Source of the DNA: an uncultured Opitutia bacterium
GTDB lineage: Bacteria > Verrucomicrobiota > Verrucomicrobiia > Opitutales > UBA953
Direction of reading: 5' to 3'
NCBI GenBank assembly: GCA_945957395.1
Contig: CAMFKE010000001.1
Coordinates: 62,001 to 126,000, forward strand
Length of the DNA: 64,000 bases
The notes below the pieces were generated by a model. The model made no database searches, had not been told where the DNA came from, and was given only the letters and a program-made list of their open reading frames with translations. How positions within the stretch are numbered: the first letter of the stretch is position 1; each line of letters begins with the position of its first letter. Shown piece by piece: positions 1 to 64,000 of the stretch. The position numbers and the translations under genes are program-made.

Positions 1-1975
1 AGCGCGCGCGCTCCTCCTTGGAAAGCGACTTGATGTCGGCGATCTTGTTGTGCGCGTCGGCCTTGAGGTTGATGACTTCCGGAATCTGGTTGATCACGGA
101 GGGGTCGATCGAGTCGCCGTACTCCTTGAGCCACATTTCGCAGCGTTGCACGACCTTCTCGGCGTTGACCTTGGCTTCCTTGTCGTTGGCCGGCTTGACG
201 CCGAGGATGACGAGGGCGTAGCGGTAGGCGACATCGGCGCCGAAGCGGCCGGTGGCGCCGTAGGTGTTGCGGTATTCGTCGAAGCCGGCGATGGTTTCGC
301 GATACTTGCCCTCGTAGAAGTAGGTGAGGGCGCGCATGTAGGTCATGCTTTCGCGCTGGCTGCTGGAGGGCCAGGTGGAAAGGAACTTCTCGATGGCGGT
401 GCGGGCGTCGGCCCAGTCGACGTTGCGGAAGAGCGAGTCGGCGATGGCCGCGTCGATGTATTCGCGGTCCTCGTTCTTGAGGTCGGGCACGTTCGCGAGG
501 GCCCAGCGGAAGTTCTTCACGGCCAGATTGTACTCCTCCTGGTCGCGGAAGATGTCGCCGAGCATGACGGCCACATTGCCCTTAAGCTGGCTCTGCGTGA
601 ACTTGGAGAGGAACTTTTTGCATTCCTCCTGAGCTTCGGTGAAGCGGCGGATCTCGTTGAGGCAGACGATGTAGTAATAGTTGGCGACATCGCCCTTCTT
701 CTCCATGGCGCCGTCCGCGCCGGGGATTTCGAAATCAGGATCCTTGTCCATGATTTCCTTGAAGGCGATGCGGGCCTCCCAGGGGCGCTGCAACTCCACG
801 AGGCAAAGGCCGAGCCGGTAGGCCAGCACGGAGTCGTAGCTCTTGTTTTTCTGGAAGCTCTCGCGGTTGCGCTTGAGGGCCTCGAGGTCCTCCTCGGCCT
901 TGCGCAGGGGGTCTTCGCCCGCCTGGAGCCCGGTGGCGTTCGAGTTCGCGGCGTTGGCGGGGGCCGCGGGGCGGCTCTTGATCTGCTCGACGCGGGCCTG
1001 GGCCTGCTCGATGGCCTTGTCCATGAAGGCGCCGATGTACTTGCGACGGTGCACGCCCTGGTAGGCGGCGATGGCCGACTTGTAGAGCCCCTGGCGCTTC
1101 ACGACATCGGACGGGGCCGTGGAGCCCTGCAGCGCCTCGGCTTCGCCGAAATAGCGGTCGCCCAACTCGAGTTTGAGGAAGTTGGAGCGTACGAGGTCGG
1201 CGGGGTTGGTGAGCTTGGCCTCGAGCTCGGAGCGGAGCTGGTTGGCTTCGGCGGCCATGCCGAGCTTGGTGTAGAGTCCGACGAGCTTGTAGCCGGCTTC
1301 GCGCACCTCGGGGATGGTGAGGTTGTTCTGCGTGATGGGCTTGACCATCTCCATCGCGGCGCGCGTGGCGGCCTGCTGTTCGGCGGGCGTGCCCTTGGCG
1401 GCCTTCTGTTCGGTCAGGTCGGCCATGTACATGACCGCCTTCATGCGGTCGGAGAACTGGTCGGTGGCGACGCCGAGGCTGAACATGCGCAGGCCGCGGA
1501 TGGCCTCGTCATGCTTGCCCTGCTTGGCCAGGCACTCCGACAGGGAAAGCATGGCGGCGCCGCGGAAGTTGTTGCCGGGCAGCAGGATGTCGCCCGCCCC
1601 GTTGGGGAATTTCTGCAGGTCGAGGAAGTCCCTGAGGAAGGGTTCGGCCTCGGCCCACTTGCCGCGGTTCAACTGGCAGGCGGCGCGGCGCACGGTCAGT
1701 GCGGCCACCTGCTCGCTGAGCATCATCGGGGTGTACTTCTCGATGAGCGTGGCGTAGAGCTTGTCCGCATCTTCGTACCGGCGTTCGGCGAAAGCCGCTT
1801 CGGAATCCTCCAGCAGGGTCTGCTGGGTGACCGGGCGCGCCTGGGCGGCGGCCGGCTTGGCCGGCGCCTTCTTCTTGGCCTGGGCCTGCGCCTGCGGGGC
1901 GGTGAAGAGGGCGAGTGAAATCGTCGCCAGCAGGGCGAGGACGGTGGTGCGGGGGGGTAAGGTCTTGTTTACCAT
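1..1975 (-). CDS. Exported tetratricopeptide-repeat protein, C-terminus cut by window edge
   Basis: The frame reads leftward from an ATG at 1975 and is still open at base 1, so about 658 codons are visible and the stop lies outside the window. The N-terminus has a lysine, then a hydrophobic stretch (about residues 11-26) and an AQAQA cleavage-like site, followed by an Ala/Lys/Pro linker, as in a Sec signal peptide. The rest is helical and repeats TPR-like pairs such as AxxxFxxxxYxxAxxxYxxxxxxY (about residues 60-80) and YNLAVKNFRWAL (about 480). Proteins of this build scaffold envelope complexes in the periplasm. The partner is not visible here, so no specific role is assigned. The next gene upstream, a solute-binding lipoprotein, ends 98 bases away on the same strand. 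Confidence 0.8.
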   Translation of the reverse strand, partial: MVNKTLPPRTTVLALLATISLALFTAPQAQAQAKKKAPAKPAAAQARPVTQQTLLEDSEAAFAERRYEDADKLYATLIEKYTPMMLSEQVAALTVRRAACQLNRGKWAEAEPFLRDFLDLQKFPNGAGDILLPGNNFRGAAMLSLSECLAKQGKHDEAIRGLRMFSLGVATDQFSDRMKAVMYMADLTEQKAAKGTPAEQQAATRAAMEMVKPITQNNLTIPEVREAGYKLVGLYTKLGMAAEANQLRSELEAKLTNPADLVRSNFLKLELGDRYFGEAEALQGSTAPSDVVKRQGLYKSAIAAYQGVHRRKYIGAFMDKAIEQAQARVEQIKSRPAAPANAANSNATGLQAGEDPLRKAEEDLEALKRNRESFQKNKSYDSVLAYRLGLCLVELQRPWEARIAFKEIMDKDPDFEIPGADGAMEKKGDVANYYYIVCLNEIRRFTEAQEECKKFLSKFTQSQLKGNVAVMLGDIFRDQEEYNLAVKNFRWALANVPDLKNEDREYIDAAIADSLFRNVDWADARTAIEKFLSTWPSSSQRESMTYMRALTYFYEGKYRETIAGFDEYRNTYGATGRFGADVAYRYALVILGVKPANDKEAKVNAEKVVQRCEMWLKEYGDSIDPSVINQIPEVINLKADAHNKIADIKSLSKEERAR

Positions 1976-2073
1976 CGGTTGTGCCGTGGTGTGGGGTGGG
2001 GTAAAGCGAAGGAGAAACGCGTTTGAAGCGATATTGCCAAGGAAAAAGACCCGTCGGAAGGGCTGCGGTTCCC

Positions 2074-3234
2074 TTACTTTCGAGCCGCGGATTCCGGCGC
2101 CGCGCCCGCGGCGTTCTGAACCGGGGCGAGGGTGAGGTCCAGCCTGGCCTCGCCGTTGGCGTCGAAGCGGTAGGTGCCGGCCGCGCCGGAGAAGGTCTTG
2201 TCGGCGATGATGCGATCGCGGATGTCTCCGGCGTCGAGGGTCTCCAGGGTCTTGGCGGCCGAGAATACCAGCATCACCTGGTCGTAACCGAGGGCGGAGA
2301 AGAGGTCGGGCTCGTCGCGGTTGAGTTCGCGGTATTCGCCGCGGAATCGCGCCGACATCGGGGAGTCCCCTCCGGTGCAGAAGGCCGGGGCGGTGAAGCG
2401 CACGCCGCGCAGCACGGGGCGGTCCAGCGAGGTGACCGTCTTGCCGCCGAAGGCGTGGTTGCCGATGATGGCTCCCTTGTGTCCCGCCTTGCGCAGCGCG
2501 CGCAGGGCCGGGGGGATTTCGGGGCCGTGGCCGAACACGCAGATCGCGTCATAGGCGGTCTTGCGCGCGGCATCCTCGATGGCCTCCAGGGAGAGCGCGT
2601 CGCGGCGCAGCGGCAGGCGGTCGACGCGCGTGGTGGCGGTGTTCTTCACGGCGGTGCGCGTGAGGTCGGCGGCGGCTTCGCCGTAGCGGTCCTCGACGGC
2701 GATGACGAGCACGGTGTTCCAGCCCTCCTTGAGGGCGGTCTCGGCGATGAGGGCGGCTTCGTCGCGCGCGCTCACGAACGGGCGCACGCTCAGCGGGGCT
2801 TCGGTGTCCGGCGCGGGTCCGGCGTCGAGCCGGGCGGTGAGCGCGTCGCGCCTGGCGTATTCGCCGATGGACTTGTCCACCACGCGCGGGAGCGCCACGG
2901 CCAGGAACGGCATTTCAAAATCGCGCGTCAGGCGGCGCGTGGCGTCGAGTCCCTTTTCGGGTTCGCCGGCGCTGTCGTAGACGACGACCTTGACCGACTT
3001 GCCCTCGACGCCGCCGGTGGAGTTGAGGGTGTTTTCGGCGACGAGCATGCCGCGGTGGTATTCTGCGCCGACGCGATGGTATTCGTTGCCCGAGCGCTGG
3101 TCGGCGCCGCAGGGGATGACTGCGCCGAAGCCGACCTTGCCCTTCATGTTGATGCCGTCGTGGATGTCGCTGCCGCATCCGGTGAAAAGGCTGATGGCGA
3201 CAAGGGGGAGGGCGGTGAGTATCGCGTTGCGCAT
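2074..3234 (-). CDS. Lipoprotein, type 1 periplasmic-binding (LivJ-like) protein
   Basis: 386 residues. The N-terminus MRNAILTALPLVAISLFTGC ends in a lipobox (LFTG-C), so it is probably a lipid-anchored envelope protein. The body has the two-lobed type 1 periplasmic-binding fold used by branched-chain amino acid receptors: GFGAVIPCGAD near the start, AENTLNSTGGV with VKVVVYDSAGEPEKG after it, and DAICVFGHGPEIPPALRALR in the second lobe. It probably binds a small amide or amino acid-like ligand, but the ligand cannot be read from the sequence. No ABC permease or ATPase gene adjoins it, so it may serve a distant transporter or act as a sensor. The Ala-rich tail (AAGAAPESAARK) is unusual but short. 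Confidence 0.75.
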   Translation of the reverse strand: MRNAILTALPLVAISLFTGCGSDIHDGINMKGKVGFGAVIPCGADQRSGNEYHRVGAEYHRGMLVAENTLNSTGGVEGKSVKVVVYDSAGEPEKGLDATRRLTRDFEMPFLAVALPRVVDKSIGEYARRDALTARLDAGPAPDTEAPLSVRPFVSARDEAALIAETALKEGWNTVLVIAVEDRYGEAAADLTRTAVKNTATTRVDRLPLRRDALSLEAIEDAARKTAYDAICVFGHGPEIPPALRALRKAGHKGAIIGNHAFGGKTVTSLDRPVLRGVRFTAPAFCTGGDSPMSARFRGEYRELNRDEPDLFSALGYDQVMLVFSAAKTLETLDAGDIRDRIIADKTFSGAAGTYRFDANGEARLDLTLAPVQNAAGAAPESAARK

Positions 3235-3305
3235 GGGCGCATGGGGATATGCGAGAGCCCCGTACCGTCGAGCGGAAACTCCCTCCGTCGGCGCGGACCC
3301 GGGGC

Positions 3306-3338
3306 AAAAAGAAACGCCGCCCGTTGGAGGGCGGCGTT
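3306..3338 (-). terminator. Rho-independent terminator after rplS
   Basis: A 10-bp perfect stem (3313-3322 with 3329-3338) and a 6-base loop is followed on the minus strand by TTTTT (3310-3306). It lies 33 bases past the rplS stop. Confidence 0.85.
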
Positions 3339-3370
3339 CTTCGGAGGGAGTCGCTTGGCGCGAGACCGGT

Positions 3371-3733
3371 TTAGCGGTCGAGCAGGCGCTTTTCCTTCAC
3401 CTTCACGGCTTCCTTGCCGATGCGGTCGCGGAGGTAGTAGAGGCGGGCCTTCATGGTGATGGACTCGCGATCCACTTCGATGGAGTCGATGTTGGGCGAG
3501 TTCACGGGGAACACGCGCTCGACGCCTTCGCCGTAGGAGATGCGGCGCACGGTGAAGGTCTCGGCGATGCCGGAACCCTGGCGGGCGATGACGATGCCGG
3601 CGAAGGTCTGGATGCGGAACTTGTCGCCTTCCTTCACCTTGGTGTTCACCTTCACGCCGTCGCCGACCTTGAAGTTGGCGCGGTCGGCCTTGATCTGGTG
3701 GGCCGTGAGGGATGCGAGGAGCTGCTGGCTCAT
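3371..3733 (-). CDS. rplS: 50S ribosomal protein L19
   Basis: 120 residues, the usual L19 length. L19 sits at the 30S-50S interface of the ribosome. Family sequences seen are [49 protein letters not shown] and the C-terminal [11 protein letters not shown] with a basic tail. The ATG at 3733 ([15 protein letters not shown]) is chosen over in-frame codons up to 3841, because L19 homologues begin here. An A/G-rich AAGAAAAAG precedes it. The gene is 208 bases downstream of trmD in the common rpsP-trmD-rplS order, and a strong terminator closes the unit. Confidence 0.97.
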
Positions 3734-3941
3734 GGGGACTTTTTCTTGGTTGGGTTTGAAATTTGGAAACGCCGTAACGGTCTCGCCCCAAGGCTTTCGC
3801 TTATGGAACGATTGGTTCTTTCGACTGGAGCGCGGAGGCAACGGATGCCCGCCGCATCGTCAAGGCTCTTTCCTGAAAAAATGGTAAGCGCGGCGAACGC
3901 CACCCGGGCGGGCGATGGGCGCCGGGCTGCTTTCGCTCGCC

Positions 3942-4766
3942 TCAAGCCTCCGCCCCTTCGCTTTTCTCGCGCTTCGCCTTCCTTTTCGTCTTCGGCTTTT
4001 TCGCCTCAGGCGGCGTTTCGGCGAATCCGGGCGGGAGCAGGTCGGGGCGCCGCGTCATGGTTTTTCGGATGCGCTGTTCCTTGCGCCAGGCCCCGATGGC
4101 CTTGTGGTTTCCGCCCAGCAGCACCTCCGGCACCTTCAGGCCGCGGAAGTCGGCCGGGCGCGTGTACTGCGGGTGGCCGAGCAGCCCGTCGGCCTCGTCG
4201 AAGCTTTCGCCCACGAGTGATTGGTCGTCGCCGAGCACACCGGGGATTTGGCGGGCCAGGCAGTCGATGACCACGGCCGCCGCGAGAGTGCCGTTGGTCA
4301 GCACATAGTCGCCGATGGACACCTCGTCGGTCACGAGTGCGTCGCGCACCCGCTGGTCCACGCCCTCGTAGTGTCCGCTGACAAAGATGAGGTGCGGCGC
4401 GCGAGAGAGCTCCCGGGCGAGCGTGTTGGAAAGCGGGCGGCCGTCGGGGCAAAGGTACACCACGCGGGCCCCGGGCGTGCGGATTTCCTCGATGGCGTCG
4501 AACAGCGGCTGCGGCGCCAGCAGCATGCCGGCGCCTCCGCCGAAGGGCGTGTCGTCCACCCGGCGGTGCTTGTTTTTCGCCCAGTCGCGCAGGTTGTGCG
4601 TGCGGATGTCGAGGATGCCCGACTGCACGGCGCGTCCTAGGATGCTCTCCTTGAGAAAGCCTTCCGCCATGGCGGGGAACAGCGTGAGCAGGTCGATGCG
4701 CAGCGGACCGCTCCGGGCGTTCGATGGCTCGGGTGCGGCGGGGGCGTCTTGGTGGTCGTGTTTCAC
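3942..4766 (-). CDS. trmD: tRNA (guanine37-N1)-methyltransferase
   Basis: Makes m1G37 in tRNAs reading CNN codons and prevents +1 frameshifting. It is an S-adenosylmethionine-dependent enzyme with a trefoil-knot SPOUT fold. Visible motifs are LRIDLLTLFPAM at the N-terminus, DDTPFGGGAGM, VYLCPDGRPLS, VSGHYEGVDQRV, EVSIGDYVLTNGTLAA (knot and SAM site), and PEVLLGGNHKAI with WRKEQRIRKT near the end. The GTG at 4766 is preferred because AGGGA lies 5 bases upstream. A TTG at 4811 would add 15 residues without family support. The Lys/Glu-rich tail after RPDLLP (about 25 residues) is longer than in E. coli. rimM, usually between rpsP and trmD, is absent. Confidence 0.95.
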   Translation of the reverse strand: MKHDHQDAPAAPEPSNARSGPLRIDLLTLFPAMAEGFLKESILGRAVQSGILDIRTHNLRDWAKNKHRRVDDTPFGGGAGMLLAPQPLFDAIEEIRTPGARVVYLCPDGRPLSNTLARELSRAPHLIFVSGHYEGVDQRVRDALVTDEVSIGDYVLTNGTLAAAVVIDCLARQIPGVLGDDQSLVGESFDEADGLLGHPQYTRPADFRGLKVPEVLLGGNHKAIGAWRKEQRIRKTMTRRPDLLPPGFAETPPEAKKPKTKRKAKREKSEGAEA

Positions 4767-4862
4767 GCGAGTCCCTGTGGTAACGGCCGGAGGGAAACAC
4801 AAAAGACTCAAAAGCGGCGGCCTCCGACTTTCGTCGTCCCGGGCTGCGAAATCTGGGCAATG

Positions 4863-4898
4863 AAAAGACGCCGCCCGGTTTCCCGGGGCGGCGTCTTT
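4863..4898 (-). terminator. Strong hairpin between rpsP and trmD
   Basis: A 13-bp perfect stem (4864-4876 with 4886-4898) lies 26 bases after the rpsP stop. On the minus strand it ends in a U run that overlaps the stem base. It should stop or attenuate transcription between rpsP and trmD. Confidence 0.75.
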
Positions 4899-4923
4899 CG
4901 GAGGTGGTCGCTGAGACCGCGCC

Positions 4924-5190
4924 TTAGGCGGCGGGCGTGGCGGCGACGGCCTTCTTGGCCTTCTTGATGAGGGTCTTCACGGTGTCGGAGGGCTGGGCGC
5001 CGACGGAGAGCCAGTAGGCCACGCGCTCGACATTGAGCTGCAGCTCGGGAGCCTTGCCGGAAGCCTTCGGGTTGAAGGTGCCGAGGATTTCCACGCAGGC
5101 ACCGTCGCGACGGTTGGAGGATTCGACGGCGACGACGCGGTAGACGGGGTTGTGGGTGGAACCGTGGCGCTGGAGGCGGAGGCGGAGCAT
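4924..5190 (-). CDS. rpsP: 30S ribosomal protein S16
   Basis: 88 residues, a normal length for S16, which stabilises 16S rRNA folding in the 30S body. Family signatures are MLRLRLQRHGSTHNPVYRVV at the start, SNRRDGACVEILGTFNP, and LNVERVAYWLSVGAQPSDTV before a short Lys/Ala tail. The ATG at 5190 fits the family start. It is first in the rpsP-trmD-rplS series, and its promoter should lie in 5191-5467, where I could not single out clear -35/-10 boxes. Confidence 0.97.
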   Translation of the reverse strand: MLRLRLQRHGSTHNPVYRVVAVESSNRRDGACVEILGTFNPKASGKAPELQLNVERVAYWLSVGAQPSDTVKTLIKKAKKAVAATPAA

Positions 5191-5467
5191 GTGTGTGCTG
5201 TTTTGGTGTTAAAGTGAGGTGGCGGAAAACGGACTTTCCCGTCCCCCTGTCAATGCGTTTTTTCGCCCTTATTGTCCTCCATGCCGCTTTGTTGTCGTTG
5301 TCGTTGGCGATGCCCAACGACGACGCATTTTATGCGGGTTGCGCGGCGATGGACGGTGTTTGGGGCTGCCCCTTGCGGCTTCCTTGGCCGCCGTTGAAGT
5401 CAGTTTTTAAGAGGCTTCTTCGCGCTTTTTGGCGGCGCCGCAAAGATTGCTCAAGGACGGCGCGTTT

Positions 5468-6112
5468 TTATCGTGCGAATATCGCGTACAGCGCCAGGCC
5501 CGCCGTGAGTATGGCGCCCACCGCAAGGAGGACGTTGATGACCCATTGGGCGGTCGTGGTTTCGTTATGGATTCGAGCCGTGATATCCGGCGTCGTCTCC
5601 ACCGCACCCAGGTAAGTTGGTGACAGCACGACCGCGCTTTTCGGGTTTAGGAGCCAAAAGGCCGGCGCGATGCAGAAGAGCGGGATGAATGGCAGCGGCC
5701 CGAACAGGAACACGCCCGTGTAGGCGATCAGCGCGACTGCAATCGGGCGCGTCCATCGTTCGCCCCGGCCCGGGTTCAGTTCGTCCTGCGTGCGATTGAT
5801 CAACCAGTGGATGCCGACACCCGTCGCGGCGGTCGCCGCGCAGGTCCACTTCGTTGAGGGGCCGAATGCGGCGAGCACCTTCGGCATCATGGTGTAGCTT
5901 TGTGGCAGGTCTTCGGGTGACCAATGTCGTTTGATGGCCTCCAGCAGCAGGAAAATCGAGCCGAGCGCTGTGAAGAGTTTGGACACGCTCAGTACGGTGC
6001 GCACCCCGCGCAGCCCTTTCTCCGTGCGGATGCATCGGGCTCTTAGGGCTGCGGCCGCTTCGTATTCTGTTTCCGCCTTCGATATGCCGGTGGCTTCGAG
6101 GATTTGCGACAT
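5468..6112 (-). CDS. Multi-pass membrane protein of unknown function
   Basis: 214 residues from the ATG at 6112; a TTG at 6148 would add 12 residues. I do not recognise a family. The first 50 residues are polar and Ala/Arg-rich ([20 protein letters not shown]), then hydrophobic segments follow at about 55-75 ([15 protein letters not shown]), 95-112, 135-165 ([19 protein letters not shown], then [13 protein letters not shown]) and 192-212 near the C-terminus. That makes four or five helices in the inner membrane. It lies divergently from metH with 133 bases between the starts. Codon use resembles the neighbours, apart from a somewhat lower GC content. Confidence 0.6.
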
Positions 6113-6245
6113 CCGCGCCGTTGAATCCCCGAGCCCCCTCACCGGCAACGAGATTCAGACGACCCGGTTGCGCACAGGCGCGGACCGCTGTCGCGCTCAC
6201 ATTTCGCACTTCCCCATTCCCCGTTCTCACTTTCTCTCGCGCGCC

Positions 6246-9200
6246 ATGCTCCGCCCGTCGCATCACCTGCCTCTCTCCGAAAAAGGACTCCGCCTGGAAG
6301 CCCTCCTGCGCGAACGCATCGTCTACATCGACGGGGCGATGGGCACGATGATCCGCTTCTACAAGCTCGACGAGGCCGGCGTACGCGGCGAGCGCTTCAA
6401 GGACTGGTCGGTCGATGTGAAGAACAACTCCGAGGTGCTTTCCATGACGCGCCCGGACATCATCGCCGACATCCACCGCAAGTACCTGGAGGCCGGCGCC
6501 GACATCATCGAGACCAACACCTTCGGCGCCACCACCATCGCCCAGGCCGACTTCGGCATGGAGCACCTCGTGGACGAGATGAACCGCGAGGCCGTGCGCA
6601 TCGCTCTGGAGACGGCGCGCGCGCAGGAGGCCCGCGAGCCCGGCCGCGTGTGCTTCGTGGCCGGCGCCATCGGCCCCACGAACCGCACGCTGTCGATGTC
6701 GCGCGATGTGAACGACCCCGGTAAGCGCGAGGTCACCTTCGACCAAGTGAAGGACTCCTACCTGCAGCAGGTGCGCGTCCTGACCTCCGCCGGCTGCGAC
6801 CTTCTGCTCATCGAGACCATCTTCGACACGCTCAACGCCAAGGCCGCCATCTTCGCGTGCCTCGAGCACTTCGACGAGCTGGGGCATCGGCTGCCCATCA
6901 TGATTTCGGGCACCATCACCGACCAGTCCGGCCGCCTTCTTTCCGGCCAGACCACGGAGGCGTTTTGGAACAGCGTGAAGCACGCGCATCCGATTTCCAT
7001 CGGCATGAACTGCGCGCTGGGCGCCGACCTGATGCGCCCGTACATCGAGGAGCTTTCCCACAAGGCCGACTGCGCCGTGTCCGCCTACCCGAACGCCGGT
7101 CTGCCCGACCCGCTTTCGCCCACCGGCTTTCCCGAGGGGCCGGAGGACACCGCCATGCACCTGCGCGAGTTCGCGCGCGCCGGCATCGTCAACATCCTCG
7201 GCGGCTGCTGCGGCACCACGCCCGACCACATCGCCGCCATCCGCCGCGCCACCGTCGGCTACAAGCCGCGCGCCATCGCGTCCGTCGCGCCGGCACTGCG
7301 CCTGTCCGGCCTTGAGGCGTTCAACCTCGTCGAGGCCAAGGCGCCGTTCGTCATGGTCGGCGAGCGCACGAACGTCACCGGCTCGCCCAAGTTCAAGAAG
7401 CTCATCGTCGAGGGCAAGTTCACCGAGGCGCTGGCCATCGCCAAGCAGCAGGTGGAGAGCGGCGCCAATATCGTCGATGTGAACTTCGACGAGGGCCTGC
7501 TCGACTCCGAGGCGTGCATGACGCGCTTCCTCAACCTGCTCGCCGCCGAGCCCGACATCGCGCGCGTGCCGCTCATGATCGACTCCTCCAAGTGGAGCGT
7601 GCTCGAGGCCGGGCTCAAGTGCGTGCAGGGCAAGGCCGTCGTGAATTCCCTCTCGCTCAAGGAGGGCGAGGAGAAGTTCCTGCGCCAGGCCGAGCTGTGC
7701 CGCCGCTACGGCGCAGCCGTCATCGTCATGGCTTTCGACGAAAAGGGCCAGGCCGCCTCGCGCTCCGAGAAGGTGCGCATCGGCAGACGCGCCTACGACC
7801 TGCTCGTCGCCAACGGCTTCCCGCCCGAGGACATCATTTTCGACCTCAACATCCTCACCGTCGGAACCGGCATCGACGAGCACGCCGATTACGCGAAGGA
7901 CTTCATCGAGGCCGTTCGCGAGCTGAAGCGGCTCTGCCCGCACGCCCGATACTCCGGCGGCGTCTCGAACATCTCCTTCGCCTTCCGCGGCAACAACCCG
8001 GTGCGCGAGGCCATGCACGGCGCCTTCCTCTACCACGCCATCGAGGCCGGTCTGGATATGGGCATCGTCAACGCCGGCATGCTCGAAATCTACGACGAGA
8101 TCGACCCCGAGCTGCGCAAACTCGTCGAGGATGTGCTGCTCAACCGCGACCCCGGCGCCACCGAACGCCTCATCGAGGCCGCTCCCGGGTTCAACAAGAA
8201 GGAGGGCGTCGCCGAGGACACCAAGGCCGCCGCCTGGCGCGACGGCACCGTCGAGGAGCGCATCGCTCACGCCCTGGTGAAGGGCGTCACCGAGTACATT
8301 GACGCGGACACCGAGGAGGCCCGCCAAAAGTACGGCAAGCCGCTGCATGTCATCGAGGGGCCGCTCATGGCCGGCATGAAGATTGTCGGCGACCTCTTCG
8401 GCGACGGTAAGATGTTCCTGCCCCAGGTGGTGAAGTCCGCCCGCGTCATGAAGCAGGCGGTCGCCTACCTCACGCCGTACATGGAGAAGGGCGCCGGCTC
8501 CAAGCAGGGCACCTTCGTCATCGCGACCGTGAAGGGCGATGTGCACGACATCGGCAAGAACATCGTGGGCGTCGTGCTGGGCTGCAACAACTACGAGGTC
8601 ATCGACCTGGGCGTGATGGTCTCCTGCGAGGCCATCATCGACGCCGCCATCAAGCACAAGGCCGACTTCATCGGCATGTCCGGCCTCATCACGCCCTCGC
8701 TGGAGGAGATGATTCACAATGTCTCCGAACTGGAGCGGCGCGGGTTGCGCATCCCCGTCATCGTGGGCGGCGCGACCACCTCGAAGGCGCACACCGCCAT
8801 CAAGATCGCGCCGGCGTATTCCGGCCCGGTCATCCATGTGCTCGACGCCTCGCTCATCACCAATGTCTGCTCGGCCCTGCTCTCGCCCACCAGGCGCGAC
8901 GAGTATGTCGCGTCGGTGAAGGACGAATACACGCGCATCCGCGAACGCCATCTCGCCGGCGCCTCGCGCGCACCCCTCCTGCCCATCGCCGAGGCGCGCG
9001 CCAAGGCCGCCGCGCCCGACTTCGTGAAGCATCCGCCCGTCGCGCCCGCGCGCACCGGCGCGTTCACGGTGGACATCGACCCGGCCGCCGTGGTCGAGCT
9101 CTTCGACTGGTCGCCCTTCTTCCATTCCTGGGACCTGCGCGGCGTCTATCCCTCGATTCTCGAACACCCCAAGTACGGCGAGGAGGCGCGCAAGCTCTAC

Positions 9201-9947
9201 GCCGACGCCCAACGCGAGATTGCCGACATCCTCGCGAACAACCGCATCCGCCTGCGCGCGGTCGCCGGCATCTTCCCCGCCGCCCGCGAGGGCGACGATG
9301 TGCTGCTGTTCACGGACGAGTCGCGTTCCGCCGCGCTCGGCGCCTTCCGCTTCCTGCGCCAGCAGAAGGAGAAGGCGGGCGACGCCCCCTACCTGTGCCT
9401 CGCCGACTATGTCGCCCCGGCCTCCGTGGCTCCGGACTGGATCGGCGCGTTCGCCGTGACCGCCGGCCACGAGATCGAGGCGTACGCGCACTCGTTCAAG
9501 GACAAGGATGACTACCGCGCCATCCTCATCCAGGCCCTCGCCGACCGCTTCGCGGAAGGCGCCGCCGAGTGGCTGCACCGCGAGGTGCGCACGAAGCACT
9601 GGGGCTTCGCCAAGGGCGAGAACCTCACGGTGCGCCAGCTCATCGACGAGGAGTACGACGGCGTGCGTCCGGCGTCCGGCTACCCGGCCTGCCCCGACCA
9701 CACCGAGAAGGCCGAAATCTGGCGTCTGCTGGGCGTGAAGGAGCGCACCGGCATCGAGATCACCGAAAACTTCGCCATGACCCCCTCGGCCTCCGTTTCC
9801 GGCCTGTATTTCGCGCATCCGGAATCCAAGTACTTCCATGTGGGGCCCGTGGGCCGCGATCAGGTCGCCGACTACGCCGTGCGCAAGGGCTTCGACCAGC
9901 GCGCCGCGGAGCGCTGGCTCGCGCCCAACCTCGACTACGACGCCTGA
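6246..9947 (+). CDS. metH: Cobalamin-dependent methionine synthase
   Basis: Transfers a methyl group from 5-methyltetrahydrofolate to homocysteine through cob(I)alamin. 1233 residues, near the 1227 of E. coli MetH, with all four modules. The homocysteine domain has its zinc ligands Cys256 (NCALG) and Cys321-Cys322 (GGCCGTT). The folate domain opens with [12 protein letters not shown]. The cobalamin domain has the DxHxxG motif [12 protein letters not shown] with His767 as lower cobalt ligand. The C-terminal reactivation domain ends with [15 protein letters not shown] and binds AdoMet. The ATG at 6246 starts 20 residues before [13 protein letters not shown]. No clear Shine-Dalgarno site precedes it. 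A bidirectional terminator follows. I saw no riboswitch in its 5' region. Confidence 0.98.
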
Positions 9948-9981
9948 CGCCGTCGGGCGGCCGCCCGCCCGCGATTTCCTT

Positions 9982-10027
9982 AAAAGCAAGGCGCGGAGCC
10001 CTTTCGGGTTCCGCGCCTTGGTCTTTT
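9982..10027. terminator. Bidirectional terminator between metH and ferredoxin gene
   Basis: A 15-bp stem with one G-U pair (9987-10001 with 10006-10020) and a TTTC loop. It has T-rich tails on both strands (GTCTTTT on plus, CTTTTA on minus) and separates two convergent genes. Confidence 0.85.
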
Positions 10028-10052
10028 GGCGCCCTGCAGCGGGCGCCCCGGG

Positions 10053-10346
10053 TCAGCCCACGCGTTTCTTGAACGGATTGTCCTTGGGCCACTCGAACTT
10101 GTCGCCGTTGTCGTGGATGCAGTGTTTGGGGCACTGGCTCATCATCTTGTGCACCTCGCCCTTGTCGTGGGCCGTGGCGGGCTGGTGCCAGACATAGGCC
10201 TTGCCGGTGCCTCCATCGAGGTGGAACCACTTCTGAGCCTTGGTGTGGCACAGTCCGCAGTTGTTGCACGCGTCGGTCACATAAAAGTGTCCGGGGACAT
10301 TGCGCGCGACGCGGTGGTTGAAGGCCAGAATCTTGTCTTTGTTCAT
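10053..10346 (-). CDS. Small ferredoxin-like iron-sulfur protein
   Basis: 97 residues. One cluster motif is visible: CNNCGLC (CxxCxxC) at about residues 27-33, followed after some 45 residues by QCPKHC. Three cysteines plus a distal Cys-Pro are the pattern of single-cluster [4Fe-4S] or [3Fe-4S] ferredoxins. The loop between the halves is rich in His and Trp (KWFHLDGGTGKAYVWH), which is unusual for a bacterial ferredoxin. It is probably a cytoplasmic electron carrier. The partner is unknown. It stands alone, convergent with metH, with 200 bases between its start and the thiL stop. Confidence 0.7.
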   Translation of the reverse strand: MNKDKILAFNHRVARNVPGHFYVTDACNNCGLCHTKAQKWFHLDGGTGKAYVWHQPATAHDKGEVHKMMSQCPKHCIHDNGDKFEWPKDNPFKKRVG

Positions 10347-10498
10347 GGTTTTTCGGGGCGGGGTGTAACGGATGGTTTCGCCCGTAATGTCCTCCCGACA
10401 GTCTCCTGCCGGGCGGTCCGGGCTTGAACCCCAAGATTAGCGCCAATCTCCCGCGCCTCAACCGGCGAGGGGGTGTTTGCCGATTTCTTACGCCCTTG

Positions 10499-10527
10499 AA
10501 AAAACTCGGGGTGCGCCGCCGGCGCCC
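10499..10527 (-). terminator. Possible terminator after thiL
   Basis: An imperfect GC-rich stem (10509-10517 with 10521-10527, two bases bulged) is followed on the minus strand by CGAG and six T (10504-10499). It lies about 20 bases beyond the thiL stop. Confidence 0.4.
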
Positions 10528-10546
10528 GCCATGCCGCGCCGCATTC

Positions 10547-11539
10547 CTAGTTCCCGGTCGAATCGGTGGCGAAGTGGTCGAAACCTCGCTCGGCAAGCGG
10601 CTCCCCGGTCTCGTCGTAGAGGGCGCCTTGGTCGAGCCCGGTCGCCGCCGGCACGATGCGGCCCACCCGGGTGAGCCTGACCTCGGGGAATCGTTTTGCG
10701 AAATCGGACTCCATCCCGTCGGCGCCAGCGGGATCGACGATGAGCAGAAGCTCGTAGTCCTCGCCGTCGTTGAGCGCATGGTGGACGGCCGTCAGGCCGC
10801 TCTTGGTCGCCACGGCCAGGCAGTCGGCGGAAAGGGGCAGGGCGGCGGTGTCCACGAGCGCGGCGGTGCGAGGGGGCAGCAGGACGGGGAGGTCCTTGCC
10901 AAGGCCGTCCGTCAGGTCCATACCCGCGCGAACAGCCGGGTGTGCGGCGAAAAACCTGCCTTCGGGCACGCGCGGGGTGAACGCGAAGTGCTTGCCCAGG
11001 ATGGAGCCGCCCAGGGAGCCCGTCACATAGACGAAGTCGCCGGCGCGGCCGCCCGTGCGCAGCATCGGTTTTTCGGCGAAGCCGGTTAGGGAGAGTGAGG
11101 CGGCGAAGGTGCCCGCGGGCATCTTCGCGAGGTCGCCGCCGGCGAGTTTGACGCCTTGCGAAAGGCAGGCTTGGCCCACGCCGATCATGAATTTTTCCAA
11201 CCAGGCGGCGGACACGTCCGGCCCCATGAGAAGCGCCAGCACCGCGTCGGTGGGGTCGCCTCCCATGGCCGCGATGTCGCTCACATTGCGGTTCACGAGT
11301 TTTCGACCCGCATCTTCCGGCGACACCGAAGCGTCGAAGTGGCGTCCCCATATCACCGAGTCGGTGGTGACCAGTCGGCGACCGGGGGCGGGGTTCTCCG
11401 CCAGCACCGCGCAGTCGTCGCCGGGGCCTTCGGGCGCCGCCGGGGCCGCCGCGCCGAGGGCGACGAGGAGCCGCCTCACGAGCGCGATCTCTCCCGCATG
11501 GGCGATGGATTCCGTCGGGACCGGCGTGAAGGGCGACAT
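10547..11539 (-). CDS. thiL: Thiamine-monophosphate kinase
   Basis: Phosphorylates thiamine monophosphate to thiamine diphosphate with ATP in the last step of cofactor synthesis. 330 residues, in the family range. PurM/ThiL-fold motifs are GPGDDCAVL, LVTTDSVIWGRHF, NVSDIAAMGGDPTDAV, KLAGGDLAK, AGMDLTDGLGKDLP and HHALNDGEDYELLL, whose Asp residues bind metal and nucleotide. The start is the ATG at 11539. It is the last gene of a tight minus-strand series, pyrC then CPBP protease then thiL, with gaps of 19 and 24 bases, so it is probably co-transcribed with them. Confidence 0.95.
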   Translation of the reverse strand: MSPFTPVPTESIAHAGEIALVRRLLVALGAAAPAAPEGPGDDCAVLAENPAPGRRLVTTDSVIWGRHFDASVSPEDAGRKLVNRNVSDIAAMGGDPTDAVLALLMGPDVSAAWLEKFMIGVGQACLSQGVKLAGGDLAKMPAGTFAASLSLTGFAEKPMLRTGGRAGDFVYVTGSLGGSILGKHFAFTPRVPEGRFFAAHPAVRAGMDLTDGLGKDLPVLLPPRTAALVDTAALPLSADCLAVATKSGLTAVHHALNDGEDYELLLIVDPAGADGMESDFAKRFPEVRLTRVGRIVPAATGLDQGALYDETGEPLAERGFDHFATDSTGN

Positions 11540-11563
11540 GGGGGCGGCCTGGTTTTATGCCTC

Positions 11564-12412
11564 TTAGGCGACGGCTCCGGGGGCGAGCACGGCCCAGGTG
11601 ACGGTGGAGAGGTTGAACAGGGCGTGCACGACGATGGGCACGCGCAGGTCGGCGGTGGTGTCGTAGAGCCAGGCGAGCCAGGCGCCGAACACGGCCAGGG
11701 GGAGGAAGGCGAACACGCTCAGGTGAATGGCGCCGAAGATGGCGCCGCATGCGGCGTAGGCGGCGTAGCGCGGCAACTGGGCGCGCAGGAAGGCGAAGAG
11801 GCCGTTGCGGTAGAAAAGCTCCTCGTGAACCGGGGCGAAAGCCACGGCGCCGAGAAGGAACGGCACGATTATCCGCCAGTCGCGAGCCCTCGCGATGAAC
11901 GCCACCGAGTCCTGCGCCTTGGCGTAGTCCGGCGCGCCCGCCTTGTGCGCCAGCCACAGCAAGCCGCTCCAAAGCAGCGCCGAGAGGCTCACCATGAACA
12001 TGGCTCCGGAAAATCCGCGCACCAGCCCGCCCGGCGTGAAACCGAAGTCACCGGGCGGCTTCACCCGATGCGGCCGCTGCGGCGAGATTTCCGGGGTGAA
12101 CCGGCGCATGCCCAGCAGGACCATCGCCATGAGCGCGGGGTTGAACAGCGTGAACAGGGCGCGGCGCATCGCGTCGTCGCTCCCGGAGAGCTCCCGCGCG
12201 AGTCCACCGGCGAGTCCTATGGCCACCAGCCACGCCGCGGCGTAGACCGCGAAATAGACCACGACGGCGAAGCCTTCGCCCGTCCATCCCGTGCGACCGT
12301 CCGGCTCGCGCCCGAGCGCCCGGCGTGAGCGCCAAAGCAGGGATGCGCCCGCCACCGCCCAACCGATCTGCCAGATCAGGTAGAGCGAGTCGGGGGAGAG
12401 GCTTCGTTTCAT
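11564..12412 (-). CDS. CPBP-family intramembrane metalloprotease (CAAX-like)
   Basis: 282 residues with about seven hydrophobic segments. The family hallmarks are present: HEELFYRNGLFAFLR (EExxxR-type motif 1, catalytic glutamates), FGAIHLSVFAF (motif 2 His) and VPIVVHALFN (motif 3 His/Asn). CPBP (Abi) enzymes are glutamic intramembrane proteases. In bacteria many have unknown substrates, and some handle bacteriocin immunity. No bacteriocin-like peptide is nearby. It sits between pyrC and thiL in one probable operon with no obvious functional link to either. The ATG at 12412 gives a positively charged N-terminus ahead of the first helix. Confidence 0.85.
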   Translation of the reverse strand: MKRSLSPDSLYLIWQIGWAVAGASLLWRSRRALGREPDGRTGWTGEGFAVVVYFAVYAAAWLVAIGLAGGLARELSGSDDAMRRALFTLFNPALMAMVLLGMRRFTPEISPQRPHRVKPPGDFGFTPGGLVRGFSGAMFMVSLSALLWSGLLWLAHKAGAPDYAKAQDSVAFIARARDWRIIVPFLLGAVAFAPVHEELFYRNGLFAFLRAQLPRYAAYAACGAIFGAIHLSVFAFLPLAVFGAWLAWLYDTTADLRVPIVVHALFNLSTVTWAVLAPGAVA

Positions 12413-12431
12413 GTCCGGCGTCGCGTGTCGG

Positions 12432-13727
12432 TCAGACCACGACCCTGCCGTCGCTCACCACGGCGCGACCACCCACGAAGGTGTGCGTGACGCGGCCTCG
12501 CAGCTTGCGACCGGCCAGCGGCGTGTTGCGCGACTTGGATTGGAATTTCGAGGGGTCCACCGTCCATGCGGCGGCGTGGTCGAACACCGTGATGTCGGCG
12601 GGCTTGCCGGGCGTGAGCGTGCCGGCGTCGAGCGCGAGCACGCGGGCGGGGCCGACGGTGAGCTTTTCCACAAGCAGCGGGAGCGGGGCGCCGGCGCCGT
12701 GCACGAGGGCCTCAAGCGAGGCGGCGAGAGCGGTCTCCAGGGAGATGGCGCCGACCGGAGCGTAGTCGAACTCGCAGTCCTTCTCGGTGGGCGTCACGGG
12801 GGCGTGGTCGCTGGCGATGGCGTCGAGCGTGCCGTCCATCAGGCCGGCGATGAGCGCGAGGCGGTCGCTCTCCTCGCGCAGGGGCGGGTTGAGCTTGGTG
12901 TTGGTGTCGTAGGAGGTGCAGGCGGCGTCCGTGAGCAGCAGGTGCTGAGGGGACACCTCGGCGGTCACGCGCACGCCGCGCGCTTTGGCCAGGCGAACCG
13001 TCTCCACCGCGCCGGCGGAGCTGAGGTGCTGGAGGTGGATGCGCGCGCCGGTGAGTTGGGAGAGGGTGCAGTCGCTCGCCGCCACCACATCCTCGGCGGC
13101 GCGGGGCCAGCCGCGCAGGCCCAGGCGCAGGGAGAGGGCGCCTTCGTGCATCTGGGCGCCGTCGGTCATGGACGAGTCCTGGCAATGGTCGCAGACCACG
13201 AGGTCGAACATCGCGGCGTACTCGAGGGAGCGGCGCATGATCTCGTTGTTGGAAACGCCGGAGTTCGTGTCGGTCACGGCGACCACGCCGGCCTTCTTGA
13301 GCGTGCCGATGGGCGCGAGCTTTTCGCCCTTGTGGCCAAGCGTGATGGTGCCGGTGGGCAGCACGCGCACCACGGCTTCGCGCGAGGCGATGTCCTTGAT
13401 GAGCTGCACCGTGCCGGCGTTGTCGGCCGGCGGGTTGGTGTCCGGCATGCACACCACGGTGGTGAAGCCGCCGGCGGCGGCCGCTCGCGAGCCCGAGGCG
13501 ATGGTCTCGCGCGCGGTGCCGCCCGGTTCGCGCAGGTGCGCGTGCAGGTCGACGAACCCGGGCGACACCACTTTGCCGGTGGCGTCCACCACGACGGCCG
13601 TCGCCTTTTCGGCGTCGGTCAGGCCGTCCACGAGGATACCGTCGCGCGCGAAAACATCGCCGACGGCGTCACGGCGATTGGCCGGGTCGATGACGCGGCC
13701 GTTGCGAATCCAAAGGCAGGAAGACAT
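12432..13727 (-). CDS. pyrC: Dihydroorotase (class I, zinc enzyme)
   Basis: Cyclises N-carbamoyl-aspartate to dihydroorotate in pyrimidine synthesis. 431 residues from the ATG at 13727, chosen because MSSCLWIRNGRVIDP matches the family N-terminus; the frame is open further upstream to 13865. Metal and active-site motifs are GFVDLHAHLREPG (HxH zinc pair and substrate Arg), VVCMPDTNPP, TLGHKGEKLAP, HLQHLSSAGAV, and IASDHAPVTPTEKD with the catalytic Asp. The C-terminus GKPADITVFD and NTPLAGRKLRGRVTHTFVGG is typical. No Shine-Dalgarno site is visible. No aspartate carbamoyltransferase gene is next to it in this window. Confidence 0.95.
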   Translation of the reverse strand: MSSCLWIRNGRVIDPANRRDAVGDVFARDGILVDGLTDAEKATAVVVDATGKVVSPGFVDLHAHLREPGGTARETIASGSRAAAAGGFTTVVCMPDTNPPADNAGTVQLIKDIASREAVVRVLPTGTITLGHKGEKLAPIGTLKKAGVVAVTDTNSGVSNNEIMRRSLEYAAMFDLVVCDHCQDSSMTDGAQMHEGALSLRLGLRGWPRAAEDVVAASDCTLSQLTGARIHLQHLSSAGAVETVRLAKARGVRVTAEVSPQHLLLTDAACTSYDTNTKLNPPLREESDRLALIAGLMDGTLDAIASDHAPVTPTEKDCEFDYAPVGAISLETALAASLEALVHGAGAPLPLLVEKLTVGPARVLALDAGTLTPGKPADITVFDHAAAWTVDPSKFQSKSRNTPLAGRKLRGRVTHTFVGGRAVVSDGRVVV

Positions 13728-13941
13728 GGGGCAGGAGAGGAATGGGGAATGGCGCGGGAGGGAAGCGGAAAGAGCGGCCGAGAGGGGGCTCTCGGGCCGG
13801 GTTTTTCGGGACGGGTTTCGGGTGAAATCCCCGGCGGCGCCAACGGCCCGGCGGGCGGACGGCATGAAGACACGAAGCCGCCGCCGCGAGTGGATCGCGG
13901 GGGCGGCGCAAGCGTCGGCGGTCCGTCGGGTTCAATTCCGG

Positions 13942-16617
13942 TTAGCCGGCGATTTTCTCCACGCGCACGGCGGTCACCTTGTATTCGGGCGCGCCGGTCA
14001 CGCCGTCGCGCACCTGCCCGGTCACCCGGTTGATGGAAACGGCGGAGTGGTGGAAGGTCGCGAAGAGTTCGCCACGCTTCACCGTCGCGCTCACGCGGAC
14101 CGGAATCTCGGTGGCCCCGTGCCGGCTGCGCACGCGCACCCGTTCGCCGTCGTTCACCCCCAGCCGCGCGGCGTCCTCGGCGCACATGTCGAGCGTGTCG
14201 GTGGGTCGCAGCAGCGCGTTGGGTGTGCGCATCGTCATCGTGCCGGCGTTGAACTGGTACAGGCAGCGTCCGGTGATGAGCAGGAACGGGAATTCGGCGT
14301 TCACGGTCTCGGGCGTGGGCGTGTACGCGATGCGCCGCAGCGTGGCGCGCGGCCCGTGCGGGAAGGCCCGCTCGTGCAGGATGGTGGTGCCGGGGTGCGT
14401 CTCGCTCGGGCATGGCCACTGGATGCCGACGGAGGCGTCCATGCGCGGGTAGGTGATGCCGGCGCCGGCGGGCCAGACGCGCCGGATTTCGTTCCAGATG
14501 TCCTCGGCGGAGGCGTATTCGAAGCCGTCCGTCCGGCCCATGGCGCGCGCCACGCGGGAGATGATTTCCCAGTCCGGCTTGGCGAGGCCGGGGGGCTCGA
14601 CCGCCTTGCGCACGCGCTGGATGCGTCGCTCGGCGTTCATGAAGGTGCCTTCCTTTTCAAAGGCCGACGCGGCGGGCAGGAATACGGACGCATGCCGTTT
14701 CGCGAGCTCGTTGAAAAACATGTCCTGCACCACGACAAAGCCGATGTTCCCGAGGTGGCTGTCCGTGAGCTCGGAGCCCGGGTTGGTGAACGCGATGTCG
14801 TAGCCGATGGCCCACAGCGCCCTGAGCTTCCGGGCGCCGGCGGCGTCCATCATCTGCATCATGTTGAGCCCCGGGCTTGTCGGCACCGGGGCGCCCCACA
14901 CCGATTCGAAGTGGGCGCGACCGGCGTCGAGCGAGGCCGCGCCGGTGAGGCTTGCGGGCTCGCACCCCATGTGGGCCGCTCCCTGCACATTGTTCTGCCC
15001 CCGCAGCGGGTTCATGCCCGTGCCGGGTTTGCCGAAGTTGCCGGTGAGCAGCGCGAGATTGGTGAGCGCCATGACGCCCTCGGTGCCCTGCAGGTGCTCG
15101 GTCATGCCGAGTCCGTGCAGGCACATGGAAGGCTTGCCGGTCGCATACAGTCGCGCGGCTTCGCGGATGAGCCCGGCGTCCACGCCGCAAAGCTCCGCGA
15201 CCTTTTCCGGCGCGAAGTCGCCGATGTGTTTTTCAAAGTCCTCCCAGCCGTCGAGTCGGTCGCGCAGCGCGTCGGCGTCCGCCAGGTTTTCCTGCACGAT
15301 CACGCAGGCCATGGCGTTGAACAAGGGGACATTCGTGCCCGGGCGAAGCGCCAGGTGGAGCGTGGCGTGTTCGGCGAGCTCGGTGCGGCGCGGGTCGACC
15401 ACGATGAGCTTCGCGCCGCGCAGGGCGGCGCGCAGGATGCGCTTGCCCACAATCGGGTGGCTTTCCGTCGCGTTCGCCCCGCACACGAGAAGGGTGTGGG
15501 CGAGCTCGATGTCGTCGTAGGAATTGGTCGCCGCGCCGGTGCCCAGCACCGTCTTGAGGGCTGCGGCCGACGGCGCGTGGCACACGCGGGCGCAGCAATC
15601 CACATTGTTCGTGCCCAGCACGACGCGCGCGAACTTCTGAGCCAGATAGTTCTCCTCGTTCGTGGCGCGAGCGCTGCCCAGCACCCCCACGCTGTCCGGC
15701 CCGTGCTCCGCGACGATGCGGCGCAGGTTGGTCGCGATATGGGCGACGGCCTCGTCCCACGAGGCTTCGCGCCAGGCGCCGTTTTCACGAATCATAGGGG
15801 AGGTCACGCGGTCGTCGGCGTAGGCGAAGTCGTGCGCATACCGGCCTTTCACGCAGAGCAGCCCCTTGTTCACCGGAGCGTCGGGCGCGGGCAGGATCTG
15901 CACGACGCGTCCCTCCCTCGTGCCGATCAGCGTTTCGCAGCCCACGCCGCAGTAGGGGCAGGTGGAGCGGGTCCAGGCGGTGGGGGCTCCGTGGCGAAGC
16001 ACGCTGCTGTCGGAAATCGCGCCGGTGGGGCAGGTGTCGGAGCACGCGCCGCAGCCCACGCAGGAGCTTTGATCCAGTGTGGAGCCGGAATCCGGAATCA
16101 CGCGCGTGCTCTCGCCGCGCCCGCGCACACGCCACACCGACTTGCCCTGGGCGATCGTGCAGATGCGCACGCAGCGGAAGCAGGCGATGCATTGGTTCAG
16201 GTCCACGCGCAGGTAGGGGTGCGAGTCGTCGATCGCCACTCGCGAGCCGTCGCCGCGCATGGCGAACTCCATGCCGTATTGCTTCAGGAGCCGCAGGAAC
16301 GGTTTATCCGGGTGCCGCACGATCGCCTCGCGCGGCAGGTCGCGCGCGAGCATGCCCAGGAGCGTGCGCCGGTCGCGCTCGATGTCCGCCGGGTGCGTCT
16401 CCACGCGCATGCCCTCCACGACGCTTGTCGAGCACGCCGCCACGGCGCGGGACTCGTCGTTGACGCGCACCAGGCAAAGGCGGCAGGCGCCGCATGCGGG
16501 GAGTCGCTCGTCGGCGCAGGCCGAGGGGAGGGCGATGCCGAGTCGGCGCAAGGCCTGGAGGAGGTTGAGCCCGGAGGGCACCTCGCGCGGGGTCGAATTG
16601 ACGGTTATGCGAAGCAT
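13942..16617 (-). CDS. Formate dehydrogenase catalytic subunit, molybdopterin and Fe-S, cysteine type
   Basis: 891 residues. Oxidises formate to CO2, or the reverse, at a Mo or W bis-molybdopterin centre. Order of modules: [2Fe-2S] ferredoxin domain (Cys34, 42, 45, 48 in the span 34-48); two [4Fe-4S] motifs at 143-153 and 186-196 (CIACFRCVRIC, CVGCGACSDTC); molybdopterin [4Fe-4S] motif CPYCGVGC at 220-227 with GLLCVKG near 255; catalytic domain; and a C-terminal molybdopterin-binding domain. The metal-ligand position is cysteine (CARVCHAPS, Cys346), not selenocysteine. No cysteine occurs between residues 63 and 142, so the His/Cys-ligated cluster found at this place in NuoG-like subunits is missing. 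It overlaps the upstream NuoF-like gene by 13 bases. No fdhD or cofactor genes are nearby. Confidence 0.9.
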   Translation of the reverse strand: MLRITVNSTPREVPSGLNLLQALRRLGIALPSACADERLPACGACRLCLVRVNDESRAVAACSTSVVEGMRVETHPADIERDRRTLLGMLARDLPREAIVRHPDKPFLRLLKQYGMEFAMRGDGSRVAIDDSHPYLRVDLNQCIACFRCVRICTIAQGKSVWRVRGRGESTRVIPDSGSTLDQSSCVGCGACSDTCPTGAISDSSVLRHGAPTAWTRSTCPYCGVGCETLIGTREGRVVQILPAPDAPVNKGLLCVKGRYAHDFAYADDRVTSPMIRENGAWREASWDEAVAHIATNLRRIVAEHGPDSVGVLGSARATNEENYLAQKFARVVLGTNNVDCCARVCHAPSAAALKTVLGTGAATNSYDDIELAHTLLVCGANATESHPIVGKRILRAALRGAKLIVVDPRRTELAEHATLHLALRPGTNVPLFNAMACVIVQENLADADALRDRLDGWEDFEKHIGDFAPEKVAELCGVDAGLIREAARLYATGKPSMCLHGLGMTEHLQGTEGVMALTNLALLTGNFGKPGTGMNPLRGQNNVQGAAHMGCEPASLTGAASLDAGRAHFESVWGAPVPTSPGLNMMQMMDAAGARKLRALWAIGYDIAFTNPGSELTDSHLGNIGFVVVQDMFFNELAKRHASVFLPAASAFEKEGTFMNAERRIQRVRKAVEPPGLAKPDWEIISRVARAMGRTDGFEYASAEDIWNEIRRVWPAGAGITYPRMDASVGIQWPCPSETHPGTTILHERAFPHGPRATLRRIAYTPTPETVNAEFPFLLITGRCLYQFNAGTMTMRTPNALLRPTDTLDMCAEDAARLGVNDGERVRVRSRHGATEIPVRVSATVKRGELFATFHHSAVSINRVTGQVRDGVTGAPEYKVTAVRVEKIAG

Positions 16618-17996
16618 GCGGAAATCTCCCTGGGGTAATGGCGTGAAAGGCTTTGGGCGAACTCGGCGAGTCCGCCTCCGAGGCCGCAAAGGCTGGTGTG
16701 CGCGAGCGCGCTCACCGTGTCGTCCCACTCCTCGCGCGTGAGCCGGTCCGATTTCAGCAGGCGCTCCATTCGCGCTGCGCCGTAGCGGCACGGCGCACAT
16801 TGTCCGCACGACTCGTAGGCGGCGAATGCGACCACATGTTCCAAAAGCTCTCTTATGCTTGTGTCGTCGTCGAAGGCCACCAGCCCGCCGTGCCCGACGC
16901 TCGCTCCGATTTCCCTCAGTTCCTCGAAGCCGAACGGCGTGTCGAGCAGCTCCGGCGGCACGACGCCCGCAAGCGGTCCGCCGACGACGATTCCTCGAAC
17001 CGGTCCCGTGCGCAGCCCGCCGCCGAGGTCTTCGCACAGTCGACGCAGCGTGACGCCGAATTCGACCTCGTAGAGCCCCGGGCGGTTGAAGAGCGAGTTG
17101 AGCGACACGAGCTTGGTGCCGCGGCTGGAAGAGAAGCCGAGGGCGCGGAAGGCGGCGCCACCGCGCTCCACGATCCACGGCAGAGTGGCGAGCGTCTCGA
17201 CATTGTTCACCAGCGTGGGCCGCCCGTGCAGACCGCAGCTCGTGGGGAACGGGGGCCTCACGCGCACCGAGGGGCGGAGCCCTTCGATGGAGTTGAGCAT
17301 CGCGGTCTCCTCCCCGCACACATAGCTGCCGCGCCCCTGCACGAGCGTGATGTCGAACCCGGCGCCGAGGGCGCCGAGCCTGCGGGCCTCGGCCAGCGCG
17401 GCCTCCAGCACGGCCAGCGTGTGCGGATACTCCTCGCGTATGTAGATGATGCCGGACGAGGCGCCCGTGGCGTGAGCGGCGATGGCCATGCCCTCGATGA
17501 GCCGGTGCGGGTGGCGCAGCATGAGCACGCGGTCGGAAAAGGCGCCCGGGTCGCCCTCGTCCGCATTCGCCACCACATATTTGAGTCCGGCGGGCTCCTT
17601 GTGCACCGCGCTCAGCTTGCGCGCCGTCGGGTATCCGGCGCCTCCGCGGCCGCGCAAACCGGACGACTCCACCAGCGCAATCAGCGACTCGGCGGACAGG
17701 GCGCGGGCGCGACGCAGGGCCGAGTAGGGGTCGGCGATGTTGTCGCCCAGCAATACCGGCTCGCTCGCGTCGACTACGACTTGCGGCAGTGCGGCGTCGA
17801 GGTTGGAGGCCGGGCCGGCGTAGCAGCGCCCGAAGCAGTATTCGCGCGGTATGCCCGCGCACGCCTTGGCCCACCGGTCCGGGTTGCGCCGCCGTGCCAC
17901 GAAGCAGGCCAGCCCGAGGCAAAACCGTTCCCGCGCCGGGTCGGCGTGGTGGTAGAACGAGGCGATGTCGTCTTCGGGCGGAACGGGTCGGGGCAT
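16605..17996 (-). CDS. Formate dehydrogenase NAD(P)H-side subunit, NuoF-like with compact NuoE-like head
   Basis: 463 residues. The core is NuoF-like: GRGGAGYPTA at 116-125 (FMN and NADH site), ANADEGDPGAF, YIREEYP, GSYVCGEETAML and a [4Fe-4S] motif with Cys397, 400, 403 and 437 (ESCGQCAPCR, then TSLCGLG). The first 65 residues keep all four ligands of a NuoE thioredoxin-like [2Fe-2S] site (Cys26-x4-Cys31 and Cys54-x3-Cys58) in much less than the usual 150 residues. It should pass electrons between formate dehydrogenase and NAD(P). The pair with the catalytic subunit starting at 16617 is translationally coupled. Soluble Fds-type dehydrogenases have the same division of labour. The start is the ATG at 17996. 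Confidence 0.88.
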   Translation of the reverse strand: MPRPVPPEDDIASFYHHADPARERFCLGLACFVARRRNPDRWAKACAGIPREYCFGRCYAGPASNLDAALPQVVVDASEPVLLGDNIADPYSALRRARALSAESLIALVESSGLRGRGGAGYPTARKLSAVHKEPAGLKYVVANADEGDPGAFSDRVLMLRHPHRLIEGMAIAAHATGASSGIIYIREEYPHTLAVLEAALAEARRLGALGAGFDITLVQGRGSYVCGEETAMLNSIEGLRPSVRVRPPFPTSCGLHGRPTLVNNVETLATLPWIVERGGAAFRALGFSSSRGTKLVSLNSLFNRPGLYEVEFGVTLRRLCEDLGGGLRTGPVRGIVVGGPLAGVVPPELLDTPFGFEELREIGASVGHGGLVAFDDDTSIRELLEHVVAFAAYESCGQCAPCRYGAARMERLLKSDRLTREEWDDTVSALAHTSLCGLGGGLAEFAQSLSRHYPREISACFA

Positions 17997-18110
17997 GGGG
18001 GGAAAACTAAGAGGGAAGAATGAGGAGCGAAGAAGTGGCCGGCGTCCGTCCCCCGCCTGAAAAGCCGGGGCGCCGAATCCCCCTTCTCAATTCTTCGTTC
18101 TTATCCGGGT

Positions 18111-20540
18111 TCAGCGCGCCTTGCTGGAACCCCCTTCGGACTCCTTTTCCAGGATGGCCAGGGTGGTCTTGAGCACGGTGTCGGGGTTGAGCGAGATGCT
18201 GTGTATGCCGTGTTCGACGAGGAATCGGGCGAACTCCGGGTAGTCGCTCGGCGCCTGGCCGCAGATGCCGATTTTGCGCCCCTTGGCCCGGCACACGGCG
18301 ATCACCTGCGCGATCATCTTCTTCACCGCCGCATTGCGCTCGTCGAACAGCGGGGCGACGACTTCGCTGTCGCGATCGACGCCCAGGATGAGCTGCGTGA
18401 GGTCGTTGGAGCCGATGCTGAAACCGTCGAAGATTTCGGCGAACTCCTCGGCGAGCACGACATTCGCGGGGATTTCGCACATGACATAGATTTCCAGACC
18501 GTTCTCGCCGCGCACCAGCCCGTGTTTGGCCATTTCGGCCTGCACGCGCCGGCCCTCCTCGACGGTGCGGCAGAAGGGGATCATGACCTTGAGATTGGTG
18601 AGGCCCATGTCCTCGCGCACTTTCTTGACCGCGCGGCACTCCAGCGCGAATCCGGCCTGGTAGCGCGGGTGGTAGTAGCGGCTGGCGCCGCGGAAGCCGA
18701 GCATCGGGTTCTCCTCGCCCGGCTCGTAGGGGCGGCCGCCCACCAGGTTGGCGTACTCGTTCGTCTTGAAGTCGCTCAGGCGCAGGATGACATCCTTCGG
18801 GTAAAACGCGGCGGCGAGCATGGCCACGCCCTGGGCGAGCTTGTCCACGAAGAACTCCGACTTGTCGGCGTACCCGGGCGTGAGCTTCTCGATGATGTCC
18901 TTGGCCTTCAGGTCGGTCAGCTTGTCAAAGTCGATGAGGGCGAGCGGGTGCGCCTTGATGTGCGTGGTGATGATGAACTCCATGCGCGCCAGACCCACGC
19001 CGTCGTTGGGCAGGAAACTCTGCGCGAACGCCTCGGCCGGGTTGGCGATGTTGAGCATCACCTGAGTGCGCGGACGCTTCAGGTCGCGCAGGTCGGTGCG
19101 CGTGACCTCGAACGGCTGCACGCCTTCGTAAACATAGCCCTCGTCGCCCTCGGCGCAGCTGACGGTGACCTCCTGCCCGTCCCGGATGCGCTCGGTGGCG
19201 TCGCCGCAGCCGACGATGGCGGGCACGCCCAGTTCCCGGCTCACGATGGCGGCGTGGCAGGTGCGCCCGCCGCGGTTCGTCACGATGGCGGAGGCCTTCT
19301 TCATGATCGGCTCCCAGTCGGGGTCGGTCTTGTCCGTCACCAGCACCTCGCCCTCCTTGAACTGCCCGATGTGTTCGGCGTTCAGGATGACGCGCGCCCT
19401 GCCGGCGGAGATCTTGCCGCCCACGCTGCGTCCGGTCGCCAGCACGGGCCCGCGCTGCCGCAGCTTGTAGGTCTCCATCACATCGGCGCCCTTGCGCGAC
19501 TCCACGGTCTCCGGGCGGGCCTGCACGATGAACAGCTCGCCGGTGACGCCGTCCTTGGCCCACTCGATGTCCATCGGCACGGGGCGCCCGCGGCGCGACG
19601 AGTAATGGTCTTCGATGAGGCAGGCCCAGCGGGCGAGGCGGAGGACCTCGTCATCCGTAAGAGCGAATCGGATACGGTCGGCTTCGGGGACGGGGATGTT
19701 TTTCACCATTTTCCCGCCCCCGGTGTCGCAGACCATCTTGAACTCCTTGGTGCCCGCCACCCTGTGCAGGATGGGCCGCTTGCCGGCCTTCAGCGTGGGC
19801 TTGAAGACATAGTATTCGTCGGGATTGACCGCCCCCTGCACGACGTTTTCGCCGAGGCCGTAGGCGGCGTTGATGAGCACCGCGTCGCGGAAGCCGGTTT
19901 CGGTGTCCAGGGTGAACATGACGCCGCTGCAGGCGAGGTCGGCGCGCACCATGCGTTGGACGCCGACGCTGAGGGCGACCTGGAAATGATCGAATCCCTT
20001 GTCCACGCGGTAGCTGATGGCGCGGTCGGTGAAGAGGGAGGCGAAGCAGCGCTTGCAGGAGTCCAACAAAGGGATTTCGCCCTGCACATTCAGGTAGGTT
20101 TCCTGCTGCCCGGCGAAGCTTGCGTCGGGCAGGTCCTCGGCGGTGGCGGAGGAGCGCACCGCCACGTCGGCGGCGCGCGGGAGGCCCTCGCCGAGTTTCG
20201 CGTAGGCGGCGCGGATGGCGTCCTGCAGGTCGTCCGGGAGTCTCGCCTCCAGGATGGCGTGGCGCACGAGGCCGCCGCAGCGGCTGAGCGCGGCCATGTC
20301 GCGCGTGTCGAGTCCGGCGAGAATCTCGTGGATGCGCCCGTCGAGCCCGGCCGAGCGGATGAAGTGGCGGTAGCCTTCGGCGGTGATGGCGAATCCGTTG
20401 GGCACGGCCACGCCCATGGGGGCGAGCTCGCGGTACATTTCGCCGAGCGAGGCGTTCTTGCCTCCCACAAGCGGCACATCGCCGATGGAGAGGTCGACAA
20501 ACCAACGGATGAAGGGGCTGTCGGAGGCGGAGGAATTCAT
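18111..20540 (-). CDS. ppsA: Phosphoenolpyruvate synthase (pyruvate, water dikinase)
   Basis: Makes phosphoenolpyruvate from pyruvate and ATP, giving AMP and phosphate, for gluconeogenesis. 809 residues, close to E. coli PpsA (792). The N-terminal ATP-grasp part opens with IGDVPLVGGKNASLGEMY and includes FAGQQETYLNV. The mobile phospho-His domain has GGRTCHAAIVSRELGVPAIVG (read across the central His). The C-terminal TIM barrel has MLGFRGASRYYHP, SNDLTQLILGVDRDS and IGICGQAPSDYPEF. The start is the ATG at 20540. It is transcribed on its own, with 235 bases upstream to the CoA-transferase stop and 114 bases downstream to the formate dehydrogenase start. Confidence 0.97.
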   Translation of the reverse strand: MNSSASDSPFIRWFVDLSIGDVPLVGGKNASLGEMYRELAPMGVAVPNGFAITAEGYRHFIRSAGLDGRIHEILAGLDTRDMAALSRCGGLVRHAILEARLPDDLQDAIRAAYAKLGEGLPRAADVAVRSSATAEDLPDASFAGQQETYLNVQGEIPLLDSCKRCFASLFTDRAISYRVDKGFDHFQVALSVGVQRMVRADLACSGVMFTLDTETGFRDAVLINAAYGLGENVVQGAVNPDEYYVFKPTLKAGKRPILHRVAGTKEFKMVCDTGGGKMVKNIPVPEADRIRFALTDDEVLRLARWACLIEDHYSSRRGRPVPMDIEWAKDGVTGELFIVQARPETVESRKGADVMETYKLRQRGPVLATGRSVGGKISAGRARVILNAEHIGQFKEGEVLVTDKTDPDWEPIMKKASAIVTNRGGRTCHAAIVSRELGVPAIVGCGDATERIRDGQEVTVSCAEGDEGYVYEGVQPFEVTRTDLRDLKRPRTQVMLNIANPAEAFAQSFLPNDGVGLARMEFIITTHIKAHPLALIDFDKLTDLKAKDIIEKLTPGYADKSEFFVDKLAQGVAMLAAAFYPKDVILRLSDFKTNEYANLVGGRPYEPGEENPMLGFRGASRYYHPRYQAGFALECRAVKKVREDMGLTNLKVMIPFCRTVEEGRRVQAEMAKHGLVRGENGLEIYVMCEIPANVVLAEEFAEIFDGFSIGSNDLTQLILGVDRDSEVVAPLFDERNAAVKKMIAQVIAVCRAKGRKIGICGQAPSDYPEFARFLVEHGIHSISLNPDTVLKTTLAILEKESEGGSSKAR

Positions 20541-20719
20541 GGCGGTAGTCGGGTTGAAATGGGCCCGCCGGGTAATTCACCCCTGCGGGAACTCCGCGCA
20601 GTGTGCCTCCTCGCGGGGGCAATAACGAAGCGATTTCCGGGCGGCCCGGTTTTTGATAGATAAGGAACGACCGCCTCCCGCTTGCTTCCGCCTCGGCGCC
20701 GGGCCCGCTCGGGGCGCGC

Positions 20720-20752
20720 AAAAAAAAGGCGGCCCCGTGAGGGAGCCGCCTT
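20720..20752 (-). terminator. Rho-independent terminator after CoA-transferase gene
   Basis: The stem 20726-20733 with 20745-20752 is extended by CCC/GGG inside, with a GTGA loop. On the minus strand it is followed by a run of eight T. It lies 24 bases past the stop at 20776. Confidence 0.85.
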
Positions 20753-20775
20753 GGAATGAAGGGCAGGGGAGCGCC

Positions 20776-22260
20776 TTAGGCTTCCTTGCGCATGTCGCCC
20801 GTCTCCTGGAGACGCTTGTGCAGGCGCCAGGCGATGTCGGGGTGCTGGAAGTGGTGGCCGTCCGGGGCCATGCGCACGGTCTCGCGAAGGATGTCGCGGT
20901 ACATCGGGTGGGCGCACTTCTCGATGATGAGCTCGGCGCGCTGGCGCGGGTCCTTGCCGCGAAGGTCGGCCACGCCCTGTTCGGTCGCGACGATCTGCAC
21001 GGAGTGCTCGCTGTGGTCCATGTGCGAGACGAGGGGCACCACGGTGCTGATCTTGCCGTCCTTCTGGATGGAGGGGCAGGTGAAGATCGACAGGTAGGCG
21101 TTGCGGGCGAAGTCGCCGGAGCCGCCGAGGCCGTTCATGACGCTCTTGCCCAGCACGTGCGTGCTGTTGACGTTGCCGCCCAGGTCGAGCTCCAGCGCGG
21201 TGTTCACCGCGATGAGGCCGAGGCGACGGATGACTTCCGGGCTGTTGGAGATTTCCTGGGGGCGAAGCACCGTGCGACCGAGGTAGAACTTACGGTCGGT
21301 GTAGTAGTCGGCCAGCATCTTGGGCGAGAGCGCCAGGGCGGTGCCGCTGGCGAAGCGGATGCGCTCCTTGGCCATGAGGCCGATGACGGAGTCCTGGATG
21401 ACCTCGGAGTAGAGCTGGAAGGCGGGCACGTCGGGGTTGGCACCCATGGCGCCGAGCACGGCGTTGGCGATGTTGCCCACGCCGGACTGCACGGGGAGGA
21501 ACTCCTTGGGGATGCGGCCGATGCGCAGCTCCTGCGCGAGGAATTCGGCGACATTCTGACCGATCTTGTCGGTGACGGCGTCGGTTTCGGAGAACTCGGC
21601 GACCTCGTCGCACTTGTTGCCGTACACGATGCCGGCGATCTTTTCCGGCGGGATGCGCAGCCAGGCTTCGCCGATGCGATCGCTCACGGTGCGAATCATG
21701 ATCGGCTCGCGGTGGGGCGGGTCGAGGGGCTCGTAGATGTCGTGCAGGCCGCGGATGTCGGTCGGGTGATAGTTGTTCACCTCGATGATGATCTTGTCGG
21801 CCATGCGCGCCATGGTGGGCGAGATACCCACGGAGGTCGTGGGGATGGCGCAGCCGTCGGCGTGGATTTCGGCGACTTCGATGAAGGCCCAGTTGATCTT
21901 GGGAAGGGCGCCGATGCGCACGCTCTGGGCGACGCCCGAGAGGTGCATGTCGAAATAGGCGGTGCGGCCTTCATTGATGGCCTTGCGCAGGGTGGCGTCC
22001 GACTGGTACGGGGTGCGCCAGGCGACCGCGTTGGCGCCGGCGAGCACGCCGTCGCAGGAGGGGCCGGTGGAGGCGCCGGTGATCACGCCAAGCTTGAAGT
22101 CGCGTCCGGCGGCCTGTTCAGCCTTGGCCTTGCGCGCGATGGCGGGGGCGGTGAACTTGGCGGAGCCGGCGGAGGTGAATCCGGTGAAGGCCACGGTCTG
22201 GCCGTGCTGAACTAGCGCGGCGGCTTCATCGGGGGTCAGGGTCGGGAACGGTAACGACAT
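20776..22260 (-). CDS. Acetyl-CoA hydrolase / succinate CoA-transferase family enzyme
   Basis: 494 residues, the size of class I CoA-transferases of the Ach1/Cat1/AarC group. These move CoA between acetate, succinate or propionate by a glutamyl-CoA intermediate. Features are GQTVAFTGFTSAGSAK near the N-terminus, VITGASTGPSCDG, AIPTTSVGISPTMARMAD, PVQSGVGNIANAVLGAMG, LYSEVIQDSVIGLM (Glu expected as the catalytic nucleophile by family comparison), GLGGSGDFARNAYLSIF and EQGVADLRGKDPRQRAE. The acid substrate cannot be read from sequence; acetate-succinate or propionate-succinate exchange fits a fermenter best. It is monocistronic, with its own terminator and a palindrome in the upstream region. 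Confidence 0.9.
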   Translation of the reverse strand: MSLPFPTLTPDEAAALVQHGQTVAFTGFTSAGSAKFTAPAIARKAKAEQAAGRDFKLGVITGASTGPSCDGVLAGANAVAWRTPYQSDATLRKAINEGRTAYFDMHLSGVAQSVRIGALPKINWAFIEVAEIHADGCAIPTTSVGISPTMARMADKIIIEVNNYHPTDIRGLHDIYEPLDPPHREPIMIRTVSDRIGEAWLRIPPEKIAGIVYGNKCDEVAEFSETDAVTDKIGQNVAEFLAQELRIGRIPKEFLPVQSGVGNIANAVLGAMGANPDVPAFQLYSEVIQDSVIGLMAKERIRFASGTALALSPKMLADYYTDRKFYLGRTVLRPQEISNSPEVIRRLGLIAVNTALELDLGGNVNSTHVLGKSVMNGLGGSGDFARNAYLSIFTCPSIQKDGKISTVVPLVSHMDHSEHSVQIVATEQGVADLRGKDPRQRAELIIEKCAHPMYRDILRETVRMAPDGHHFQHPDIAWRLHKRLQETGDMRKEA

Positions 22261-22344
22261 GGTGGTGGGTCTTTTACTATGGATTATTTCACACCCAATT
22301 CAATTTTTCCTCCAGTAAGAGTTCACAGCGGGCAAGGTTTTGCT

Positions 22345-22361
22345 GATTAGTGAAACTAATC
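22345..22361. promoter_or_regulatory. Palindrome upstream of CoA-transferase gene, possible operator
   Basis: The palindrome GATTAGT-GAA-ACTAATC lies about 85 bases before the start at 22260 on the minus strand. It is nested inside a second inverted repeat, GTTCAC (22321-22326) and GTGAAC (22379-22384). The region is AT-rich relative to its surroundings. It could bind a dimeric regulator. No regulator gene is adjacent. Confidence 0.4.
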
Positions 22362-22502
22362 TTGCGCCGGGTAATAGAGTGAACCGGTCATGGGGGCGGG
22401 GTGAGTCGGCCCGGGTGGGAGGGGATGGGTGAATCGGGTTGGGGTAGGGACAAAAAGTCAGCCGGCGGGGCTGTGCGTACTTAATAATAAGGCGGGGCTC
22501 GC

Positions 22503-23699
22503 TCATAAGCCCAAGGCCACGCCGAGAAGCCCTTGGAAGAGTCCGTTGCTTAGCGCTACGCCGGGTCCGGTGATTCCGGCCGATGCCAGCGTTTTTGCGG
22601 TTTGCTCGGGAGCGTCGCCGAGCGGCCAGTGATGCCAGTAGTCGAACAGGTCCCTGTCGGACGCCGCGCAGGCCCACGGCAGGAGCGCATCGGCCACGAG
22701 CGTGTCCAGCCGCGTGCCGCCCACCGTGCCGGCCAGTTTCTCCTCGGCCAGCGTGAGGCGCAGCGCTGCGAGCCCGGCCGCCTTGCGGAAGGCCGTCGTG
22801 TCGTGGCCGGATGTTTCCGCATGGGGCAGCGCAATCAGGAACTCCAAGGCTTCGGTCGGCCAGTCGGGCCTGCGCCGGGCCAGTTCGCCGTAGGCGCGAA
22901 GCCGGTTTCTGGGGTGGTTGGCCGGCCGCACCCCGGAGAGTTTCCACGCTCCGCGCATGGAGTGGTAAAGCGTGTCGGCGTCGAGCCCGGCGAAGTCTGC
23001 CAGGTCGTGCCGGCGCGACAGGTCGGCCATGGGGGCCCGGTTGCGGCGAAGCCCCAGCGTTTCCAGGAAAAGCCGGTGCGCGGTGCGTTCGCGGCCCTCG
23101 GTCCGGATGCGATGTCGGGCGAAGCTCACCTTGCATTCCCACCGGCTGCGCGCGGCCCGCGCCAGCCGCTCCCGGCGCAATTCGGGCGCGAGGGATGCAA
23201 TGTGCTCCAGCACGGGGTCGAACCCCGGGCGGCGCTCGCCGCGCAGCAGGGCGTCCTCCGCCGCCGCGCTTTCCAGGTCATCGGGCAGGTGCGGCAGCAG
23301 CACGACCGTTTCCGGTTCGCGGCCATTGCTGGTGCGCACAGGCGAGCCGCCGATCGTCGGGGGAAATACCAGGAGGTGCAGAGCCACCCCGTCGAACGCC
23401 GGGTCGCGGTCGTGTCCGTGGGCTCTCCAGTCTTCACGGTAGAAGTGGATTTCCGCATCGCCGCTCATGCGCGCGCCGTCGAGTTCCCACACGGCCCCGA
23501 GGAAATCAGGGCCTTCGTGCGTGTTGGGCCTGCCCGGGTGCGCCAGCCGCAAAAGCCGCCCGGACAGCGTGCGCATGGGGGTCCCCAGGAAGACGCCCTT
23601 GGCCCAGAGCCGTTGGACGATTTTCTCCGAGATATGCACGGGGCCGTACGGTCCCGTGATCTCGGCAAGGCATTCGGCTTCTTGAATCGACTGGCGCAT
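22503..23699 (-). CDS. DUF2851 family protein
   Basis: 398 residues from the ATG at 23699; the frame is open to 23855 but family-like sequence begins here. It matches the DUF2851 pattern: VQRLWAKGVFLG, LRLAHPGRPNTHEGPDFLGA, MSGDAEIHFYREDWRAHGHD, FDGVALHLLVF. The C-terminal half is helical and ends with a conserved-looking GDAPEQTAKTLASAGITGPG. The His/Asp/Glu-rich N-terminal half (GDAEIHFYREDW) looks nuclease-like, but this is only an impression. Function is unknown. It is known to me mainly from Bacteroidota and Verrucomicrobiota. It is divergent from groES, with 366 bases between. Confidence 0.8.
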   Translation of the reverse strand: MRQSIQEAECLAEITGPYGPVHISEKIVQRLWAKGVFLGTPMRTLSGRLLRLAHPGRPNTHEGPDFLGAVWELDGARMSGDAEIHFYREDWRAHGHDRDPAFDGVALHLLVFPPTIGGSPVRTSNGREPETVVLLPHLPDDLESAAAEDALLRGERRPGFDPVLEHIASLAPELRRERLARAARSRWECKVSFARHRIRTEGRERTAHRLFLETLGLRRNRAPMADLSRRHDLADFAGLDADTLYHSMRGAWKLSGVRPANHPRNRLRAYGELARRRPDWPTEALEFLIALPHAETSGHDTTAFRKAAGLAALRLTLAEEKLAGTVGGTRLDTLVADALLPWACAASDRDLFDYWHHWPLGDAPEQTAKTLASAGITGPGVALSNGLFQGLLGVALGL

Positions 23700-23962
23700 C
23701 GGTCGAATAGTTGGGGGTTGATCAGCTGCCGCTCCGCCGAAATGCCGGGGAGCATGTGTGACGGAAGCGGAATTTGCCGCCCGTGCAACGCGTGGGTCGA
23801 GTGAGCGGGTGTGGCGGGCCGGCCTCGTCGCGAGTGTCCCATCGCCCTGTGACACGGTGTGACAACGCGGCGCGTCTTTACGGGCGCCCCGGGCGTCGCC
23901 GGCGGCGCTTTCGGTCGGTTTTTTGCTCCTTTTTGTCCATAAGTCGTTGGTTTAAGGGAGGA

Positions 23963-24042
23963 TGGGTTTAAATCGGGGCGCTCCGGCATCGGCCTTGCAA
24001 AACCCCGTGGCGTCGCATCCTGCGGCACCTTCTTTAAACCCA
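23963..24042. promoter_or_regulatory. Inverted repeat spanning the groES 5' region
   Basis: TGGGTTTAAA (23963-23972) and its exact reverse complement TTTAAACCCA (24033-24042) are separated by 60 bases, ending 23 bases before the groES ATG. The 366-base gap from 23700 to 24065 has no gene. I found no CIRCE element (TTAGCACTC/GAGTGCTAA) in it. The repeat could be a paired operator or an RNA stem for heat-shock control. Confidence 0.4.
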
Positions 24043-24065
24043 ACCACCAGCAAACACTCCGCACC

Positions 24066-24362
24066 ATGGCCACGCCCAACATCCGCCCCCTCGGCGACCG
24101 CGTTCTCATTCAGCGCATTGAAGCCGCCGAAGAAATCAAGGGAGGCATCATCATCCCCGACTCCGCCAAGGAAAAGCCCCTCGAAGCCAAGGTCATCGCC
24201 CTGGGCACCGGCAAGACCGACAAGGACGGCAAGGCCGTCGCCTTCGACGTGAAGGTCGGCGACACCGTGCTCATCGGCAAGTACGCCGGCACCGAGGTGA
24301 AGGTCGGCGACTCCGCCTACCTCCTCCTGCGCGAAGAGGAAATCCTCGCCATCGTCGGCTAA
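24066..24362 (+). CDS. groES: Co-chaperonin GroES
   Basis: 98 residues. Heptameric lid of the GroEL folding chamber in the cytoplasm. The signature is [19 protein letters not shown] at the start, then the mobile loop [14 protein letters not shown], which binds GroEL, and [18 protein letters not shown]. The ATG at 24066 fits the family. The gene is 125 bases ahead of groL on the same strand, in the usual operon order. The intergenic stretch has no terminator that I can see, so the two are probably one transcript. Confidence 0.98.
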
Positions 24363-24487
24363 GCGCCTTGGCGCGTGAGAGAGGAAGAAAGTAAGCGGTA
24401 CGAAAGTTCTTCACCGCCCTTTTCCGCCTCATCTCGCACGCCACCGTTTCCACACCTCTCTTTCTCACTCCTCACTCGTTTTATATC

Positions 24488-26116
24488 ATGGCTAAGAAGC
24501 AGCTCGTTTTTGATGAACAGGCCCGCCGCCGCGTCCTCGCCGGCGTCTCCACCCTCGCCAAGGCCGTCAAGGTCACGCTCGGTCCCAAAGGCCGCAACGT
24601 GATGATCGACAAGAAGTTCGGCGCCCCCAAGGTGACCAAGGACGGCGTGTCCGTCGCCAAGGAGATCGAACTCAAGGACCCCTACGAGAACATGGGCGCC
24701 CAGATGGTGCGCGAAGTGGCCTCCAAGACCGCCGACAAGGCCGGTGACGGCACCACCACCGCGACCGTCCTCGCCGAAGCCATCTACAAGGAAGGCCTCA
24801 AGTCCGTCGCCGCCGGCGCCAACCCGATCTTCGTCAAGCGCGGCATCGACAAGGCCGTCGAGGCCTCCGTCAAGGAGCTCGCCGTCATCGCCAAGAAGGT
24901 GAAGAACCGCGACGAGATCAAGCAGGTCGCCACCGTCTCCGCCAACTGGGATTCCGACATCGGCGAGATCATCGCCGAGGCCATGGACAAGGTCGGCAAG
25001 GACGGCACCATCACCGTCGAGGAAGCCAAGACCATCGAGACCACCCTCGATGTCGTCGAAGGCATGCAGTTCGACAAGGGCTACCTCTCCCCCTACTTCT
25101 CCACCAACGCCGAGACCCTCGAGGCCGTTCTCGAAGACGCCTACATCCTGCTCTTCGAAAAGAAGGTCACCTCGATGAAGGACCTCCTGCCCATCCTGCA
25201 GGAAGTCGCCAAGTCCTCCAAGCCCCTCCTCATCATCGCCGAGGACATCGAAGGCGAAGCCCTCGCCACCCTCGTGGTGAACAAGATCCGCGGCACCATC
25301 AACGTGTGCGCCGTGAAGGCTCCCGGCTTCGGCGATCGCCGCAAGGCCATGATGGAAGACCTCGCCGTGCTCACCGGCGGCGTGTTCATCACCGAAGACC
25401 TCGGCCGCAAGCTCGAGTCCGTCAAGGTCGCCGACCTCGGCCGCGCCAAGCGCGTCGTGGTGGACAAGGAAAACACCACCATCATCGAAGGCGCCGGCAA
25501 GGCCGCCGACATCCAGGGCCGCGTGAAGCTCATCCGCCGCCAGATCGACGAGACCACCTCCGACTACGACAAGGAGAAGCTCCAGGAGCGCCTCGCCAAG
25601 CTCGCCGGCGGCGTGGCCGTCATCCATGTCGGTGCCGCCACCGAGACCGAGCTCAAGGAAAAGAAGGACCGCGTTGATGACGCCCTGCACGCCACCCGCG
25701 CGGCCGTCGAGGAAGGCATCGTCGCCGGCGGCGGCGTCGCCCTCCTGCGCACCGTCAAGGCCATCGACACCGTGATCGCCAAGCTCGAAGGCGACGAGAA
25801 GACCGGCGCCCAGATCGTGCGCAAGGCCATCGAGGAGCCCCTCCGCTGCCTGTGCGCCAACGCCGGCGTCGAAGGCTCCCTGATCGTCCAGGAAGTGCTC
25901 AAGACCCAGGGCAACATCGGCTACAATGTCGCCACCGACAAGCACGAGGACCTCGTGGCCGCCGGCGTGGTGGACCCCGCCAAGGTGACCCGCACCGCCC
26001 TCGTGAACGCCTCGTCCGTGGCCGGCCTGCTGCTGACCACCGAGTGCCTCATCACCGACATCCCGGAAGATGTGAAGCTCCCCGCCGCCCCCGGCGGCGA
26101 AGGCATGGACTACTAA
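24488..26116 (+). CDS. groL: Chaperonin GroEL
   Basis: 542 residues. ATP-driven folding chamber. Seen: [34 protein letters not shown] (ATP site with the catalytic DGTTT), [34 protein letters not shown] and [16 protein letters not shown]. The C-terminus is GGEGMDY rather than the repeated GGM tail of many GroELs. That tail normally lines the chamber floor, and divergent short tails are common in second copies and in some phyla. The start is the ATG at 24488 after an AT-rich TTTTATATC. A strong terminator follows 70 bases after the stop. Confidence 0.98.
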
Positions 26117-26186
26117 GGTAGTCCGCGATAGGCGCCGGGCCATGGACTGTGTGAATGGTCCGCGGACCGGATCCTATCTCTCCCAA

Positions 26187-26220
26187 CGACGCCGCCCCTC
26201 ACCGGGCGGCGTCGCTTTTT
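26187..26220 (+). terminator. Rho-independent terminator after groESL
   Basis: An 11-bp perfect stem (26187-26197 with 26204-26214) with a 6-base loop CTCACC, followed by CTTTTT. Confidence 0.9.
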
Positions 26221-26303
26221 CCCAAGGACGCGTCGGCGACGGGGCGCTCGCGCCCATGCTCTTCGCCCTTGGCGCGCGGCCGGCATTTCGCCTTACTGCG
26301 CGC

Positions 26304-26585
26304 ATGTCCGCCTCCGTTTATCATTTGGAAGTCTGGTTTTCCGGCCGCGTGCAGGGCGTGGGCTTCCGCGCGCGAGTCATGGACATGGCCCGCGCCTTCG
26401 AGGTGACCGGCCGCGTGGCGAACCTCGACGACGGGCGCGTGTACCTGTTCGCCGAAGGGCGCGAGCGCGAGGTGGCCGACTTCCTTGATTCCATCGAGGC
26501 CGCGATGCCCGCCTACATCCGCGGCGTGGAATCCAAGGCCGGGGCCGGCCCCCGCCGCCACTCCGATTTCCTTATCGCCCGCTGA
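26304..26585 (+). CDS. Acylphosphatase
   Basis: 93 residues, the normal size for this small enzyme, which hydrolyses carboxyl-phosphate bonds. The catalytic motif FSGRVQGVGFRARV carries the active-site Arg, and VTGRVANLDDGRVYLFAEG carries the catalytic Asn. The C-terminal strand SDFLIAR is typical. The ATG at 26304 is chosen because homologues start just before the first strand (YHLEVWFSG); in-frame codons upstream run into the groESL terminator. It lies 40 bases ahead of an ABC transporter ATPase gene. Confidence 0.92.
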   Translation: MSASVYHLEVWFSGRVQGVGFRARVMDMARAFEVTGRVANLDDGRVYLFAEGREREVADFLDSIEAAMPAYIRGVESKAGAGPRRHSDFLIAR

Positions 26586-26625
26586 ACCCGCGGCCCGCCC
26601 TAGCAACGACCTTTGTCCTGAAAAA

Positions 26626-27492
26626 ATGAATACCCCCGTGCCCGCCGTCGAGATCACCGGCCTGGTGAAGGATTTTCGCATCGGACTGCGCGGCGCCAAG
26701 GTGCGCGCGGTGGACGGCCTCACGCTCAGCATCCCCGAGGGCGGCGTGTACGGGATGCTCGGGCCCAACGGCTGCGGCAAGAGCACCACGCTCAAGGTCG
26801 TGCTCGGACTGCTTCGCCCCACGCGCGGCGAGTGCCGCGTGTTCGGCCTTCCCGCCGATTCCCCGGAGGCGCGCTCCCAGGTCGGGTTCCTGCCCGAGGG
26901 CCCCTTCTTTCACAAACACCTCTCCGGCCGCGAGTTCGTCCGCTATTGCGCGCGCCTCAGCGGCGTCTCCGCCAAGGCCTCCGTCGAGGCCGCGGACCGC
27001 GCGCTCGCCCTCGTCGGCCTTGCCGGCGCAGCGGATCGGCGCGTGGGCACCTACTCGCGCGGCATGCTTCAGCGACTCGGCGTCGCGCAGGCCGTGGCGC
27101 ACGATCCGCGCCTGGTCATCCTCGACGAGCCCACGGCCGCCGTGGACCCGGTCGGGGCCGCCGCCATGGCCGGCATCATCCGCGACCTGAGCGCGCGCGG
27201 GAAGACCGTCATCCTGTGCTCGCACCTGCTCGGACAGGTCGAGGAGGTTTGTGACCGCGTGGCGGTCATGGACCGCGGCAAGCTCGTGCTGGAAGGTTCG
27301 CTCGACGCCGTGCTCACCCGGCCCGGCCGCACGCTGCTGGAGGTCGAGAATCTCTCCGATGCCGCCCGCGAGGCCGCGCGCGCCGCGCTCGCCGCGCACG
27401 GCGCCGAACTCGTGGGCGTGTCGCACCCGCGCGATTCGCTCGACCGCATCTTCCTCGACCGGCTCTCCGGCGAAAGCCGTCACGGGAGCTGA
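26626..27492 (+). CDS. ABC transporter ATP-binding protein (ABC-2/GldA-like exporter)
   Basis: 288 residues. Walker A GPNGCGKST, Q-loop region QVGFLPEGPFFHKHLSG, signature YSRGMLQRLG, Walker B LVILDEPTAAVDP and switch His in LCSHLL. The arrangement and the C-terminal extension after DRGKLVLEGSLDAVL resemble GldA/NosF-like ATPases, which pair with a single ABC-2 permease. The start is the ATG at 26626, set after an A-run (GAAAAAATG). The neighbour 75 bases downstream is such a permease, and a TPR protein gene overlaps the permease by one base. The three form a unit. Substrate unknown. Confidence 0.92.
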   Translation: MNTPVPAVEITGLVKDFRIGLRGAKVRAVDGLTLSIPEGGVYGMLGPNGCGKSTTLKVVLGLLRPTRGECRVFGLPADSPEARSQVGFLPEGPFFHKHLSGREFVRYCARLSGVSAKASVEAADRALALVGLAGAADRRVGTYSRGMLQRLGVAQAVAHDPRLVILDEPTAAVDPVGAAAMAGIIRDLSARGKTVILCSHLLGQVEEVCDRVAVMDRGKLVLEGSLDAVLTRPGRTLLEVENLSDAAREAARAALAAHGAELVGVSHPRDSLDRIFLDRLSGESRHGS

Positions 27493-27567
27493 TGTCCCCA
27501 AAGCCCGGCGACACCCCGGCTTCCTCGTAGCTCCCGCTCCTTCCATTTCCCGCTTCCCGACCCGAGC

Positions 27568-28398
27568 ATGCGCTCCTCCCTTTCCCGACTCTTCCTTGTC
27601 GCCTCCAACACGGCCGGCGAGGCCGCGCGCCAGCGGTATTTCCTCGTGTCCGGCCTGCTCGCCGCGGCCGTCGCGGCTCTGGCCGTCGCGTTGCGCGCGA
27701 TGGACTTCGGCGAGTCCGAACTGAAGTTCACCGCCGACCTCGGGTTCGGCGCCCTCTTCTTCTTCGGCTCGCTTCTGGCGGTCGTTCTCCCCGTGCACCT
27801 TTTCTTCTCGGAAATCGAGAACCGCACGGCGCTCACGCTCCTGGCCCGCCCCCTGCGCCGGTGGGAGTTTCTCGCCGGCAAGTTGCTCGGCGTGTGGGGG
27901 CTGCTCGCCGCGCTTGTGGCGGCGCTCGTGGGCGTCACCTTCGCTATGCTCGCCGTGCGACACGCCGAACTGGTCGAAATCGCCAGGGAGGCCGGGCGGC
28001 CCTCGCCGGTGTTCAACGCCCTCGGTGTGTCTCTCTTTCTGATGCTGCAGGTGGTCCGGCTCGGCGTGGTCGCCGCGGTCACGCTGTTCACCTGCACCTA
28101 CGCGCGCAGCGCGCTCTTCGCGTACGGTGCGGCGTTCGCCTGGCTCGTCGCCGGACAGACCGTGTGGCTGGCGCGCGAGTGGTTTTCCGTGGCGCAGGGC
28201 GCATGGGCGTCCGGGCTTTCGTTCCTGATGCGGGCGATACCGGACTTGCAGGCGTTCAACCTGGCCGACGCCCTCGTGTTTCCGGGCAAGGCAGGGGTCC
28301 CCGTCGGTGCGGCGTTCGGCGCCATCGCCTACGGTCTGGGCTGGATGATCGTGCTCATCGCCCTGGGCTCCGCCCTCTTCAAAAACCGGGAGCTCTGA
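27568..28398 (+). CDS. ABC-2 type transporter permease
   Basis: 276 residues with about six hydrophobic segments in the inner membrane: residues 25-43, 55-78 (ALFFFGSLLAVVLPVHLFF), 103-128, 150-172, 185-200 and a C-terminal one (250-268). Between the second and third lies FSEIENRTALTLLARPLRRW followed by EFLAGKLLG, the ExxxxT...RP...KLLG pattern of ABC-2 permeases that follows the coupling loop. It probably dimerises and works with the ATPase encoded just upstream. The start is the ATG at 27568. Its stop TGA overlaps the next start in ATGA style (TGATG at 28396-28400). Confidence 0.85.
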   Translation: MRSSLSRLFLVASNTAGEAARQRYFLVSGLLAAAVAALAVALRAMDFGESELKFTADLGFGALFFFGSLLAVVLPVHLFFSEIENRTALTLLARPLRRWEFLAGKLLGVWGLLAALVAALVGVTFAMLAVRHAELVEIAREAGRPSPVFNALGVSLFLMLQVVRLGVVAAVTLFTCTYARSALFAYGAAFAWLVAGQTVWLAREWFSVAQGAWASGLSFLMRAIPDLQAFNLADALVFPGKAGVPVGAAFGAIAYGLGWMIVLIALGSALFKNREL

Positions 28399-29288
28399 TG
28401 TATCGCTACGCCGGAAATGCCGATGACGGCTCGCCGCCCCGCCGGGCGGCGGCCTTCCGCGCGCCCGTGTTGGTCCTCGTTTCCCTTGTGGCCGCCGGCG
28501 CCGCTTTGGGCCCGCTCGCCGATCCCGCTTCGCGCGCGTCGCGTCCGACGCCCGTCGGAGCCGGCGCGCCCTTCACCCCCGAGGTGGCCGGGGAAGGCTT
28601 GCTCGCGGCCTCCTTGGGCGGCCTACGCACGCTCGTCGCCGACGCGTTCTGGCTGCGCGCCTATGTCATGTGGGAGCGCAAGGACCGCGCCGCCTGCACC
28701 GTGTTCGCCCGAAGCGCGTGCGCCCTGGCGCCCGAGTCGGCGTATTTCAGGGACGGATACGCCACCTGGCTGGCGCTCGACTTCCCCCACTGGACGGTGC
28801 GCGAGCGCGGCGGGTTCAGGCGCGTGCCGCAGCCCGAGCAGGACGCCATCCATCGGCGCGACGCGCTCGAGGCGCTGGCATTTCTGGAGAAGGAGATGGC
28901 GCGCGACCCGGACGAGCCGCGTTATCCGGAACTGGCCGGTCAGATCGCGAGCATGAAGCTCAAGGACCGCGCGTTGTCGGCCGAGTATTACCGGCGGTGC
29001 GCCGAGACGCCCTCCACGCCCTGGCACGCCGCCATGCACTTTGTCGGCATGCTTGATTCCGACGGGCGCCGCGCGGAGGCCTTCGCCTGGCTCGCCGGGC
29101 ACGCGAAGCGACTTCCGGCCGGAGCCTCCGACCCCGCGATTTCCTACGGCGCCTACCTGGCGAACACCGGCCAGCGCGAGAGCGCCGTATCCTGGCTGCG
29201 CGATTACGCCCGGTCGCTTCCCGCCGATTCGCCCTCGCGACGCGAGGCGCTCGCCCACGGCGACCGGCTGGCGTCGCCGGAGCGGTGA
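28398..29288 (+). CDS. Membrane-anchored TPR-like protein of the ABC transporter operon
   Basis: 296 residues. One N-terminal hydrophobic segment (about 22-40, APVLVLVSLVAAGAALGPLA) would anchor or export it. The remainder is helical and TPR-like: LVADAFWLRAYVMWERKD, FARSACALAPESAYF, EALAFLEKEMARDPDEPRYP, and a final repeat with SYGAYLANTGQRESAVSWL. I recognise no named family. Translational coupling to the permease (one-base overlap) suggests that it assists the exporter or measures its cargo. Its stop codon abuts directly the stop of the convergent helicase gene at 29289, leaving no intergenic space. Confidence 0.75.
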   Translation: MYRYAGNADDGSPPRRAAAFRAPVLVLVSLVAAGAALGPLADPASRASRPTPVGAGAPFTPEVAGEGLLAASLGGLRTLVADAFWLRAYVMWERKDRAACTVFARSACALAPESAYFRDGYATWLALDFPHWTVRERGGFRRVPQPEQDAIHRRDALEALAFLEKEMARDPDEPRYPELAGQIASMKLKDRALSAEYYRRCAETPSTPWHAAMHFVGMLDSDGRRAEAFAWLAGHAKRLPAGASDPAISYGAYLANTGQRESAVSWLRDYARSLPADSPSRREALAHGDRLASPER

Positions 29289-31604
29289 TCACCCGCGCAG
29301 CGCGGCGTGGAGTTCTGCGTCGGAGCGCACCGTGATCGGCGCCGAGTACTCGGGCGCGAGACAGGCGGCGTAATCCTTTTCAGCGAAGCGGCGGCAGTGC
29401 AGCACGACGGTGGCGGTCTGCCCCGGGGCGCGCACGAGGCGACCCAGCGCCTGGTTCACTTTGCGCATGCCGGGCAGCAGGCTTGTGAGGCGGAACGCCT
29501 CCGATTCGTTCAGGTCGCGCCGCGCGCGGGCGAATCGCGCCTTCTGGACCGGGTTGCTCACATCGGGGATGGACGGGCCGACGACCATGGCGTGCGACAC
29601 GCGGCCTCCGAGATGGTCCACGCCCTCGGCCATGCCGCCGCCCAGAACGAGGAACATCGCATGCGCTCCGAGCAGGCTTTGTTCGAGGAAATCGGCGTGT
29701 TCCTCCGGCGTGCCGCCGGGTTTTTGCACCGCCACCCGGAAGCCTGCGTCGAGCGCGCCGACATACGCCGCCACGGTCTCGGCGTAGCGGTAGGAGGGGA
29801 AGAACACGGCGATCGGCGAGCCGGCGGCGGCGCCCAGCTCGATCACCGTGCGCGCGGTGGTGGCGTGGTGTTTGTCGCGGGCCCGAAAACGCGTGTCTGG
29901 CCGCGTATCCACAATCACCTTATACGCTCCGGCGCGCCAGGGCGCCTGCGCCGCCACGAACGCATGGTCGCTTGCGCCCAGCCCGCAGGCCTTGGCGAAA
30001 TCGGCGACCGGGGCGAGCGTGGCGGACATGAGGAGCGCTCCTCCCCCGGCACGCAGCGTCTCCCCCACCTCGGCCGAAGCGTCCAGCCGGTCGAGCCGCA
30101 GCGTGCCGCGCCCGGGCGAGTGCGGCAGCGCGTCGTCGTCTCCGGCCTCGGAGAGCCTGTCGGCCCATCGCAGCGCGTCGGACAGGGCGTCCGCGTCGGT
30201 GTCCGAGAGCTCGGACCACGGAAGGCGTGAGGCGCGCAGGGTGTCGCGCAGGTGCGGGGCGATGTCGTGCAGCGCGTTTTGGGAAACCGGGGAGAGTCGT
30301 TCGCACTCCGGGAGGTCCTCAAGAAGGCGCAGCCACTCGAGCAGGGCGCCGCGCGCGGCGCGGTCGGTGCGAGCGGTCTCGAACGCCGACAGGAGGCGCT
30401 CGGCGGTCGCCGCATCGGTGGCGAGGGAGCGCGCGGCGGCCGCGCGGTCGGGCAGGTTGTGCGCCTCGTCCACCACGAGCAGTGTGCGCGCCAGGTCGAA
30501 GCCGTCGGCGTCGGCGAGAAGGCCGGAGTGGTCGGGGGAGAAGATGTGGTTGTAGTCGGCCACGATGAGCTCGGCGGGGGGCAGCAGCGAGCGGGTGATC
30601 TCCCAAGGCGGCACGCCGAGGCGTTCGCCGGCGGCGCGCACGCGCTCGAGCGAGGCGTGGCCCTCGTCGAAGAGCGAGCGCGGGTCGAAGGCCGCGCCGA
30701 GCCAGTTGGCGCGCCATTGCGCCGGGTCGTCGGGGATGCCGGGCATCGCGTGGTCGTCGCGCCGGCGCAGGTCGAGCGCGCGCAGCGCGCCCGGTGCGAC
30801 CATGCGCTCCAGTTCGCGGAAGACCTGGATGCGCCCGGAGTTTTTGCCCGTCAGATAAAGGATTCTGTCGCAAAGGCCGTCGCGCAGGCGCGCCAGCGCG
30901 AAGTCGAGGGCGAGGGCGGTCTTGCCGAACCCGGTGGGGGCCTCCAGCAGCGTGACTTTGGCGCGCGCGGCGGCGAGGTCGAGGTTGTGGCGGGCGTCCT
31001 CCCAGCCGTCGCGGGGGGTGTCGAAGGCGCGGCGGAAGCGCATGCCGGAAAGCCGGACGCGCGAGGAGCGCCGGTCTTCGGCGAAGCGCTCCACGGCCTC
31101 GAGCCCGAGTGCGAGCAGGTCGTCGGGGGATTCGTCCGGCTTCACCGCGAGCGTGACGCCGGAGGCGATGTCGGCGTAAAGCACCTCGCCGGCGATGCGG
31201 CGTCCGGAGAAAGCCGGGTCGGCCGCGAGCGCCGCGCAGTACACGGCGAGTTGCACGAAGTGCTCCCGGTACTTCTTGCGGAAAAATTCGGCCGGCGCGT
31301 CGATCTCGCCGGTCACCGTCTTCACCTCGCGTACGACGATGCGCTCGCCCTCGTCGCGCCACTGGTCGATGCGCCCCTCGATCTCCACCGTCCATGCGCC
31401 CTGCTGCCGCACGAGCCGCACGGGCGTCTCGAACTTCCAGGCCGAGGATTCGGCGGCGGCGCGCTCGGCGAGCCGGTTGTGCCATTCCACGCCGGCGGCG
31501 GTGCGCCAGGCGGAGGAGGACGAGCCGACCCGGCCCGGGAGGCCGAACACGGCGAACTCGCGGGCGCCGAGCGTGACGAGTCGTCTGTCGGTGGCGAGGC
31601 GCAT
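29289..31604 (-). CDS. DinG/XPD-like DNA helicase fused to an N-terminal PD-(D/E)XK nuclease domain
   Basis: 771 residues from the ATG at 31604. The first 125 residues carry a RecB/Cas4-like nuclease pattern: GRID (Asp80), then REVKT (Glu93, Lys95), then QLAVY at 118-122. The helicase follows: Walker A APTGFGKT at 222-229, DEAH box VVDEAH (379-382), MSATLAPVADF, and the motif VI segment VNQALGRLVRAPGQ. XPD/DinG enzymes usually have four Fe-S cysteines between Walker A and the DEAH box. Here only Cys245 is in that span, so the cluster is absent. A role in DNA repair or recombination is likely. It is convergent with the ABC operon, with no gap. Confidence 0.82.
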   Translation of the reverse strand: MRLATDRRLVTLGAREFAVFGLPGRVGSSSSAWRTAAGVEWHNRLAERAAAESSAWKFETPVRLVRQQGAWTVEIEGRIDQWRDEGERIVVREVKTVTGEIDAPAEFFRKKYREHFVQLAVYCAALAADPAFSGRRIAGEVLYADIASGVTLAVKPDESPDDLLALGLEAVERFAEDRRSSRVRLSGMRFRRAFDTPRDGWEDARHNLDLAAARAKVTLLEAPTGFGKTALALDFALARLRDGLCDRILYLTGKNSGRIQVFRELERMVAPGALRALDLRRRDDHAMPGIPDDPAQWRANWLGAAFDPRSLFDEGHASLERVRAAGERLGVPPWEITRSLLPPAELIVADYNHIFSPDHSGLLADADGFDLARTLLVVDEAHNLPDRAAAARSLATDAATAERLLSAFETARTDRAARGALLEWLRLLEDLPECERLSPVSQNALHDIAPHLRDTLRASRLPWSELSDTDADALSDALRWADRLSEAGDDDALPHSPGRGTLRLDRLDASAEVGETLRAGGGALLMSATLAPVADFAKACGLGASDHAFVAAQAPWRAGAYKVIVDTRPDTRFRARDKHHATTARTVIELGAAAGSPIAVFFPSYRYAETVAAYVGALDAGFRVAVQKPGGTPEEHADFLEQSLLGAHAMFLVLGGGMAEGVDHLGGRVSHAMVVGPSIPDVSNPVQKARFARARRDLNESEAFRLTSLLPGMRKVNQALGRLVRAPGQTATVVLHCRRFAEKDYAACLAPEYSAPITVRSDAELHAALRG

Positions 31605-31690
31605 GGGCGCGCAAGCAGAAGGGAGAATGGCGAAGGGTGAAGGGTTAAATGGAGTCGGGGCGCATTCGGCGCGCAGCGGGCATGGGTGCG

Positions 31691-31719
31691 AAAAAAAAAG
31701 CCCCACGCGAGCGTGGGGC
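31691..31719 (-). terminator. Rho-independent terminator after SGNH hydrolase gene
   Basis: An 8-bp GC stem (31700-31707 with 31712-31719) followed on the minus strand by nine T (31699-31691). It lies 38 bases past the stop at 31757. Confidence 0.85.
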
Positions 31720-31756
31720 CTGGGAAGGTCGCCGGTCGGGTCCGGCTTGATGCGGC

Positions 31757-32497
31757 TCAGAGGAACTTGGCGAGGACCGGGTTCAGTTCCGCGGCCCAAA
31801 CCTCATATCCCGCGGAGTTCAGGTGCAGGCCGTCGTAAAAGAGCTCCTTCTTGGGGGCGCCCGAAGGGTCGGTCACGCGGGGCGTCATATCCAGATAGCT
31901 GATACCCTTGGCCGCCTTGTATTTGGCGGCGAGCAGGGCGTTCACCTTGCCGGGCAGCGCGATTTGCTCGGGCGTGTCCTTGCCCTTGAAGTTGCGCGGG
32001 AGCACGCCCACGACGATCACCTGCGACTTCGGCGACTTCTCCTTGAGCAGCGACACGATCGCGTCGACGCCGGACACCGTGTCTTCGGCCGAGGCCGCCG
32101 GCGTGGATTTATACACCATGAAGTTGTTGGTGCCGGCGAGCAGCACGAAGACCTTGGGGGCAAGTCCGTCGAGGGCGCCGTTGCGCAGGCGCCACAGGAT
32201 GTTTTCGGTCCTGTCGCTGCTGACGCCCAGGTTCAGCGCGTTGTGGCGCGCGTAGTGTTTGTTCCAAGTGGCGAGGCCGTAGGCGCCGCGCTTGAGTTCC
32301 GGGTTCCCTCCCCACTGCTGGGTGATGGAGTCGCCGATGAAGACGAGCTTGGCATCCTGCGTCTCCTTCACGGCTTTGCAGATGGCGGCATGTCGGTCCA
32401 GGTTGCGGCCCGGGCACGGCTTTATGCTGAGGTTTTCCCCGAAGGCGAATTGAGCGGCGAAGAGTGCGGCAAGGGCGACGAGGGGGATTTTGGGCAT
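31757..32497 (-). CDS. Secreted SGNH/GDSL hydrolase (carbohydrate esterase-like)
   Basis: 246 residues with a signal peptide (hydrophobic to AQFAFG, about residue 20) from the ATG at 32497. SGNH blocks: FIGDSITQQW (nucleophile Ser), LNLGVSSDRTENILWRL (block II Gly), LLAGTNN (block III Asn) and DGLHLNSAGY (catalytic Asp and His). This set resembles PAF-acetylhydrolase-like esterases, which in glycan loci remove O-acetyl groups from sugars. It is one of four paralogues in 5 kb. It lies divergent from another SGNH gene, with 115 bases between the starts. The exact substrate is unknown; sialate or other O-acetyl esters fit the neighbourhood. Confidence 0.88.
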   Translation of the reverse strand: MPKIPLVALAALFAAQFAFGENLSIKPCPGRNLDRHAAICKAVKETQDAKLVFIGDSITQQWGGNPELKRGAYGLATWNKHYARHNALNLGVSSDRTENILWRLRNGALDGLAPKVFVLLAGTNNFMVYKSTPAASAEDTVSGVDAIVSLLKEKSPKSQVIVVGVLPRNFKGKDTPEQIALPGKVNALLAAKYKAAKGISYLDMTPRVTDPSGAPKKELFYDGLHLNSAGYEVWAAELNPVLAKFL

Positions 32498-32612
32498 GGC
32501 GACATGACGGCGTTTTCGGGGGTTTTTTCCAGACAAATGGGGGGCGTCGATGGAAGTCGTTTCTTGTCATGAAACGGCGCGCGAGCAGGTTCGTGTCCGA
32601 CACCTTCCAGCC

Positions 32613-33368
32613 ATGACGCCCCTGTTTCGCACCGTTCTTTTTTCGCTGACACCCCTGGTCGCCCTCGCCGGCGCAAAACCCGAGCCCACGCCCGCGGAGC
32701 CGGTGGAGCAGGCGCGCGAGGTGTACGGGAAGGTGAGCTGGACGGCGCGGCACGAGGCTATCCTGGCGAGGAACAAGCGGGTGAAGCCGGAGTTGGTGTT
32801 CATCGGTGATTCCATCACGCATTTCTGGGCCGGTGAACCGGCCGCTTACAAGGTCGCCAGTCCCGCGGCGTGGAAGGTCGCGACGGGCGGGCGTGAGGCG
32901 ACGAACCTCGGGTTCGGTTTCGATTACATCGAAAACGCCCGCTGGCGCGTCGCGCATGGCGAGCTCGACGGCATATCGCCGAAGGTCGTGGTGGTGCTGC
33001 TGGGCACCAACAATCTCGGGCACAAGAAGGACACGCCCGAGGCGGCCGCCGCGACGATGTCGGCGCTGTTGAAGGACATTCAGGCGAAACAGCCGAAGGC
33101 GAAAATCCTGCTGCTCGGCGTGTATCCGCGACGCGAGCCGAACCTGGCCGAGCCCATCCGCCGGTTGAACAAGCTCTATGCGGACATGGCCGGCGGCGCG
33201 GTGAAGTTCGTCGACCCGGGCGCCGCCGTGCTGGCGGACAAAGCCGAGGGCGGTGCGGCGCCGCGAGCCAACCCGAAGTATCTGCGCGATGTGGTGCATC
33301 CCAATGCGGCCGGATACGCGCAGGTGGCGCCTCTCATTGCGGAGGAGATTGAAAAGCTCCTGCGCTGA
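32613..33368 (+). CDS. Secreted SGNH/GDSL hydrolase
   Basis: 251 residues from the ATG at 32613, with a signal peptide ending near LVALAGA. Blocks: FIGDSITHFWAG (Ser), TNLGFGFDYIENARWRV (Gly), LLGTNNLGHKKDTP (Asn) and RDVVHPNAAGY. Block V has D-x-x-H (DVVH), so the triad is complete. A central insert AEGGAAPRANPKYLRD is longer than in the paralogues. It is transcribed rightward, against the rest of the locus, and meets the AGE epimerase gene at a bidirectional terminator. It is the most divergent of the four SGNH copies here. Confidence 0.86.
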   Translation: MTPLFRTVLFSLTPLVALAGAKPEPTPAEPVEQAREVYGKVSWTARHEAILARNKRVKPELVFIGDSITHFWAGEPAAYKVASPAAWKVATGGREATNLGFGFDYIENARWRVAHGELDGISPKVVVVLLGTNNLGHKKDTPEAAAATMSALLKDIQAKQPKAKILLLGVYPRREPNLAEPIRRLNKLYADMAGGAVKFVDPGAAVLADKAEGGAAPRANPKYLRDVVHPNAAGYAQVAPLIAEEIEKLLR

Positions 33369-33389
33369 CCGGCTCCGGATCGCGCAATG

Positions 33390-33425
33390 AAAAGGCCCGC
33401 CGGGACACGGCGGGCCTTTGCTTTT
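33390..33425. terminator. Bidirectional terminator between SGNH and epimerase genes
   Basis: A 12-bp perfect stem (33391-33402 with 33408-33419) with a 5-base loop. The plus side continues GCTTTT, and the minus side has TTTT at the stem base. The flanking genes are convergent. Confidence 0.85.
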
Positions 33426-33442
33426 CCGGGCTTGCGACGCGC

Positions 33443-34603
33443 TCAGATGAGCGTGTCGAGGCAGGCGCCGAAGGTGTGGTAGTCGACCTTGCCGCCGGGG
33501 ACGATGAGGGTGCCGTCGGTGGGCTTGTGGTCGCGCGTGAGCACGCGGCGCCACACGCCGCCGAGCGCCTTGATGACGAACTTGTCCTGCGAGTAGTTCC
33601 ACAGCTTGGTCGCCCATTCGGCGGACTCGGCGCAGCCGGTGAGCTTGGCGACGAGCTGCGCGGCGGCGAAGCTCTCGGCCTGCACCCAGAAGTGCTTCTC
33701 GTCGTCGAAGAGCGAGCGGTCCTGCTTGAGGCCGTAGAAGAGGCCGCCGTGTTCGGTGTCCCAGCCGGCGCGGCAGGAGGAGACGAGCAGGTCGCGGGCG
33801 ACGGGCAGCATCCAGGCCTCCTTGGCCGGGGTGAGGGAGAGCTGGCAGAGCAGCTTGGCCCACTCGGTCTGGTGGCCGACCTGGAAGCCCCAGGGGCGGT
33901 AGAGGTCGCGCGGGTTGTCCTTGTGGAACTCGAAGTCCACTCGCCAGTCGGCGTCGAAGTGTTCCCAGATCCAGCCGCCGGCCTGAGAGGCGAGCTCGAG
34001 GCAGAACTTGCGCGCGGTGCGCGCGGCGCGGTCGAGCGAGTGGCGGTCGCCGGTGGCGTGCCAGCAGGCGAGGAGGGCCTCGACGGTGTGCATGTTGCAG
34101 TTCTGACCGCGGTAGGAGGAGAACTTGCCGTCGGCGTCGAGGTCGTCGGCGAGCAGGCCGGTGGCGTCCTCGAAGCGGTCGAGGCCGCGCAGGGCGAGCT
34201 CGACGGAGTCGGCGCCGGTGACGCCGGCGCGGAAGGCCCAAGAGGAGGAGAGCACGAGGAAGGCGGCGCCGTAGGTCTTTTGAGACTTGTCGTCGGCCTT
34301 GTCCGGATACGCGACCCAGGTCATGGATCCGTCGGAGTGCAGGTGGGTCTTCTCGACGAACTCCCAGGCGGCGCGGGCGAATCCGCGGTACTTGGCGCCG
34401 CCCTTGCGCGCGTAGGCGCGGGCGAAGTTCACGGCGTAGCGGGTGGAGCTGACGAGGTGGCGGGTGCCGTCGCAGGTGACCTTGCCGTTGTCGAGAATGG
34501 TGTTGGGCAGACCGCGGGCGCCGGCCTTGGCGGCCAGGGGCTCGTAGTAGCCGAGGATGTCGAAGGCGTGGCTTTCGACGGCGGTGTCGGAGGGTATGGA
34601 CAT
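33443..34603 (-). CDS. AGE-family epimerase/isomerase (N-acylglucosamine 2-epimerase or mannose isomerase type)
   Basis: 386 residues, an (alpha/alpha)6-barrel enzyme. Family features: TRHLVSSTRYAVNFARAY, GQNCNMHTVEALLACWHAT (central NMH), WEHFDADWRVDF, GFQVGHQTEWAKLL (catalytic His) and VDYHTFGACLDTL (second catalytic His at the C-terminus). Members either interconvert ManNAc and GlcNAc or isomerise mannose and fructose. Next to three sialidases, ManNAc to GlcNAc would complete sialic acid breakdown. The alternative is free mannose released from a glycan feeding the PfkB kinase. No signal peptide, so cytoplasmic. It is the last gene of the minus-strand locus. Confidence 0.87.
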   Translation of the reverse strand: MSIPSDTAVESHAFDILGYYEPLAAKAGARGLPNTILDNGKVTCDGTRHLVSSTRYAVNFARAYARKGGAKYRGFARAAWEFVEKTHLHSDGSMTWVAYPDKADDKSQKTYGAAFLVLSSSWAFRAGVTGADSVELALRGLDRFEDATGLLADDLDADGKFSSYRGQNCNMHTVEALLACWHATGDRHSLDRAARTARKFCLELASQAGGWIWEHFDADWRVDFEFHKDNPRDLYRPWGFQVGHQTEWAKLLCQLSLTPAKEAWMLPVARDLLVSSCRAGWDTEHGGLFYGLKQDRSLFDDEKHFWVQAESFAAAQLVAKLTGCAESAEWATKLWNYSQDKFVIKALGGVWRRVLTRDHKPTDGTLIVPGGKVDYHTFGACLDTLI

Positions 34604-34637
34604 GTGAGTAGGGATGAGAAAGCGGACCGAAACGGGC

Positions 34638-35438
34638 TTATTTTTTCATGACCTGGGCGAGCGCATCGGCCCAGAGGGCGTAACCCTTTTCGGACGGGTG
34701 GAGGCGGTCCGGCATGAGTTCGCGCGGCAGCGTGCCGTCGGGCTCAAGGAACTTTTCGCCGATATCGAGGAAGGTGGTGTCTTTCGCGCCGGCGAAGCGC
34801 TTTTTGAGCAAGGCGTTGAGCTCGGCGATCTTCGCGCGGTGGGCGTCCTTGGCGGAGGCGCCGCGGGGGAACACGCCCATGACGACGAGCTTGGCGGAAG
34901 GGGCTTTGGAGCGGATGACGCCGACGAGGTTTTGGATGCCTTCGTCGATTTCGGCCGGGGAGCAGGCGCGGTCGTAGGCGCCGCCGCCGACCAGGTTGTT
35001 GGTGCCGATGTTGAGCACCACCCACTTGGGCTTGAGGCCGTCCATCTCGCCCTGTTGCAGGCGCCAGAGGACATTCTGCACGCGGTCGGCGCCGAAGCCG
35101 AGGTTGAGCACGGGTTTGTCGCCATGGAGTTTTTTCCAGGAGACGGGGCCGCGGTTGCCGTATTTCCCGGTGTCGGGGAAGCCGGCCCACATGTGCGTGA
35201 TGGAGTCGCCGATCATGACGACCTCCGGGTTGAGCTTGTCCTTGCCGGCGAGGATAGCCTCGTGGCGCTTCATCCAGTCGTAGTCGCGGCGAGGCTTCTG
35301 GGGCTTGGCGTCGAGCGCGGGATTGGCGGCGGCGGGGGCGTTGTCCGCGGCTTTTTCCTTTTCGGCGAAGGCGGCGGAGGGGGCGGAGATGGCGAGGGCC
35401 AGGGCGGCCAGCGAGGCGATTGCGGTGCGGTGGAACAT
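34638..35438 (-). CDS. Secreted SGNH/GDSL hydrolase
   Basis: 266 residues from the ATG at 35438. Signal peptide to about residue 25 (SAPSAAFA). Blocks: MIGDSITHMWAG (Ser), LNLGFGADRVQNVLWRL (Gly), LNIGTNNLVGGG (Asn) and PDRLHPSEKGY (Asp/His). It is closely similar to the next gene (GRHEAVLK versus KRHEAILA; both have DRACSPAEI and MGVFPRGA), so it is a tandem duplicate. It probably deacetylates an O-acetylated sugar in the periplasm or outside the cell. The gap of 34 bases to the downstream epimerase start suggests co-transcription. Confidence 0.88.
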   Translation of the reverse strand: MFHRTAIASLAALALAISAPSAAFAEKEKAADNAPAAANPALDAKPQKPRRDYDWMKRHEAILAGKDKLNPEVVMIGDSITHMWAGFPDTGKYGNRGPVSWKKLHGDKPVLNLGFGADRVQNVLWRLQQGEMDGLKPKWVVLNIGTNNLVGGGAYDRACSPAEIDEGIQNLVGVIRSKAPSAKLVVMGVFPRGASAKDAHRAKIAELNALLKKRFAGAKDTTFLDIGEKFLEPDGTLPRELMPDRLHPSEKGYALWADALAQVMKK

Positions 35439-35454
35439 GGTGATTGGGGGGGGC

Positions 35455-36171
35455 TTACCGGCGAAGGATCGGGGCGAGGGCTTCGGCCCAGACGGCATAG
35501 CCGGCTTCGGCGGGATGCAGGTAGTCCGGCATGAGGTCGGCGCGCAGGGTGCCGTCGGCCGAGAGGAAGTTTTGGCCGATGTCGAGGAAGGTGAGGCGGG
35601 GAAATGACGCGGCGCGAGCCGCGAGCCGCGCGTTCACCTCGGTGATGGAGGCCCTGAACGGATCGGTGGGTTCGGCGCCGCGAGGGAACACGCCCATGAG
35701 CACGATCGAGGCGGCGGGGACCTTTTCGCGGATGCGGGCGACGAGGTGGAAAATCCCTTCGGCGATTTCGGCGGGCGAGCAGGCGCGGTCGAATCCGGGT
35801 TCGGAGACGAGGTTGTTCGTGCCGATGAGGAGTACGACGACTCGGGGGGCGAGGCCGTCGAGCTGGCCGTGCTCAAGGCGCCAGAGCACATTCTGGGTGC
35901 GGTCGGCGCTGAAGCCCAGGTTCAGCACGCTCGTGTCGGCGAAGAGGGCGCGCCAGGAGCGGGGGCCTTTTTCGCCGTAGGCGCCGGCCTCGGGGGTGCC
36001 GGACCAGAAGTGAGTGATCGAGTCGCCGATGAGCACGACCGAGGGCGCCGTGGCGGCCTTGGCCTTCAGGACGGCCTCGTGCCGCCCCTGCCAGTCGTAG
36101 TCCTCGCGGGGGAGCTGCGGCTTGGCTTGCAGCGCCGGGTTGGCGGACGGGCAGGGTGCGGTCGCGAGCAT
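35455..36171 (-). CDS. SGNH/GDSL hydrolase without an obvious signal peptide
   Basis: 238 residues from the ATG at 36171. Blocks: LIGDSITHFWSG (Ser), LNLGFSADRTQNVLWRL (Gly), LLIGTNNLV (Asn) and PDYLHPAEAGY (Asp/His). Its N-terminus MLATAPCPSANPALQAKPQL lacks a basic-hydrophobic signal, unlike the three paralogues. A cytoplasmic esterase acting on imported acetylated sugar is possible, or an upstream non-ATG start could hide a signal; the PfkB stop is only 10 bases away, which leaves little room. The gap to the following SGNH gene is 16 bases. Confidence 0.84.
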   Translation of the reverse strand: MLATAPCPSANPALQAKPQLPREDYDWQGRHEAVLKAKAATAPSVVLIGDSITHFWSGTPEAGAYGEKGPRSWRALFADTSVLNLGFSADRTQNVLWRLEHGQLDGLAPRVVVLLIGTNNLVSEPGFDRACSPAEIAEGIFHLVARIREKVPAASIVLMGVFPRGAEPTDPFRASITEVNARLAARAASFPRLTFLDIGQNFLSADGTLRADLMPDYLHPAEAGYAVWAEALAPILRR

Positions 36172-36181
36172 GGGGCCGGTG

Positions 36182-37162
36182 TTATTTGGCGGCGCCTTGG
36201 AGCGCCTTGACTTCCGCGAGGGTGGGCAGCGCGGCCATGGCGCCGGGCTTGGTGACGGTGAGGGCGCCGCAGGCGGCGGCGAAGGCGAGCCACTCGCGGG
36301 TCTTCGCCGGGTCGGCGACGATGGCGCGCAGGGCGGCCTTGGCGTCGCCGCAGGCGTCGTTGATGAGCGGATACAGGAGGCCGCCGCAGAGCGAGTCGCC
36401 GGCGCCGGTGGTGTCCACGGCGGAGACCTTCGGGGTGGGGGCGGAGACGGTGCCGGAGGCGGTGACGCAGCGCAGGGCGCCGGGGCCGTCGGAGAAGACG
36501 ACGGCGAGGGCGCCGGCGTCGAGGCAGCGCTTGGCGTAGGCTTCGGGGGAGCCGGCGAGGACGGTGGCCTCGTCGAGTCCGGACTTCACGAGGTCGGCGA
36601 GGGCGAGGGATTCCCAAATGGGGGCGGGGTCGACGGTGTCCTTGGCCCAGAGCATGGGGCGCAGGTTGGGGTCCACCGACACGAGGGCGCCGCGCTTGCG
36701 GGCCTCGCGCAGGGCGTCGAGGGTGACGGAGCGTGCGGGCTCGGCGACGAGGGTGTTCGAGCAGGTGTGGATGGCGTCGCCCGCGCGGATGCCGGCGAGG
36801 TCGAGCTGGCGCAACTCGACCGCGAGGTCGGCGGTGTTGTTGCGGAAGAAGCGGAAGGAGCGGTCGCCGCAGGGGGCGAGCTGCACGATGGCGAGCGCGG
36901 TGGGCTCGGGGCGGGAGACGAGGCCGGAGGTGTCCACGCCCATGGTCTTGAGCGCGTCGGAGAGGAGGGCGCCCCAGGGGTCGGTGGAGATGCCGCCGAG
37001 GTGGCGGGCCTTGCCGCCGAGGCGCGCGACCTGTGCGGCGACATTGGCGGGTGCGCCGCCGGGCACGAGGGTGAGGCGGGGCAGGGTGAAGGGGCCGGCG
37101 GTTTCGGTGCCGGCGGGCACGGCGTCGACGAGGATTTCGCCGAGGGAGTGGAGGGTGGGCAT
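36182..37162 (-). CDS. PfkB-family carbohydrate kinase
   Basis: 326 residues from the ATG at 37162. Ribokinase-fold landmarks: SLGEILVDAVP at the start, PGGAPANVAAQVARLGGKA (substrate end), GGISTDPWG, RFFRNNTADLAV and the anion-hole motif VDTTGAGDSLCGGLLY with the catalytic Asp. The closest general match is the fructokinase group. An insert DACGDAKAALRAIV near residue 280 is seen before the last helices. In this locus it may phosphorylate the sugar produced by the epimerase: fructose if that enzyme is a mannose isomerase, or an amino sugar if it is a GlcNAc epimerase. It is 110 bases from the last sialidase. Confidence 0.88.
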   Translation of the reverse strand: MPTLHSLGEILVDAVPAGTETAGPFTLPRLTLVPGGAPANVAAQVARLGGKARHLGGISTDPWGALLSDALKTMGVDTSGLVSRPEPTALAIVQLAPCGDRSFRFFRNNTADLAVELRQLDLAGIRAGDAIHTCSNTLVAEPARSVTLDALREARKRGALVSVDPNLRPMLWAKDTVDPAPIWESLALADLVKSGLDEATVLAGSPEAYAKRCLDAGALAVVFSDGPGALRCVTASGTVSAPTPKVSAVDTTGAGDSLCGGLLYPLINDACGDAKAALRAIVADPAKTREWLAFAAACGALTVTKPGAMAALPTLAEVKALQGAAK

Positions 37163-37272
37163 AGGAAAGTGAGAAGTGGGAAGTGAGATGTAAGAAGTGT
37201 GAATGATGCGCGAGTTGCGAGGCGTGAGGAACGAGGCTGGCAACAATCTCGCCCCTCGGATCTCGAGTCCCG

Positions 37273-38430
37273 TTACCTCAACTCGGAAGGTTTCACGGTG
37301 CGGAAGACGATGCGCTCGTAGTCTCCGGCTTCATACGCGATGGCGATGGTGCCGTCGGGTAGCACGGCGAGGTGGCTGTAGGCGGAGGGGCCGGGTTCGA
37401 TGACGAGCGACCTGGTCCAGGTTTGGCCTTCGTCCTCGGAGCCGCGCAGGGTGAGGTTGCGGCGCTCTTCGCGGGAGGCGGGGTTGGAGAAGAGGAGGAG
37501 GCCGGGGTGGCCGTCGGCGGGCAGGGTGTGGCGCACGAGCGAGCCCATGCAGCGGGGTTCGGGCAGCGCGGGGTCCCAGGTGGTCTCGCCCCAGGTCTCG
37601 CCGGCGTCCTTGCTGATGGCGACGGCGCGGGCGCGCTTGGCGGAGCCGTGGTTGCGCATGTTCAGGAGGAGGTCGCCGTTGGCGAGTTCGACGATCTCGC
37701 ACTCGTTGGTGTGGCGGGCGGCGTAGGTCTTGGAGCGGGTCCAGGTTTTGCCGGAGTCGTCGGAGTAGAGGGCGTGGGCGTAGTAGACGGGGCGGGTGGT
37801 GGGCTTGCCGTCCTTGTCGGGGGCGCCCTGCTCGAACTCGCTGTGGTTGGCGGGTGTGATGTAGCGGCCCTTGTGCGGCTCGCGCTGTTTCACGAAACCG
37901 GCGCCGGGGCCCGGGGCGATCCAGGCCCAGCCCGGGAGTTTCGCCTGTTCGGTGATGTTGCGGGGGGCGGACCAGGTGAGGCCGTCGTCGTCGCTGTGGA
38001 CGATGTAGACCTTGCGCGAGTCGTCGCCGAAGCCGGGTTTGAGGCGGGATTCCCACAGTTTGTTCCAGACCAGGAGCACGGAGATGCGCCCGGTTTGGCG
38101 GTCCACGACGGGGCAGGCGTTGCCGAGGGTGAACTCGTCGAGGTCGGCGACCACCCGGATTTCGCTCCAGGTCCTGCCGCCGTCTTCGGAGCGGCGCACC
38201 ACCTGGTCGATGTCGCCGTTGTCGTGCGGGCTGTTCTTTCGCCTTTCGGCGAAGAGCAGCAGGGCGCCCTTGGGCGTGACGGCGAGCGTGGGGATGCGGT
38301 AGGTGTGTTCCGGCGCCCGGCGCGCGCCCACATAGGCGTCGAGCTTGATGGGGGCGTCCTCCCGGCTTTCCGGGGCGGTGCAGCCGGCGAGCGGCAGCAG
38401 GGCGAGGACGGCGAGCGGGAGGAGCTTCAT
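37273..38430 (-). CDS. Sialidase (GH33-type), predicted lipoprotein
   Basis: 385 residues. [17 protein letters not shown] is a lipoprotein signal, so the enzyme should be held on the cell envelope. GH33 marks: YRIPTLAV (F/YRIP Arg), the Asp-rich segment [10 protein letters not shown], five Asp-boxes ([40 protein letters not shown]), [11 protein letters not shown] (Glu of the Tyr/Glu pair), and [11 protein letters not shown] with YEAGDY at the end. It cleaves terminal sialic acids from host or mucin glycans. It is third and most divergent of three tandem copies, 15 bases downstream of the second. Confidence 0.92.
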
Positions 38431-38445
38431 CGGGCGTGAGGCGGC

Positions 38446-39621
38446 TTACTTGGTCCGGCCGGGCTCCTGCCGGAGCTCGGAGGGCTTCACGGTGCGGAAG
38501 GCGATGCGCTTGTAGTCGTCGGTCTCGTAGGCGACGGCGATGGTGCCGTCCTTGAGCACGGCGAGGTGGCTGTAGGCGGCCTGGGCGGGCTGGATGACGA
38601 GGGACTTCGACCAGGTTTTGCCGTCGTCGGCGGAGCTGCGCAGGGTGAGGTTTTCGCGTTTGCCGGTGGAGGCGGGGTTGCAGAAGAGGATGAGGCCCGG
38701 GTTGCCGCCGGAGGGCCAGGAGTGGCGCATGATGGAGCCCATGCACTGGGACTCGGGCAGCGACATGTCCCAGGTGGTCTCGCCCCAGGAGTCGCCGGCG
38801 TCCTTGCTGACGGCGACGGCGCGGCGGCGTTTGCCTGAGCCGTGGTTGCGCATGTTCAGCATGAGGTCGCCGTTGGAGAGTTCGACGATCTCGCACTCGT
38901 TGGTGTGCTTGGCGGCGAAGGATTTGGAGGATTTCCAAGTCTTGCCGGAGTCGTCGGAGTAGAGGGCGTGGGCGTAGTAGACCGTGCGGGTGGTGGGCTT
39001 GCCGTCCTTGTCGGGTTTGCCCTCCTCGAACTCGCTGTGGTTGACGGGGATGATGTAGCGGCCGGCGTTGGGGGGGAGCTTCTTGACGAAGCCGGCGCCG
39101 GGGCCGGTGGCCATCCAGGCCCAGTTGGGCTGCTTCACCTGCTCGGAGATGTTCTGCGGCTTGCTCCAGGTCTTTCCGTCGTTGTCGCTGTAGGTGGTGT
39201 AGACGAGGCGGGTGTCGTCGCCGTATCCGGGCTTGGTGGAGTACTCGTGGACGCGGTTCCAGACGGCCACGACGGTGATGCGGCCGGTCGTGGGGTCGAC
39301 GATGGGGCAGGCGTTGCCGATGGTGTACTTGTCGATGTCGAGCATCACCTTTTCGGCCGACCAGGTCTTGCCGCCGTTTTCGGAGCGCTTCACGACCGTG
39401 TCGATGTCGCCGGAGTCGCCCCAGCCGTTTTTGCGCAGCTCGGCGAAGGCGAGGATGGTGCCCTTCTTGGTGACGCACATCGAGGGGATGCGGTAGGTGT
39501 GCGTCGGGCTCTTGCCGGTGCCGACGAAGAGGTCGGCGTCGCGGGCGGGTTCGGCCGCCTGAGTCGCGGCGAAGGCGGCGAGGGGGAGAAGGCCGAGCAG
39601 GGCGAGGGAGAGGTGCTTCAT
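38446..39621 (-). CDS. Sialidase (GH33-type), secreted
   Basis: 391 residues from the ATG at 39621. Signal peptide to about LAAFAATQA. GH33 motifs: YRIPSMCVTKKG, GDSGDIDTVVKR, Asp-boxes [32 protein letters not shown] and [31 protein letters not shown]. No lipobox, so it is periplasmic or released. Bases 39032-39535 are identical to 40219-40722 in the upstream sialidase, so this block was copied recently. It lies 8 bases after that gene and 15 before the next, in a single transcript. Confidence 0.92.
   Translation of the reverse strand: MKHLSLALLGLLPLAAFAATQAAEPARDADLFVGTGKSPTHTYRIPSMCVTKKGTILAFAELRKNGWGDSGDIDTVVKRSENGGKTWSAEKVMLDIDKYTIGNACPIVDPTTGRITVVAVWNRVHEYSTKPGYGDDTRLVYTTYSDNDGKTWSKPQNISEQVKQPNWAWMATGPGAGFVKKLPPNAGRYIIPVNHSEFEEGKPDKDGKPTTRTVYYAHALYSDDSGKTWKSSKSFAAKHTNECEIVELSNGDLMLNMRNHGSGKRRRAVAVSKDAGDSWGETTWDMSLPESQCMGSIMRHSWPSGGNPGLILFCNPASTGKRENLTLRSSADDGKTWSKSLVIQPAQAAYSHLAVLKDGTIAVAYETDDYKRIAFRTVKPSELRQEPGRTK
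39032..39535 (-). repeat. 504-bp exact copy shared by sialidase genes 2 and 3 (copy 1)
   Basis: Identical base for base to 40219-40722, with a constant offset of 1187 and mismatches immediately at both ends. It covers the N-terminal catalytic half, from the mature N-terminus to PVNHSE, in both proteins. Flanking sequence is clearly diverged. Confidence 0.95.
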
Positions 39622-39629
39622 GGCGTGGC

Positions 39630-40811
39630 TTACTTGGAGGTTTCGCCGGATTGGGGCTTGAGCTCGGAAGGCTTGATGACGCTGAAGACGATGCGCTTGC
39701 AGTTGTCGGCTTCGTAGAGGTGGGCGATGTCGCCGTTGGGCAGCACGGCGAGGTGGCTGTAGGCGGCCTTGCCGGGTTCGATGAGCTTCTGGACGGGCCA
39801 GGTTTTGCCGTCGTCGAAGGAGCCGCGCAGGATCATGTTTTCGCGGCCCTTCTTGGTGGCGGGGTTGGAGAAGAGGAGCATGCCGGGGTTGCCGTTGAGG
39901 GGCCAGGAGTGGCGGATGATGGAGCCCTGGCAGACGGGCTCGGGGAGCTGCTTGTCGTAGGTGGTCTCGCCCCAGGTTTCGCCGCCGTCCTTGGAGATGG
40001 CGACGGCGCGGTCGCGACGGCCGGTGCCCTGGTTGCGCATGTTGAGCATGATGTCGCCGTTGGTCAGTTCGACGGCTTCGCACTCGTTGGTGCCCCTGTC
40101 GGCGAAGGACTTGGAGGCTTTCCAGGTCTTGCCGGAGTCGTCGGAGTAAAGGATGTGCGCGTAGTAGGTCTGGCCCATCTTCACCTTGCCGTCCTTGTCG
40201 GGTTTGCCCGGCTCAAGTTCGCTGTGGTTGACGGGGATGATGTAGCGGCCGGCGTTGGGGGGGAGCTTCTTGACGAAGCCGGCGCCGGGGCCGGTGGCCA
40301 TCCAGGCCCAGTTGGGCTGCTTCACCTGCTCGGAGATGTTCTGCGGCTTGCTCCAGGTCTTTCCGTCGTTGTCGCTGTAGGTGGTGTAGACGAGGCGGGT
40401 GTCGTCGCCGTATCCGGGCTTGGTGGAGTACTCGTGGACGCGGTTCCAGACGGCCACGACGGTGATGCGGCCGGTCGTGGGGTCGACGATGGGGCAGGCG
40501 TTGCCGATGGTGTACTTGTCGATGTCGAGCATCACCTTTTCGGCCGACCAGGTCTTGCCGCCGTTTTCGGAGCGCTTCACGACCGTGTCGATGTCGCCGG
40601 AGTCGCCCCAGCCGTTTTTGCGCAGCTCGGCGAAGGCGAGGATGGTGCCCTTCTTGGTGACGCACATCGAGGGGATGCGGTAGGTGTGCGTCGGGCTCTT
40701 GCCGGTGCCGACGAAGAGGTCGATGGGCTCCTGCGCTTTCGGAGCGGCGAAGGCGACGAGGGGCAGCAGGGCGGCCAGTGCGAAAAGACGGGAGGGGCGG
40801 GAGAGTTTCAT
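39630..40811 (-). CDS. Sialidase (GH33-type), secreted, first of three in tandem
   Basis: 393 residues from the ATG at 40811. Signal peptide MKLSRPSRLFALAALLPLVA with cleavage near AFAAPKAQ. GH33 motifs: YRIPSMCVTKKG, GDSGDIDTVVKR, Asp-boxes [32 protein letters not shown], and a degenerate [31 protein letters not shown]. It is first in the sialidase-kinase-esterase-epimerase series, so the operon promoter should lie in 40812-41221, which it shares divergently with the first PEP-CTERM gene. Its C-terminal half differs from the second copy, unlike the identical N-terminal half. Confidence 0.92.
   Translation of the reverse strand: MKLSRPSRLFALAALLPLVAFAAPKAQEPIDLFVGTGKSPTHTYRIPSMCVTKKGTILAFAELRKNGWGDSGDIDTVVKRSENGGKTWSAEKVMLDIDKYTIGNACPIVDPTTGRITVVAVWNRVHEYSTKPGYGDDTRLVYTTYSDNDGKTWSKPQNISEQVKQPNWAWMATGPGAGFVKKLPPNAGRYIIPVNHSELEPGKPDKDGKVKMGQTYYAHILYSDDSGKTWKASKSFADRGTNECEAVELTNGDIMLNMRNQGTGRRDRAVAISKDGGETWGETTYDKQLPEPVCQGSIIRHSWPLNGNPGMLLFSNPATKKGRENMILRGSFDDGKTWPVQKLIEPGKAAYSHLAVLPNGDIAHLYEADNCKRIVFSVIKPSELKPQSGETSK
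40219..40722 (-). repeat. 504-bp exact copy shared by sialidase genes 2 and 3 (copy 2)
   Basis: Partner of 39032-39535. A perfect match over this length, with diverged ends on both sides, points to gene conversion rather than simple duplication. Confidence 0.95.
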
Positions 40812-41053
40812 GGCGACGAGGGGGTTCGGGGTAGTGGGGCCGGTGGCGGGTGCCGCAGCGGGCCGGAGCCTGTTTGCCTTGGTGGCATGCGGCGCCAACG
40901 GCCTCTTGGGGGGCTCATGGTGTGGCGGTGGGACGGTGGAGCAATGAGACCCGGTGGGCAATCGACATTTCCACCTCTACGGGGGGGGCTCGGGCGCCGG
41001 CGCGGAGTGGTGGTGTGGTAGCGCCCTCGCGCGCGCGATGTTTTAAAAAGGGG

Positions 41054-41180
41054 TTCATCGCCTTATGCCTCACATGGGCCGGTAGGTTCATGGAGGGCTC
41101 GAATTGCCCGGGGTTTGTTCCTTTGTTTTGTGTGTAAGCAATGATTTCGGTTTGGAGGGGTGGGCGAATTTAATACCAGG
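41054..41180 (+). promoter_or_regulatory. Conserved upstream block of PEP-CTERM gene A
   Basis: Same order of blocks as upstream of genes B and D: TTCATCGCC..ATGCCTC, a GGGTTTGTTCCTTTGTTT stretch, GTTTGGAGGGG (41150-41160), and GAATTTAATACCAGG (41166-41180), about 40 bases before the ATG. This suggests a common promoter and leader. The rest of the gap 40812-41053 holds no gene and no clear site. The sialidase operon promoter should be there on the minus strand. Confidence 0.5.
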
Positions 41181-41221
41181 GATGCAGGCCCGTTTTAACC
41201 TCGGGCCGTCTCGTACTACCC

Positions 41222-42544
41222 ATGAAAAAAACTCTTCCCACGCTTACCCTTTCGTTGGCCGTTCTAATGGCCGCCACCACTTCTTTCGCCGCGACCTATG
41301 TGGGGCCCGGTGACGGAACCGCGAACACCGGCTACATCGGAGCGCAAACCCAGATGAAACCCGGAGATGCTGGCGTGGAGGGCGACGCGCTGCTGACCTT
41401 CAATGTGACCAGCGGGTACTTCGGAAACGGAAATGATCAGACGATCCTCTTTAGTAATGCGAATTTCCAGATCAACGAGCTGACCATCAACAACGGGTAC
41501 AGCAATAACCAGACCTGGTTCACCGGGACGGCGCACGGGTCCGGCAACATCACGGTGACCGGCGCCTTGGGGCAGGATTTCGTGTTTACCGGCAACATGC
41601 AGAATTACTCGGGCAATATCAGCATTTCCTCCTCCGGCGGGAGCAGTCCGGCTTTGGGCTCCTCCAATAATAGCGTGCTGCAGTTCGGGGGCACCGACTC
41701 CGGCGGCACCGTCGCGCAGGGGACGGTGACCACCGACGGTACCGGTCGCTGGATCAACAATGTGTCGGGTTCCGGCGATTTGTCCGTCAACAACCTGGTC
41801 TTCAACTACGGCACGGGCTCCGGTTATGACTATGTGAAGGTCACCAATGACATCTCGGTGCGCAAGGGGCTTCACTTCCAAGGGGATGCGCATGTCCTCG
41901 CCAGTGGAACCATCGCCGGGGACGGTTGGGTGAACAAGGTCGGCGCCGGCAGCCTGACGCTTACGGGGGCCAACAGCTACACGGGAGGCACCATCGTGGC
42001 GCTGGGCGAGCTGATCGCCGCGCACGCTTCGGCTCTGGGCACCGGTACGGTGGCGGTGAACGGCGGCATTCTGTCCACTTCGGTGGCCAATGTGAACACG
42101 GGCGCTTTCTCCCTCGCCGGGGGCACCCTGGTGATCAACGGCGCTTCCGCCGGCACCATCACCCTTTCGCCCGGCCAGGACTTCAACTTCACCGCCGGCC
42201 TGTGGCAGATCGATCTGGCCTCGGGTCTCGACCAGATCATCGGCTCCGGCGCCGGCTCCGACTTCACCATCTCCGGCGGCGTGATCGACCTGGGCGGCGG
42301 CGCCATCGATTACACGCAGACCTACGACCTCATCGCGGGCTTCGAGAACATCAACATCAGCGGGGTGGGCATCACCGGGTACGACACCGCCAACTGGCAG
42401 GCGTCCATCAACAACAACGGCGAACTGAGCTTCACCGCCGTGCCCGAGCCGGCCACCTACGGCCTGCTCGGCGCCGGAGCGCTGGCCGCCGCCTCGATGG
42501 TGCGTCGTCGCCGTCGCAAGGCCGCCGCGAAGGCCGCCGAGTAA
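41222..42544 (+). CDS. PEP-CTERM surface protein A with autotransporter-type beta-strand repeat
   Basis: 440 residues. Signal peptide MKKTLPTLTLSLAVLMAATT to about SFAA. The N-terminal 220 residues are unique within the array, Gly/Asn/Ser/Thr-rich and probably beta-helical. A repeat of autotransporter-associated type follows, GAGSLTLTGANSYTGGTIV, then the shared C-terminal module (residues about 300-440). It ends with VPEPATYGLLGAGALAAASM and an Arg/Lys-rich tail, the PEP-CTERM sorting signal recognised by an exosortase. It is therefore exported and probably surface-held. No exosortase is in the window. The start ATG is at 41222. Confidence 0.88.
   Translation: MKKTLPTLTLSLAVLMAATTSFAATYVGPGDGTANTGYIGAQTQMKPGDAGVEGDALLTFNVTSGYFGNGNDQTILFSNANFQINELTINNGYSNNQTWFTGTAHGSGNITVTGALGQDFVFTGNMQNYSGNISISSSGGSSPALGSSNNSVLQFGGTDSGGTVAQGTVTTDGTGRWINNVSGSGDLSVNNLVFNYGTGSGYDYVKVTNDISVRKGLHFQGDAHVLASGTIAGDGWVNKVGAGSLTLTGANSYTGGTIVALGELIAAHASALGTGTVAVNGGILSTSVANVNTGAFSLAGGTLVINGASAGTITLSPGQDFNFTAGLWQIDLASGLDQIIGSGAGSDFTISGGVIDLGGGAIDYTQTYDLIAGFENINISGVGITGYDTANWQASINNNGELSFTAVPEPATYGLLGAGALAAASMVRRRRRKAAAKAAE
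42167..42471 (+). repeat. 305-bp exact copy shared by PEP-CTERM genes A and B (copy 1)
   Basis: Identical to 44482-44786 (offset 2315). It encodes the shared C-terminal module up to the start of the transmembrane part of the PEP-CTERM signal. Confidence 0.92.
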
Positions 42545-42571
42545 TCGGAAAACGCCTGCGCTCGCGCATCT

Positions 42572-42608
42572 AGCACCCCGGGGCCGCCGCGCCTCGGGGT
42601 GCTTTTTT
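42572..42608 (+). terminator. Terminator after PEP-CTERM gene A
   Basis: AGCACCCCG (42572-42580) pairs with CGGGGTGCT (42595-42603) and is followed by a run of T to 42608. The same hairpin recurs after genes C and D. Confidence 0.85.
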
Positions 42609-42612
42609 GTGT

Positions 42613-42735
42613 CACCGATTCAGGTCTCACGCCAAGCCGCCAAGCACGCCAAGGCTTTTGCCATGGATTACGCAGATTCCACGGGTTGATTCTCCAATGC
42701 CCGCTTATCTGTGCTTATCCGGGTCCATCTGTGGA
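42613..42735 (+). repeat. Dispersed intergenic repeat, copy 1
   Basis: Composite repeat in fixed order: TTCAGGTCTCACGCCAAGCC, CGCCAAGGCTTTTGCCA, GGATTACGCAGATTCCACG, then CTGTGCTTATCC..GTCCATCTGTGG. Related copies are at 46831-46951, 47069-47190, 49335-49462 and inverted near 53011. No protein is likely. With the following shared block it fills the gap 42545-43071. Confidence 0.8.
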
Positions 42736-42783
42736 AAAAAACGAAATCGGGCATGCGGCTGCCGTCGCTGCTGGCTCGGAGGT

Positions 42784-42930
42784 GAAGTCGGGTGGTTGTT
42801 GAGTGTTTGTTCTGCAAGGGCTTGATGCCGCGTTGGTTGCGGTGGGTTTTTTGGGCCGAAGGGTATGGGGTGCTGTGTCCGGCGTTTACCTTAGGCTCAT
42901 CGCCTGATGCCTCCTAGGCCTGCGAGTTCA
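42784..42930 (+). repeat. 147-bp duplicated upstream block (copy before gene B)
   Basis: Matches 47238-47384 with about two mismatches (offset 4454), so the gene B and gene D units were duplicated together with their upstream DNA. Confidence 0.85.
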
Positions 42931-43022
42931 TGGAGAGGTGCTCGCGATAGGGGGTTGTTTCCTTGTTTGGTCTGCTAGGAATGATTTTCGTTTGGAGGGG
43001 GGGTAGGAATTTAATAACAGGA
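42896..43022 (+). promoter_or_regulatory. Conserved upstream block of PEP-CTERM gene B
   Basis: CTCATCGCCTGATGCCTC, then GGGGGTTGTTTCCTTGTTT, GTTTGGAGGGG (42990-43000), GGAATTTAATAACAGGAGGG (43007-43024). Same order as before genes A and D. It lies about 50 bases before the ATG. Confidence 0.5.
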
Positions 43023-43071
43023 GGGCACGCCCCGGTGATTCAGCTCGGGCAACCCCAACCCCATTAACCCC

Positions 43072-44865
43072 ATGAAAACCCACCCTTCCAAAGCACTTCT
43101 TGCGGTGGCCGTCAGTCTGTCGGTCTTCGCCTCCTCTCATGCCGTCGTCATTTCCAAGGATTCTGCGGGCACCGACCTTGCGGCCGGTTCCTCGTGGGCC
43201 GGGGGCAATGCGCCGACATCTTCCGATGTGGCGACCTGGACGGGAAGCTCGTTGGGCGGTTCGCTCACGATGGACTCCGATTTGTCCTGGGGCGGCATCG
43301 ATATCCAGGGGGCCACGGCCACCGTGGTCATTTCGGGCACCGGTACGCTGACGCTGGGCGCCTCCGGCATTAATGTCGCCGCCGCCGGGCAGGATCTGAC
43401 GCTGGGCAATTCCATTGTCGTTGGCGCATCGCAGACCTGGCATGTGGAGGAGGGGCGCAAGCTGCTTATCAACACCACGGGCAGCACGCTTACTTTCGGT
43501 GAAGGCACCACCACCACGCTGACCGGCTCCGGCACAGTCGAGCTTGGGAACAACCGGGAGCTCGCAGGCAGCGGCGATCTGGTCATCGATGGCGCCACGC
43601 TTGTGAACAATCTGCAGGGCGGCACCCAGTCCCGCACCGGGAATACGACCCTGAACTCGGGTATCATAATGCTGCAGAGCAATGTGGACATATTCGGCAC
43701 CGGGCAGCTCAACCTCAACGGCGGCGCCATCGGCTCCGGTAACAGTTCCTCGCGCACCATCGCCAACGCGGTGACAATCGGCGGCGATATCCGCATCGGC
43801 GGCGACGGACTGAGCTCCGGCGGCATGACCTTCTCGGGTACGGTCGATCTCATGGGGGGCGTTCGCACCATCGAAACCAATGTCACGACCTTCTTCACCG
43901 GCGTGATTTCCAACGGCGGAATCACCAAGACCGGCTCCGGCGTGCTGCGACTGGCGGGTGACAACACTTTCACGGGCGCCACGACCGTCCTTCAGGGGGC
44001 GCTGGCCATCGGCAACAACGCGCTCGCGCACAGCAGCTCGGTAACTCTGGCTGCCGGCACGACGTTGTATATCGGTGCCAACGGCACGACGACCATCAAC
44101 AACCTCTCCGGCGATGCCGGCTCCGAGATCCATACCGCCTATAACATCGACACGACCGGCGCTCGCACGCTGGTGGTGAATCAGACGGTGGACGGCGTGT
44201 TCGCCGGCACCATCAAGCAGGGTAACTCCGGTCGCACGCTCAGCCTGGTGAAGGACGGCTCGGGCACCCTCACGCTCAGCGGCACCAACACCTACTCCGG
44301 CGGCACGACCATCAACAACGGCACGCTCGTGGCCGCCGCCGCGGCGGCGCTGGGCACCGGCGCCGTGCAGGCCAATGGAGGCACGCTGGCCACCTCGGTG
44401 GCGAATGTGAACACCGGCGCGTTCAACCTCGCCGGGGGCACGCTGGTGCTCAACGGCGCCGGCGCAGGCACCATCACCCTGTCGCCCGGCCAGGACTTCA
44501 ACTTCACCGCCGGCCTGTGGCAGATCGATCTGGCCTCGGGTCTCGACCAGATCATCGGCTCCGGCGCCGGCTCCGACTTCACCATCTCCGGCGGCGTGAT
44601 CGACCTGGGCGGCGGCGCCATCGATTACACGCAGACCTACGACCTCATCGCGGGCTTCGAGAACATCAACATCAGCGGGGTGGGCATCACCGGGTACGAC
44701 ACCGCCAACTGGCAGGCGTCCATCAACAACAACGGCGAACTGAGCTTCACCGCCGTGCCCGAGCCGGCCACCTACGGCCTGCTCGGTGCAGGGGCTCTGG
44801 CCGCCGCCGCGATGGTGCGTCGACGCCGTCGCAAGGCGTCCGACGCGTCCCCTGTGACCGAGTAG
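43072..44865 (+). CDS. PEP-CTERM surface protein B with beta-strand repeats
   Basis: 597 residues. Signal peptide MKTHPSKALLAVAVSLSVFA to about SSHA. The N-terminal module, shared with genes D and E, begins with VVISKDSAGTDLAAGSSWAG and runs through DVATWTGSSLGG and GGIDIQGATATVVISG. The middle has repeat units such as TKTGSGVLRLAGDNTFTGAT and VKDGSGTLTLSGTNTYSGGT, the autotransporter-associated strand pattern that predicts a right-handed beta-helix. The C-terminal module is that of A. The sorting signal is VPEPATYGLLGAGALAAAAM plus RRRRRK. Probably exosortase-processed and surface-displayed. Confidence 0.88.
   Translation: MKTHPSKALLAVAVSLSVFASSHAVVISKDSAGTDLAAGSSWAGGNAPTSSDVATWTGSSLGGSLTMDSDLSWGGIDIQGATATVVISGTGTLTLGASGINVAAAGQDLTLGNSIVVGASQTWHVEEGRKLLINTTGSTLTFGEGTTTTLTGSGTVELGNNRELAGSGDLVIDGATLVNNLQGGTQSRTGNTTLNSGIIMLQSNVDIFGTGQLNLNGGAIGSGNSSSRTIANAVTIGGDIRIGGDGLSSGGMTFSGTVDLMGGVRTIETNVTTFFTGVISNGGITKTGSGVLRLAGDNTFTGATTVLQGALAIGNNALAHSSSVTLAAGTTLYIGANGTTTINNLSGDAGSEIHTAYNIDTTGARTLVVNQTVDGVFAGTIKQGNSGRTLSLVKDGSGTLTLSGTNTYSGGTTINNGTLVAAAAAALGTGAVQANGGTLATSVANVNTGAFNLAGGTLVLNGAGAGTITLSPGQDFNFTAGLWQIDLASGLDQIIGSGAGSDFTISGGVIDLGGGAIDYTQTYDLIAGFENINISGVGITGYDTANWQASINNNGELSFTAVPEPATYGLLGAGALAAAAMVRRRRRKASDASPVTE
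44482..44786 (+). repeat. 305-bp exact copy shared by PEP-CTERM genes A and B (copy 2)
   Basis: Partner of 42167-42471. Confidence 0.92.
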
Positions 44866-44891
44866 TCGGTACCGGGGTTCCCGGGTTTTCA

Positions 44892-44925
44892 AAAACACCC
44901 CGAAGCTCCCGCTTCGGGGTGTTTT
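44892..44925 (+). terminator. Terminator after PEP-CTERM gene B
   Basis: A 15-bp perfect stem (44892-44906 with 44911-44925) with a TCCC loop and a GTTTT end. Its sequence differs from the terminators of genes A, C and D. Confidence 0.88.
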
Positions 44926-45119
44926 CGCTTGGCCTGTTCGTGGTGCTGCGCGTTTTTTTCTGTCTTCGTATTCCGCTTGAAATCAGTGGATAAGCAATGG
45001 ATGTGATGGGCGGTGCTTGGTTTTTGCCAGTGATTTGGCGTAGGCTGAAATAAAATAATATCAGTGATTGCTTGCCAAATTTCGTCCGGGCTTTTTTCAG
45101 GGTGTCCCTCGTTTTTCCC

Positions 45120-46763
45120 ATGCAAACACCCCAGCTCAAATCCCTGCTTGCTGCGGCCGCGGTTCTCACGGTCGTCGCCCCTTCACACGCCGCCACATGG
45201 ACCGGTTCCACGGACGGCTCGTGGGCGAATGGCGCCAACTGGACCGGCGTCGCCCCGGACAATCTCACCGCTCAGACCATTGATTTCGGCACGGGGTCGG
45301 TGGCTCAGGCCATTCAGGAGCTCAATGGTTCGTATCTGCTTACGAGCATCACCAACGGCTCCACCTCCGCCGTGACCATCAACGGCGGCACGGGCTCCAA
45401 CACTCTGACTTTCGGCACCACCGGCGTCACGACGCTCAACGCCTCGGGCGCCGACCTCACACTTGGTCCCGGCTATACCATCGCCTTCGGCTCCGGCGTG
45501 ACCGCGACGACCTTTACCGCCGCCTCCGGGAAGGTCCTTGCGGTGGATGCCAATTTAAACCTGACCAACGCAGGCGGAACCGGCGTCGGGCTCACGATCA
45601 GCGGCAGCGGCACCATCAACATCGGCGGCGCCATTTCCGGCTCGGGAAACATCAACATCGCCTCCAACGGCTCGGTCAATTTCACCGGGGACAACAGCCA
45701 GAGCGGCTATTCGGGTAACATCAGTGCTGCCAACACCACCGGAGGCAGCTTCACCGTGGCTACCGGCGCCAAACTGGTGACGACGGGCAATTTCACCGCC
45801 AGCCGAAACAAGACCTACACCATCGACGGCCTGCTGTCGGTCGGCACCTTCGTCATGTCCACCAACGCCTCCACCACCCTGGGCGGCGCCGGTACGGTGA
45901 ATTTCAATCAGTTCACCAACCAGAACAGCAGCAACACGACCATCTCGGTCGCCAACTTCAACATCGGCGCCGGTGGCATCGTTCGCACCAACGGCACCAT
46001 CACGCTGGGGGCCACCACCGTGGGCTCGTTGGCCAATTGGTCCTCGTCCGCCGCATTGGGCCTCACCAACGGTGTCACCACCAAGTTCGATACCACGGGT
46101 GGCGATATCACCCTGACCGGATCGATTGGTAACAATGCCTCGGGTGTCTTGGAAAAGCGGGGCAGCGGCACGCTGACGCTCAGCGGCACCAACACCTACA
46201 CCGGCGGCACGACCATCAACAACGGCACGCTCGTGGCCGCGGCCGCGGCGGCGCTGGGCACCGGCGCCGTGCAGGCCAACGGCGGCACGCTGGCCACCTC
46301 GGTGGCGAATGTGAACACCGGCGCGTTCAACCTCGCCGGGGGCACGCTGGTGCTCAACGGCGCCGGCGCCGGCACCATCACCCTGTCGCCCGGCCAGGAC
46401 TTCAACTTCACCGCCGGCATCTGGCAGATCGACCTGGCTTCCGGTCTCGACCAGATCATCGGCTCCGGCGCCGGTTCCGACTTCGTCATTTCCGGCGGCC
46501 TGATCGACCTGGGCGGCGGCGCCATCGACTACACGCAGACCTACAGCCTCATCGCGGGCTTCGAGACGGTCAACATCAGCGGGGTGGGCGTCACCGGCTA
46601 CGACACCGCCAACTGGCAGGCGTCCATCAACAACAACGGCGAACTGAGCTTCACCGCCGTGCCCGAGCCGGCCACCTACGGCCTGCTCGGCGCCGGAGCG
46701 CTGGCCGCCGCCTCGATGGTGCGTCGTCGCCGTCGCAAGGCCGCCGCGAAGGCCGCCGAGTAA
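45120..46763 (+). CDS. PEP-CTERM surface protein C with beta-strand repeat
   Basis: 547 residues from the ATG at 45120; a TTG at 45072 would add 16 residues with no signal-peptide logic. Signal peptide MQTPQLKSLLAAAAVLTVVA to SHA. The mature start ATWTGSTDGSWANGANWTG is a common opening in PEP-CTERM beta-helix proteins. The middle is Gly/Thr/Asn-rich with strands such as TISGSGTINIGGAISGSGNI; one repeat LEKRGSGTLTLSGTNTYTGG precedes the shared C-terminal module. The sorting signal VPEPATYGLLGAGALAAASM and Arg tail is present. It lacks the upstream promoter block of A, B and D. Its 3' part is identical to that of D over 376 bp. Confidence 0.87.
   Translation: MQTPQLKSLLAAAAVLTVVAPSHAATWTGSTDGSWANGANWTGVAPDNLTAQTIDFGTGSVAQAIQELNGSYLLTSITNGSTSAVTINGGTGSNTLTFGTTGVTTLNASGADLTLGPGYTIAFGSGVTATTFTAASGKVLAVDANLNLTNAGGTGVGLTISGSGTINIGGAISGSGNINIASNGSVNFTGDNSQSGYSGNISAANTTGGSFTVATGAKLVTTGNFTASRNKTYTIDGLLSVGTFVMSTNASTTLGGAGTVNFNQFTNQNSSNTTISVANFNIGAGGIVRTNGTITLGATTVGSLANWSSSAALGLTNGVTTKFDTTGGDITLTGSIGNNASGVLEKRGSGTLTLSGTNTYTGGTTINNGTLVAAAAAALGTGAVQANGGTLATSVANVNTGAFNLAGGTLVLNGAGAGTITLSPGQDFNFTAGIWQIDLASGLDQIIGSGAGSDFVISGGLIDLGGGAIDYTQTYSLIAGFETVNISGVGVTGYDTANWQASINNNGELSFTAVPEPATYGLLGAGALAAASMVRRRRRKAAAKAAE
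46169..46544 (+). repeat. 376-bp exact copy shared by PEP-CTERM genes C and D (copy 1)
   Basis: Identical to 48673-49048 (offset 2504). High similarity continues to the stop, terminator and intergenic repeat after it. Confidence 0.92.
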
Positions 46764-46790
46764 TCGGAAAACGCCTGCGCTCGCGCATCA

Positions 46791-46827
46791 AGCACCCCGG
46801 GGCCGCCGCGCTCCGGGGTGCTTTTTT
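46791..46827 (+). terminator. Terminator after PEP-CTERM gene C
   Basis: AGCACCCCGG pairs with CCGGGGTGCT (arms from 46791 and to 46822) and is followed by a T run. Same element as after gene A. Confidence 0.85.
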
Positions 46828-46830
46828 ATG

Positions 46831-46951
46831 CCACCGATTCAGGACACACGCCAAGCCGCCAGGCACGCCAAGGCTTTTGCCACGGATTACACAGATTCCA
46901 CGGATTGATTCTCCAATGCCCGCTTATCTGTGCTTATCCGTGTCCATTTGA
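46831..46951 (+). repeat. Dispersed intergenic repeat, copy 2
   Basis: Same composite order as copy 1, with CACGGATTACACAGATTCC and CTTATCCGTGTCCATTTG. It is followed at 46970-47068 by another low-complexity repeat type, CTCTGTGTTCTCCGCGGTCT and CCTCCGTGCCTCGGTGGTGG. Confidence 0.8.
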
Positions 46952-47068
46952 GGAAGTCCGACCCCGGTCCGCCTCTGTGTTCTCCGCGGTCTCTGCGTTG
47001 AAATCCTTCGAAATCGGTCCTCCCGCATCCCTCTCCGCGTCCTCCGTGCCTCGGTGGTGGAACCCCTT

Positions 47069-47190
47069 CCGATTCAGGTCTCACGCCAAGCCGCCAGGCA
47101 CGCCAAGGCTTTTGCCACGGATTTCCCAGATTCCACGGATTGATTCTCCAATGCCCGCTTATCTGTGCTTATCCGTGTCCATCTGTGGAA
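47069..47190 (+). repeat. Dispersed intergenic repeat, copy 3
   Basis: A second copy within the same gap (46764-47524). The gap holds no gene: two repeat copies, the duplicated upstream block and the promoter block of gene D fill it. Confidence 0.8.
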
Positions 47191-47237
47191 AAATACGAAC
47201 TCGGGTATGCGGCTTCCGTCGCTGCAGGTACGGTGGC

Positions 47238-47384
47238 GAAGTCGGGTGGTTGTTGAGTGTTTGTTCTGCAAGGGCTTGATGCCGCGTTGGTTGCGGTGGG
47301 TTTTTTGGGCCGAAGGGTATGGGGTGCTGTGTCCGGCGTTTACCTTAGGCTCATCGCCTGATGCCTCCTGGGCCGGCGAGTTCA
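47238..47384 (+). repeat. 147-bp duplicated upstream block (copy before gene D)
   Basis: Partner of 42784-42930, about two mismatches. Confidence 0.85.
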
Positions 47385-47475
47385 GTCGGGTGGTTTGCTG
47401 ACAGGGGGTTGTTTCCTTGTTTGCTTTGTTAGGTGGGATTTCCGTTTGGAGGGGCGGGGGAATTTCATAACAGGA
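47350..47475 (+). promoter_or_regulatory. Conserved upstream block of PEP-CTERM gene D
   Basis: CTCATCGCCTGATGCCTC, GGGGGTTGTTTCCTTGTTT, GTTTGGAGGGG (47444-47454), GGAATTTCATAACAGGAGGG (47459-47478). Same order as before genes A and B. Confidence 0.5.
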
Positions 47476-47524
47476 GGGCGGGCCCGAACTTTTCGGCTCG
47501 GGCGCCCTGAACCCGTTGAAAACT

Positions 47525-49267
47525 ATGAAAAACCACCCCTCCAAAGCACTTCTCGCGGTGGCCGTCTGCTTGTCGGTCTTCACCACTTCCCACGCCGTAG
47601 TCATTTCCAAGGATCCTGCCGGCACCGACCTTACGGTTGGCGCTTCGTGGGCGGGGGGCAATGCGCCGACATCCGCCGATGTGGCGACCTGGACGGGCAG
47701 TTCGCTGGGAGGCGGTCTCACGATGGGCTCGAATCAGAGCTGGGGAGGCATCGATATTCAGGGGGCCACGGCCGCCATCACCATCTCCGGCTCCGGCGTG
47801 CTGACGCTGGGCACGGGCGGCATCAATGTGGCCGCCGCCGGGCAGGATCTGACGCTCTCGAACAATGTCGTCTTCGCCGGCGCCACTTCGAATATCACCG
47901 TGGGAACGGGCAGGACCGTGAAGCTCAACGGAGTGAAGACTTTCAACGCCGGCACCGTCACGACGCTTAACGGCGCGGGTACCGTGGAAATCGGCGGCTC
48001 CTCAAACTCCACCGGGGCGGGTGATGTGGTGCTCAATTCGGGCACGCTCTTCATGAACATGCAGGGCGGCACCCATGACCGTACCGGAAACACGATTATC
48101 AATGGCGGCATCGTCAAATCGACGACCTCCTTGAACTTCTTCGGCACGGGCACGGTTTACTTCAACGGCGGCGCCATCGGTTCCGGCAACGGCACCCGAC
48201 GCACCTTTAACAACTCCATCGTCGTCGGCGGCGACTTCGCCATCGGCGGATCCGGCTTGGGCACCGGGGCCATTCAGTTCTCCGGCAATCTTGATTTCAC
48301 GGGAGGAAGCCGGGTGATCACGGTGAACTCGACCTTGGAGCTCACGGGCAGCGCCGGCAACGGCACCATGGTCAAACAGGGCACCGGCAGTCTGGTGCTG
48401 AAGTCCGGCGACTTCTCCACCATGGGCCTGCATGTGGCGCAGGGTGCGGTTCACCTTGGCGGCAATGGCACGAACACCAACCCGAACACCACCTACATTG
48501 GCAGCCTTTCGGGCGCTGCGGGGACGACTTTGTCGACCCAGTATAATTTGGCATCCAGCACGGATTCGTTGCGCACCCTGTCGGTGAATCAGACCGTCGA
48601 CGGCGTGTTCGCCGGCACCATCACGCAAGGCAGCACCAGCCGCGCTCTTTCGCTGGTCAAGGAAGGTTCCGCCACGCTGACGCTCAGCGGCACCAACACC
48701 TACACCGGCGGCACGACCATCAACAACGGCACGCTCGTGGCCGCGGCCGCGGCGGCGCTGGGCACCGGCGCCGTGCAGGCCAACGGCGGCACGCTGGCCA
48801 CCTCGGTGGCGAATGTGAACACCGGCGCGTTCAACCTCGCCGGGGGCACGCTGGTGCTCAACGGCGCCGGCGCCGGCACCATCACCCTGTCGCCCGGCCA
48901 GGACTTCAACTTCACCGCCGGCATCTGGCAGATCGACCTGGCTTCCGGTCTCGACCAGATCATCGGCTCCGGCGCCGGTTCCGACTTCGTCATTTCCGGC
49001 GGCCTGATCGACCTGGGCGGCGGCGCCATCGACTACACGCAGACCTACGACCTCATCGCGGGCTTCGAGAACATCGACATCAGCGGGGTGGGCATCACCG
49101 GCTACGACACCGCCAACTGGCAGGCGTCCATCAACAATAACGGCGAACTGAGCTTCATCGCCGTGCCCGAGCCCTCCACCTACGGCCTGCTCGGCGCCGG
49201 AGCGCTGGCCGCCGCCTCGATGGTGCGTCGTCGCCGTCGCAAGGCCGCCGCGAAGGCCGCCGAGTAA
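47525..49267 (+). CDS. PEP-CTERM surface protein D with beta-strand repeat
   Basis: 580 residues from the ATG at 47525, matching the gene B start (MKNHPSKALLAVAVCLSVFT); a TTG 9 bases earlier is less likely. The N-terminal module VVISKDPAGTDLTVGASWAG, DVATWTGSSLGG and GGIDIQGATAAITISG is shared with B and E. The middle repeats include VKQGTGSLVLKSGDFSTMG and VKEGSATLTLSGTNTYTGGT. The C-terminal module is near-identical to that of C. The sorting signal is VPEPSTYGLLGAGALAAASM with the Arg/Lys tail. It has the same promoter block and upstream duplication as B, so B and D are recent paralogues with different 3' donors. Confidence 0.88.
   Translation: MKNHPSKALLAVAVCLSVFTTSHAVVISKDPAGTDLTVGASWAGGNAPTSADVATWTGSSLGGGLTMGSNQSWGGIDIQGATAAITISGSGVLTLGTGGINVAAAGQDLTLSNNVVFAGATSNITVGTGRTVKLNGVKTFNAGTVTTLNGAGTVEIGGSSNSTGAGDVVLNSGTLFMNMQGGTHDRTGNTIINGGIVKSTTSLNFFGTGTVYFNGGAIGSGNGTRRTFNNSIVVGGDFAIGGSGLGTGAIQFSGNLDFTGGSRVITVNSTLELTGSAGNGTMVKQGTGSLVLKSGDFSTMGLHVAQGAVHLGGNGTNTNPNTTYIGSLSGAAGTTLSTQYNLASSTDSLRTLSVNQTVDGVFAGTITQGSTSRALSLVKEGSATLTLSGTNTYTGGTTINNGTLVAAAAAALGTGAVQANGGTLATSVANVNTGAFNLAGGTLVLNGAGAGTITLSPGQDFNFTAGIWQIDLASGLDQIIGSGAGSDFVISGGLIDLGGGAIDYTQTYDLIAGFENIDISGVGITGYDTANWQASINNNGELSFIAVPEPSTYGLLGAGALAAASMVRRRRRKAAAKAAE
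48673..49048 (+). repeat. 376-bp exact copy shared by PEP-CTERM genes C and D (copy 2)
   Basis: Partner of 46169-46544. Confidence 0.92.
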
Positions 49268-49294
49268 TCGGAAAACGCCTGCGCTCGCGCATCA

Positions 49295-49332
49295 AGCACC
49301 CCGGGGCCGCCGCGCCTCGGGGGGCTTTTTTT
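49295..49332 (+). terminator. Terminator after PEP-CTERM gene D
   Basis: Same element as after genes A and C, but one stem base is changed (GGGGGGCT instead of GGGGTGCT), which gives an A-G mismatch, followed by seven T. Confidence 0.75.
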
Positions 49333-49334
49333 AT

Positions 49335-49462
49335 GCCACGCATTCAGGCCTCACGCCAAGCCGCCAAGCACGCCAATGCTTTGGCCATGGATTACACCGA
49401 TTCCCACGGATTGATTCATCCTCCCGTGCCGCATCCGTGTTTATCCGTGTCCATCCGTGGCT
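49335..49462 (+). repeat. Dispersed intergenic repeat, copy 4
   Basis: CATTCAGGCCTCACGCCAAG, CGCCAATGCTTTGGCCATGG, GATTCCCACGGATTG, GTTTATCCGTGTCCATCCGT. More diverged than copies 1-3. The rest of the gap (49463-49977) has no recognisable gene. It is more AT-rich before the next start and carries ATCATAAG twice (near 49793 and 49823). Confidence 0.75.
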
Positions 49463-49977
49463 AAAACCCGAAGTCGGTCTTCTCGCACTCTTCCTCCGAG
49501 ACCTCCGTGGTGAGAACTTTTGGCCTTTCCATTGTCTGATTATCCTTCGGGGGGGTGATTCGCCCCCGGTCGCTTGCCAGAAGATGTCTTTCCGGGTGCT
49601 TCACCTGTTGTTCCTCGGCGTTACAGCAGGTAAGGCCCCGGGCCGGATACCCCCGGACGCACCGGTCGCGATATCGTGTACGCGCAGCGAAAGTCTTGAT
49701 TTCATCTGCGCTGGCGGCGCATTTTGGCGTCTCTTGGTCAGTTCTAGGTGCTTGATTGTCAGGGGGTTATCGGGCCCGGTTTGGTGATCCATCATAAGCC
49801 TTGGTTTTCTTCCTTAAAATTCATCATAAGGTCCCTGGAATGCCAGTTTTGTTCAATCTTTGCTGTGTTTTGAGTGGTTAAATCATGTGTCCGGAGTGAG
49901 TGGTGGTAGGAAAAAAAACCACACCTAGCTTGCCACGACCATCCCCGGTCGTACCCGGGTGGCACTTCGCAGAACCT

Positions 49978-52713
49978 ATGAAAACACCCCACATCAAAAC
50001 CCTGCTCGCGGTAGCCGCCACTCTCTCGGCCGCCGCTTCCTCCCACGCCGCCACCATCACCAAGACTGCCACGGGCACCGACCTTACGGCAGGCGCCTCT
50101 TGGACCGATGGTACCACTAATGTCGCCCCGACTTCCTCCGATGTCGCCACTTGGTCCACCGGCTCGCTCGGCGGCGCCCTGACTATCGGCACCGCACAGT
50201 CTTGGAGCGGCATCGATATTCAGGCCGCCACGGCAGCCATCACCACCTCAGGCGCGGGTGTGCTGACGCTTGGCACCTCCGGTATCAATATCGCAGCCGC
50301 CGGTCAGAATCTGACCCTGGGAAATGCCTCCGCCATCGGCGCCTCGCAGTCCTGGGTTGTTGGCACAGGTCGCACTCTGGCCACGACGGGCGCGCTTAAT
50401 CTCGGGTCTTCGCAGACTCTTACTCTTTCCGGTGCAGGCAGTGTGAATATCGCCAACACAACCGGAAGCGGTAACGGCGCTTTGGTGATAGACGGTGTAA
50501 CGCTGACCTTCACCGGCACTGGCAGCGGCCGTACAGGCGACACGACGCTTAACTCCGGTAAGCTCATCTTTTCCACCGGAAACTCTATTGCCTCCAGTAC
50601 GCATCTTGGTGGCAACGGTACCGTGGGTTCCGGCGGCATTCTTACCCTTAATGGCGGTATTATCGGATCAAACGGAGGCACCGGGCGTTTCATCAACAAT
50701 AACACCGTGATCGGTGGTAATGTCAGCATCGGGAATGGCCAAGGTGGCTATGTTGATTTTGGTGGCACCATCAATCTGAACGGAGCTACGCGCACCATCA
50801 CGACGACTTCAAGCCATGCGAGCGGTATCATCTTCCGCGGCGTGGTGTCCAACGGTGGCATTACCAAGGATGGTAGCGGCCTTCTCCAGCTTCTCGGCGC
50901 CAACACCTACACGGGCGTGACCAGCATCAGGGGCGCTGCGGGTGGTACTGGTGAAATCCGTATCGCCACCCTCGGCGATGGCGGCGTGGCGGGCAACTTG
51001 GGTGCTGCGACCAATGCGGCCTCCAACATCGTCTTTGGCCAAGCAGGAAGCAACTCGGGCAAGCTCACCTTCACCGGAGCCGGTAGCACCACCGACCGCC
51101 TGTTCACGCTCAACGGCCACGCCACAATCGAAAACAACGGCACGGGGGCGGTGAACTTCACCAACACCGGTTCGTTGGGCAATGTCGGCGGCGCCCAAAC
51201 TCTGACGCTTGGCGGTACTTACGCCGCCGCCACCAACACGTTGGCTTCCGCCATCGTGAATGGTTCCGGCACTGTCTCTATCTCTAAGACGGGTGTGAGC
51301 ACCTGGACCCTTTCCGGCGCCAACACCTACACTGGTACCACGACCGTGAGTGCCGGTACGCTTAGCCTCGGCAGCGCCACCGCTCTTGGCGCCACCACCG
51401 GCGCCACCAGCGTGACCTCCGGCGCCGTGCTGGATCTTAACGGGCAGGCCGTCGGTGCGGAATCCCTCACCCTGAACGGTACTGGCATCTCCGCCGGTGG
51501 CGCTCTGGTGAACTCCTCCGCCACAGCGGCCTCGCTCGCCGGTGATGTGGCCCTCGGCTCCGCCTCTTCCGTCGGCGGCTCGGGCGACATCGCGCTCGGC
51601 GGCGCCATCACCGGCGCCTTCGGCCTGACCAAGGTCGGCGCAGGCACGGTCACCCTCAACGGCGCCTCCAACGCCGCCACGAGCGTCACCGTCACCGCCG
51701 GTACGCTGACTGCGGGCAACGCCACGGCGCTGGGTTCCGGTGCGGTCGCCGTGAACGGCGGCGCGCTGAACCTCGGCGGACAGACTCTGGCGAACGCCAT
51801 CACGCTCGCGGGTGGTACGCTCGTCGGCGACGGTACGCTCAACGGCGTGCTCACCGCCACCAACCTGAGCACCTCATCGAACCTCACACTGGGCAATGCG
51901 GCGAACGCTCTCACCGGTACTACCACCATCACCGCCGGCACGCTGACCGCCGGTAACGCCTCGGCCCTTGGTACGGGCGCCATCGCCGTCAACGGCGGCG
52001 CGCTGAACCTCGGCGGTTACGGCGTGGCCAACACCATCTCGGTGGGCGCTTCGGGCCAGCTCATCGGCGCCTCCAACCAGTCGCTGACGAATGTGACCTT
52101 CGCCGACGGCGCGGCGCTGACCGGCTCCTTCGGAGCCTTCAACGCCGGCACCTCCTCGTCCAAGGTGTACAATGTGACCGGTGGCGCCACCTTCTCGGCG
52201 CTGTCCGGCCAGGGCACCTTCACGGGTGGCTCGGTGACCGTCACGGACACCCTGGCCATCGGCAACAGCCCCGGCCTGATTACTGTGAACGGCGACACCA
52301 CGCTGACCTCCTCGACCAGCTCGCTCTTCGAGATCGCCGGCATCGGTGCTCGTGGCACCTCCTACGATGCGCTCACCGTGACCGGTGCGCTGACCCTCGA
52401 CGGTACCATCGCCGTGGTCACCTACGGTGGCTTCGACACCACCACGCTGACCGCCGGCACCACCTACGACCTGCTCGACTGGGGTACGCTGAATGCGTCG
52501 GGCTTCAACATCGCCAGCGACCTGGACCTGTCCGGTCTGGCTCTCGCCGGCGGCCTCGAGTGGGACACCACGAACTTCCTGACCGACGGTACCATCTCGG
52601 TCGTCGTGACCGCGGTGCCCGAGCCGTCCACCTACGGTCTGATGGGTGCCGGTGCGCTGGCCGCCATGGCCTTCGTGCGCCGTCGCCGCAAGCTGGCCGG
52701 CAAGGTCGCCTAA
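49978..52713 (+). CDS. PEP-CTERM surface protein E, large beta-helix type
   Basis: 911 residues from the ATG at 49978. Signal peptide MKTPHIKTLLAVAATLSAAA to SSHA. The N-terminal module is that of B and D (GTDLTAGASW, DVATWSTGSLGG, SGIDIQAATAAITTSG). At least six strand repeats follow, for example ISKTGVSTWTLSGANTYTGT, GLTKVGAGTVTLNGASNAAT and TTTITAGTLTAGNASALGTG, some duplicated within the gene. The C-terminal 200 residues differ from the other four and resemble the common end of autotransporter-repeat proteins (AIGNSPGLITVNGDTTLTSS). The sorting signal is VPEPSTYGLMGAGALAAMAF and RRRRK. It is the largest and most divergent member of the array, with its own terminator. Confidence 0.88.
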   Translation: MKTPHIKTLLAVAATLSAAASSHAATITKTATGTDLTAGASWTDGTTNVAPTSSDVATWSTGSLGGALTIGTAQSWSGIDIQAATAAITTSGAGVLTLGTSGINIAAAGQNLTLGNASAIGASQSWVVGTGRTLATTGALNLGSSQTLTLSGAGSVNIANTTGSGNGALVIDGVTLTFTGTGSGRTGDTTLNSGKLIFSTGNSIASSTHLGGNGTVGSGGILTLNGGIIGSNGGTGRFINNNTVIGGNVSIGNGQGGYVDFGGTINLNGATRTITTTSSHASGIIFRGVVSNGGITKDGSGLLQLLGANTYTGVTSIRGAAGGTGEIRIATLGDGGVAGNLGAATNAASNIVFGQAGSNSGKLTFTGAGSTTDRLFTLNGHATIENNGTGAVNFTNTGSLGNVGGAQTLTLGGTYAAATNTLASAIVNGSGTVSISKTGVSTWTLSGANTYTGTTTVSAGTLSLGSATALGATTGATSVTSGAVLDLNGQAVGAESLTLNGTGISAGGALVNSSATAASLAGDVALGSASSVGGSGDIALGGAITGAFGLTKVGAGTVTLNGASNAATSVTVTAGTLTAGNATALGSGAVAVNGGALNLGGQTLANAITLAGGTLVGDGTLNGVLTATNLSTSSNLTLGNAANALTGTTTITAGTLTAGNASALGTGAIAVNGGALNLGGYGVANTISVGASGQLIGASNQSLTNVTFADGAALTGSFGAFNAGTSSSKVYNVTGGATFSALSGQGTFTGGSVTVTDTLAIGNSPGLITVNGDTTLTSSTSSLFEIAGIGARGTSYDALTVTGALTLDGTIAVVTYGGFDTTTLTAGTTYDLLDWGTLNASGFNIASDLDLSGLALAGGLEWDTTNFLTDGTISVVVTAVPEPSTYGLMGAGALAAMAFVRRRRKLAGKVA

Positions 52714-52773
52714 GCTTCGGTTTCCATACGGGTTGGCGCATTTGGGGTAAGTTGGCGCCAGTAACCGTCAGTC

Positions 52774-52808
52774 AAAGCCGCTCCGGAGGGGTCCGGGGCG
52801 GCTTTTTT
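52774..52808 (+). terminator. Terminator after PEP-CTERM gene E
   Basis: A 14-bp stem with one T-G pair (52774-52787 with 52792-52805) followed by TTT. Confidence 0.85.
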
Positions 52809-52819
52809 ATTTTCAGAAA

Positions 52820-53230
52820 ACCGGGTTTCACCACGGATGCACGGAGGAGGGGTGGGGGAGAATCGATTTGGAAGAATTCAACGCAGAGGACGCAGCGAAC
52901 GCAGAGGGGCGGGAGAACCGGGGGCGGTTTTTTGCCACAGATGGACACGGATATGCACAGATTCGGCGGGGTATTCGGGCGAACCAATCCGTGAGAATCA
53001 GAGGAATCCCTGGCAAAAGTCTTGGCGTGCTTGGCGGCTTGGCGTGAGACCTGAATCGGAGGGGGGCACCACGGAGGGGAAGAGGACACCGAGGCGGCAT
53101 GAGGGAGGACCGGTTTCGGGGTTCTATCCACAGATGGACACCGATGGGCACAGATTGTGGCGGGGGGCGGCTGCTTTGAAATCCCCTCTGTGCGAATCTG
53201 CGGAAATCTGTGGAAAAGGCTTTGGCGTGA
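52820..53230. repeat. Cluster of dispersed intergenic repeats, including inverted copies
   Basis: Fills the gap between the PEP-CTERM array and the regulator gene. Contains CACCACGGATGCACGGAGG, AACGCAGAGGACGCAGCGAA, CACAGATGGACACGGAT, and at 53011-53060 the reverse complement of the CGCCAAG..GCC unit of copies 1-4 (GGCGTGCTTGGCGGCTTGGC). Near 53120 and 53190 there are further CACAGATGGACACCGATGGG and GAAATCTGTGGAAAAGG units. No gene seen. Confidence 0.75.
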
Positions 53231-53315
53231 GGGGCCAGTCGCCGGACTCCGAGAACCGTATTTCTCCGAGGAGGCCCGCTCGACAAACGCCGGTCGGTCG
53301 CGCAAGTTGGCCGGC

Positions 53316-54410
53316 ATGCCTTCGCCCATCCGCCGCCACTACCTTCCCGACGAAGTGGAGCGCCGTCTTTTGCTGGCTTTGCGCCGCGGCGATTATGGCG
53401 AGACGCTGCCCGGTGAGCGCACGCTCGCCGAGGTGTTCGGCGTGAGCCGGCCCACCTTGCGCCGCGCCATCGCCGCCCTGGTCACGCAGGGGTGGCTCAA
53501 GCCCGATCGCGGCCGGCCCACGCGCATCCTGCAGCGTCCCGACTCGGCGTACCCGGCGCGGGAGGTGAACCGCAGCATCGTGTTCCTTTCCTCGCACCCG
53601 CTGCATTCGCTTTCGGCCGGCACCATGCTCGCGTACGAGCTGCTGTCGGCGGAGCTCGCGGCCAACGGCTACTCGCTGCACTTCGTGGCCTGCGACGCGT
53701 TTCGCCAGAGGCACGGCGAGGAGTCGCTGCCGGCGCTGATGGAGCGGCATCCGGCCGGTGCTTACATCCTGCACCAGGCGCCGTATCCGGTGCAGCTGTG
53801 GTTCGCGCGCAGCGGCGTTCCGGCCTGCATCATGGGCTCGGCCGTCGAGGGTCTTTCGCTTCCGGCCGTGGACACGGATTTCGCGCCCGCCGCCAAGCAC
53901 GCCATGGGGGAATTGCGCCGGCTGGGGCACGCTCCCGAGCGCGTCCTGCTGCTGCTGCCCCAGTTGGACCTGGCCGGCAACCGCGCCATGCGCGAGGGCT
54001 TCCTGAACGCCGGCGGCAGTTCGCTGAATGTCCTGGCTCACCCGGTGGACGACGCGCACTGGCCGGCCTGGATCTCGCGCGAGATTCTGCCGCTCCTGGG
54101 CGAGTCCGGCGGGCCCACGGCGATCATCGCCGGATGGGCGCGCTTCACGGTGGCGCTGGTGTCGGCGCTGGGGCTGCGCTTCGCCCAGAGGGTGCCCGAG
54201 TCGGTGTCGGTGATGTGCCTGGCGGACGACCCCGTATTCGATATGCTCATACCGCGGGTGACGCGTTATCGCCGCAATTCCTCCAAGTATGTGGGGCAGC
54301 TGAGGCGCATCGTGGTCGACCTGGCGCATGGGCGCGCCCCGGTGCGCCCCCAGGTGCTGCTCATCCCCGAGCTCATGCCGGGCGGCACGACGGGCGCCCC
54401 GCGCGTCTGA
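53316..54410 (+). CDS. Transcriptional regulator, GntR-type winged helix with LacI-type sensor domain
   Basis: 364 residues from the ATG at 53316. Residues about 10-70 form a GntR-like DNA-binding domain: LPGERTLAEVFGVSRPTLRR, then AIAALVTQGWL and a basic GRPTR. The rest looks like a periplasmic-binding-fold sugar sensor of the LacI/GalR type: IVFLSSHPLHSL, LSAELAANGYSLHFVAC, HPAGAYILHQAP, GVPACIMGSAV, AIIAGWARFTVALVSALG and VSVMCLADDPVFDML. This build is used in Verrucomicrobiota and Bacteroidota for sugar-responsive control. Its place next to the surface-protein array and 12 kb from the sialidase operon makes those candidate targets. This is inference from position only. Confidence 0.8.
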   Translation: MPSPIRRHYLPDEVERRLLLALRRGDYGETLPGERTLAEVFGVSRPTLRRAIAALVTQGWLKPDRGRPTRILQRPDSAYPAREVNRSIVFLSSHPLHSLSAGTMLAYELLSAELAANGYSLHFVACDAFRQRHGEESLPALMERHPAGAYILHQAPYPVQLWFARSGVPACIMGSAVEGLSLPAVDTDFAPAAKHAMGELRRLGHAPERVLLLLPQLDLAGNRAMREGFLNAGGSSLNVLAHPVDDAHWPAWISREILPLLGESGGPTAIIAGWARFTVALVSALGLRFAQRVPESVSVMCLADDPVFDMLIPRVTRYRRNSSKYVGQLRRIVVDLAHGRAPVRPQVLLIPELMPGGTTGAPRV

Positions 54411-54697
54411 GTCCGCCTGTCGGGCGGGGCTCCGCGGGCATTGAAAAAATCGACGGCGGCTTTGATTCGGCGTGGGCTTGAGCGCGCTTTCGCCTTCTTG
54501 CAGCGAGAGACGCGAGCGCCCCTCGGTCGCTGGTTTTATGAGGCTTGCGGGGCGTTTTTAGCGTTTCACCGGAGTGTCACGCGACGGTCGTGAAGGCGAC
54601 GCCGGGGGCGGCGAAAGTGCCGGGTATGAAGCGAGTCCCGAGCTTTCCCGTTGCTGAGTTAAACCGGAGTGCAAGCGTGACGGGCACCCCTTCAAGC

Positions 54698-56527
54698 ATG
54701 AGCACCCCTGCTGAAAAATTCCGACTGATCGATTTGCGCGGCGGCATCAAGGCGCCGCTGGCGCGAGGCGCCTACGGGCTCGTCTCCTCGCCGTTGGAGA
54801 GGCTGCTGGGGGTGCGCGCGTTGAACGCCGCCTACCGGCGTTTCCTGGGTGACAGCGGGCGCGAGGACTTTTTCGCGACCTGCCTGAGGCACCTCAACAT
54901 CGAGTACGCGGTGTCGCCGGAGGACCTGGAGAAGATTCCCAAGGAGGGGCCGCTGTTCGTGGTGGCCAACCACCCGTTCGGCTGCGTGGACGGCATGATC
55001 ATGGGCGCCATCCTGGCCGCTCGCCGTCGCGATTTCAAACTGCTGGCCAACTCGCTGCTGGGGCGCGCCGAAAACCTGCGTCCGTGGCTGCTGCCCGTGA
55101 ACCCCTTCGGCGGCGCCAAGGCCGCGCGGGAGAATGTGCGTTCGATGAAGGAGGCCCTGCGCCACCTCGAGTCCGGCGGGTGCCTGGCGACCTTCCCGGC
55201 CGGCGAGGTGTCGTCTTTCCGCTTCGGGCAGGGCGAGGTGTGCGACCCGAAGTGGAGCCCGCATGTGGGGCGCCTCATCCGACAGTCGAAGGCGACCGTG
55301 CTGCCGCTGTATTTCGAGGGGCGCAACAGTGCGCTCTTCCAGTCCGCCGGCCTGCTCGCGTCGCGTGCTCGCACCGCGCTGCTGGTGCGCGAACTGCTCA
55401 ACAAGCGCGACAGCTCGGTGCGTCTGCGCGTGGGCAACCCCATCCCGTTCCGCAAGCTCGAGGAGTTCGGCGACGACGAGGCGCTGACCGAGTTTCTCCG
55501 TCTGAACACCTACCTGCTCGCCAGGAAGTCCGCCCCGGCGCCCGCCTCGCAAGCGGCGCCCAAGCCGCAGCGTGAGCAGGAGGCGCTCATCGCCCCGGTG
55601 TCTCCCGAACTGCTCCGCGCCGAGTTGGAGAAGCTGCCTGCGGAGGCGCTGCTGGCCGATTCGGGCACGATGCGCGCCTACCTCTTCCACGGCGAGAGCT
55701 GCCCGCACACGCTGCGCGAAATCGGCCGTCTGCGCGAGGCGACCTTCCGCGCCGTGTCCGAGGGCACGGGCAAGGCCTGCGACCTGGACGAGTATGACGC
55801 GTGGTACGAGCACCTGCTGCTTTGGGACACCAAGGAGCAGGCGGTCGCCGGCGCCTACCGCATGGGGCGCACCGACCACATCCTGGAGGCTCACGGCAAG
55901 CGCGGCCTGTACACCTCGACGCTGTTCCACTTCCGCAAGGGCTTCTTCATGAAGCTCAACCCGGCCCTGGAGATGGGGCGCTCCTTCATCCGGCAGGAGT
56001 ACCAGCGCAAGCCGCAGTGCATGCCGCTGCTGTGGCGCGCCATCATGCGCTTCTGCGCGCGCAACCCGCAGTACAAGTCGCTTTACGGGCCGGTGAGCAT
56101 CAACCCGGAGTACTCGAAGGCCTCGCGCGACATCATCCTCGCGTACCTGCGCAACAGCCGCATCGCCGACGAGCTCGCCGGTCTGGTGCGCGCGAAGAAC
56201 CCGCCCCGGCGCCTCTCCCTCAACGCCGCCGAGCTCGAGTCGCTGCTGCGCTCGGTCGGCGACATCGACCAGGTGTCCACGCTGGTTTCCGAGCTGGAGC
56301 ACGACAAGAAGCCGGTGCCCGTGCTGCTCAAGCACTACCTGAAGCTCAACGGGCGCATGATCTCGTTCAACATCGACCCGGATTTCGGTTCGTGCCTGGA
56401 CGGGCTCGTGCTCGTGGATTTCACGAAGGCCGACCCCAAGTGGGTGCGCAACATGATGGGCGACGAGGGCTTCCGGCGGTTCTGCCTGCACCACCGCCTG
56501 GACCTGCCCGCCGACCTGGCCGTGTAG
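54698..56527 (+). CDS. Two-domain acyltransferase: PlsC-like plus OlsB-like GNAT (ornithine lipid synthase type)
   Basis: 609 residues from the ATG at 54698. The N-terminal half is a lysophospholipid acyltransferase-like domain with VANHPFGCVDGM (His92, Asp98), PFGGAKAAREN, ATFPAGEVSSF and VLPLYFEGRN. The C-terminal half (about 330-500) resembles OlsB N-acyltransferases: LREATFRAVSEGTG, DEYDAWYEHLLLWD, AGAYRMGRTDHILEA, ALEMGRSFIRQEYQRKPQCM, LYGPVSINPEYSKASRDIIL. OlsF-type proteins combine both activities and make ornithine lipid from ornithine in two steps. The acceptor amine here is not proven. It would act at the inner face of the membrane. Stand-alone, upstream of an EEP-family gene on the same strand with a 51-base gap. 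Confidence 0.82.
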   Translation: MSTPAEKFRLIDLRGGIKAPLARGAYGLVSSPLERLLGVRALNAAYRRFLGDSGREDFFATCLRHLNIEYAVSPEDLEKIPKEGPLFVVANHPFGCVDGMIMGAILAARRRDFKLLANSLLGRAENLRPWLLPVNPFGGAKAARENVRSMKEALRHLESGGCLATFPAGEVSSFRFGQGEVCDPKWSPHVGRLIRQSKATVLPLYFEGRNSALFQSAGLLASRARTALLVRELLNKRDSSVRLRVGNPIPFRKLEEFGDDEALTEFLRLNTYLLARKSAPAPASQAAPKPQREQEALIAPVSPELLRAELEKLPAEALLADSGTMRAYLFHGESCPHTLREIGRLREATFRAVSEGTGKACDLDEYDAWYEHLLLWDTKEQAVAGAYRMGRTDHILEAHGKRGLYTSTLFHFRKGFFMKLNPALEMGRSFIRQEYQRKPQCMPLLWRAIMRFCARNPQYKSLYGPVSINPEYSKASRDIILAYLRNSRIADELAGLVRAKNPPRRLSLNAAELESLLRSVGDIDQVSTLVSELEHDKKPVPVLLKHYLKLNGRMISFNIDPDFGSCLDGLVLVDFTKADPKWVRNMMGDEGFRRFCLHHRLDLPADLAV

Positions 56528-56578
56528 CCGGGCGATTGCGCCTCGTCGTCGCCGGCCGGTTCCGGTAGACAGGTCGCC

Positions 56579-57343
56579 ATGTCCGACCGTTGCCGCCTGC
56601 TCACGCTCAACGCCGCCCACGGACGCGGCCTTTCCCTCTACCAGGGCTTCCTCTCCAAGTCCCGCCTGCTGCGCAATGTCGACGCGCTCGCCCGCTTCCT
56701 GACCGAGGCGGAGGCCGACTTGGTGGCGCTGCAGGAGGTGGACGGAGATTCGCATTGGAACAAGCGCCTGGACCTGCCCGCGATGCTGGCGGCGAAGTCG
56801 GATTACCCGTACGCGCTGCTGGGCGTGAACACGCGCCGCTCCGGCCTGCTGCACCTGAGCTACGGCAACGCCCTGCTCAGCCGATATGCGGTGGAACGCT
56901 GGGAGAACCGCCCGTTCGGCAACGCCGCGCTGGGCGAGAAGGGCTTCCTGTATGCCGAGGTGCGCGCGGGCCGGCGCACGCTGCCGGTGGCGGTCGTGCA
57001 CCTGTGCTACAAGTCGCCCTCGCGCCGCCGCTCCCAGGTCGCGCGACTGATGGAGTTTCTCGACGCGCGCGGCGAGGCCTCGGCGCCGGTGGTGTGCGGC
57101 GATTTCAACGCCCCGGCGAGCGACACCGACGACGCGGTGCGCGAGATGCTCGAGTCGCTGCGGGCGCGCTTCGGCGACTACCGTATCCACCCGGTGGATG
57201 TGCCCACCTTCCACGCCCTGCACCCGCGCCGCCGGCTGGACTTCGTGTTCCTGCCCGCCGCCTACCGCGTGCTCTCGTGCGAGGTGCCCCGCGTGCTGCT
57301 CAGCGACCACCTCCCGGTGATCGTGGATTTCGAAATCCCCTGA
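56579..57343 (+). CDS. Endonuclease/exonuclease/phosphatase (EEP) family protein
   Basis: 254 residues. EEP-fold metal and catalytic motifs: LLTLNAAHGRG (Asn), LVALQEVDGDS (metal Glu), GNALLSRYAV, VAVVHLCYKSPSRRRSQVAR, VVCGDFNAPASDTDD (Asp/Asn) and RRLDFVFLPAAY with LSDHLPVIVDFEI (catalytic Asp-His). No signal peptide. Members hydrolyse phosphodiesters of nucleic acids, inositol phosphates or sphingomyelin. A lipid headgroup role is possible next to a lipid acyltransferase but not shown. The start is the ATG at 56579, preceded by AGGTCGCC. Confidence 0.87.
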   Translation: MSDRCRLLTLNAAHGRGLSLYQGFLSKSRLLRNVDALARFLTEAEADLVALQEVDGDSHWNKRLDLPAMLAAKSDYPYALLGVNTRRSGLLHLSYGNALLSRYAVERWENRPFGNAALGEKGFLYAEVRAGRRTLPVAVVHLCYKSPSRRRSQVARLMEFLDARGEASAPVVCGDFNAPASDTDDAVREMLESLRARFGDYRIHPVDVPTFHALHPRRRLDFVFLPAAYRVLSCEVPRVLLSDHLPVIVDFEIP

Positions 57344-57406
57344 GGCCGGCCGCGCCGCCCCACTTTCGCCTTTGCGCCGCCGGCCTTTGCCCCTTTTCTG
57401 CGCGCC

Positions 57407-58276
57407 ATGTCCGAAAACACCTTCCGCGAAGTCCTTCTCTACGGCGCCGACGCCGCCAACGCGTGCTTCTCCGTGCGCCCGCAGGCCATTCGCCGCGCCT
57501 GGTTCGACGCCGCCCGCGTGAAGGACTATTCCGAGATCTGCAAGTGGATGGCCGCCGAGAAGCGCTCCTATTCCACCGGCACCGACGCCGACCTGCGCGC
57601 CATCATCGGCCACAGCCGCCACGACGGCGTGGTGCTGCTCACCGACCGCCCGCCCATCGGCGCGCCGAAGCTCTCCGAGGTCGCCGAATGGCGCGAGGCC
57701 GGCGAGCCGGTCGTGTATGTGACGAAGACCGCCGACGCGCACCAGATCGCGGCCATCGCGCGCGTGTCCGTCGCCATGGGCGTGAAGCGCCTGCTGCTCG
57801 ACGAGGAGAGCACCGAGGCCGCTTTCGCCTCGTCCGCCTGGAGCGAATCGGACGGCGCCATGGAGCACCTCAAGCTGCACCGCGTGACCGGCCCCGGCGG
57901 GTTCCTCAAGCTCATCGAGGACAAGTATCACATCCTGGGCGTGGTGCGCGAAGGCGGCCGCAACCCCGACTACACGACGCCCGTGCGCGTGCCCGGCCGC
58001 GCCCCGCTGCTGCTCGTCGGCGGCGGACCCAACGGCATCGCGCCGGACCTCATCGCGCGCTGCGCGCACCTGCTGCATGCGCCCGTGCGCGGCGCCGCCC
58101 CGGTGAAGCTCAACACCGCCGACTGCGTCACGCACTTCCTGCCGTGGCTCACCGCCAAGACGAAGAAGAACCCCGGCGAGGGCTTCCGCACGCGCCAGAA
58201 GGAGGCGAAGGCCGCCAAGGCCGTCGCGCGCGAGCAGTCCAAGCCGAAGGCCGCTCCGGCGCCCGAGGCCGAGTGA
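57407..58276 (+). CDS. TrmH/SpoU-family RNA 2'-O-methyltransferase, YfiF-like
   Basis: 289 residues. The N-terminal part matches the substrate-binding domain of SpoU methyltransferases (VLLYGADAANACFSVRPQAI, then EICKWMAAEKRSYSTGTDAD and HDGVVLLTDRP). The knot domain follows: HQIAAIARVSVAMGVKRLLL (motif 1 region, Arg kept), LLVGGGPNGIAPDLI (motif 2) and PVKLNTADCVTHFLPWL (motif 3; Asn kept). Motif 1 lacks the usual Asn-x-Gly lead-in. E. coli YfiF is a weakly characterised relative with a similar layout. The Lys/Ala-rich tail (about 35 residues) may bind RNA. A terminator follows. Confidence 0.78.
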   Translation: MSENTFREVLLYGADAANACFSVRPQAIRRAWFDAARVKDYSEICKWMAAEKRSYSTGTDADLRAIIGHSRHDGVVLLTDRPPIGAPKLSEVAEWREAGEPVVYVTKTADAHQIAAIARVSVAMGVKRLLLDEESTEAAFASSAWSESDGAMEHLKLHRVTGPGGFLKLIEDKYHILGVVREGGRNPDYTTPVRVPGRAPLLLVGGGPNGIAPDLIARCAHLLHAPVRGAAPVKLNTADCVTHFLPWLTAKTKKNPGEGFRTRQKEAKAAKAVAREQSKPKAAPAPEAE

Positions 58277-58318
58277 TCGCGCCGGGTTCGCGCCGGCGCT
58301 GAAGCAGAAGTCCGAAAC

Positions 58319-58356
58319 GAAACGCCCGCCGGAAAATCTCCGGCGGGCGTTTTGTT
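58319..58356. terminator. Bidirectional terminator between SpoU and thioredoxin-like genes
   Basis: A 12-bp stem (58321-58332 with 58340-58351) with a 7-base loop. Plus side: TTTGTTTT. Minus side: GTTTCGTTT. The flanking genes are convergent. Confidence 0.85.
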
Positions 58357-58376
58357 TTGTTCGGCTTAGAGCCGGC

Positions 58377-58946
58377 TCACTTCAGCTTCTTTTCCAGCTC
58401 GCCGAGCACATAATCGGGGCCGCGGTAGCGGCCGTCCACGACGCTGTCGGTGACCAGCTTGCCCTCCTTGTCGAAGAGGCGCAGGGTGGGGATGCCGACG
58501 AGGCCGGCGGACAGGTCCTGCAGGTCGGCGCCTTTGCTCAGCACGCCGCCCCAGGACATGCCGGTGTCCTTCATGTAGCCGAGCATGGCCTTCTCGTCGC
58601 GGTCGGAGCTGACGAAGACGACTTCGAAGTTGCCGTCCTTGCGGTGCTTTTTGGTGAACTCCACGAGCTTGGGCGTGAAGGCGCGGCAGGGCGGGCACCA
58701 GTGGGCCGAGAAGTACACGAGCGTGTAATCGGCCTTGGCGAGCGCTTCGGTCTTCACCGGCTTGCCGTCGGCGTCCACCAGCTTGCCGTCGAAAATCTTG
58801 GCCAGGTCGCGCTTGGCGTCGGCCTGGATGGTCTTGGCGGGCGCCGTGGCGCGCTTGGCGGGCTTGTCGGCCTTTTCCGCCTTGTCCTGGGCGGCGAGGG
58901 GCAGGGTGAGGGTGCAGGCGAGGGCGAGCAGGAGGGTGTTTTTCAT
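58377..58946 (-). CDS. Secreted thioredoxin-fold protein with WCPPC site
   Basis: 189 residues. Signal peptide MKNTLLLALACTLTLPLAAQ, then a Lys/Ala-rich linker (21-45). The thioredoxin-like domain has TLVYFSAHWCPPCRAFTPKL (Cys84 and Cys87), FEVVFVSSDRDEKAMLGYM, GIPTLRLFDKEGKLV with cis-Pro, and DYVLGELEKKL. The mix AHWCPPCRAFTP with VFVSSDRDE resembles nucleoredoxin/TryX and TlpA-like reductases. It should reduce or shuffle disulphides in the periplasm. No partner gene is adjacent. The start is the ATG at 58946. Confidence 0.9.
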   Translation of the reverse strand: MKNTLLLALACTLTLPLAAQDKAEKADKPAKRATAPAKTIQADAKRDLAKIFDGKLVDADGKPVKTEALAKADYTLVYFSAHWCPPCRAFTPKLVEFTKKHRKDGNFEVVFVSSDRDEKAMLGYMKDTGMSWGGVLSKGADLQDLSAGLVGIPTLRLFDKEGKLVTDSVVDGRYRGPDYVLGELEKKLK

Positions 58947-59065
58947 GGGGTGTGCTTTGGCGGGTTGGGGGTGTCTTTATAAAACCCCGGCGAGGCTCGG
59001 GCCCCCCGGGAAATTTGTCGAAGCGTTCCTGTTCTTGGGCTCGAAGGACAATCGCCGACCGGGGA

Positions 59066-60172
59066 TCACTTCACCTGGACGAGCTTGAGGTCGGCCGGGC
59101 GGCAGGAGCCCAGGCTGATGTCGCCGCTGTTGGCGGAGAGGAACATGCCGGGTTCGGGCGCGATGGGGTCGAACTTGAGCTTCACGCGGTTGTCGTTGAA
59201 GCGCTTCCAAAGCAGGTAATCGAGGATCACCGGGTTGGCGCTCAGCCACATCCGCTTTTCGGATACCGTGAAGGAGGCGTCGAACTTCGGCCCGCCCACG
59301 AACTGGTACTTCTCGAGGGTGAGCAGGGTGAGCTCCATCTTCTCCTTCAACTCGGGGATGGCCGCGATCTCCACGACCGCCTTCTGCGCGTTCGCCGGGT
59401 TGTCCCAGAACCGGCGGGAGTTGCCGATGTTGAGCAGCGTGGCGTTGGCCAGCGCGCCGGAGACGCCGATGGTGGCGTTGTCGCAGGCCATGGGCAGGTT
59501 GATCCAGAAATCGACCTCGAAGAGCAGCGGCATGGGCAGGTGGCTGAGCGTGTCGCGCGCGTCGGTCCTGAATTCGAAGTCCTCGGGGGCGGGGCGGAAC
59601 TCCTTGGAGGGCAGCTTGCACTCCGGGTAGGTCCACTTCGAGTCGGGCTTGGCGTCGAAGTACTTGCCGGTGTCGAGCGCCAGCACGGGCGAGCCCTTGT
59701 AGTCGGTCACGGCATCGTCGCGCACGACCGGCAGGTAGCCGGCTTCGCGCAGGCGCAGCTCCTGCTGGTCAATGAGCAGGATGTTGGCGCGCTTGAAGCC
59801 GCGCTTTTCCAAGGCGGCCACGACGGCGTCGGTGAGCGCCCTGGGCGTGCACAGGCCGGGACCGGAGGCGGTGTAGAGCTTGAGGGCGACCTTGCCGAGC
59901 TTGCCGGGCTTGAGCGAGCGGGCGGTGTCGCGCTCGTAGGCGCCGAGCATGGCTTCGACCGTCTCCGCATAGGCCGATTCGGTGAAGTCCGCCGGGGTGC
60001 CTTCGAACAGGAAGGTGCGCGGGTCGGGCGTCTCCGGCTTGCGCGCGGCCGCCGCGGCGTTGGCCGCTCCGGTGGAGGTGAGTTCGATGCCCGGCGCGGC
60101 GGCCGTCACCGCGGCGGCGGGCGCCAGGGCGGCGCAGAAAAGGGCGGGCAGGATAAGGGCGCGGGTCGACAT
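59066..60172 (-). CDS. DUF362-like protein with a signal peptide
   Basis: 368 residues from the ATG at 60172. Signal peptide MSTRALILPALFCAALAPAA, perhaps to VTAA. Core: GKVALKLYTASGPGLCTPRA, LTDAVVAALEKRGFKRANIL, LIDQQELRLREAGYL, PLLFEVDFWINLPMACDNAT and TLLTLEKYQFVGGPKFDASF. This follows the DUF362 pattern (T-P-x-L-V-x-A-V-I and D-x-x-x-x-x-A-G). The fold's role is unknown; some members lie near iron-sulfur or hydrogenase genes. No cluster motif of CxxCxxC type is present, so no Fe-S site is predicted. Exported by Sec. Monocistronic, downstream of the small ribosomal gene and its terminator. Confidence 0.65.
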   Translation of the reverse strand: MSTRALILPALFCAALAPAAAVTAAAPGIELTSTGAANAAAAARKPETPDPRTFLFEGTPADFTESAYAETVEAMLGAYERDTARSLKPGKLGKVALKLYTASGPGLCTPRALTDAVVAALEKRGFKRANILLIDQQELRLREAGYLPVVRDDAVTDYKGSPVLALDTGKYFDAKPDSKWTYPECKLPSKEFRPAPEDFEFRTDARDTLSHLPMPLLFEVDFWINLPMACDNATIGVSGALANATLLNIGNSRRFWDNPANAQKAVVEIAAIPELKEKMELTLLTLEKYQFVGGPKFDASFTVSEKRMWLSANPVILDYLLWKRFNDNRVKLKFDPIAPEPGMFLSANSGDISLGSCRPADLKLVQVK

Positions 60173-60257
60173 GCGTGTCCTGTATGGCGGCCCTTGTGTG
60201 ACCGGCAAGGGCCGAGCGACTTCGGCGGGGGCATCTCTCGGGGGCCCCTCCGGCTTG

Positions 60258-60298
60258 AAAAAAAGCGAGGACGCCCGGAATGCTCCGGGCGTCCTCGC
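60258..60298 (-). terminator. Terminator after small ribosomal protein gene
   Basis: A 15-bp perfect stem (60265-60279 with 60284-60298), loop ATGC, and on the minus strand seven T (60264-60258). It lies 42 bases past the stop at 60340. Confidence 0.88.
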
Positions 60299-60339
60299 CT
60301 GGGTGGTGAATGAGGGGCGTCGGTCCGACGCCCGCACGA

Positions 60340-60435
60340 TTACCAGGTGCGCTTCTTATGGCGGTTGGCCTTGGAACGCTTGCGGCGCTTGTGCTTGTTC
60401 ATCTTCAGGCGGCGCTTCTTCTTGAGATTACCCAT
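60340..60435 (-). CDS. AURKAIP1/COX24-domain small ribosomal protein (31 residues)
   Basis: A 31-residue, extremely basic peptide, read from the ATG at 60435 to TAA at 60340. It begins [20 protein letters not shown] and ends with NRHKKRTW. The [13 protein letters not shown] core and the C-terminal NRHKKRTW are the COX24 pattern known from bacterial and mitochondrial ribosomal proteins. It should bind rRNA on the small subunit. The size is normal for this family and would be missed by automatic calling with a length cut-off. It has its own terminator and 142 bases upstream to the TonB-like gene stop. No clear promoter boxes were identified. Confidence 0.85.
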
Positions 60436-60577
60436 GGTGCTTCTGTTTGTTTAAAGTTTGAGGTGCGGAAAAATCCCGAGGGAGCGTTTCCTGTAAAGGC
60501 TTATTTTCAAAAACTGTGAATAACCGGGCCGCTTTCCGTCTCGTTCCCCGAGCGCTTCACCGTGTGTCGGCGCACGC

Positions 60578-61822
60578 TCAGCGGTAGTGGAAGGTCAGCC
60601 GGCCCTCTTGCTTTTCGCCGAACATGCCGACCATGTCGTCCGGCCAGGGGTCGAACGGCGCGCGACCGGTGACGGAGTCCAGGCACAGGTACGCCGCGCG
60701 CTCGGAGGTCGTGCGGCTCACGATGCGCGCGTCGCTCACGGAGCCGTCCTTGTGCAGCGTGAACTCGACCACCACGGTGCCGCGTTCGGCGACGCGCGTG
60801 CGCTCGACGCCGGCCCACCAGGCGGCCTGGATGATCTCGAACATGCGCGAGGCGTATTCGCCCATGCGCGAGAACACGGAGTTTTGCGCGTCGAGCGTGC
60901 CGCGGTCCGGCGCGGCGGCGAGAGAGATGCCGAGGGGGCCGGAGGTGCCGGCGAGCGTGGCGCGCGGGCGGGGGCGCGGCGTGGGTTGCCCGGGCTGCGC
61001 GGGGGCCACGGATATCTCCGCCTTGGGCTTGGCGGCCTGCTTCGCCGCGCCTTCGCCGGATTTGGCGCCGTCGCGTTTCTCGGGCGTGGCGGTGTCGGGC
61101 TTCCTGTCGGCCTTGCCCTGCGAGTCCGGCTTGGCGGCCCCGGGCTTCTCGGCGAACGGCACGCCCTTGGCGTCGGCGACGGGTTTGCCCACGGGAAGGT
61201 CCGGGCGCGCCTCGGGCCCGTCCGCCGTCTTGGCCGCCTCTTCCGGTTTGGGCGCGGCGGGGGCGGTCGGGGGCGTCGGCTCCACGGGGCGCCCCAAGGG
61301 CTGTCCGGCTTCCGGCTGCAGGGCGGGCGGCAGGTGCTCGCGCGGCACGGCCTGCACGATGCGGGTGGAGTCGGGCTCGTCGCCCTTCATCCTGGGGCGT
61401 TCGGCCTTGGACAACGGGTCCGGCTCGCGTTGCGCCGCGCGCTGGTCGGCCGCGCCGGTGTTGTTCGTCTTGTCGGGCTTGAGCGAGGGCGCCAGCGGGT
61501 TGACATGCACGAACTTGGGCGGCGTGGGCCGCATGGACGGCGGCAGCAGGTTGGCGGGCACCGGCGTGTTCGCCGGCGCGATCTGCACCGGCAGCGGACG
61601 CGGCGCCTTCGTCTCGCTCGCCACGGAGGCGGGCGCGCCGCTGAACAGGCCCGAGGCGGCGACACCCTTGAAGAGCAGCAGGTGGAACAGGACCGTGAAC
61701 ACGAACGCCGGCACGAGCGTCTCCGCCGCCGCCGTCGCCAGGGGCGCGCGCTTGCGGCGTGCCGCCCGAGGGGGCGTCGCCGGGCGTTCGCTTCGGGGGG
61801 GCTGACTCCGGGTTTGCGGCAT
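60578..61822 (-). CDS. TonB-like energy-transducer protein with Pro/Lys-rich spacer
   Basis: 414 residues. A short basic N-terminus (PRAARRKRAPL) and one membrane helix (about 34-56, LVPAFVFTVLFHLLLFKGVA) anchor it in the inner membrane. About 220 residues of Pro/Ala/Lys/Glu-rich spacer would span the periplasm, and the C-terminal 90 residues have a TonB/TolA-like end: MFEIIQAAWWAGVERTRV, VVVEFTLHKDGSVSDARIVS, AAYLCLDSVTGRAPFDPWP. It could couple the proton gradient to outer-membrane transport. ExbB and ExbD are not in the window. It follows maf by 24 bases in a probable hemH-maf unit. The start is the ATG at 61822. Confidence 0.82.
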   Translation of the reverse strand: MPQTRSQPPRSERPATPPRAARRKRAPLATAAAETLVPAFVFTVLFHLLLFKGVAASGLFSGAPASVASETKAPRPLPVQIAPANTPVPANLLPPSMRPTPPKFVHVNPLAPSLKPDKTNNTGAADQRAAQREPDPLSKAERPRMKGDEPDSTRIVQAVPREHLPPALQPEAGQPLGRPVEPTPPTAPAAPKPEEAAKTADGPEARPDLPVGKPVADAKGVPFAEKPGAAKPDSQGKADRKPDTATPEKRDGAKSGEGAAKQAAKPKAEISVAPAQPGQPTPRPRPRATLAGTSGPLGISLAAAPDRGTLDAQNSVFSRMGEYASRMFEIIQAAWWAGVERTRVAERGTVVVEFTLHKDGSVSDARIVSRTTSERAAYLCLDSVTGRAPFDPWPDDMVGMFGEKQEGRLTFHYR

Positions 61823-61846
61823 GGTCGGGTGCGGGCGGCGCGGCGC

Positions 61847-62428
61847 TCAGCGCGACAGGCGCGCGAGCAGGCCGAGCGTTGCGAGGCGTTCCTTGAGGAA
61901 CTCGACGGGCAGCCCCATGATGTTCGACAGGGGCTCGTCGTGGCTCGCGATGATGAGGTCCTTGCCGGCCTGGATGCCGTAGGCGCCGGCCTTGTCCAAC
62001 GGGTTCACGATGCCGAAGTAGCGCGATATCGTCGCGTCATCGAGCGTGCGGAAGGTGACGCCGCAGGTGACGACATGCGTCTCCTCGAAGCCCTCCGCGG
62101 CGATTTTGAGGCAAACCCCGGTGTACACGGTGTGCGTGCGGCCGGACAGGCGCTTCAGCATCGCACGCGCCTCGTCCAGGTCGGCCGGCTTGTTCAGCAC
62201 GATCTCTTCGAGCGCCACGGTGGTGTCGGCGGCGAGCACCAGGTCGTTCGGGAAATCCTTCGCCACGGCGCGCGCCTTCAGCAGCGCGTTGTGCGACACC
62301 ATGTGCCTCGGGCAGGAATCCGGGTCCTCGTGTTCGGTGACATCCGCCGGCGCCACGGTGTGCGCGAGCCCGACGCGGTCGAGCAGTTCCCGGCGACGGG
62401 GCGAGGCGGAGGCGAGGACGAGTTTCAT
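61847..62428 (-). CDS. maf: Maf-family nucleoside triphosphate pyrophosphatase
   Basis: 193 residues. Removes pyrophosphate from non-canonical or excess nucleotides (dTTP, UTP or modified pyrimidines in the YhdE group). Signature: LVLASASPRRRELLDRVG at the start (nucleotide loop), ADTTVALEEIVLNKPADLDE with the catalytic Asp and Lys, SGRTHTVYTGVCL, FGIVNPLDKAGAYGIQ, and SNIMGLPVEFLKERL at the C-terminus. The start is the ATG at 62428. It lies between hemH and the TonB-like gene, same strand. Confidence 0.95.
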   Translation of the reverse strand: MKLVLASASPRRRELLDRVGLAHTVAPADVTEHEDPDSCPRHMVSHNALLKARAVAKDFPNDLVLAADTTVALEEIVLNKPADLDEARAMLKRLSGRTHTVYTGVCLKIAAEGFEETHVVTCGVTFRTLDDATISRYFGIVNPLDKAGAYGIQAGKDLIIASHDEPLSNIMGLPVEFLKERLATLGLLARLSR

Positions 62429-62523
62429 GGTGTTGCGGGCCGCCTCGGTCGGGCTGGTGTCGAGGCGCGCGCAAGATGGGCGCTCCCCGGGGCCTGCCAA
62501 ACCGAAAACGCTCCGGCGGCGCG

Positions 62524-63546
62524 TCATCGTCCGGCGCGCCAGCGCGCGATGCGCTCGGCGGTCCAGTCGACGAAAGACGGGTGGTCGTTCAGGCACGGGA
62601 TGACTGTGTACGACTCGCCTCCGGCGTGCAGGAAGGTCTCGCGACCCTCCTCCGCTATCTCCTCCAGCGTCTCCAGGCAATCGGCCGTGAAGGCCGGGCA
62701 GATGACGAGCAGGCGCTTCGCGCCCTCGGCGGGCAACTCGGTGAGCCGGTCGGCGGTGTACGGGCGCAGCCACTCCTCGCGACCCAGGCGCGACTGGAAC
62801 ATGAGCTCGAACCGGCCGGCGGGCACGCCGAGCCGTTGCGCGAGCAGCTCCATGGTGCGCACGCACTGGTGCCGGTAGCAGGTGGCGTGGCAGGGGTGCG
62901 CCGTGTGGCAGCAGTCGGGCTGGGTCAGGCAGTGCGCGTGCGAGGGGTCGCCTTTCACGATGTGCCGGCGCGGCACGCCGTGGAAGGAGAACAGCAGCCG
63001 GTCGTAGGGCTTTTCCAGATACGGACGGGCGACCTGCGCCAGCGCGTCGATGTAGCCGGGGTCGTCGTAGAAAGGCTGCACGAGCGTGAGCTTCACGCCG
63101 GGCGCGTGTTCGCGCAGGGCCTCGCGCAGGCGCACCTCGGCCGTCTCGTAGCTGGACATCGCGTACTGAGGGTACTGGGGGATGATGAGCAGCTCGCTCA
63201 CCCCGTCGGCCGCGATTTTTTTGGCCACGGCGTCGCACGAGGGCTCCGCGTAGCGCATGGCCGTGTACACCGGCAGCCCCGCCTTCTCCTCGACCGCCTT
63301 GCGCAGCCTCTCGGTGATGACGAGCAACGGCGCCCCTTCGGGCGTCCATACCGACCGGTACGCCGCGGCGGAGCGCTTCGGGCGCACGCGCAGGATCACG
63401 CCTTCCAGCAGCAGCTTTCGCGCCACCGGGTTGAGGTCCAGCACGCGCTCGTCGCCCAGGAATTCGCGCAGGTATTCGCGCACATCCCCGACCTCGGGGG
63501 ATTTCGGGGAACCGAGGTTCAGGATGACGGCGGCGGCTTTTCCCAT
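62524..63546 (-). CDS. hemH: Ferrochelatase
   Basis: 340 residues from the ATG at 63546. Inserts ferrous iron into protoporphyrin to make heme. Family motifs: VILNLGSPKSPEVGDVREYL, YRSVWTPEGAPLLVITERLR, YTAMRYAEPSC, IIPQYPQYAMSS, LLFSFHGVPRRH (catalytic His189), HQCVRTMELLAQRLGV, FQSRLGREEWLRPYT and CPAFTADCLETLEEI (catalytic Glu). There is an extra Cys/His-rich stretch after the catalytic His (CLTQPDCCHTAHPCHATC), denser than in the E. coli enzyme. That is a possible metal site, unverified. Start-to-start gap to the divergent GNAT gene is 103 bases. Confidence 0.93.
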   Translation of the reverse strand: MGKAAAVILNLGSPKSPEVGDVREYLREFLGDERVLDLNPVARKLLLEGVILRVRPKRSAAAYRSVWTPEGAPLLVITERLRKAVEEKAGLPVYTAMRYAEPSCDAVAKKIAADGVSELLIIPQYPQYAMSSYETAEVRLREALREHAPGVKLTLVQPFYDDPGYIDALAQVARPYLEKPYDRLLFSFHGVPRRHIVKGDPSHAHCLTQPDCCHTAHPCHATCYRHQCVRTMELLAQRLGVPAGRFELMFQSRLGREEWLRPYTADRLTELPAEGAKRLLVICPAFTADCLETLEEIAEEGRETFLHAGGESYTVIPCLNDHPSFVDWTAERIARWRAGR

Positions 63547-63649
63547 GGTGCGCCCAAGGGGGGCCGATGCCCGCTCGCTTGTCAAACCCGGCGGGGCCGC
63601 CTGCGGCGAACCGGTTTGCCATGCCCGCGCAATCCGCTTGGTCACCCTC

Positions 63650-63919
63650 ATGCACAATCCATCCGCCGGCCGCTTTGAGTATCGCGAGGGCGACGCCCTC
63701 GCCGTCTGCGAATACCACCGCGCGGGCGATGTCCTGGACCTGCATCACACCTTTGTGCCCGACAGCATGAGGGGCAAGGGTGTCGCGGCGTTGCTGGCCG
63801 AGGAGGCGCTGCGGTACGCGCGGGACAACGCGCTGAAGGTCGAGCCCACCTGCAGCTACATCGCGGTCTACATCCGCAGGCACCCCGAGTACGCGCCCCT
63901 GCTCGCACCGGGCCATTGA
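63650..63919 (+). CDS. Small GNAT-like acetyltransferase (YidJ/PF14542 type)
   Basis: 89 residues from the ATG at 63650. Pattern of the small Gcn5-related family: FEYREGDALAVCEYHRAGDV, LHHTFVPDSMRGKGVAALLA (the RGKGVA loop would bind the CoA pyrophosphate), EEALRYARDNALKVEPTCSY, IAVYIRRHPEYAPLL. The fold is truncated compared with full GNAT enzymes, as is normal for this group, whose substrate is unknown. Divergent from hemH. The frame continues upstream over the hemH start, but that part is out of family. Confidence 0.85.
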   Translation: MHNPSAGRFEYREGDALAVCEYHRAGDVLDLHHTFVPDSMRGKGVAALLAEEALRYARDNALKVEPTCSYIAVYIRRHPEYAPLLAPGH

Positions 63920-64000
63920 GCCCGGCCGTCGCGCCTCCCTTTGTTAACTTCCGGCAACGGCGCGCCCCGTCCCGGCTTTGCGCTTGGCGTGAAACGCCCG

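Follow-up and report, generated by a model that had tools for sequence, protein, structure and literature searches.

Which sugar is consumed by a gene cluster that combines three sialidases with a sugar kinase and an AGE-family enzyme? The usual product of Neu5Ac is ManNAc, not mannose, and a deaminated sialic acid, Kdn, is also to be considered. The cluster is a seven-gene run on the - strand, at positions 33443-40811 of the 64-kb stretch of DNA analyzed here (the window), and comprises three GH33 sialidase genes, a PfkB gene, two SGNH hydrolase genes and an AGE-family gene. The favored reading, to which we give a probability of about two in three, is a sialoglycan-foraging locus, arranged like an operon, that includes a mannose-catabolic module of its own, Kdn being the likeliest mannose source.

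Layout of the gene run

In the order of transcription, the run consists of sialidase A (39630-40811; MKLSRPSRLFALAALLPLVAFA), sialidase B (38446-39621), sialidase C (37273-38430), a PfkB-family sugar kinase (36182-37246, with an ATG start likelier at 37165), SGNH hydrolase 2 (35455-36171), SGNH hydrolase 1 (34638-35438, in an ORF opening at 35498) and the AGE-family enzyme (33443-34603). The gaps between them are ~8, 15, 26-107, 10, 16, and 34 bp, respectively, which confirms the initial annotation of seven same-strand genes with mostly short gaps (~8-107 bp). Computed family assignments of the seven genes have Pfam E-values of 1e-27 to 1e-68, and their coding frames are backed by the codon-position GC pattern. 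No promoter-like site was found within the run, and terminator-like sites in it are no commoner than in shuffled sequence; we infer that the run would be co-transcribed as one operon. The two further SGNH genes reported just beyond the run are both present. SGNH hydrolase 4 (31757-32536; PF13472, 3e-26) is on the - strand, but SGNH hydrolase 3 (32550-33368; PF13472, 5e-24) is on the + strand and therefore cannot share the transcript of the run.

Reading of the sequences indicates a signal peptide or a lipobox at the start of sialidases A-C and SGNH hydrolases 1, 3, and 4: sialidases A and B and SGNH hydrolase 1 have a signal peptide, and sialidase C has a lipobox (LAGC) and is a probable lipoprotein. 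No signal peptide was seen in the ORFs of the kinase, the AGE-family enzyme, which is predicted to be cytoplasmic, and SGNH hydrolase 2, the last differing in this from its three SGNH neighbors. The run contains neither a NanA lyase nor any glycosidase other than the sialidases, and the 64-kb window contains no Rfam element. Just upstream of the run, two genes on the opposite strand (41222-42544 and 43072-44865) encode PEP-CTERM proteins with autotransporter-associated (PATR) repeats, which would suit a Verrucomicrobiota-like organism. An ORF at 29289-31799 joins an N-terminal PD-(D/E)XK nuclease match to Rad3/DinG-type helicase domains.

Sialidases and SGNH hydrolases

All three sialidases match BNR_2 (6e-31 for A, 7e-34 for B, and 6.5e-37 for C), and a PDB search with sialidase A gave GH33 exo-sialidases as the top matches (E ~1e-47). 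In the computed alignment of sialidase A with NanI (chain 8u5o), the Arg triad, the Asp acid/base, the Glu/Tyr pair, and the Asp boxes all coincide: the first Arg lies in YRIP, the Glu in NECE and the Tyr in AYSHL, and the acid/base Asp and the second and third Arg are aligned as well. We take these residues to have the corresponding catalytic roles. Sialidases B and C keep YRIP, GDID, NECE/NECEI, NMRN, the Arg before NLTLR/NMILR, and AYSHL. The window sialidases thus have the same catalytic set as GH33 exo-alpha-sialidases (NanI-like, Bacteroidales); their membership of GH33 is supported, and hydrolysis of sialosides is predicted. Desialylation outside the cell, as proposed initially, agrees with this full catalytic set and with the export signals on the sialidases and on one esterase of the run.

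Unlike NanI-like enzymes, the window sialidases form three tandem copies. Judged by their amino-acid identities (80% between A and B, 61 and 66% between C and these two), they are tandem duplicates, not chance neighbors. A stretch of 504 nt is identical in sialidases A and B (39032-39535 = 40219-40722), and codon windows flanking it drop to ~76-84% identity. This is most simply explained by a recent gene conversion event, but the stretch may otherwise be an assembly artefact.

The two SGNH hydrolases of the run match PF13472 (1.9e-28 for hydrolase 1 and 3e-27 for the PAF-acetylhydrolase-like hydrolase 2) and are 61% identical to each other. The best PDB match of hydrolase 1 is PAF acetylhydrolase 1b (1e-27), and the SGNH match to a sialate O-acetylesterase (6njc) has 29 bits only.

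The mannose-isomerase-type enzyme and its kinase partner

Several comparisons bear on the subtype of the AGE-family enzyme. In NCBIfam, it scores 152.8 bits as D-mannose isomerase against 37.8 as N-acyl-D-glucosamine 2-epimerase; the equivalog cut-off of the former is 600 bits, so that the score speaks for subtype, not for orthology. In the PDB, it matches 3gt5 (Xylella) with 268 bits and 5x32, the D-mannose isomerase of Marinomonas mediterranea (PMC7762179), with 261 bits, against 26 bits for the AGE epimerase 1fp3. In the tree, it stands among mannose isomerases, and canonical AGEs, including that of its own genome, are set apart with full support. Furthermore, it keeps 70 of 85 positions that are near-invariant in 37 mannose-isomerase rows, as does its sister in another genome (G392), and many of the 70 differ in canonical AGEs. 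Assignment as a ManNAc/GlcNAc 2-epimerase was rejected on the two scores and the tree placement. The protein groups with the D-mannose-isomerase subtype, and interconversion of mannose and fructose is its predicted activity. Like the Marinomonas and Xylella enzymes, to which it is linked by 39% identity and a recurrent PfkB partner, it would act on mannose; it differs from them in belonging to a long-branch clade with the G392 enzyme, both being sialidase-linked. With this identity to the characterized enzyme and this branch length, its substrate could have shifted.

The kinase matches PF00294 (5.6e-44). Its best NCBIfam family is fructokinase (180 bits, which is below the cut-off of 450, against 143 for IolC), and its best PDB match is the fructokinase 3ljs (174 bits). 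By best match among PfkB subfamilies, it is fructokinase-like. The initial annotation had assigned epimerase and kinase to ManNAc, the product of Neu5Ac; this does not agree with the isomerase type of the one and the fructokinase-like character of the other, and mannose, given there only as an example of a different sugar, is the better fit.

Pairs of this kind occur elsewhere. An alignment-based scan of named genomes, which found no match when the window isomerase was the sole query, gave 80 loci with a related isomerase, almost all of them in Proteobacteria, plus one in an Acidobacteriota MAG. In 50 of the 80, a PfkB gene lies within 250 bp of the isomerase gene, with very few exceptions on its strand; the flanks retrieved for the 80 loci contain neither a sialidase nor NanA. 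For example, a Xanthomonas locus (L105) has the pair together with a sugar MFS transporter and a LacI regulator. An SGNH pair ~8 kb from that isomerase was set aside as a parallel, being located beyond metH and acyl-CoA dehydrogenase genes. In the window, unlike in other isomerase-PfkB loci, two SGNH genes (hydrolases 1 and 2) separate the isomerase gene from PfkB. Because of the isomerase subtype, the fructokinase-like kinase, and the adjacency in 50 of 80 loci, the pair is read as a route from mannose to fructose-6-phosphate via fructose, and it looks like a portable module.

Sialate genes elsewhere in the genome and the source of mannose

The rest of a sialate pathway is found in the same genome (2.79 Mb, 14 contigs, 96% complete). 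By computed location, contig C7 carries a nan operon with a NanM-like kelch protein, a NanM-MFS fusion, NanA, a sialidase, and an SGNH hydrolase. The lyase is the only NanA-type enzyme of the genome and matches canonical N-acetylneuraminate lyases, which are also its best solved relatives (239 bits). In the fusion (L015:6942-9446), directly upstream of NanA, one ORF joins NanM-like kelch and MFS parts that are separate pieces in relatives. Contig C11 carries a canonical AGE epimerase (457 bits to 8bry, 352.7 to the AGE profile, and 224 to 1fp3), and contig C8 carries NagB, which scores above its cut-off and shares a cluster (L139:2045-8440) with genes for a PIG-L deacetylase, a nucleotidyltransferase, and an APH-type kinase. 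Of the genes proposed initially for a genome-wide search, NanA and NagB were found, and the candidate transporter is of the MFS type; NagA gave no match with TIGR00221, and the C8 PIG-L protein may be its substitute. The alternative of a split pathway, raised in the initial annotation, holds in that NanA, the candidate transporter, the true AGE epimerase, and NagB are all outside the window. In the Bacteroides-type nan pathway (NanA, AGE epimerase, and hexokinase), the first two have their counterparts on C7 and C11, not in the window, whose AGE-family protein is of the other subtype.

The genome holds ten BNR_2 matches. A further tandem pair of GH33 sialidases is on C11 (L017:8846-13143); the two share 77% identity and have a BNR_assoc_N domain. 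On C10, a GH20 hexosaminidase-like gene adjoins a BNR protein, with a GH33-like sialidase on the other strand (L018:5551-10833). No convincing GlcNAc ROK kinase was found in the genome, the best ROK matches resembling polyphosphate glucokinase. Two near-identical ROK matches on C3 (357095-357523 and 362544-362972; 56.7 and 56.6 bits) are ~5.4 kb apart, and the second is part of a polyphosphate-glucokinase-like protein (L140:12221-12982). Within the order, 43 of 273 genomes have the NanA-type lyase, and NanA adjoining a sialidase recurs in several members of the bacterial family. The window locus supplements the ordinary Neu5Ac route of this family.

As for the origin of mannose, Kdn is preferred because a sialate lyase makes mannose from it and not from Neu5Ac. 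Cleavage of Kdn to mannose is documented for human NPL (PMC13220900), Kdn degradation in Haemophilus influenzae involves NanA (PMC7845648), and sialidases acting on Kdn are found in Akkermansia and Sphingobacterium, the latter also with a Kdn-specific aldolase (PMC10017367). We infer the substrates and the following route. Outside the cytoplasm, the three paralogous sialidases would free sialic acids, perhaps Kdn along with Neu5Ac, and SGNH esterases would strip O-acyl groups. The C7 transporter, probably, and the C7 lyase would import Kdn and split it, yielding mannose and pyruvate. Within the cytoplasm, D-mannose would be isomerized to D-fructose by the AGE-family protein, the PfkB kinase would turn the fructose into fructose-6-phosphate, and ManNAc derived from Neu5Ac would be handled by the canonical AGE (C11) and NagB (C8). 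Sphingobacterium likewise has GH33 and a NanA-type lyase in one genome, with mannose expected; unlike the window, where Kdn specificity is putative, no linked mannose isomerase-fructokinase pair is mentioned for it (PMC10017367). A literature search for a sialidase together with mannose isomerase found no report. The nearest solved relatives of sialidase A are ordinary Neu5Ac enzymes, which counts against Kdn, as does the match of the sole NanA-type lyase to canonical N-acetylneuraminate lyases. Taken on its own, the link from Kdn to mannose is plausible but tentative, and a locus fully dedicated to Kdn, in which GH33 Kdnases, the shared NanA, and the linked isomerase and fructokinase lead into glycolysis, is likewise a tentative proposal.

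As the chief alternative, mannose might come from mannose-containing glycans, such as N-glycan cores, bared by desialylation, removal of the cap being coupled to use of the underlying sugar. Isomerase-PfkB pairs without sialidases in other bacteria fit this, as do the Xanthomonas pair, whose transporter and regulator form a stand-alone hexose-utilization pattern, and the GH20 hexosaminidase gene beside a sialidase on C10; yet a search of the genome for mannosidases, confined to family GH92, found no such alpha-mannosidase, and the sialidases are the only glycosidases of the run, which leaves this origin somewhat unlikely. A Bacteroides-type Neu5Ac pathway, with the AGE protein as ManNAc 2-epimerase and PfkB as hexosamine kinase, was the main proposal initially. 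It is very improbable given the subtype assigned by NCBIfam, PDB, tree, and conserved positions, and given the canonical AGE on C11, whose relatives adjoin nan genes in other members of the family, although the sialidase linkage here and in G392 and the lack of a convincing GlcNAc ROK kinase would suit it.

It could also be that a horizontally gained mannose module came to lie beside duplicated sialidases by chance, with no common substrate. A search at E 1e-40 found the isomerase in none of the order's 272 other genomes, and the closest relative of the window sialidases (G245, ~71% identity) is without the isomerase-kinase module. Against chance stand the tight same-strand packing, the SGNH genes inside the module, and the G392 isomerase, the closest in the phylum (51% identity, sister with full tree support), where only four of 387 sampled genomes have a close relative of the window isomerase: a GH33 sialidase gene lies directly beside it on the same strand, although this is one instance only, from a contig of 3 kb. 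Since the G392 sialidase is only ~35% identical to sialidase A, it is probable that each pairing came together on its own. A sialidase neighbor would arise by chance in ~0.6% for this single case, an assumption-laden estimate with ~ten sialidases per ~3500 genes, ten being borrowed from the BNR_2 count of the present genome. Chance neighborhood is unlikely.

Kdn is a second core sialic acid, and its use by bacteria is known from few enzymes in the sources cited above. If the foraging locus does draw its mannose from Kdn, the sialidase-linked isomerase clade of the window and G392 would mark a Kdn pathway, and the combination of GH33, D-mannose isomerase, and fructokinase would allow a direct search for Kdn consumers. 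For an AGE-family gene beside sialidases, ManNAc epimerase should not be the default call.

Follow-up and report, generated by a model that had tools for sequence, protein, structure and literature searches.

Gene organisation of the locus

The window analysed here is a stretch of 64,000 nt (C1:62001-126000) from a 2.79-Mb genome in 14 contigs. It contains five consecutive genes, here called A-E, whose products are PATR/beta-strand-repeat proteins with PEP-CTERM ends, and a regulator gene follows directly after the array.

41222..42544, + strand: gene A, PATR repeat and PEP-CTERM protein, 440 aa
43072..44865, + strand: gene B, PATR and PEP-CTERM, 597 aa
45120..46763, + strand: gene C, PATR and PEP-CTERM, 547 aa, without the leader described below
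47525..49267, + strand: gene D, PATR and PEP-CTERM, 580 aa
49978..52713, + strand: gene E, PATR and PEP-CTERM, 911 aa, without the leader
53157..54410, + strand: regulator with GntR-type HTH and Peripla_BP_3, a candidate trans factor

The genome encodes one exosortase and has a PEP-CTERM/exosortase system, with 23 PEP-CTERM matches above the family cut-off and 25 listed. The gene upstream of A is divergent and sialidase-like. It belongs to a stretch (37273-40961) in which sialidase-like BNR genes divergent from A stand beside GDSL hydrolases, a GlcNAc 2-epimerase and a PfkB kinase, possibly a locus for sialoglycan use. The only near-identical named record was a contig labelled as an Aeromonadaceae MAG (CAMFKP010000115.1); as this contig carries the same D-E stretch in near-identical form, its label is probably a binning error.

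A shared leader upstream of A, B and D

Upstream of A, B and D we found a continuous homologous block of ~170 nt, which reaches the start codon from about -170. The similarity is far above chance (blastn E about 1e-15 for A against B and for A against D), with identities of 118/169 columns for A-B, 116/169 for A-D and 135/179 for B-D, that is 69-75% pairwise. A sequence-only model of 179 positions, R1, was built from the three leaders and recovered them as listed here; the list also gives two segments to which we assign putative roles.

41054..41221, + strand: leader of gene A, R1 match of 131 bits; the continuous block spans 41054-41224
42895..43071, + strand: leader of gene B, R1 match of 149 bits; the continuous block spans 42895-43074
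47349..47524, + strand: leader of gene D, R1 match of 152 bits; the continuous block spans 47349-47527
41055..41069 (A), 42897-42911 (B) and 47351-47365 (D), + strand: upstream box TCATCGCCTTATGCC, putative activator or operator site
41150..41180 (A), 42990-43021 (B) and 47444-47474 (D), + strand: core GTTTGGAGGGG-N5-GAATTTAATACCAGG, putative core promoter

The sequence-only reading had described an ordered set of separate motifs before these three genes. All four elements were indeed found, and in the same order: TCATCGCCT(T/G)ATGCC starting at 41055 (A), 42897 (B) and 47351 (D), TTGTTYCYTTGTTT at 41115, 42955 and 47409 (3 observed against 0.22 expected), GTTTGGAGGGG at 41150, 42990 and 47444, and GAATTT(A/C)ATA(A/C)CAGG at 41166, 43007 and 47460 (3 observed against 0.14 expected). 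The view of four distinct motifs did not hold, as the elements are parts of one homologous leader. The upstream box contains the dyad CATC-N4-GATG in B and D, and the copy in A has one mismatch.

Within the three-way alignment the leader has a hypervariable stretch at columns 38-57, where only 3/20 columns are invariant (shuffle p 0.0014). The clustering of invariant columns into runs was marginal (p 0.018), and the best-conserved window of 32 columns was non-significant (p 0.14). As the conserved blocks are only weakly or marginally more clustered than chance, the alignment at most suggests that the individual boxes may be functional.

Distribution of the leader

A search of the whole genome with R1 at a cut-off of E<=10 gave exactly three matches, the leaders of A, B and D. 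Hence no sigma factor gene, regulator gene or other surface-protein gene has the whole block. The exact core pattern likewise occurs three times in the genome, all inside the A-E array. A search of 371 further genomes from the order, with members of the family among them, did not find it. One pattern match, in G049, has a longer gap and disappears under a stricter pattern. Viral contigs gave no matches to the core pattern. Among the 78 other genomes of the family R1 gave 17 weak matches in 12, with a best E of 0.003 for one genome, and their number fits chance. For 15 of these 17 (all but L046 and L051; minus-strand matches kept in their original orientation) the match and the + strand frames after it were examined, and nothing there resembled a PEP-CTERM gene.

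Upstream regions were also fetched for 20 PEP-CTERM genes, two of which fall below the plain score cut-off or rest on weak matches; L060, L062 and L071 were excluded because of ambiguous start codons. The four-element set was absent upstream of C, E and the 17 further PEP-CTERM genes whose start could be assigned, which for C and E bears out what had been read from the sequence. When 22 upstream regions were compared pairwise (231 pairs), only A-B, A-D and B-D clearly exceeded the background. A scan for the four short sub-motifs in 19 upstream regions gave a few low shuffle values, for GAATTT... in L066 and L063 and for the T-rich stretch in L056 and L054, which is no more than 76 tests should yield; unlike in A, B and D, two never fell in one region. 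Absence before other PEP-CTERM genes had been named as a refuting outcome for the motif, and this outcome, with three copies in the genome, speaks against a regulon.

Two observations concern other PEP-CTERM genes of the genome. The sequence AAAAG(T/C)TACCA is common to the upstream regions of L053 and L059 (C2) and L058 (C8), and comes closest to being another short motif common to PEP-CTERM upstream regions in the genome. At C2:299118-299864 two Sigma70_r2 matches lie on opposite strands between the PEP-CTERM genes at C2:296343 and C2:301096.

Mosaic homology within the array

Genes A-D share a 3' module (41936..42544 in A, + strand) with 88-98% DNA identity; elsewhere in the family its protein identity is at most 41%, or up to 54% over short stretches. 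At the 5' end of the coding sequence, blastn between the gene units detected ~350-380 nt in common between B, D and E and ~80 nt between C and E. This E-type homology begins 2-5 bp ahead of the ATG; for B-E and C-E the distance is 3 bp (43069 in B, 45117 in C, 49975 in E), even though C and E have no leader. The leader homology ends near the start codon, beyond which the coding sequence of B and D is E-like. The 5' coding sequence of A is unrelated to its counterparts in B/D, C and E despite the match to the B/D leader, so that A-B and A-D homology runs through the leader, breaks, and resumes in the 3' module. It follows that leader, 5' coding part, passenger and 3' module differ in part in where they come from.

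The region upstream of B and D includes a stretch of ~95% identity and an exact tract of 132 bp (42784..42915 before B, 47238-47369 before D, + strand) that ends inside the leader; past its end, just inside the leader, B-D identity drops to 26/40. We read this tract as a probable trace of conversion or duplication. Identity between B and D at 4-fold sites is 45/61 (74%) against 135/179 (75%) in the leader, so descent alone suffices for the overall similarity, and shared ancestry together with recombination explains most of it. The three copies stand before neighbouring paralogs that duplication and recombination connect, and so are not independent evidence for a regulon. A homolog of the passenger of A (48% identity) was found in a Kiritimatiellae MAG (L031), and R1 had no match at that homolog.

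Taken as a whole, the stretch 41936-49267 combines near-identical 3' ends (88-98%) with passengers that vary and a tract that is exactly repeated between genes; the A-D region is a mosaic surface-protein array, probably undergoing gene conversion. Two further repeats were noted between the genes. A dispersed intergenic repeat of the CTTATCTGTGCTTATCCGTGTCCATCTGTGG type lies at 42637-42750, 46856-46955, 47091-47204 and 49361-49477, and beyond the window at C8:146507-153145 (many copies) and on C2, C4 and C12; it follows several PEP-CTERM genes and is present in many other places. Upstream of E, a 17-nt inverted repeat (49638-49654 and 49763-49779, 88% complementary, 108 nt apart) has dimensions resembling those of an invertible promoter.

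Terminators and promoter searches

Terminator-like hairpins follow four of the genes, all on the + strand and with strong stems.

42572..42603, + strand: after A
44892-44925, + strand: after B
46790-46823, + strand: after C
49299-49322, + strand: after D

With such stems after A-D, B and D would need a promoter of their own in the upstream region. The best location for it is probably the leader, and promoters elsewhere in the intergenic regions could also serve, for B for example before 42895.

A search for sigma-70 hexamers (-35/-10, spacing 16-18 nt) detected no pair on the + strand between 40900 and 50050 at the scan threshold, which leaves room for weaker sites. A sigma-54 consensus with up to 3 mismatches gave 55 matches in the window against 108 expected and is hence under-represented; in the leaders there was a single match with 3 mismatches in A (41104) and none in B or D. 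We thus agree with the sequence-only reading that the block has neither a consistent sigma-54 site nor, at this threshold, a standard -35/-10 pair. Its description as promoter-like is plausible given that terminators isolate the genes, and the part that called for a dedicated sigma factor is not supported, given the number of copies.

Possible roles of the leader

We consider it likely that the block represents a ~170-bp module of promoter/operator and 5' leader, copied with and recombined between tandem PEP-CTERM/PATR genes in one lineage. The leader would hold the promoter, with the upstream box serving as its activator or operator site, the hypervariable columns 38-57 as a tolerant spacer, and the core near GTTTGGAGGGG...GAATTTNATA together with the T-rich run. 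Conserved segments around a hypervariable stretch are the pattern expected of binding sites flanking a spacer, and the module is favoured by the negative outcome of the sigma-70, sigma-54, RNA fold, Rfam and inverted-repeat searches. The best reading is that the leader would co-regulate A, B and D, which may respond jointly, while C and E, having other upstream regions, would respond differently. As for the trans factor, a local regulator acting with an existing sigma factor would be likelier than a dedicated sigma factor. Further, we speculate that the array shuffles promoters, the 170-bp module, bounded near the TCATCGCC box and the start codon, being recombined among paralogs independently of coding sequence. 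It would be a promoter type other than standard sigma-70 or sigma-54, read by a local regulator, for example the neighbouring GntR-type protein. This extension is unlikely; if true, which surface proteins are expressed together would change in the course of evolution.

Other explanations were weighed against the promoter/operator module. Recognition of the block by an alternative sigma factor or activator dedicated to a regulon of its own was suggested by the sequence-only reading, and it fits the missing sigma-70 pair at the scan threshold, the 11 Sigma70_r2 matches and one RpoN in the genome, the GntR-type regulator adjoining the array (53157-54410), and the shared cis site before PEP-CTERM genes of Proteobacteria (PMC1569441). 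None of these sigma matches lies inside the window, which together with the lack of a whole leader elsewhere argues against a dedicated factor; the sole carriers are three nearby paralogs in one array, C, E and the 17 other PEP-CTERM genes do without the leader, and duplication accounts for most of the similarity. We hold this regulon to be rather improbable. If duplication were the whole story, the block would be homologous by descent only and have no function as a unit. The equal B-D identity of leader and 4-fold sites, the exact 132-bp tract and the confinement of all copies to one array are in line with this. Against it, the leader of A is ~70% identical to those of B and D though the adjoining coding sequence is unrelated, the hypervariable stretch sits between better-kept segments, and the terminators imply some promoter within each upstream region; we give such a pure residue a small chance.

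A structured leader RNA, which in the 5' UTR of the three genes would act like a riboswitch or as an attenuator, was another suggestion of the sequence-only reading, and a GCCC/GGGC stem can form in all three leaders just before the ATG. The folding z-scores were unremarkable for the 3' part (-1.30, 0.37, -1.54) as for the 5' part (-0.99, 1.10, -1.39), the best Rfam matches were far below the gathering score, and only 3/54 predicted pairs had double changes, in a predicted structure that extends into the coding sequence. No convincing covariation was seen in the leader alignment, the GCCC/GGGC hairpin included, and the suggestion fell with these results to a very low probability. An invertible promoter (inverton) was considered since group 138 invertons of Akkermansia are enriched near PEP-CTERM genes (PMC11892184). 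All three leaders have the same orientation, no inverted repeats flank them at a common position among the longest pairs listed, and no recombinase was found among the 30 window proteins scanned, so that an inverton here is highly improbable.

The promoter/operator module is in our reading a local control region, with no evidence for a genome-wide control system. With its three copies it is a compact system in which co-regulation, and the movement of control regions apart from coding sequence, can be tested.

Comparison with known systems

Tandem arrays of surface-protein paralogs with recombining upstream regions and 3' ends are a general kind of locus. The A-E array resembles them in its near-identical 3' ends, shared leaders and diverse passengers, but shows no silent cassettes or expression-site logic. 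Among the papers listed by literature searches, none appeared to describe the leader block.

PEP-CTERM surface proteins are numerous, and little of how they are regulated beyond Proteobacteria has been worked out. Haft et al. 2006 (PMC1569441) describe a bipartite cis site that contains a sigma-54 -24/-12 motif before 99/167 proteobacterial PEP-CTERM genes, the -24(GG)/-12(GC) element belonging to motif 2. The same text gives the cis-site motifs as common to Proteobacteria only and the remaining PEP-CTERM genes as having upstream regions outside this class, with further motifs to be found. Like this PrsK/PrsR site, the A/B/D leader stands before single-gene PEP-CTERM units and has two conserved segments with a spacer before the start codon; unlike it, the leader exists in three copies in one array and has no consistent sigma-54 motif. 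In Akkermansia, Cappable-seq located transcription starts with -35 and TATAAT-like elements (PMC4782308), and group 138 invertons lie near PEP-CTERM genes (PMC11892184). The leader is similar to these invertons in being a promoter-region module before surface genes of the PEP-CTERM/autotransporter type, and differs in that flanking inverted repeats were not found among the longest pairs listed. The A/B/D leader belongs with the Haft site and the invertons to one broad kind, control regions that several PEP-CTERM genes have in common, but it has the defining features of neither.
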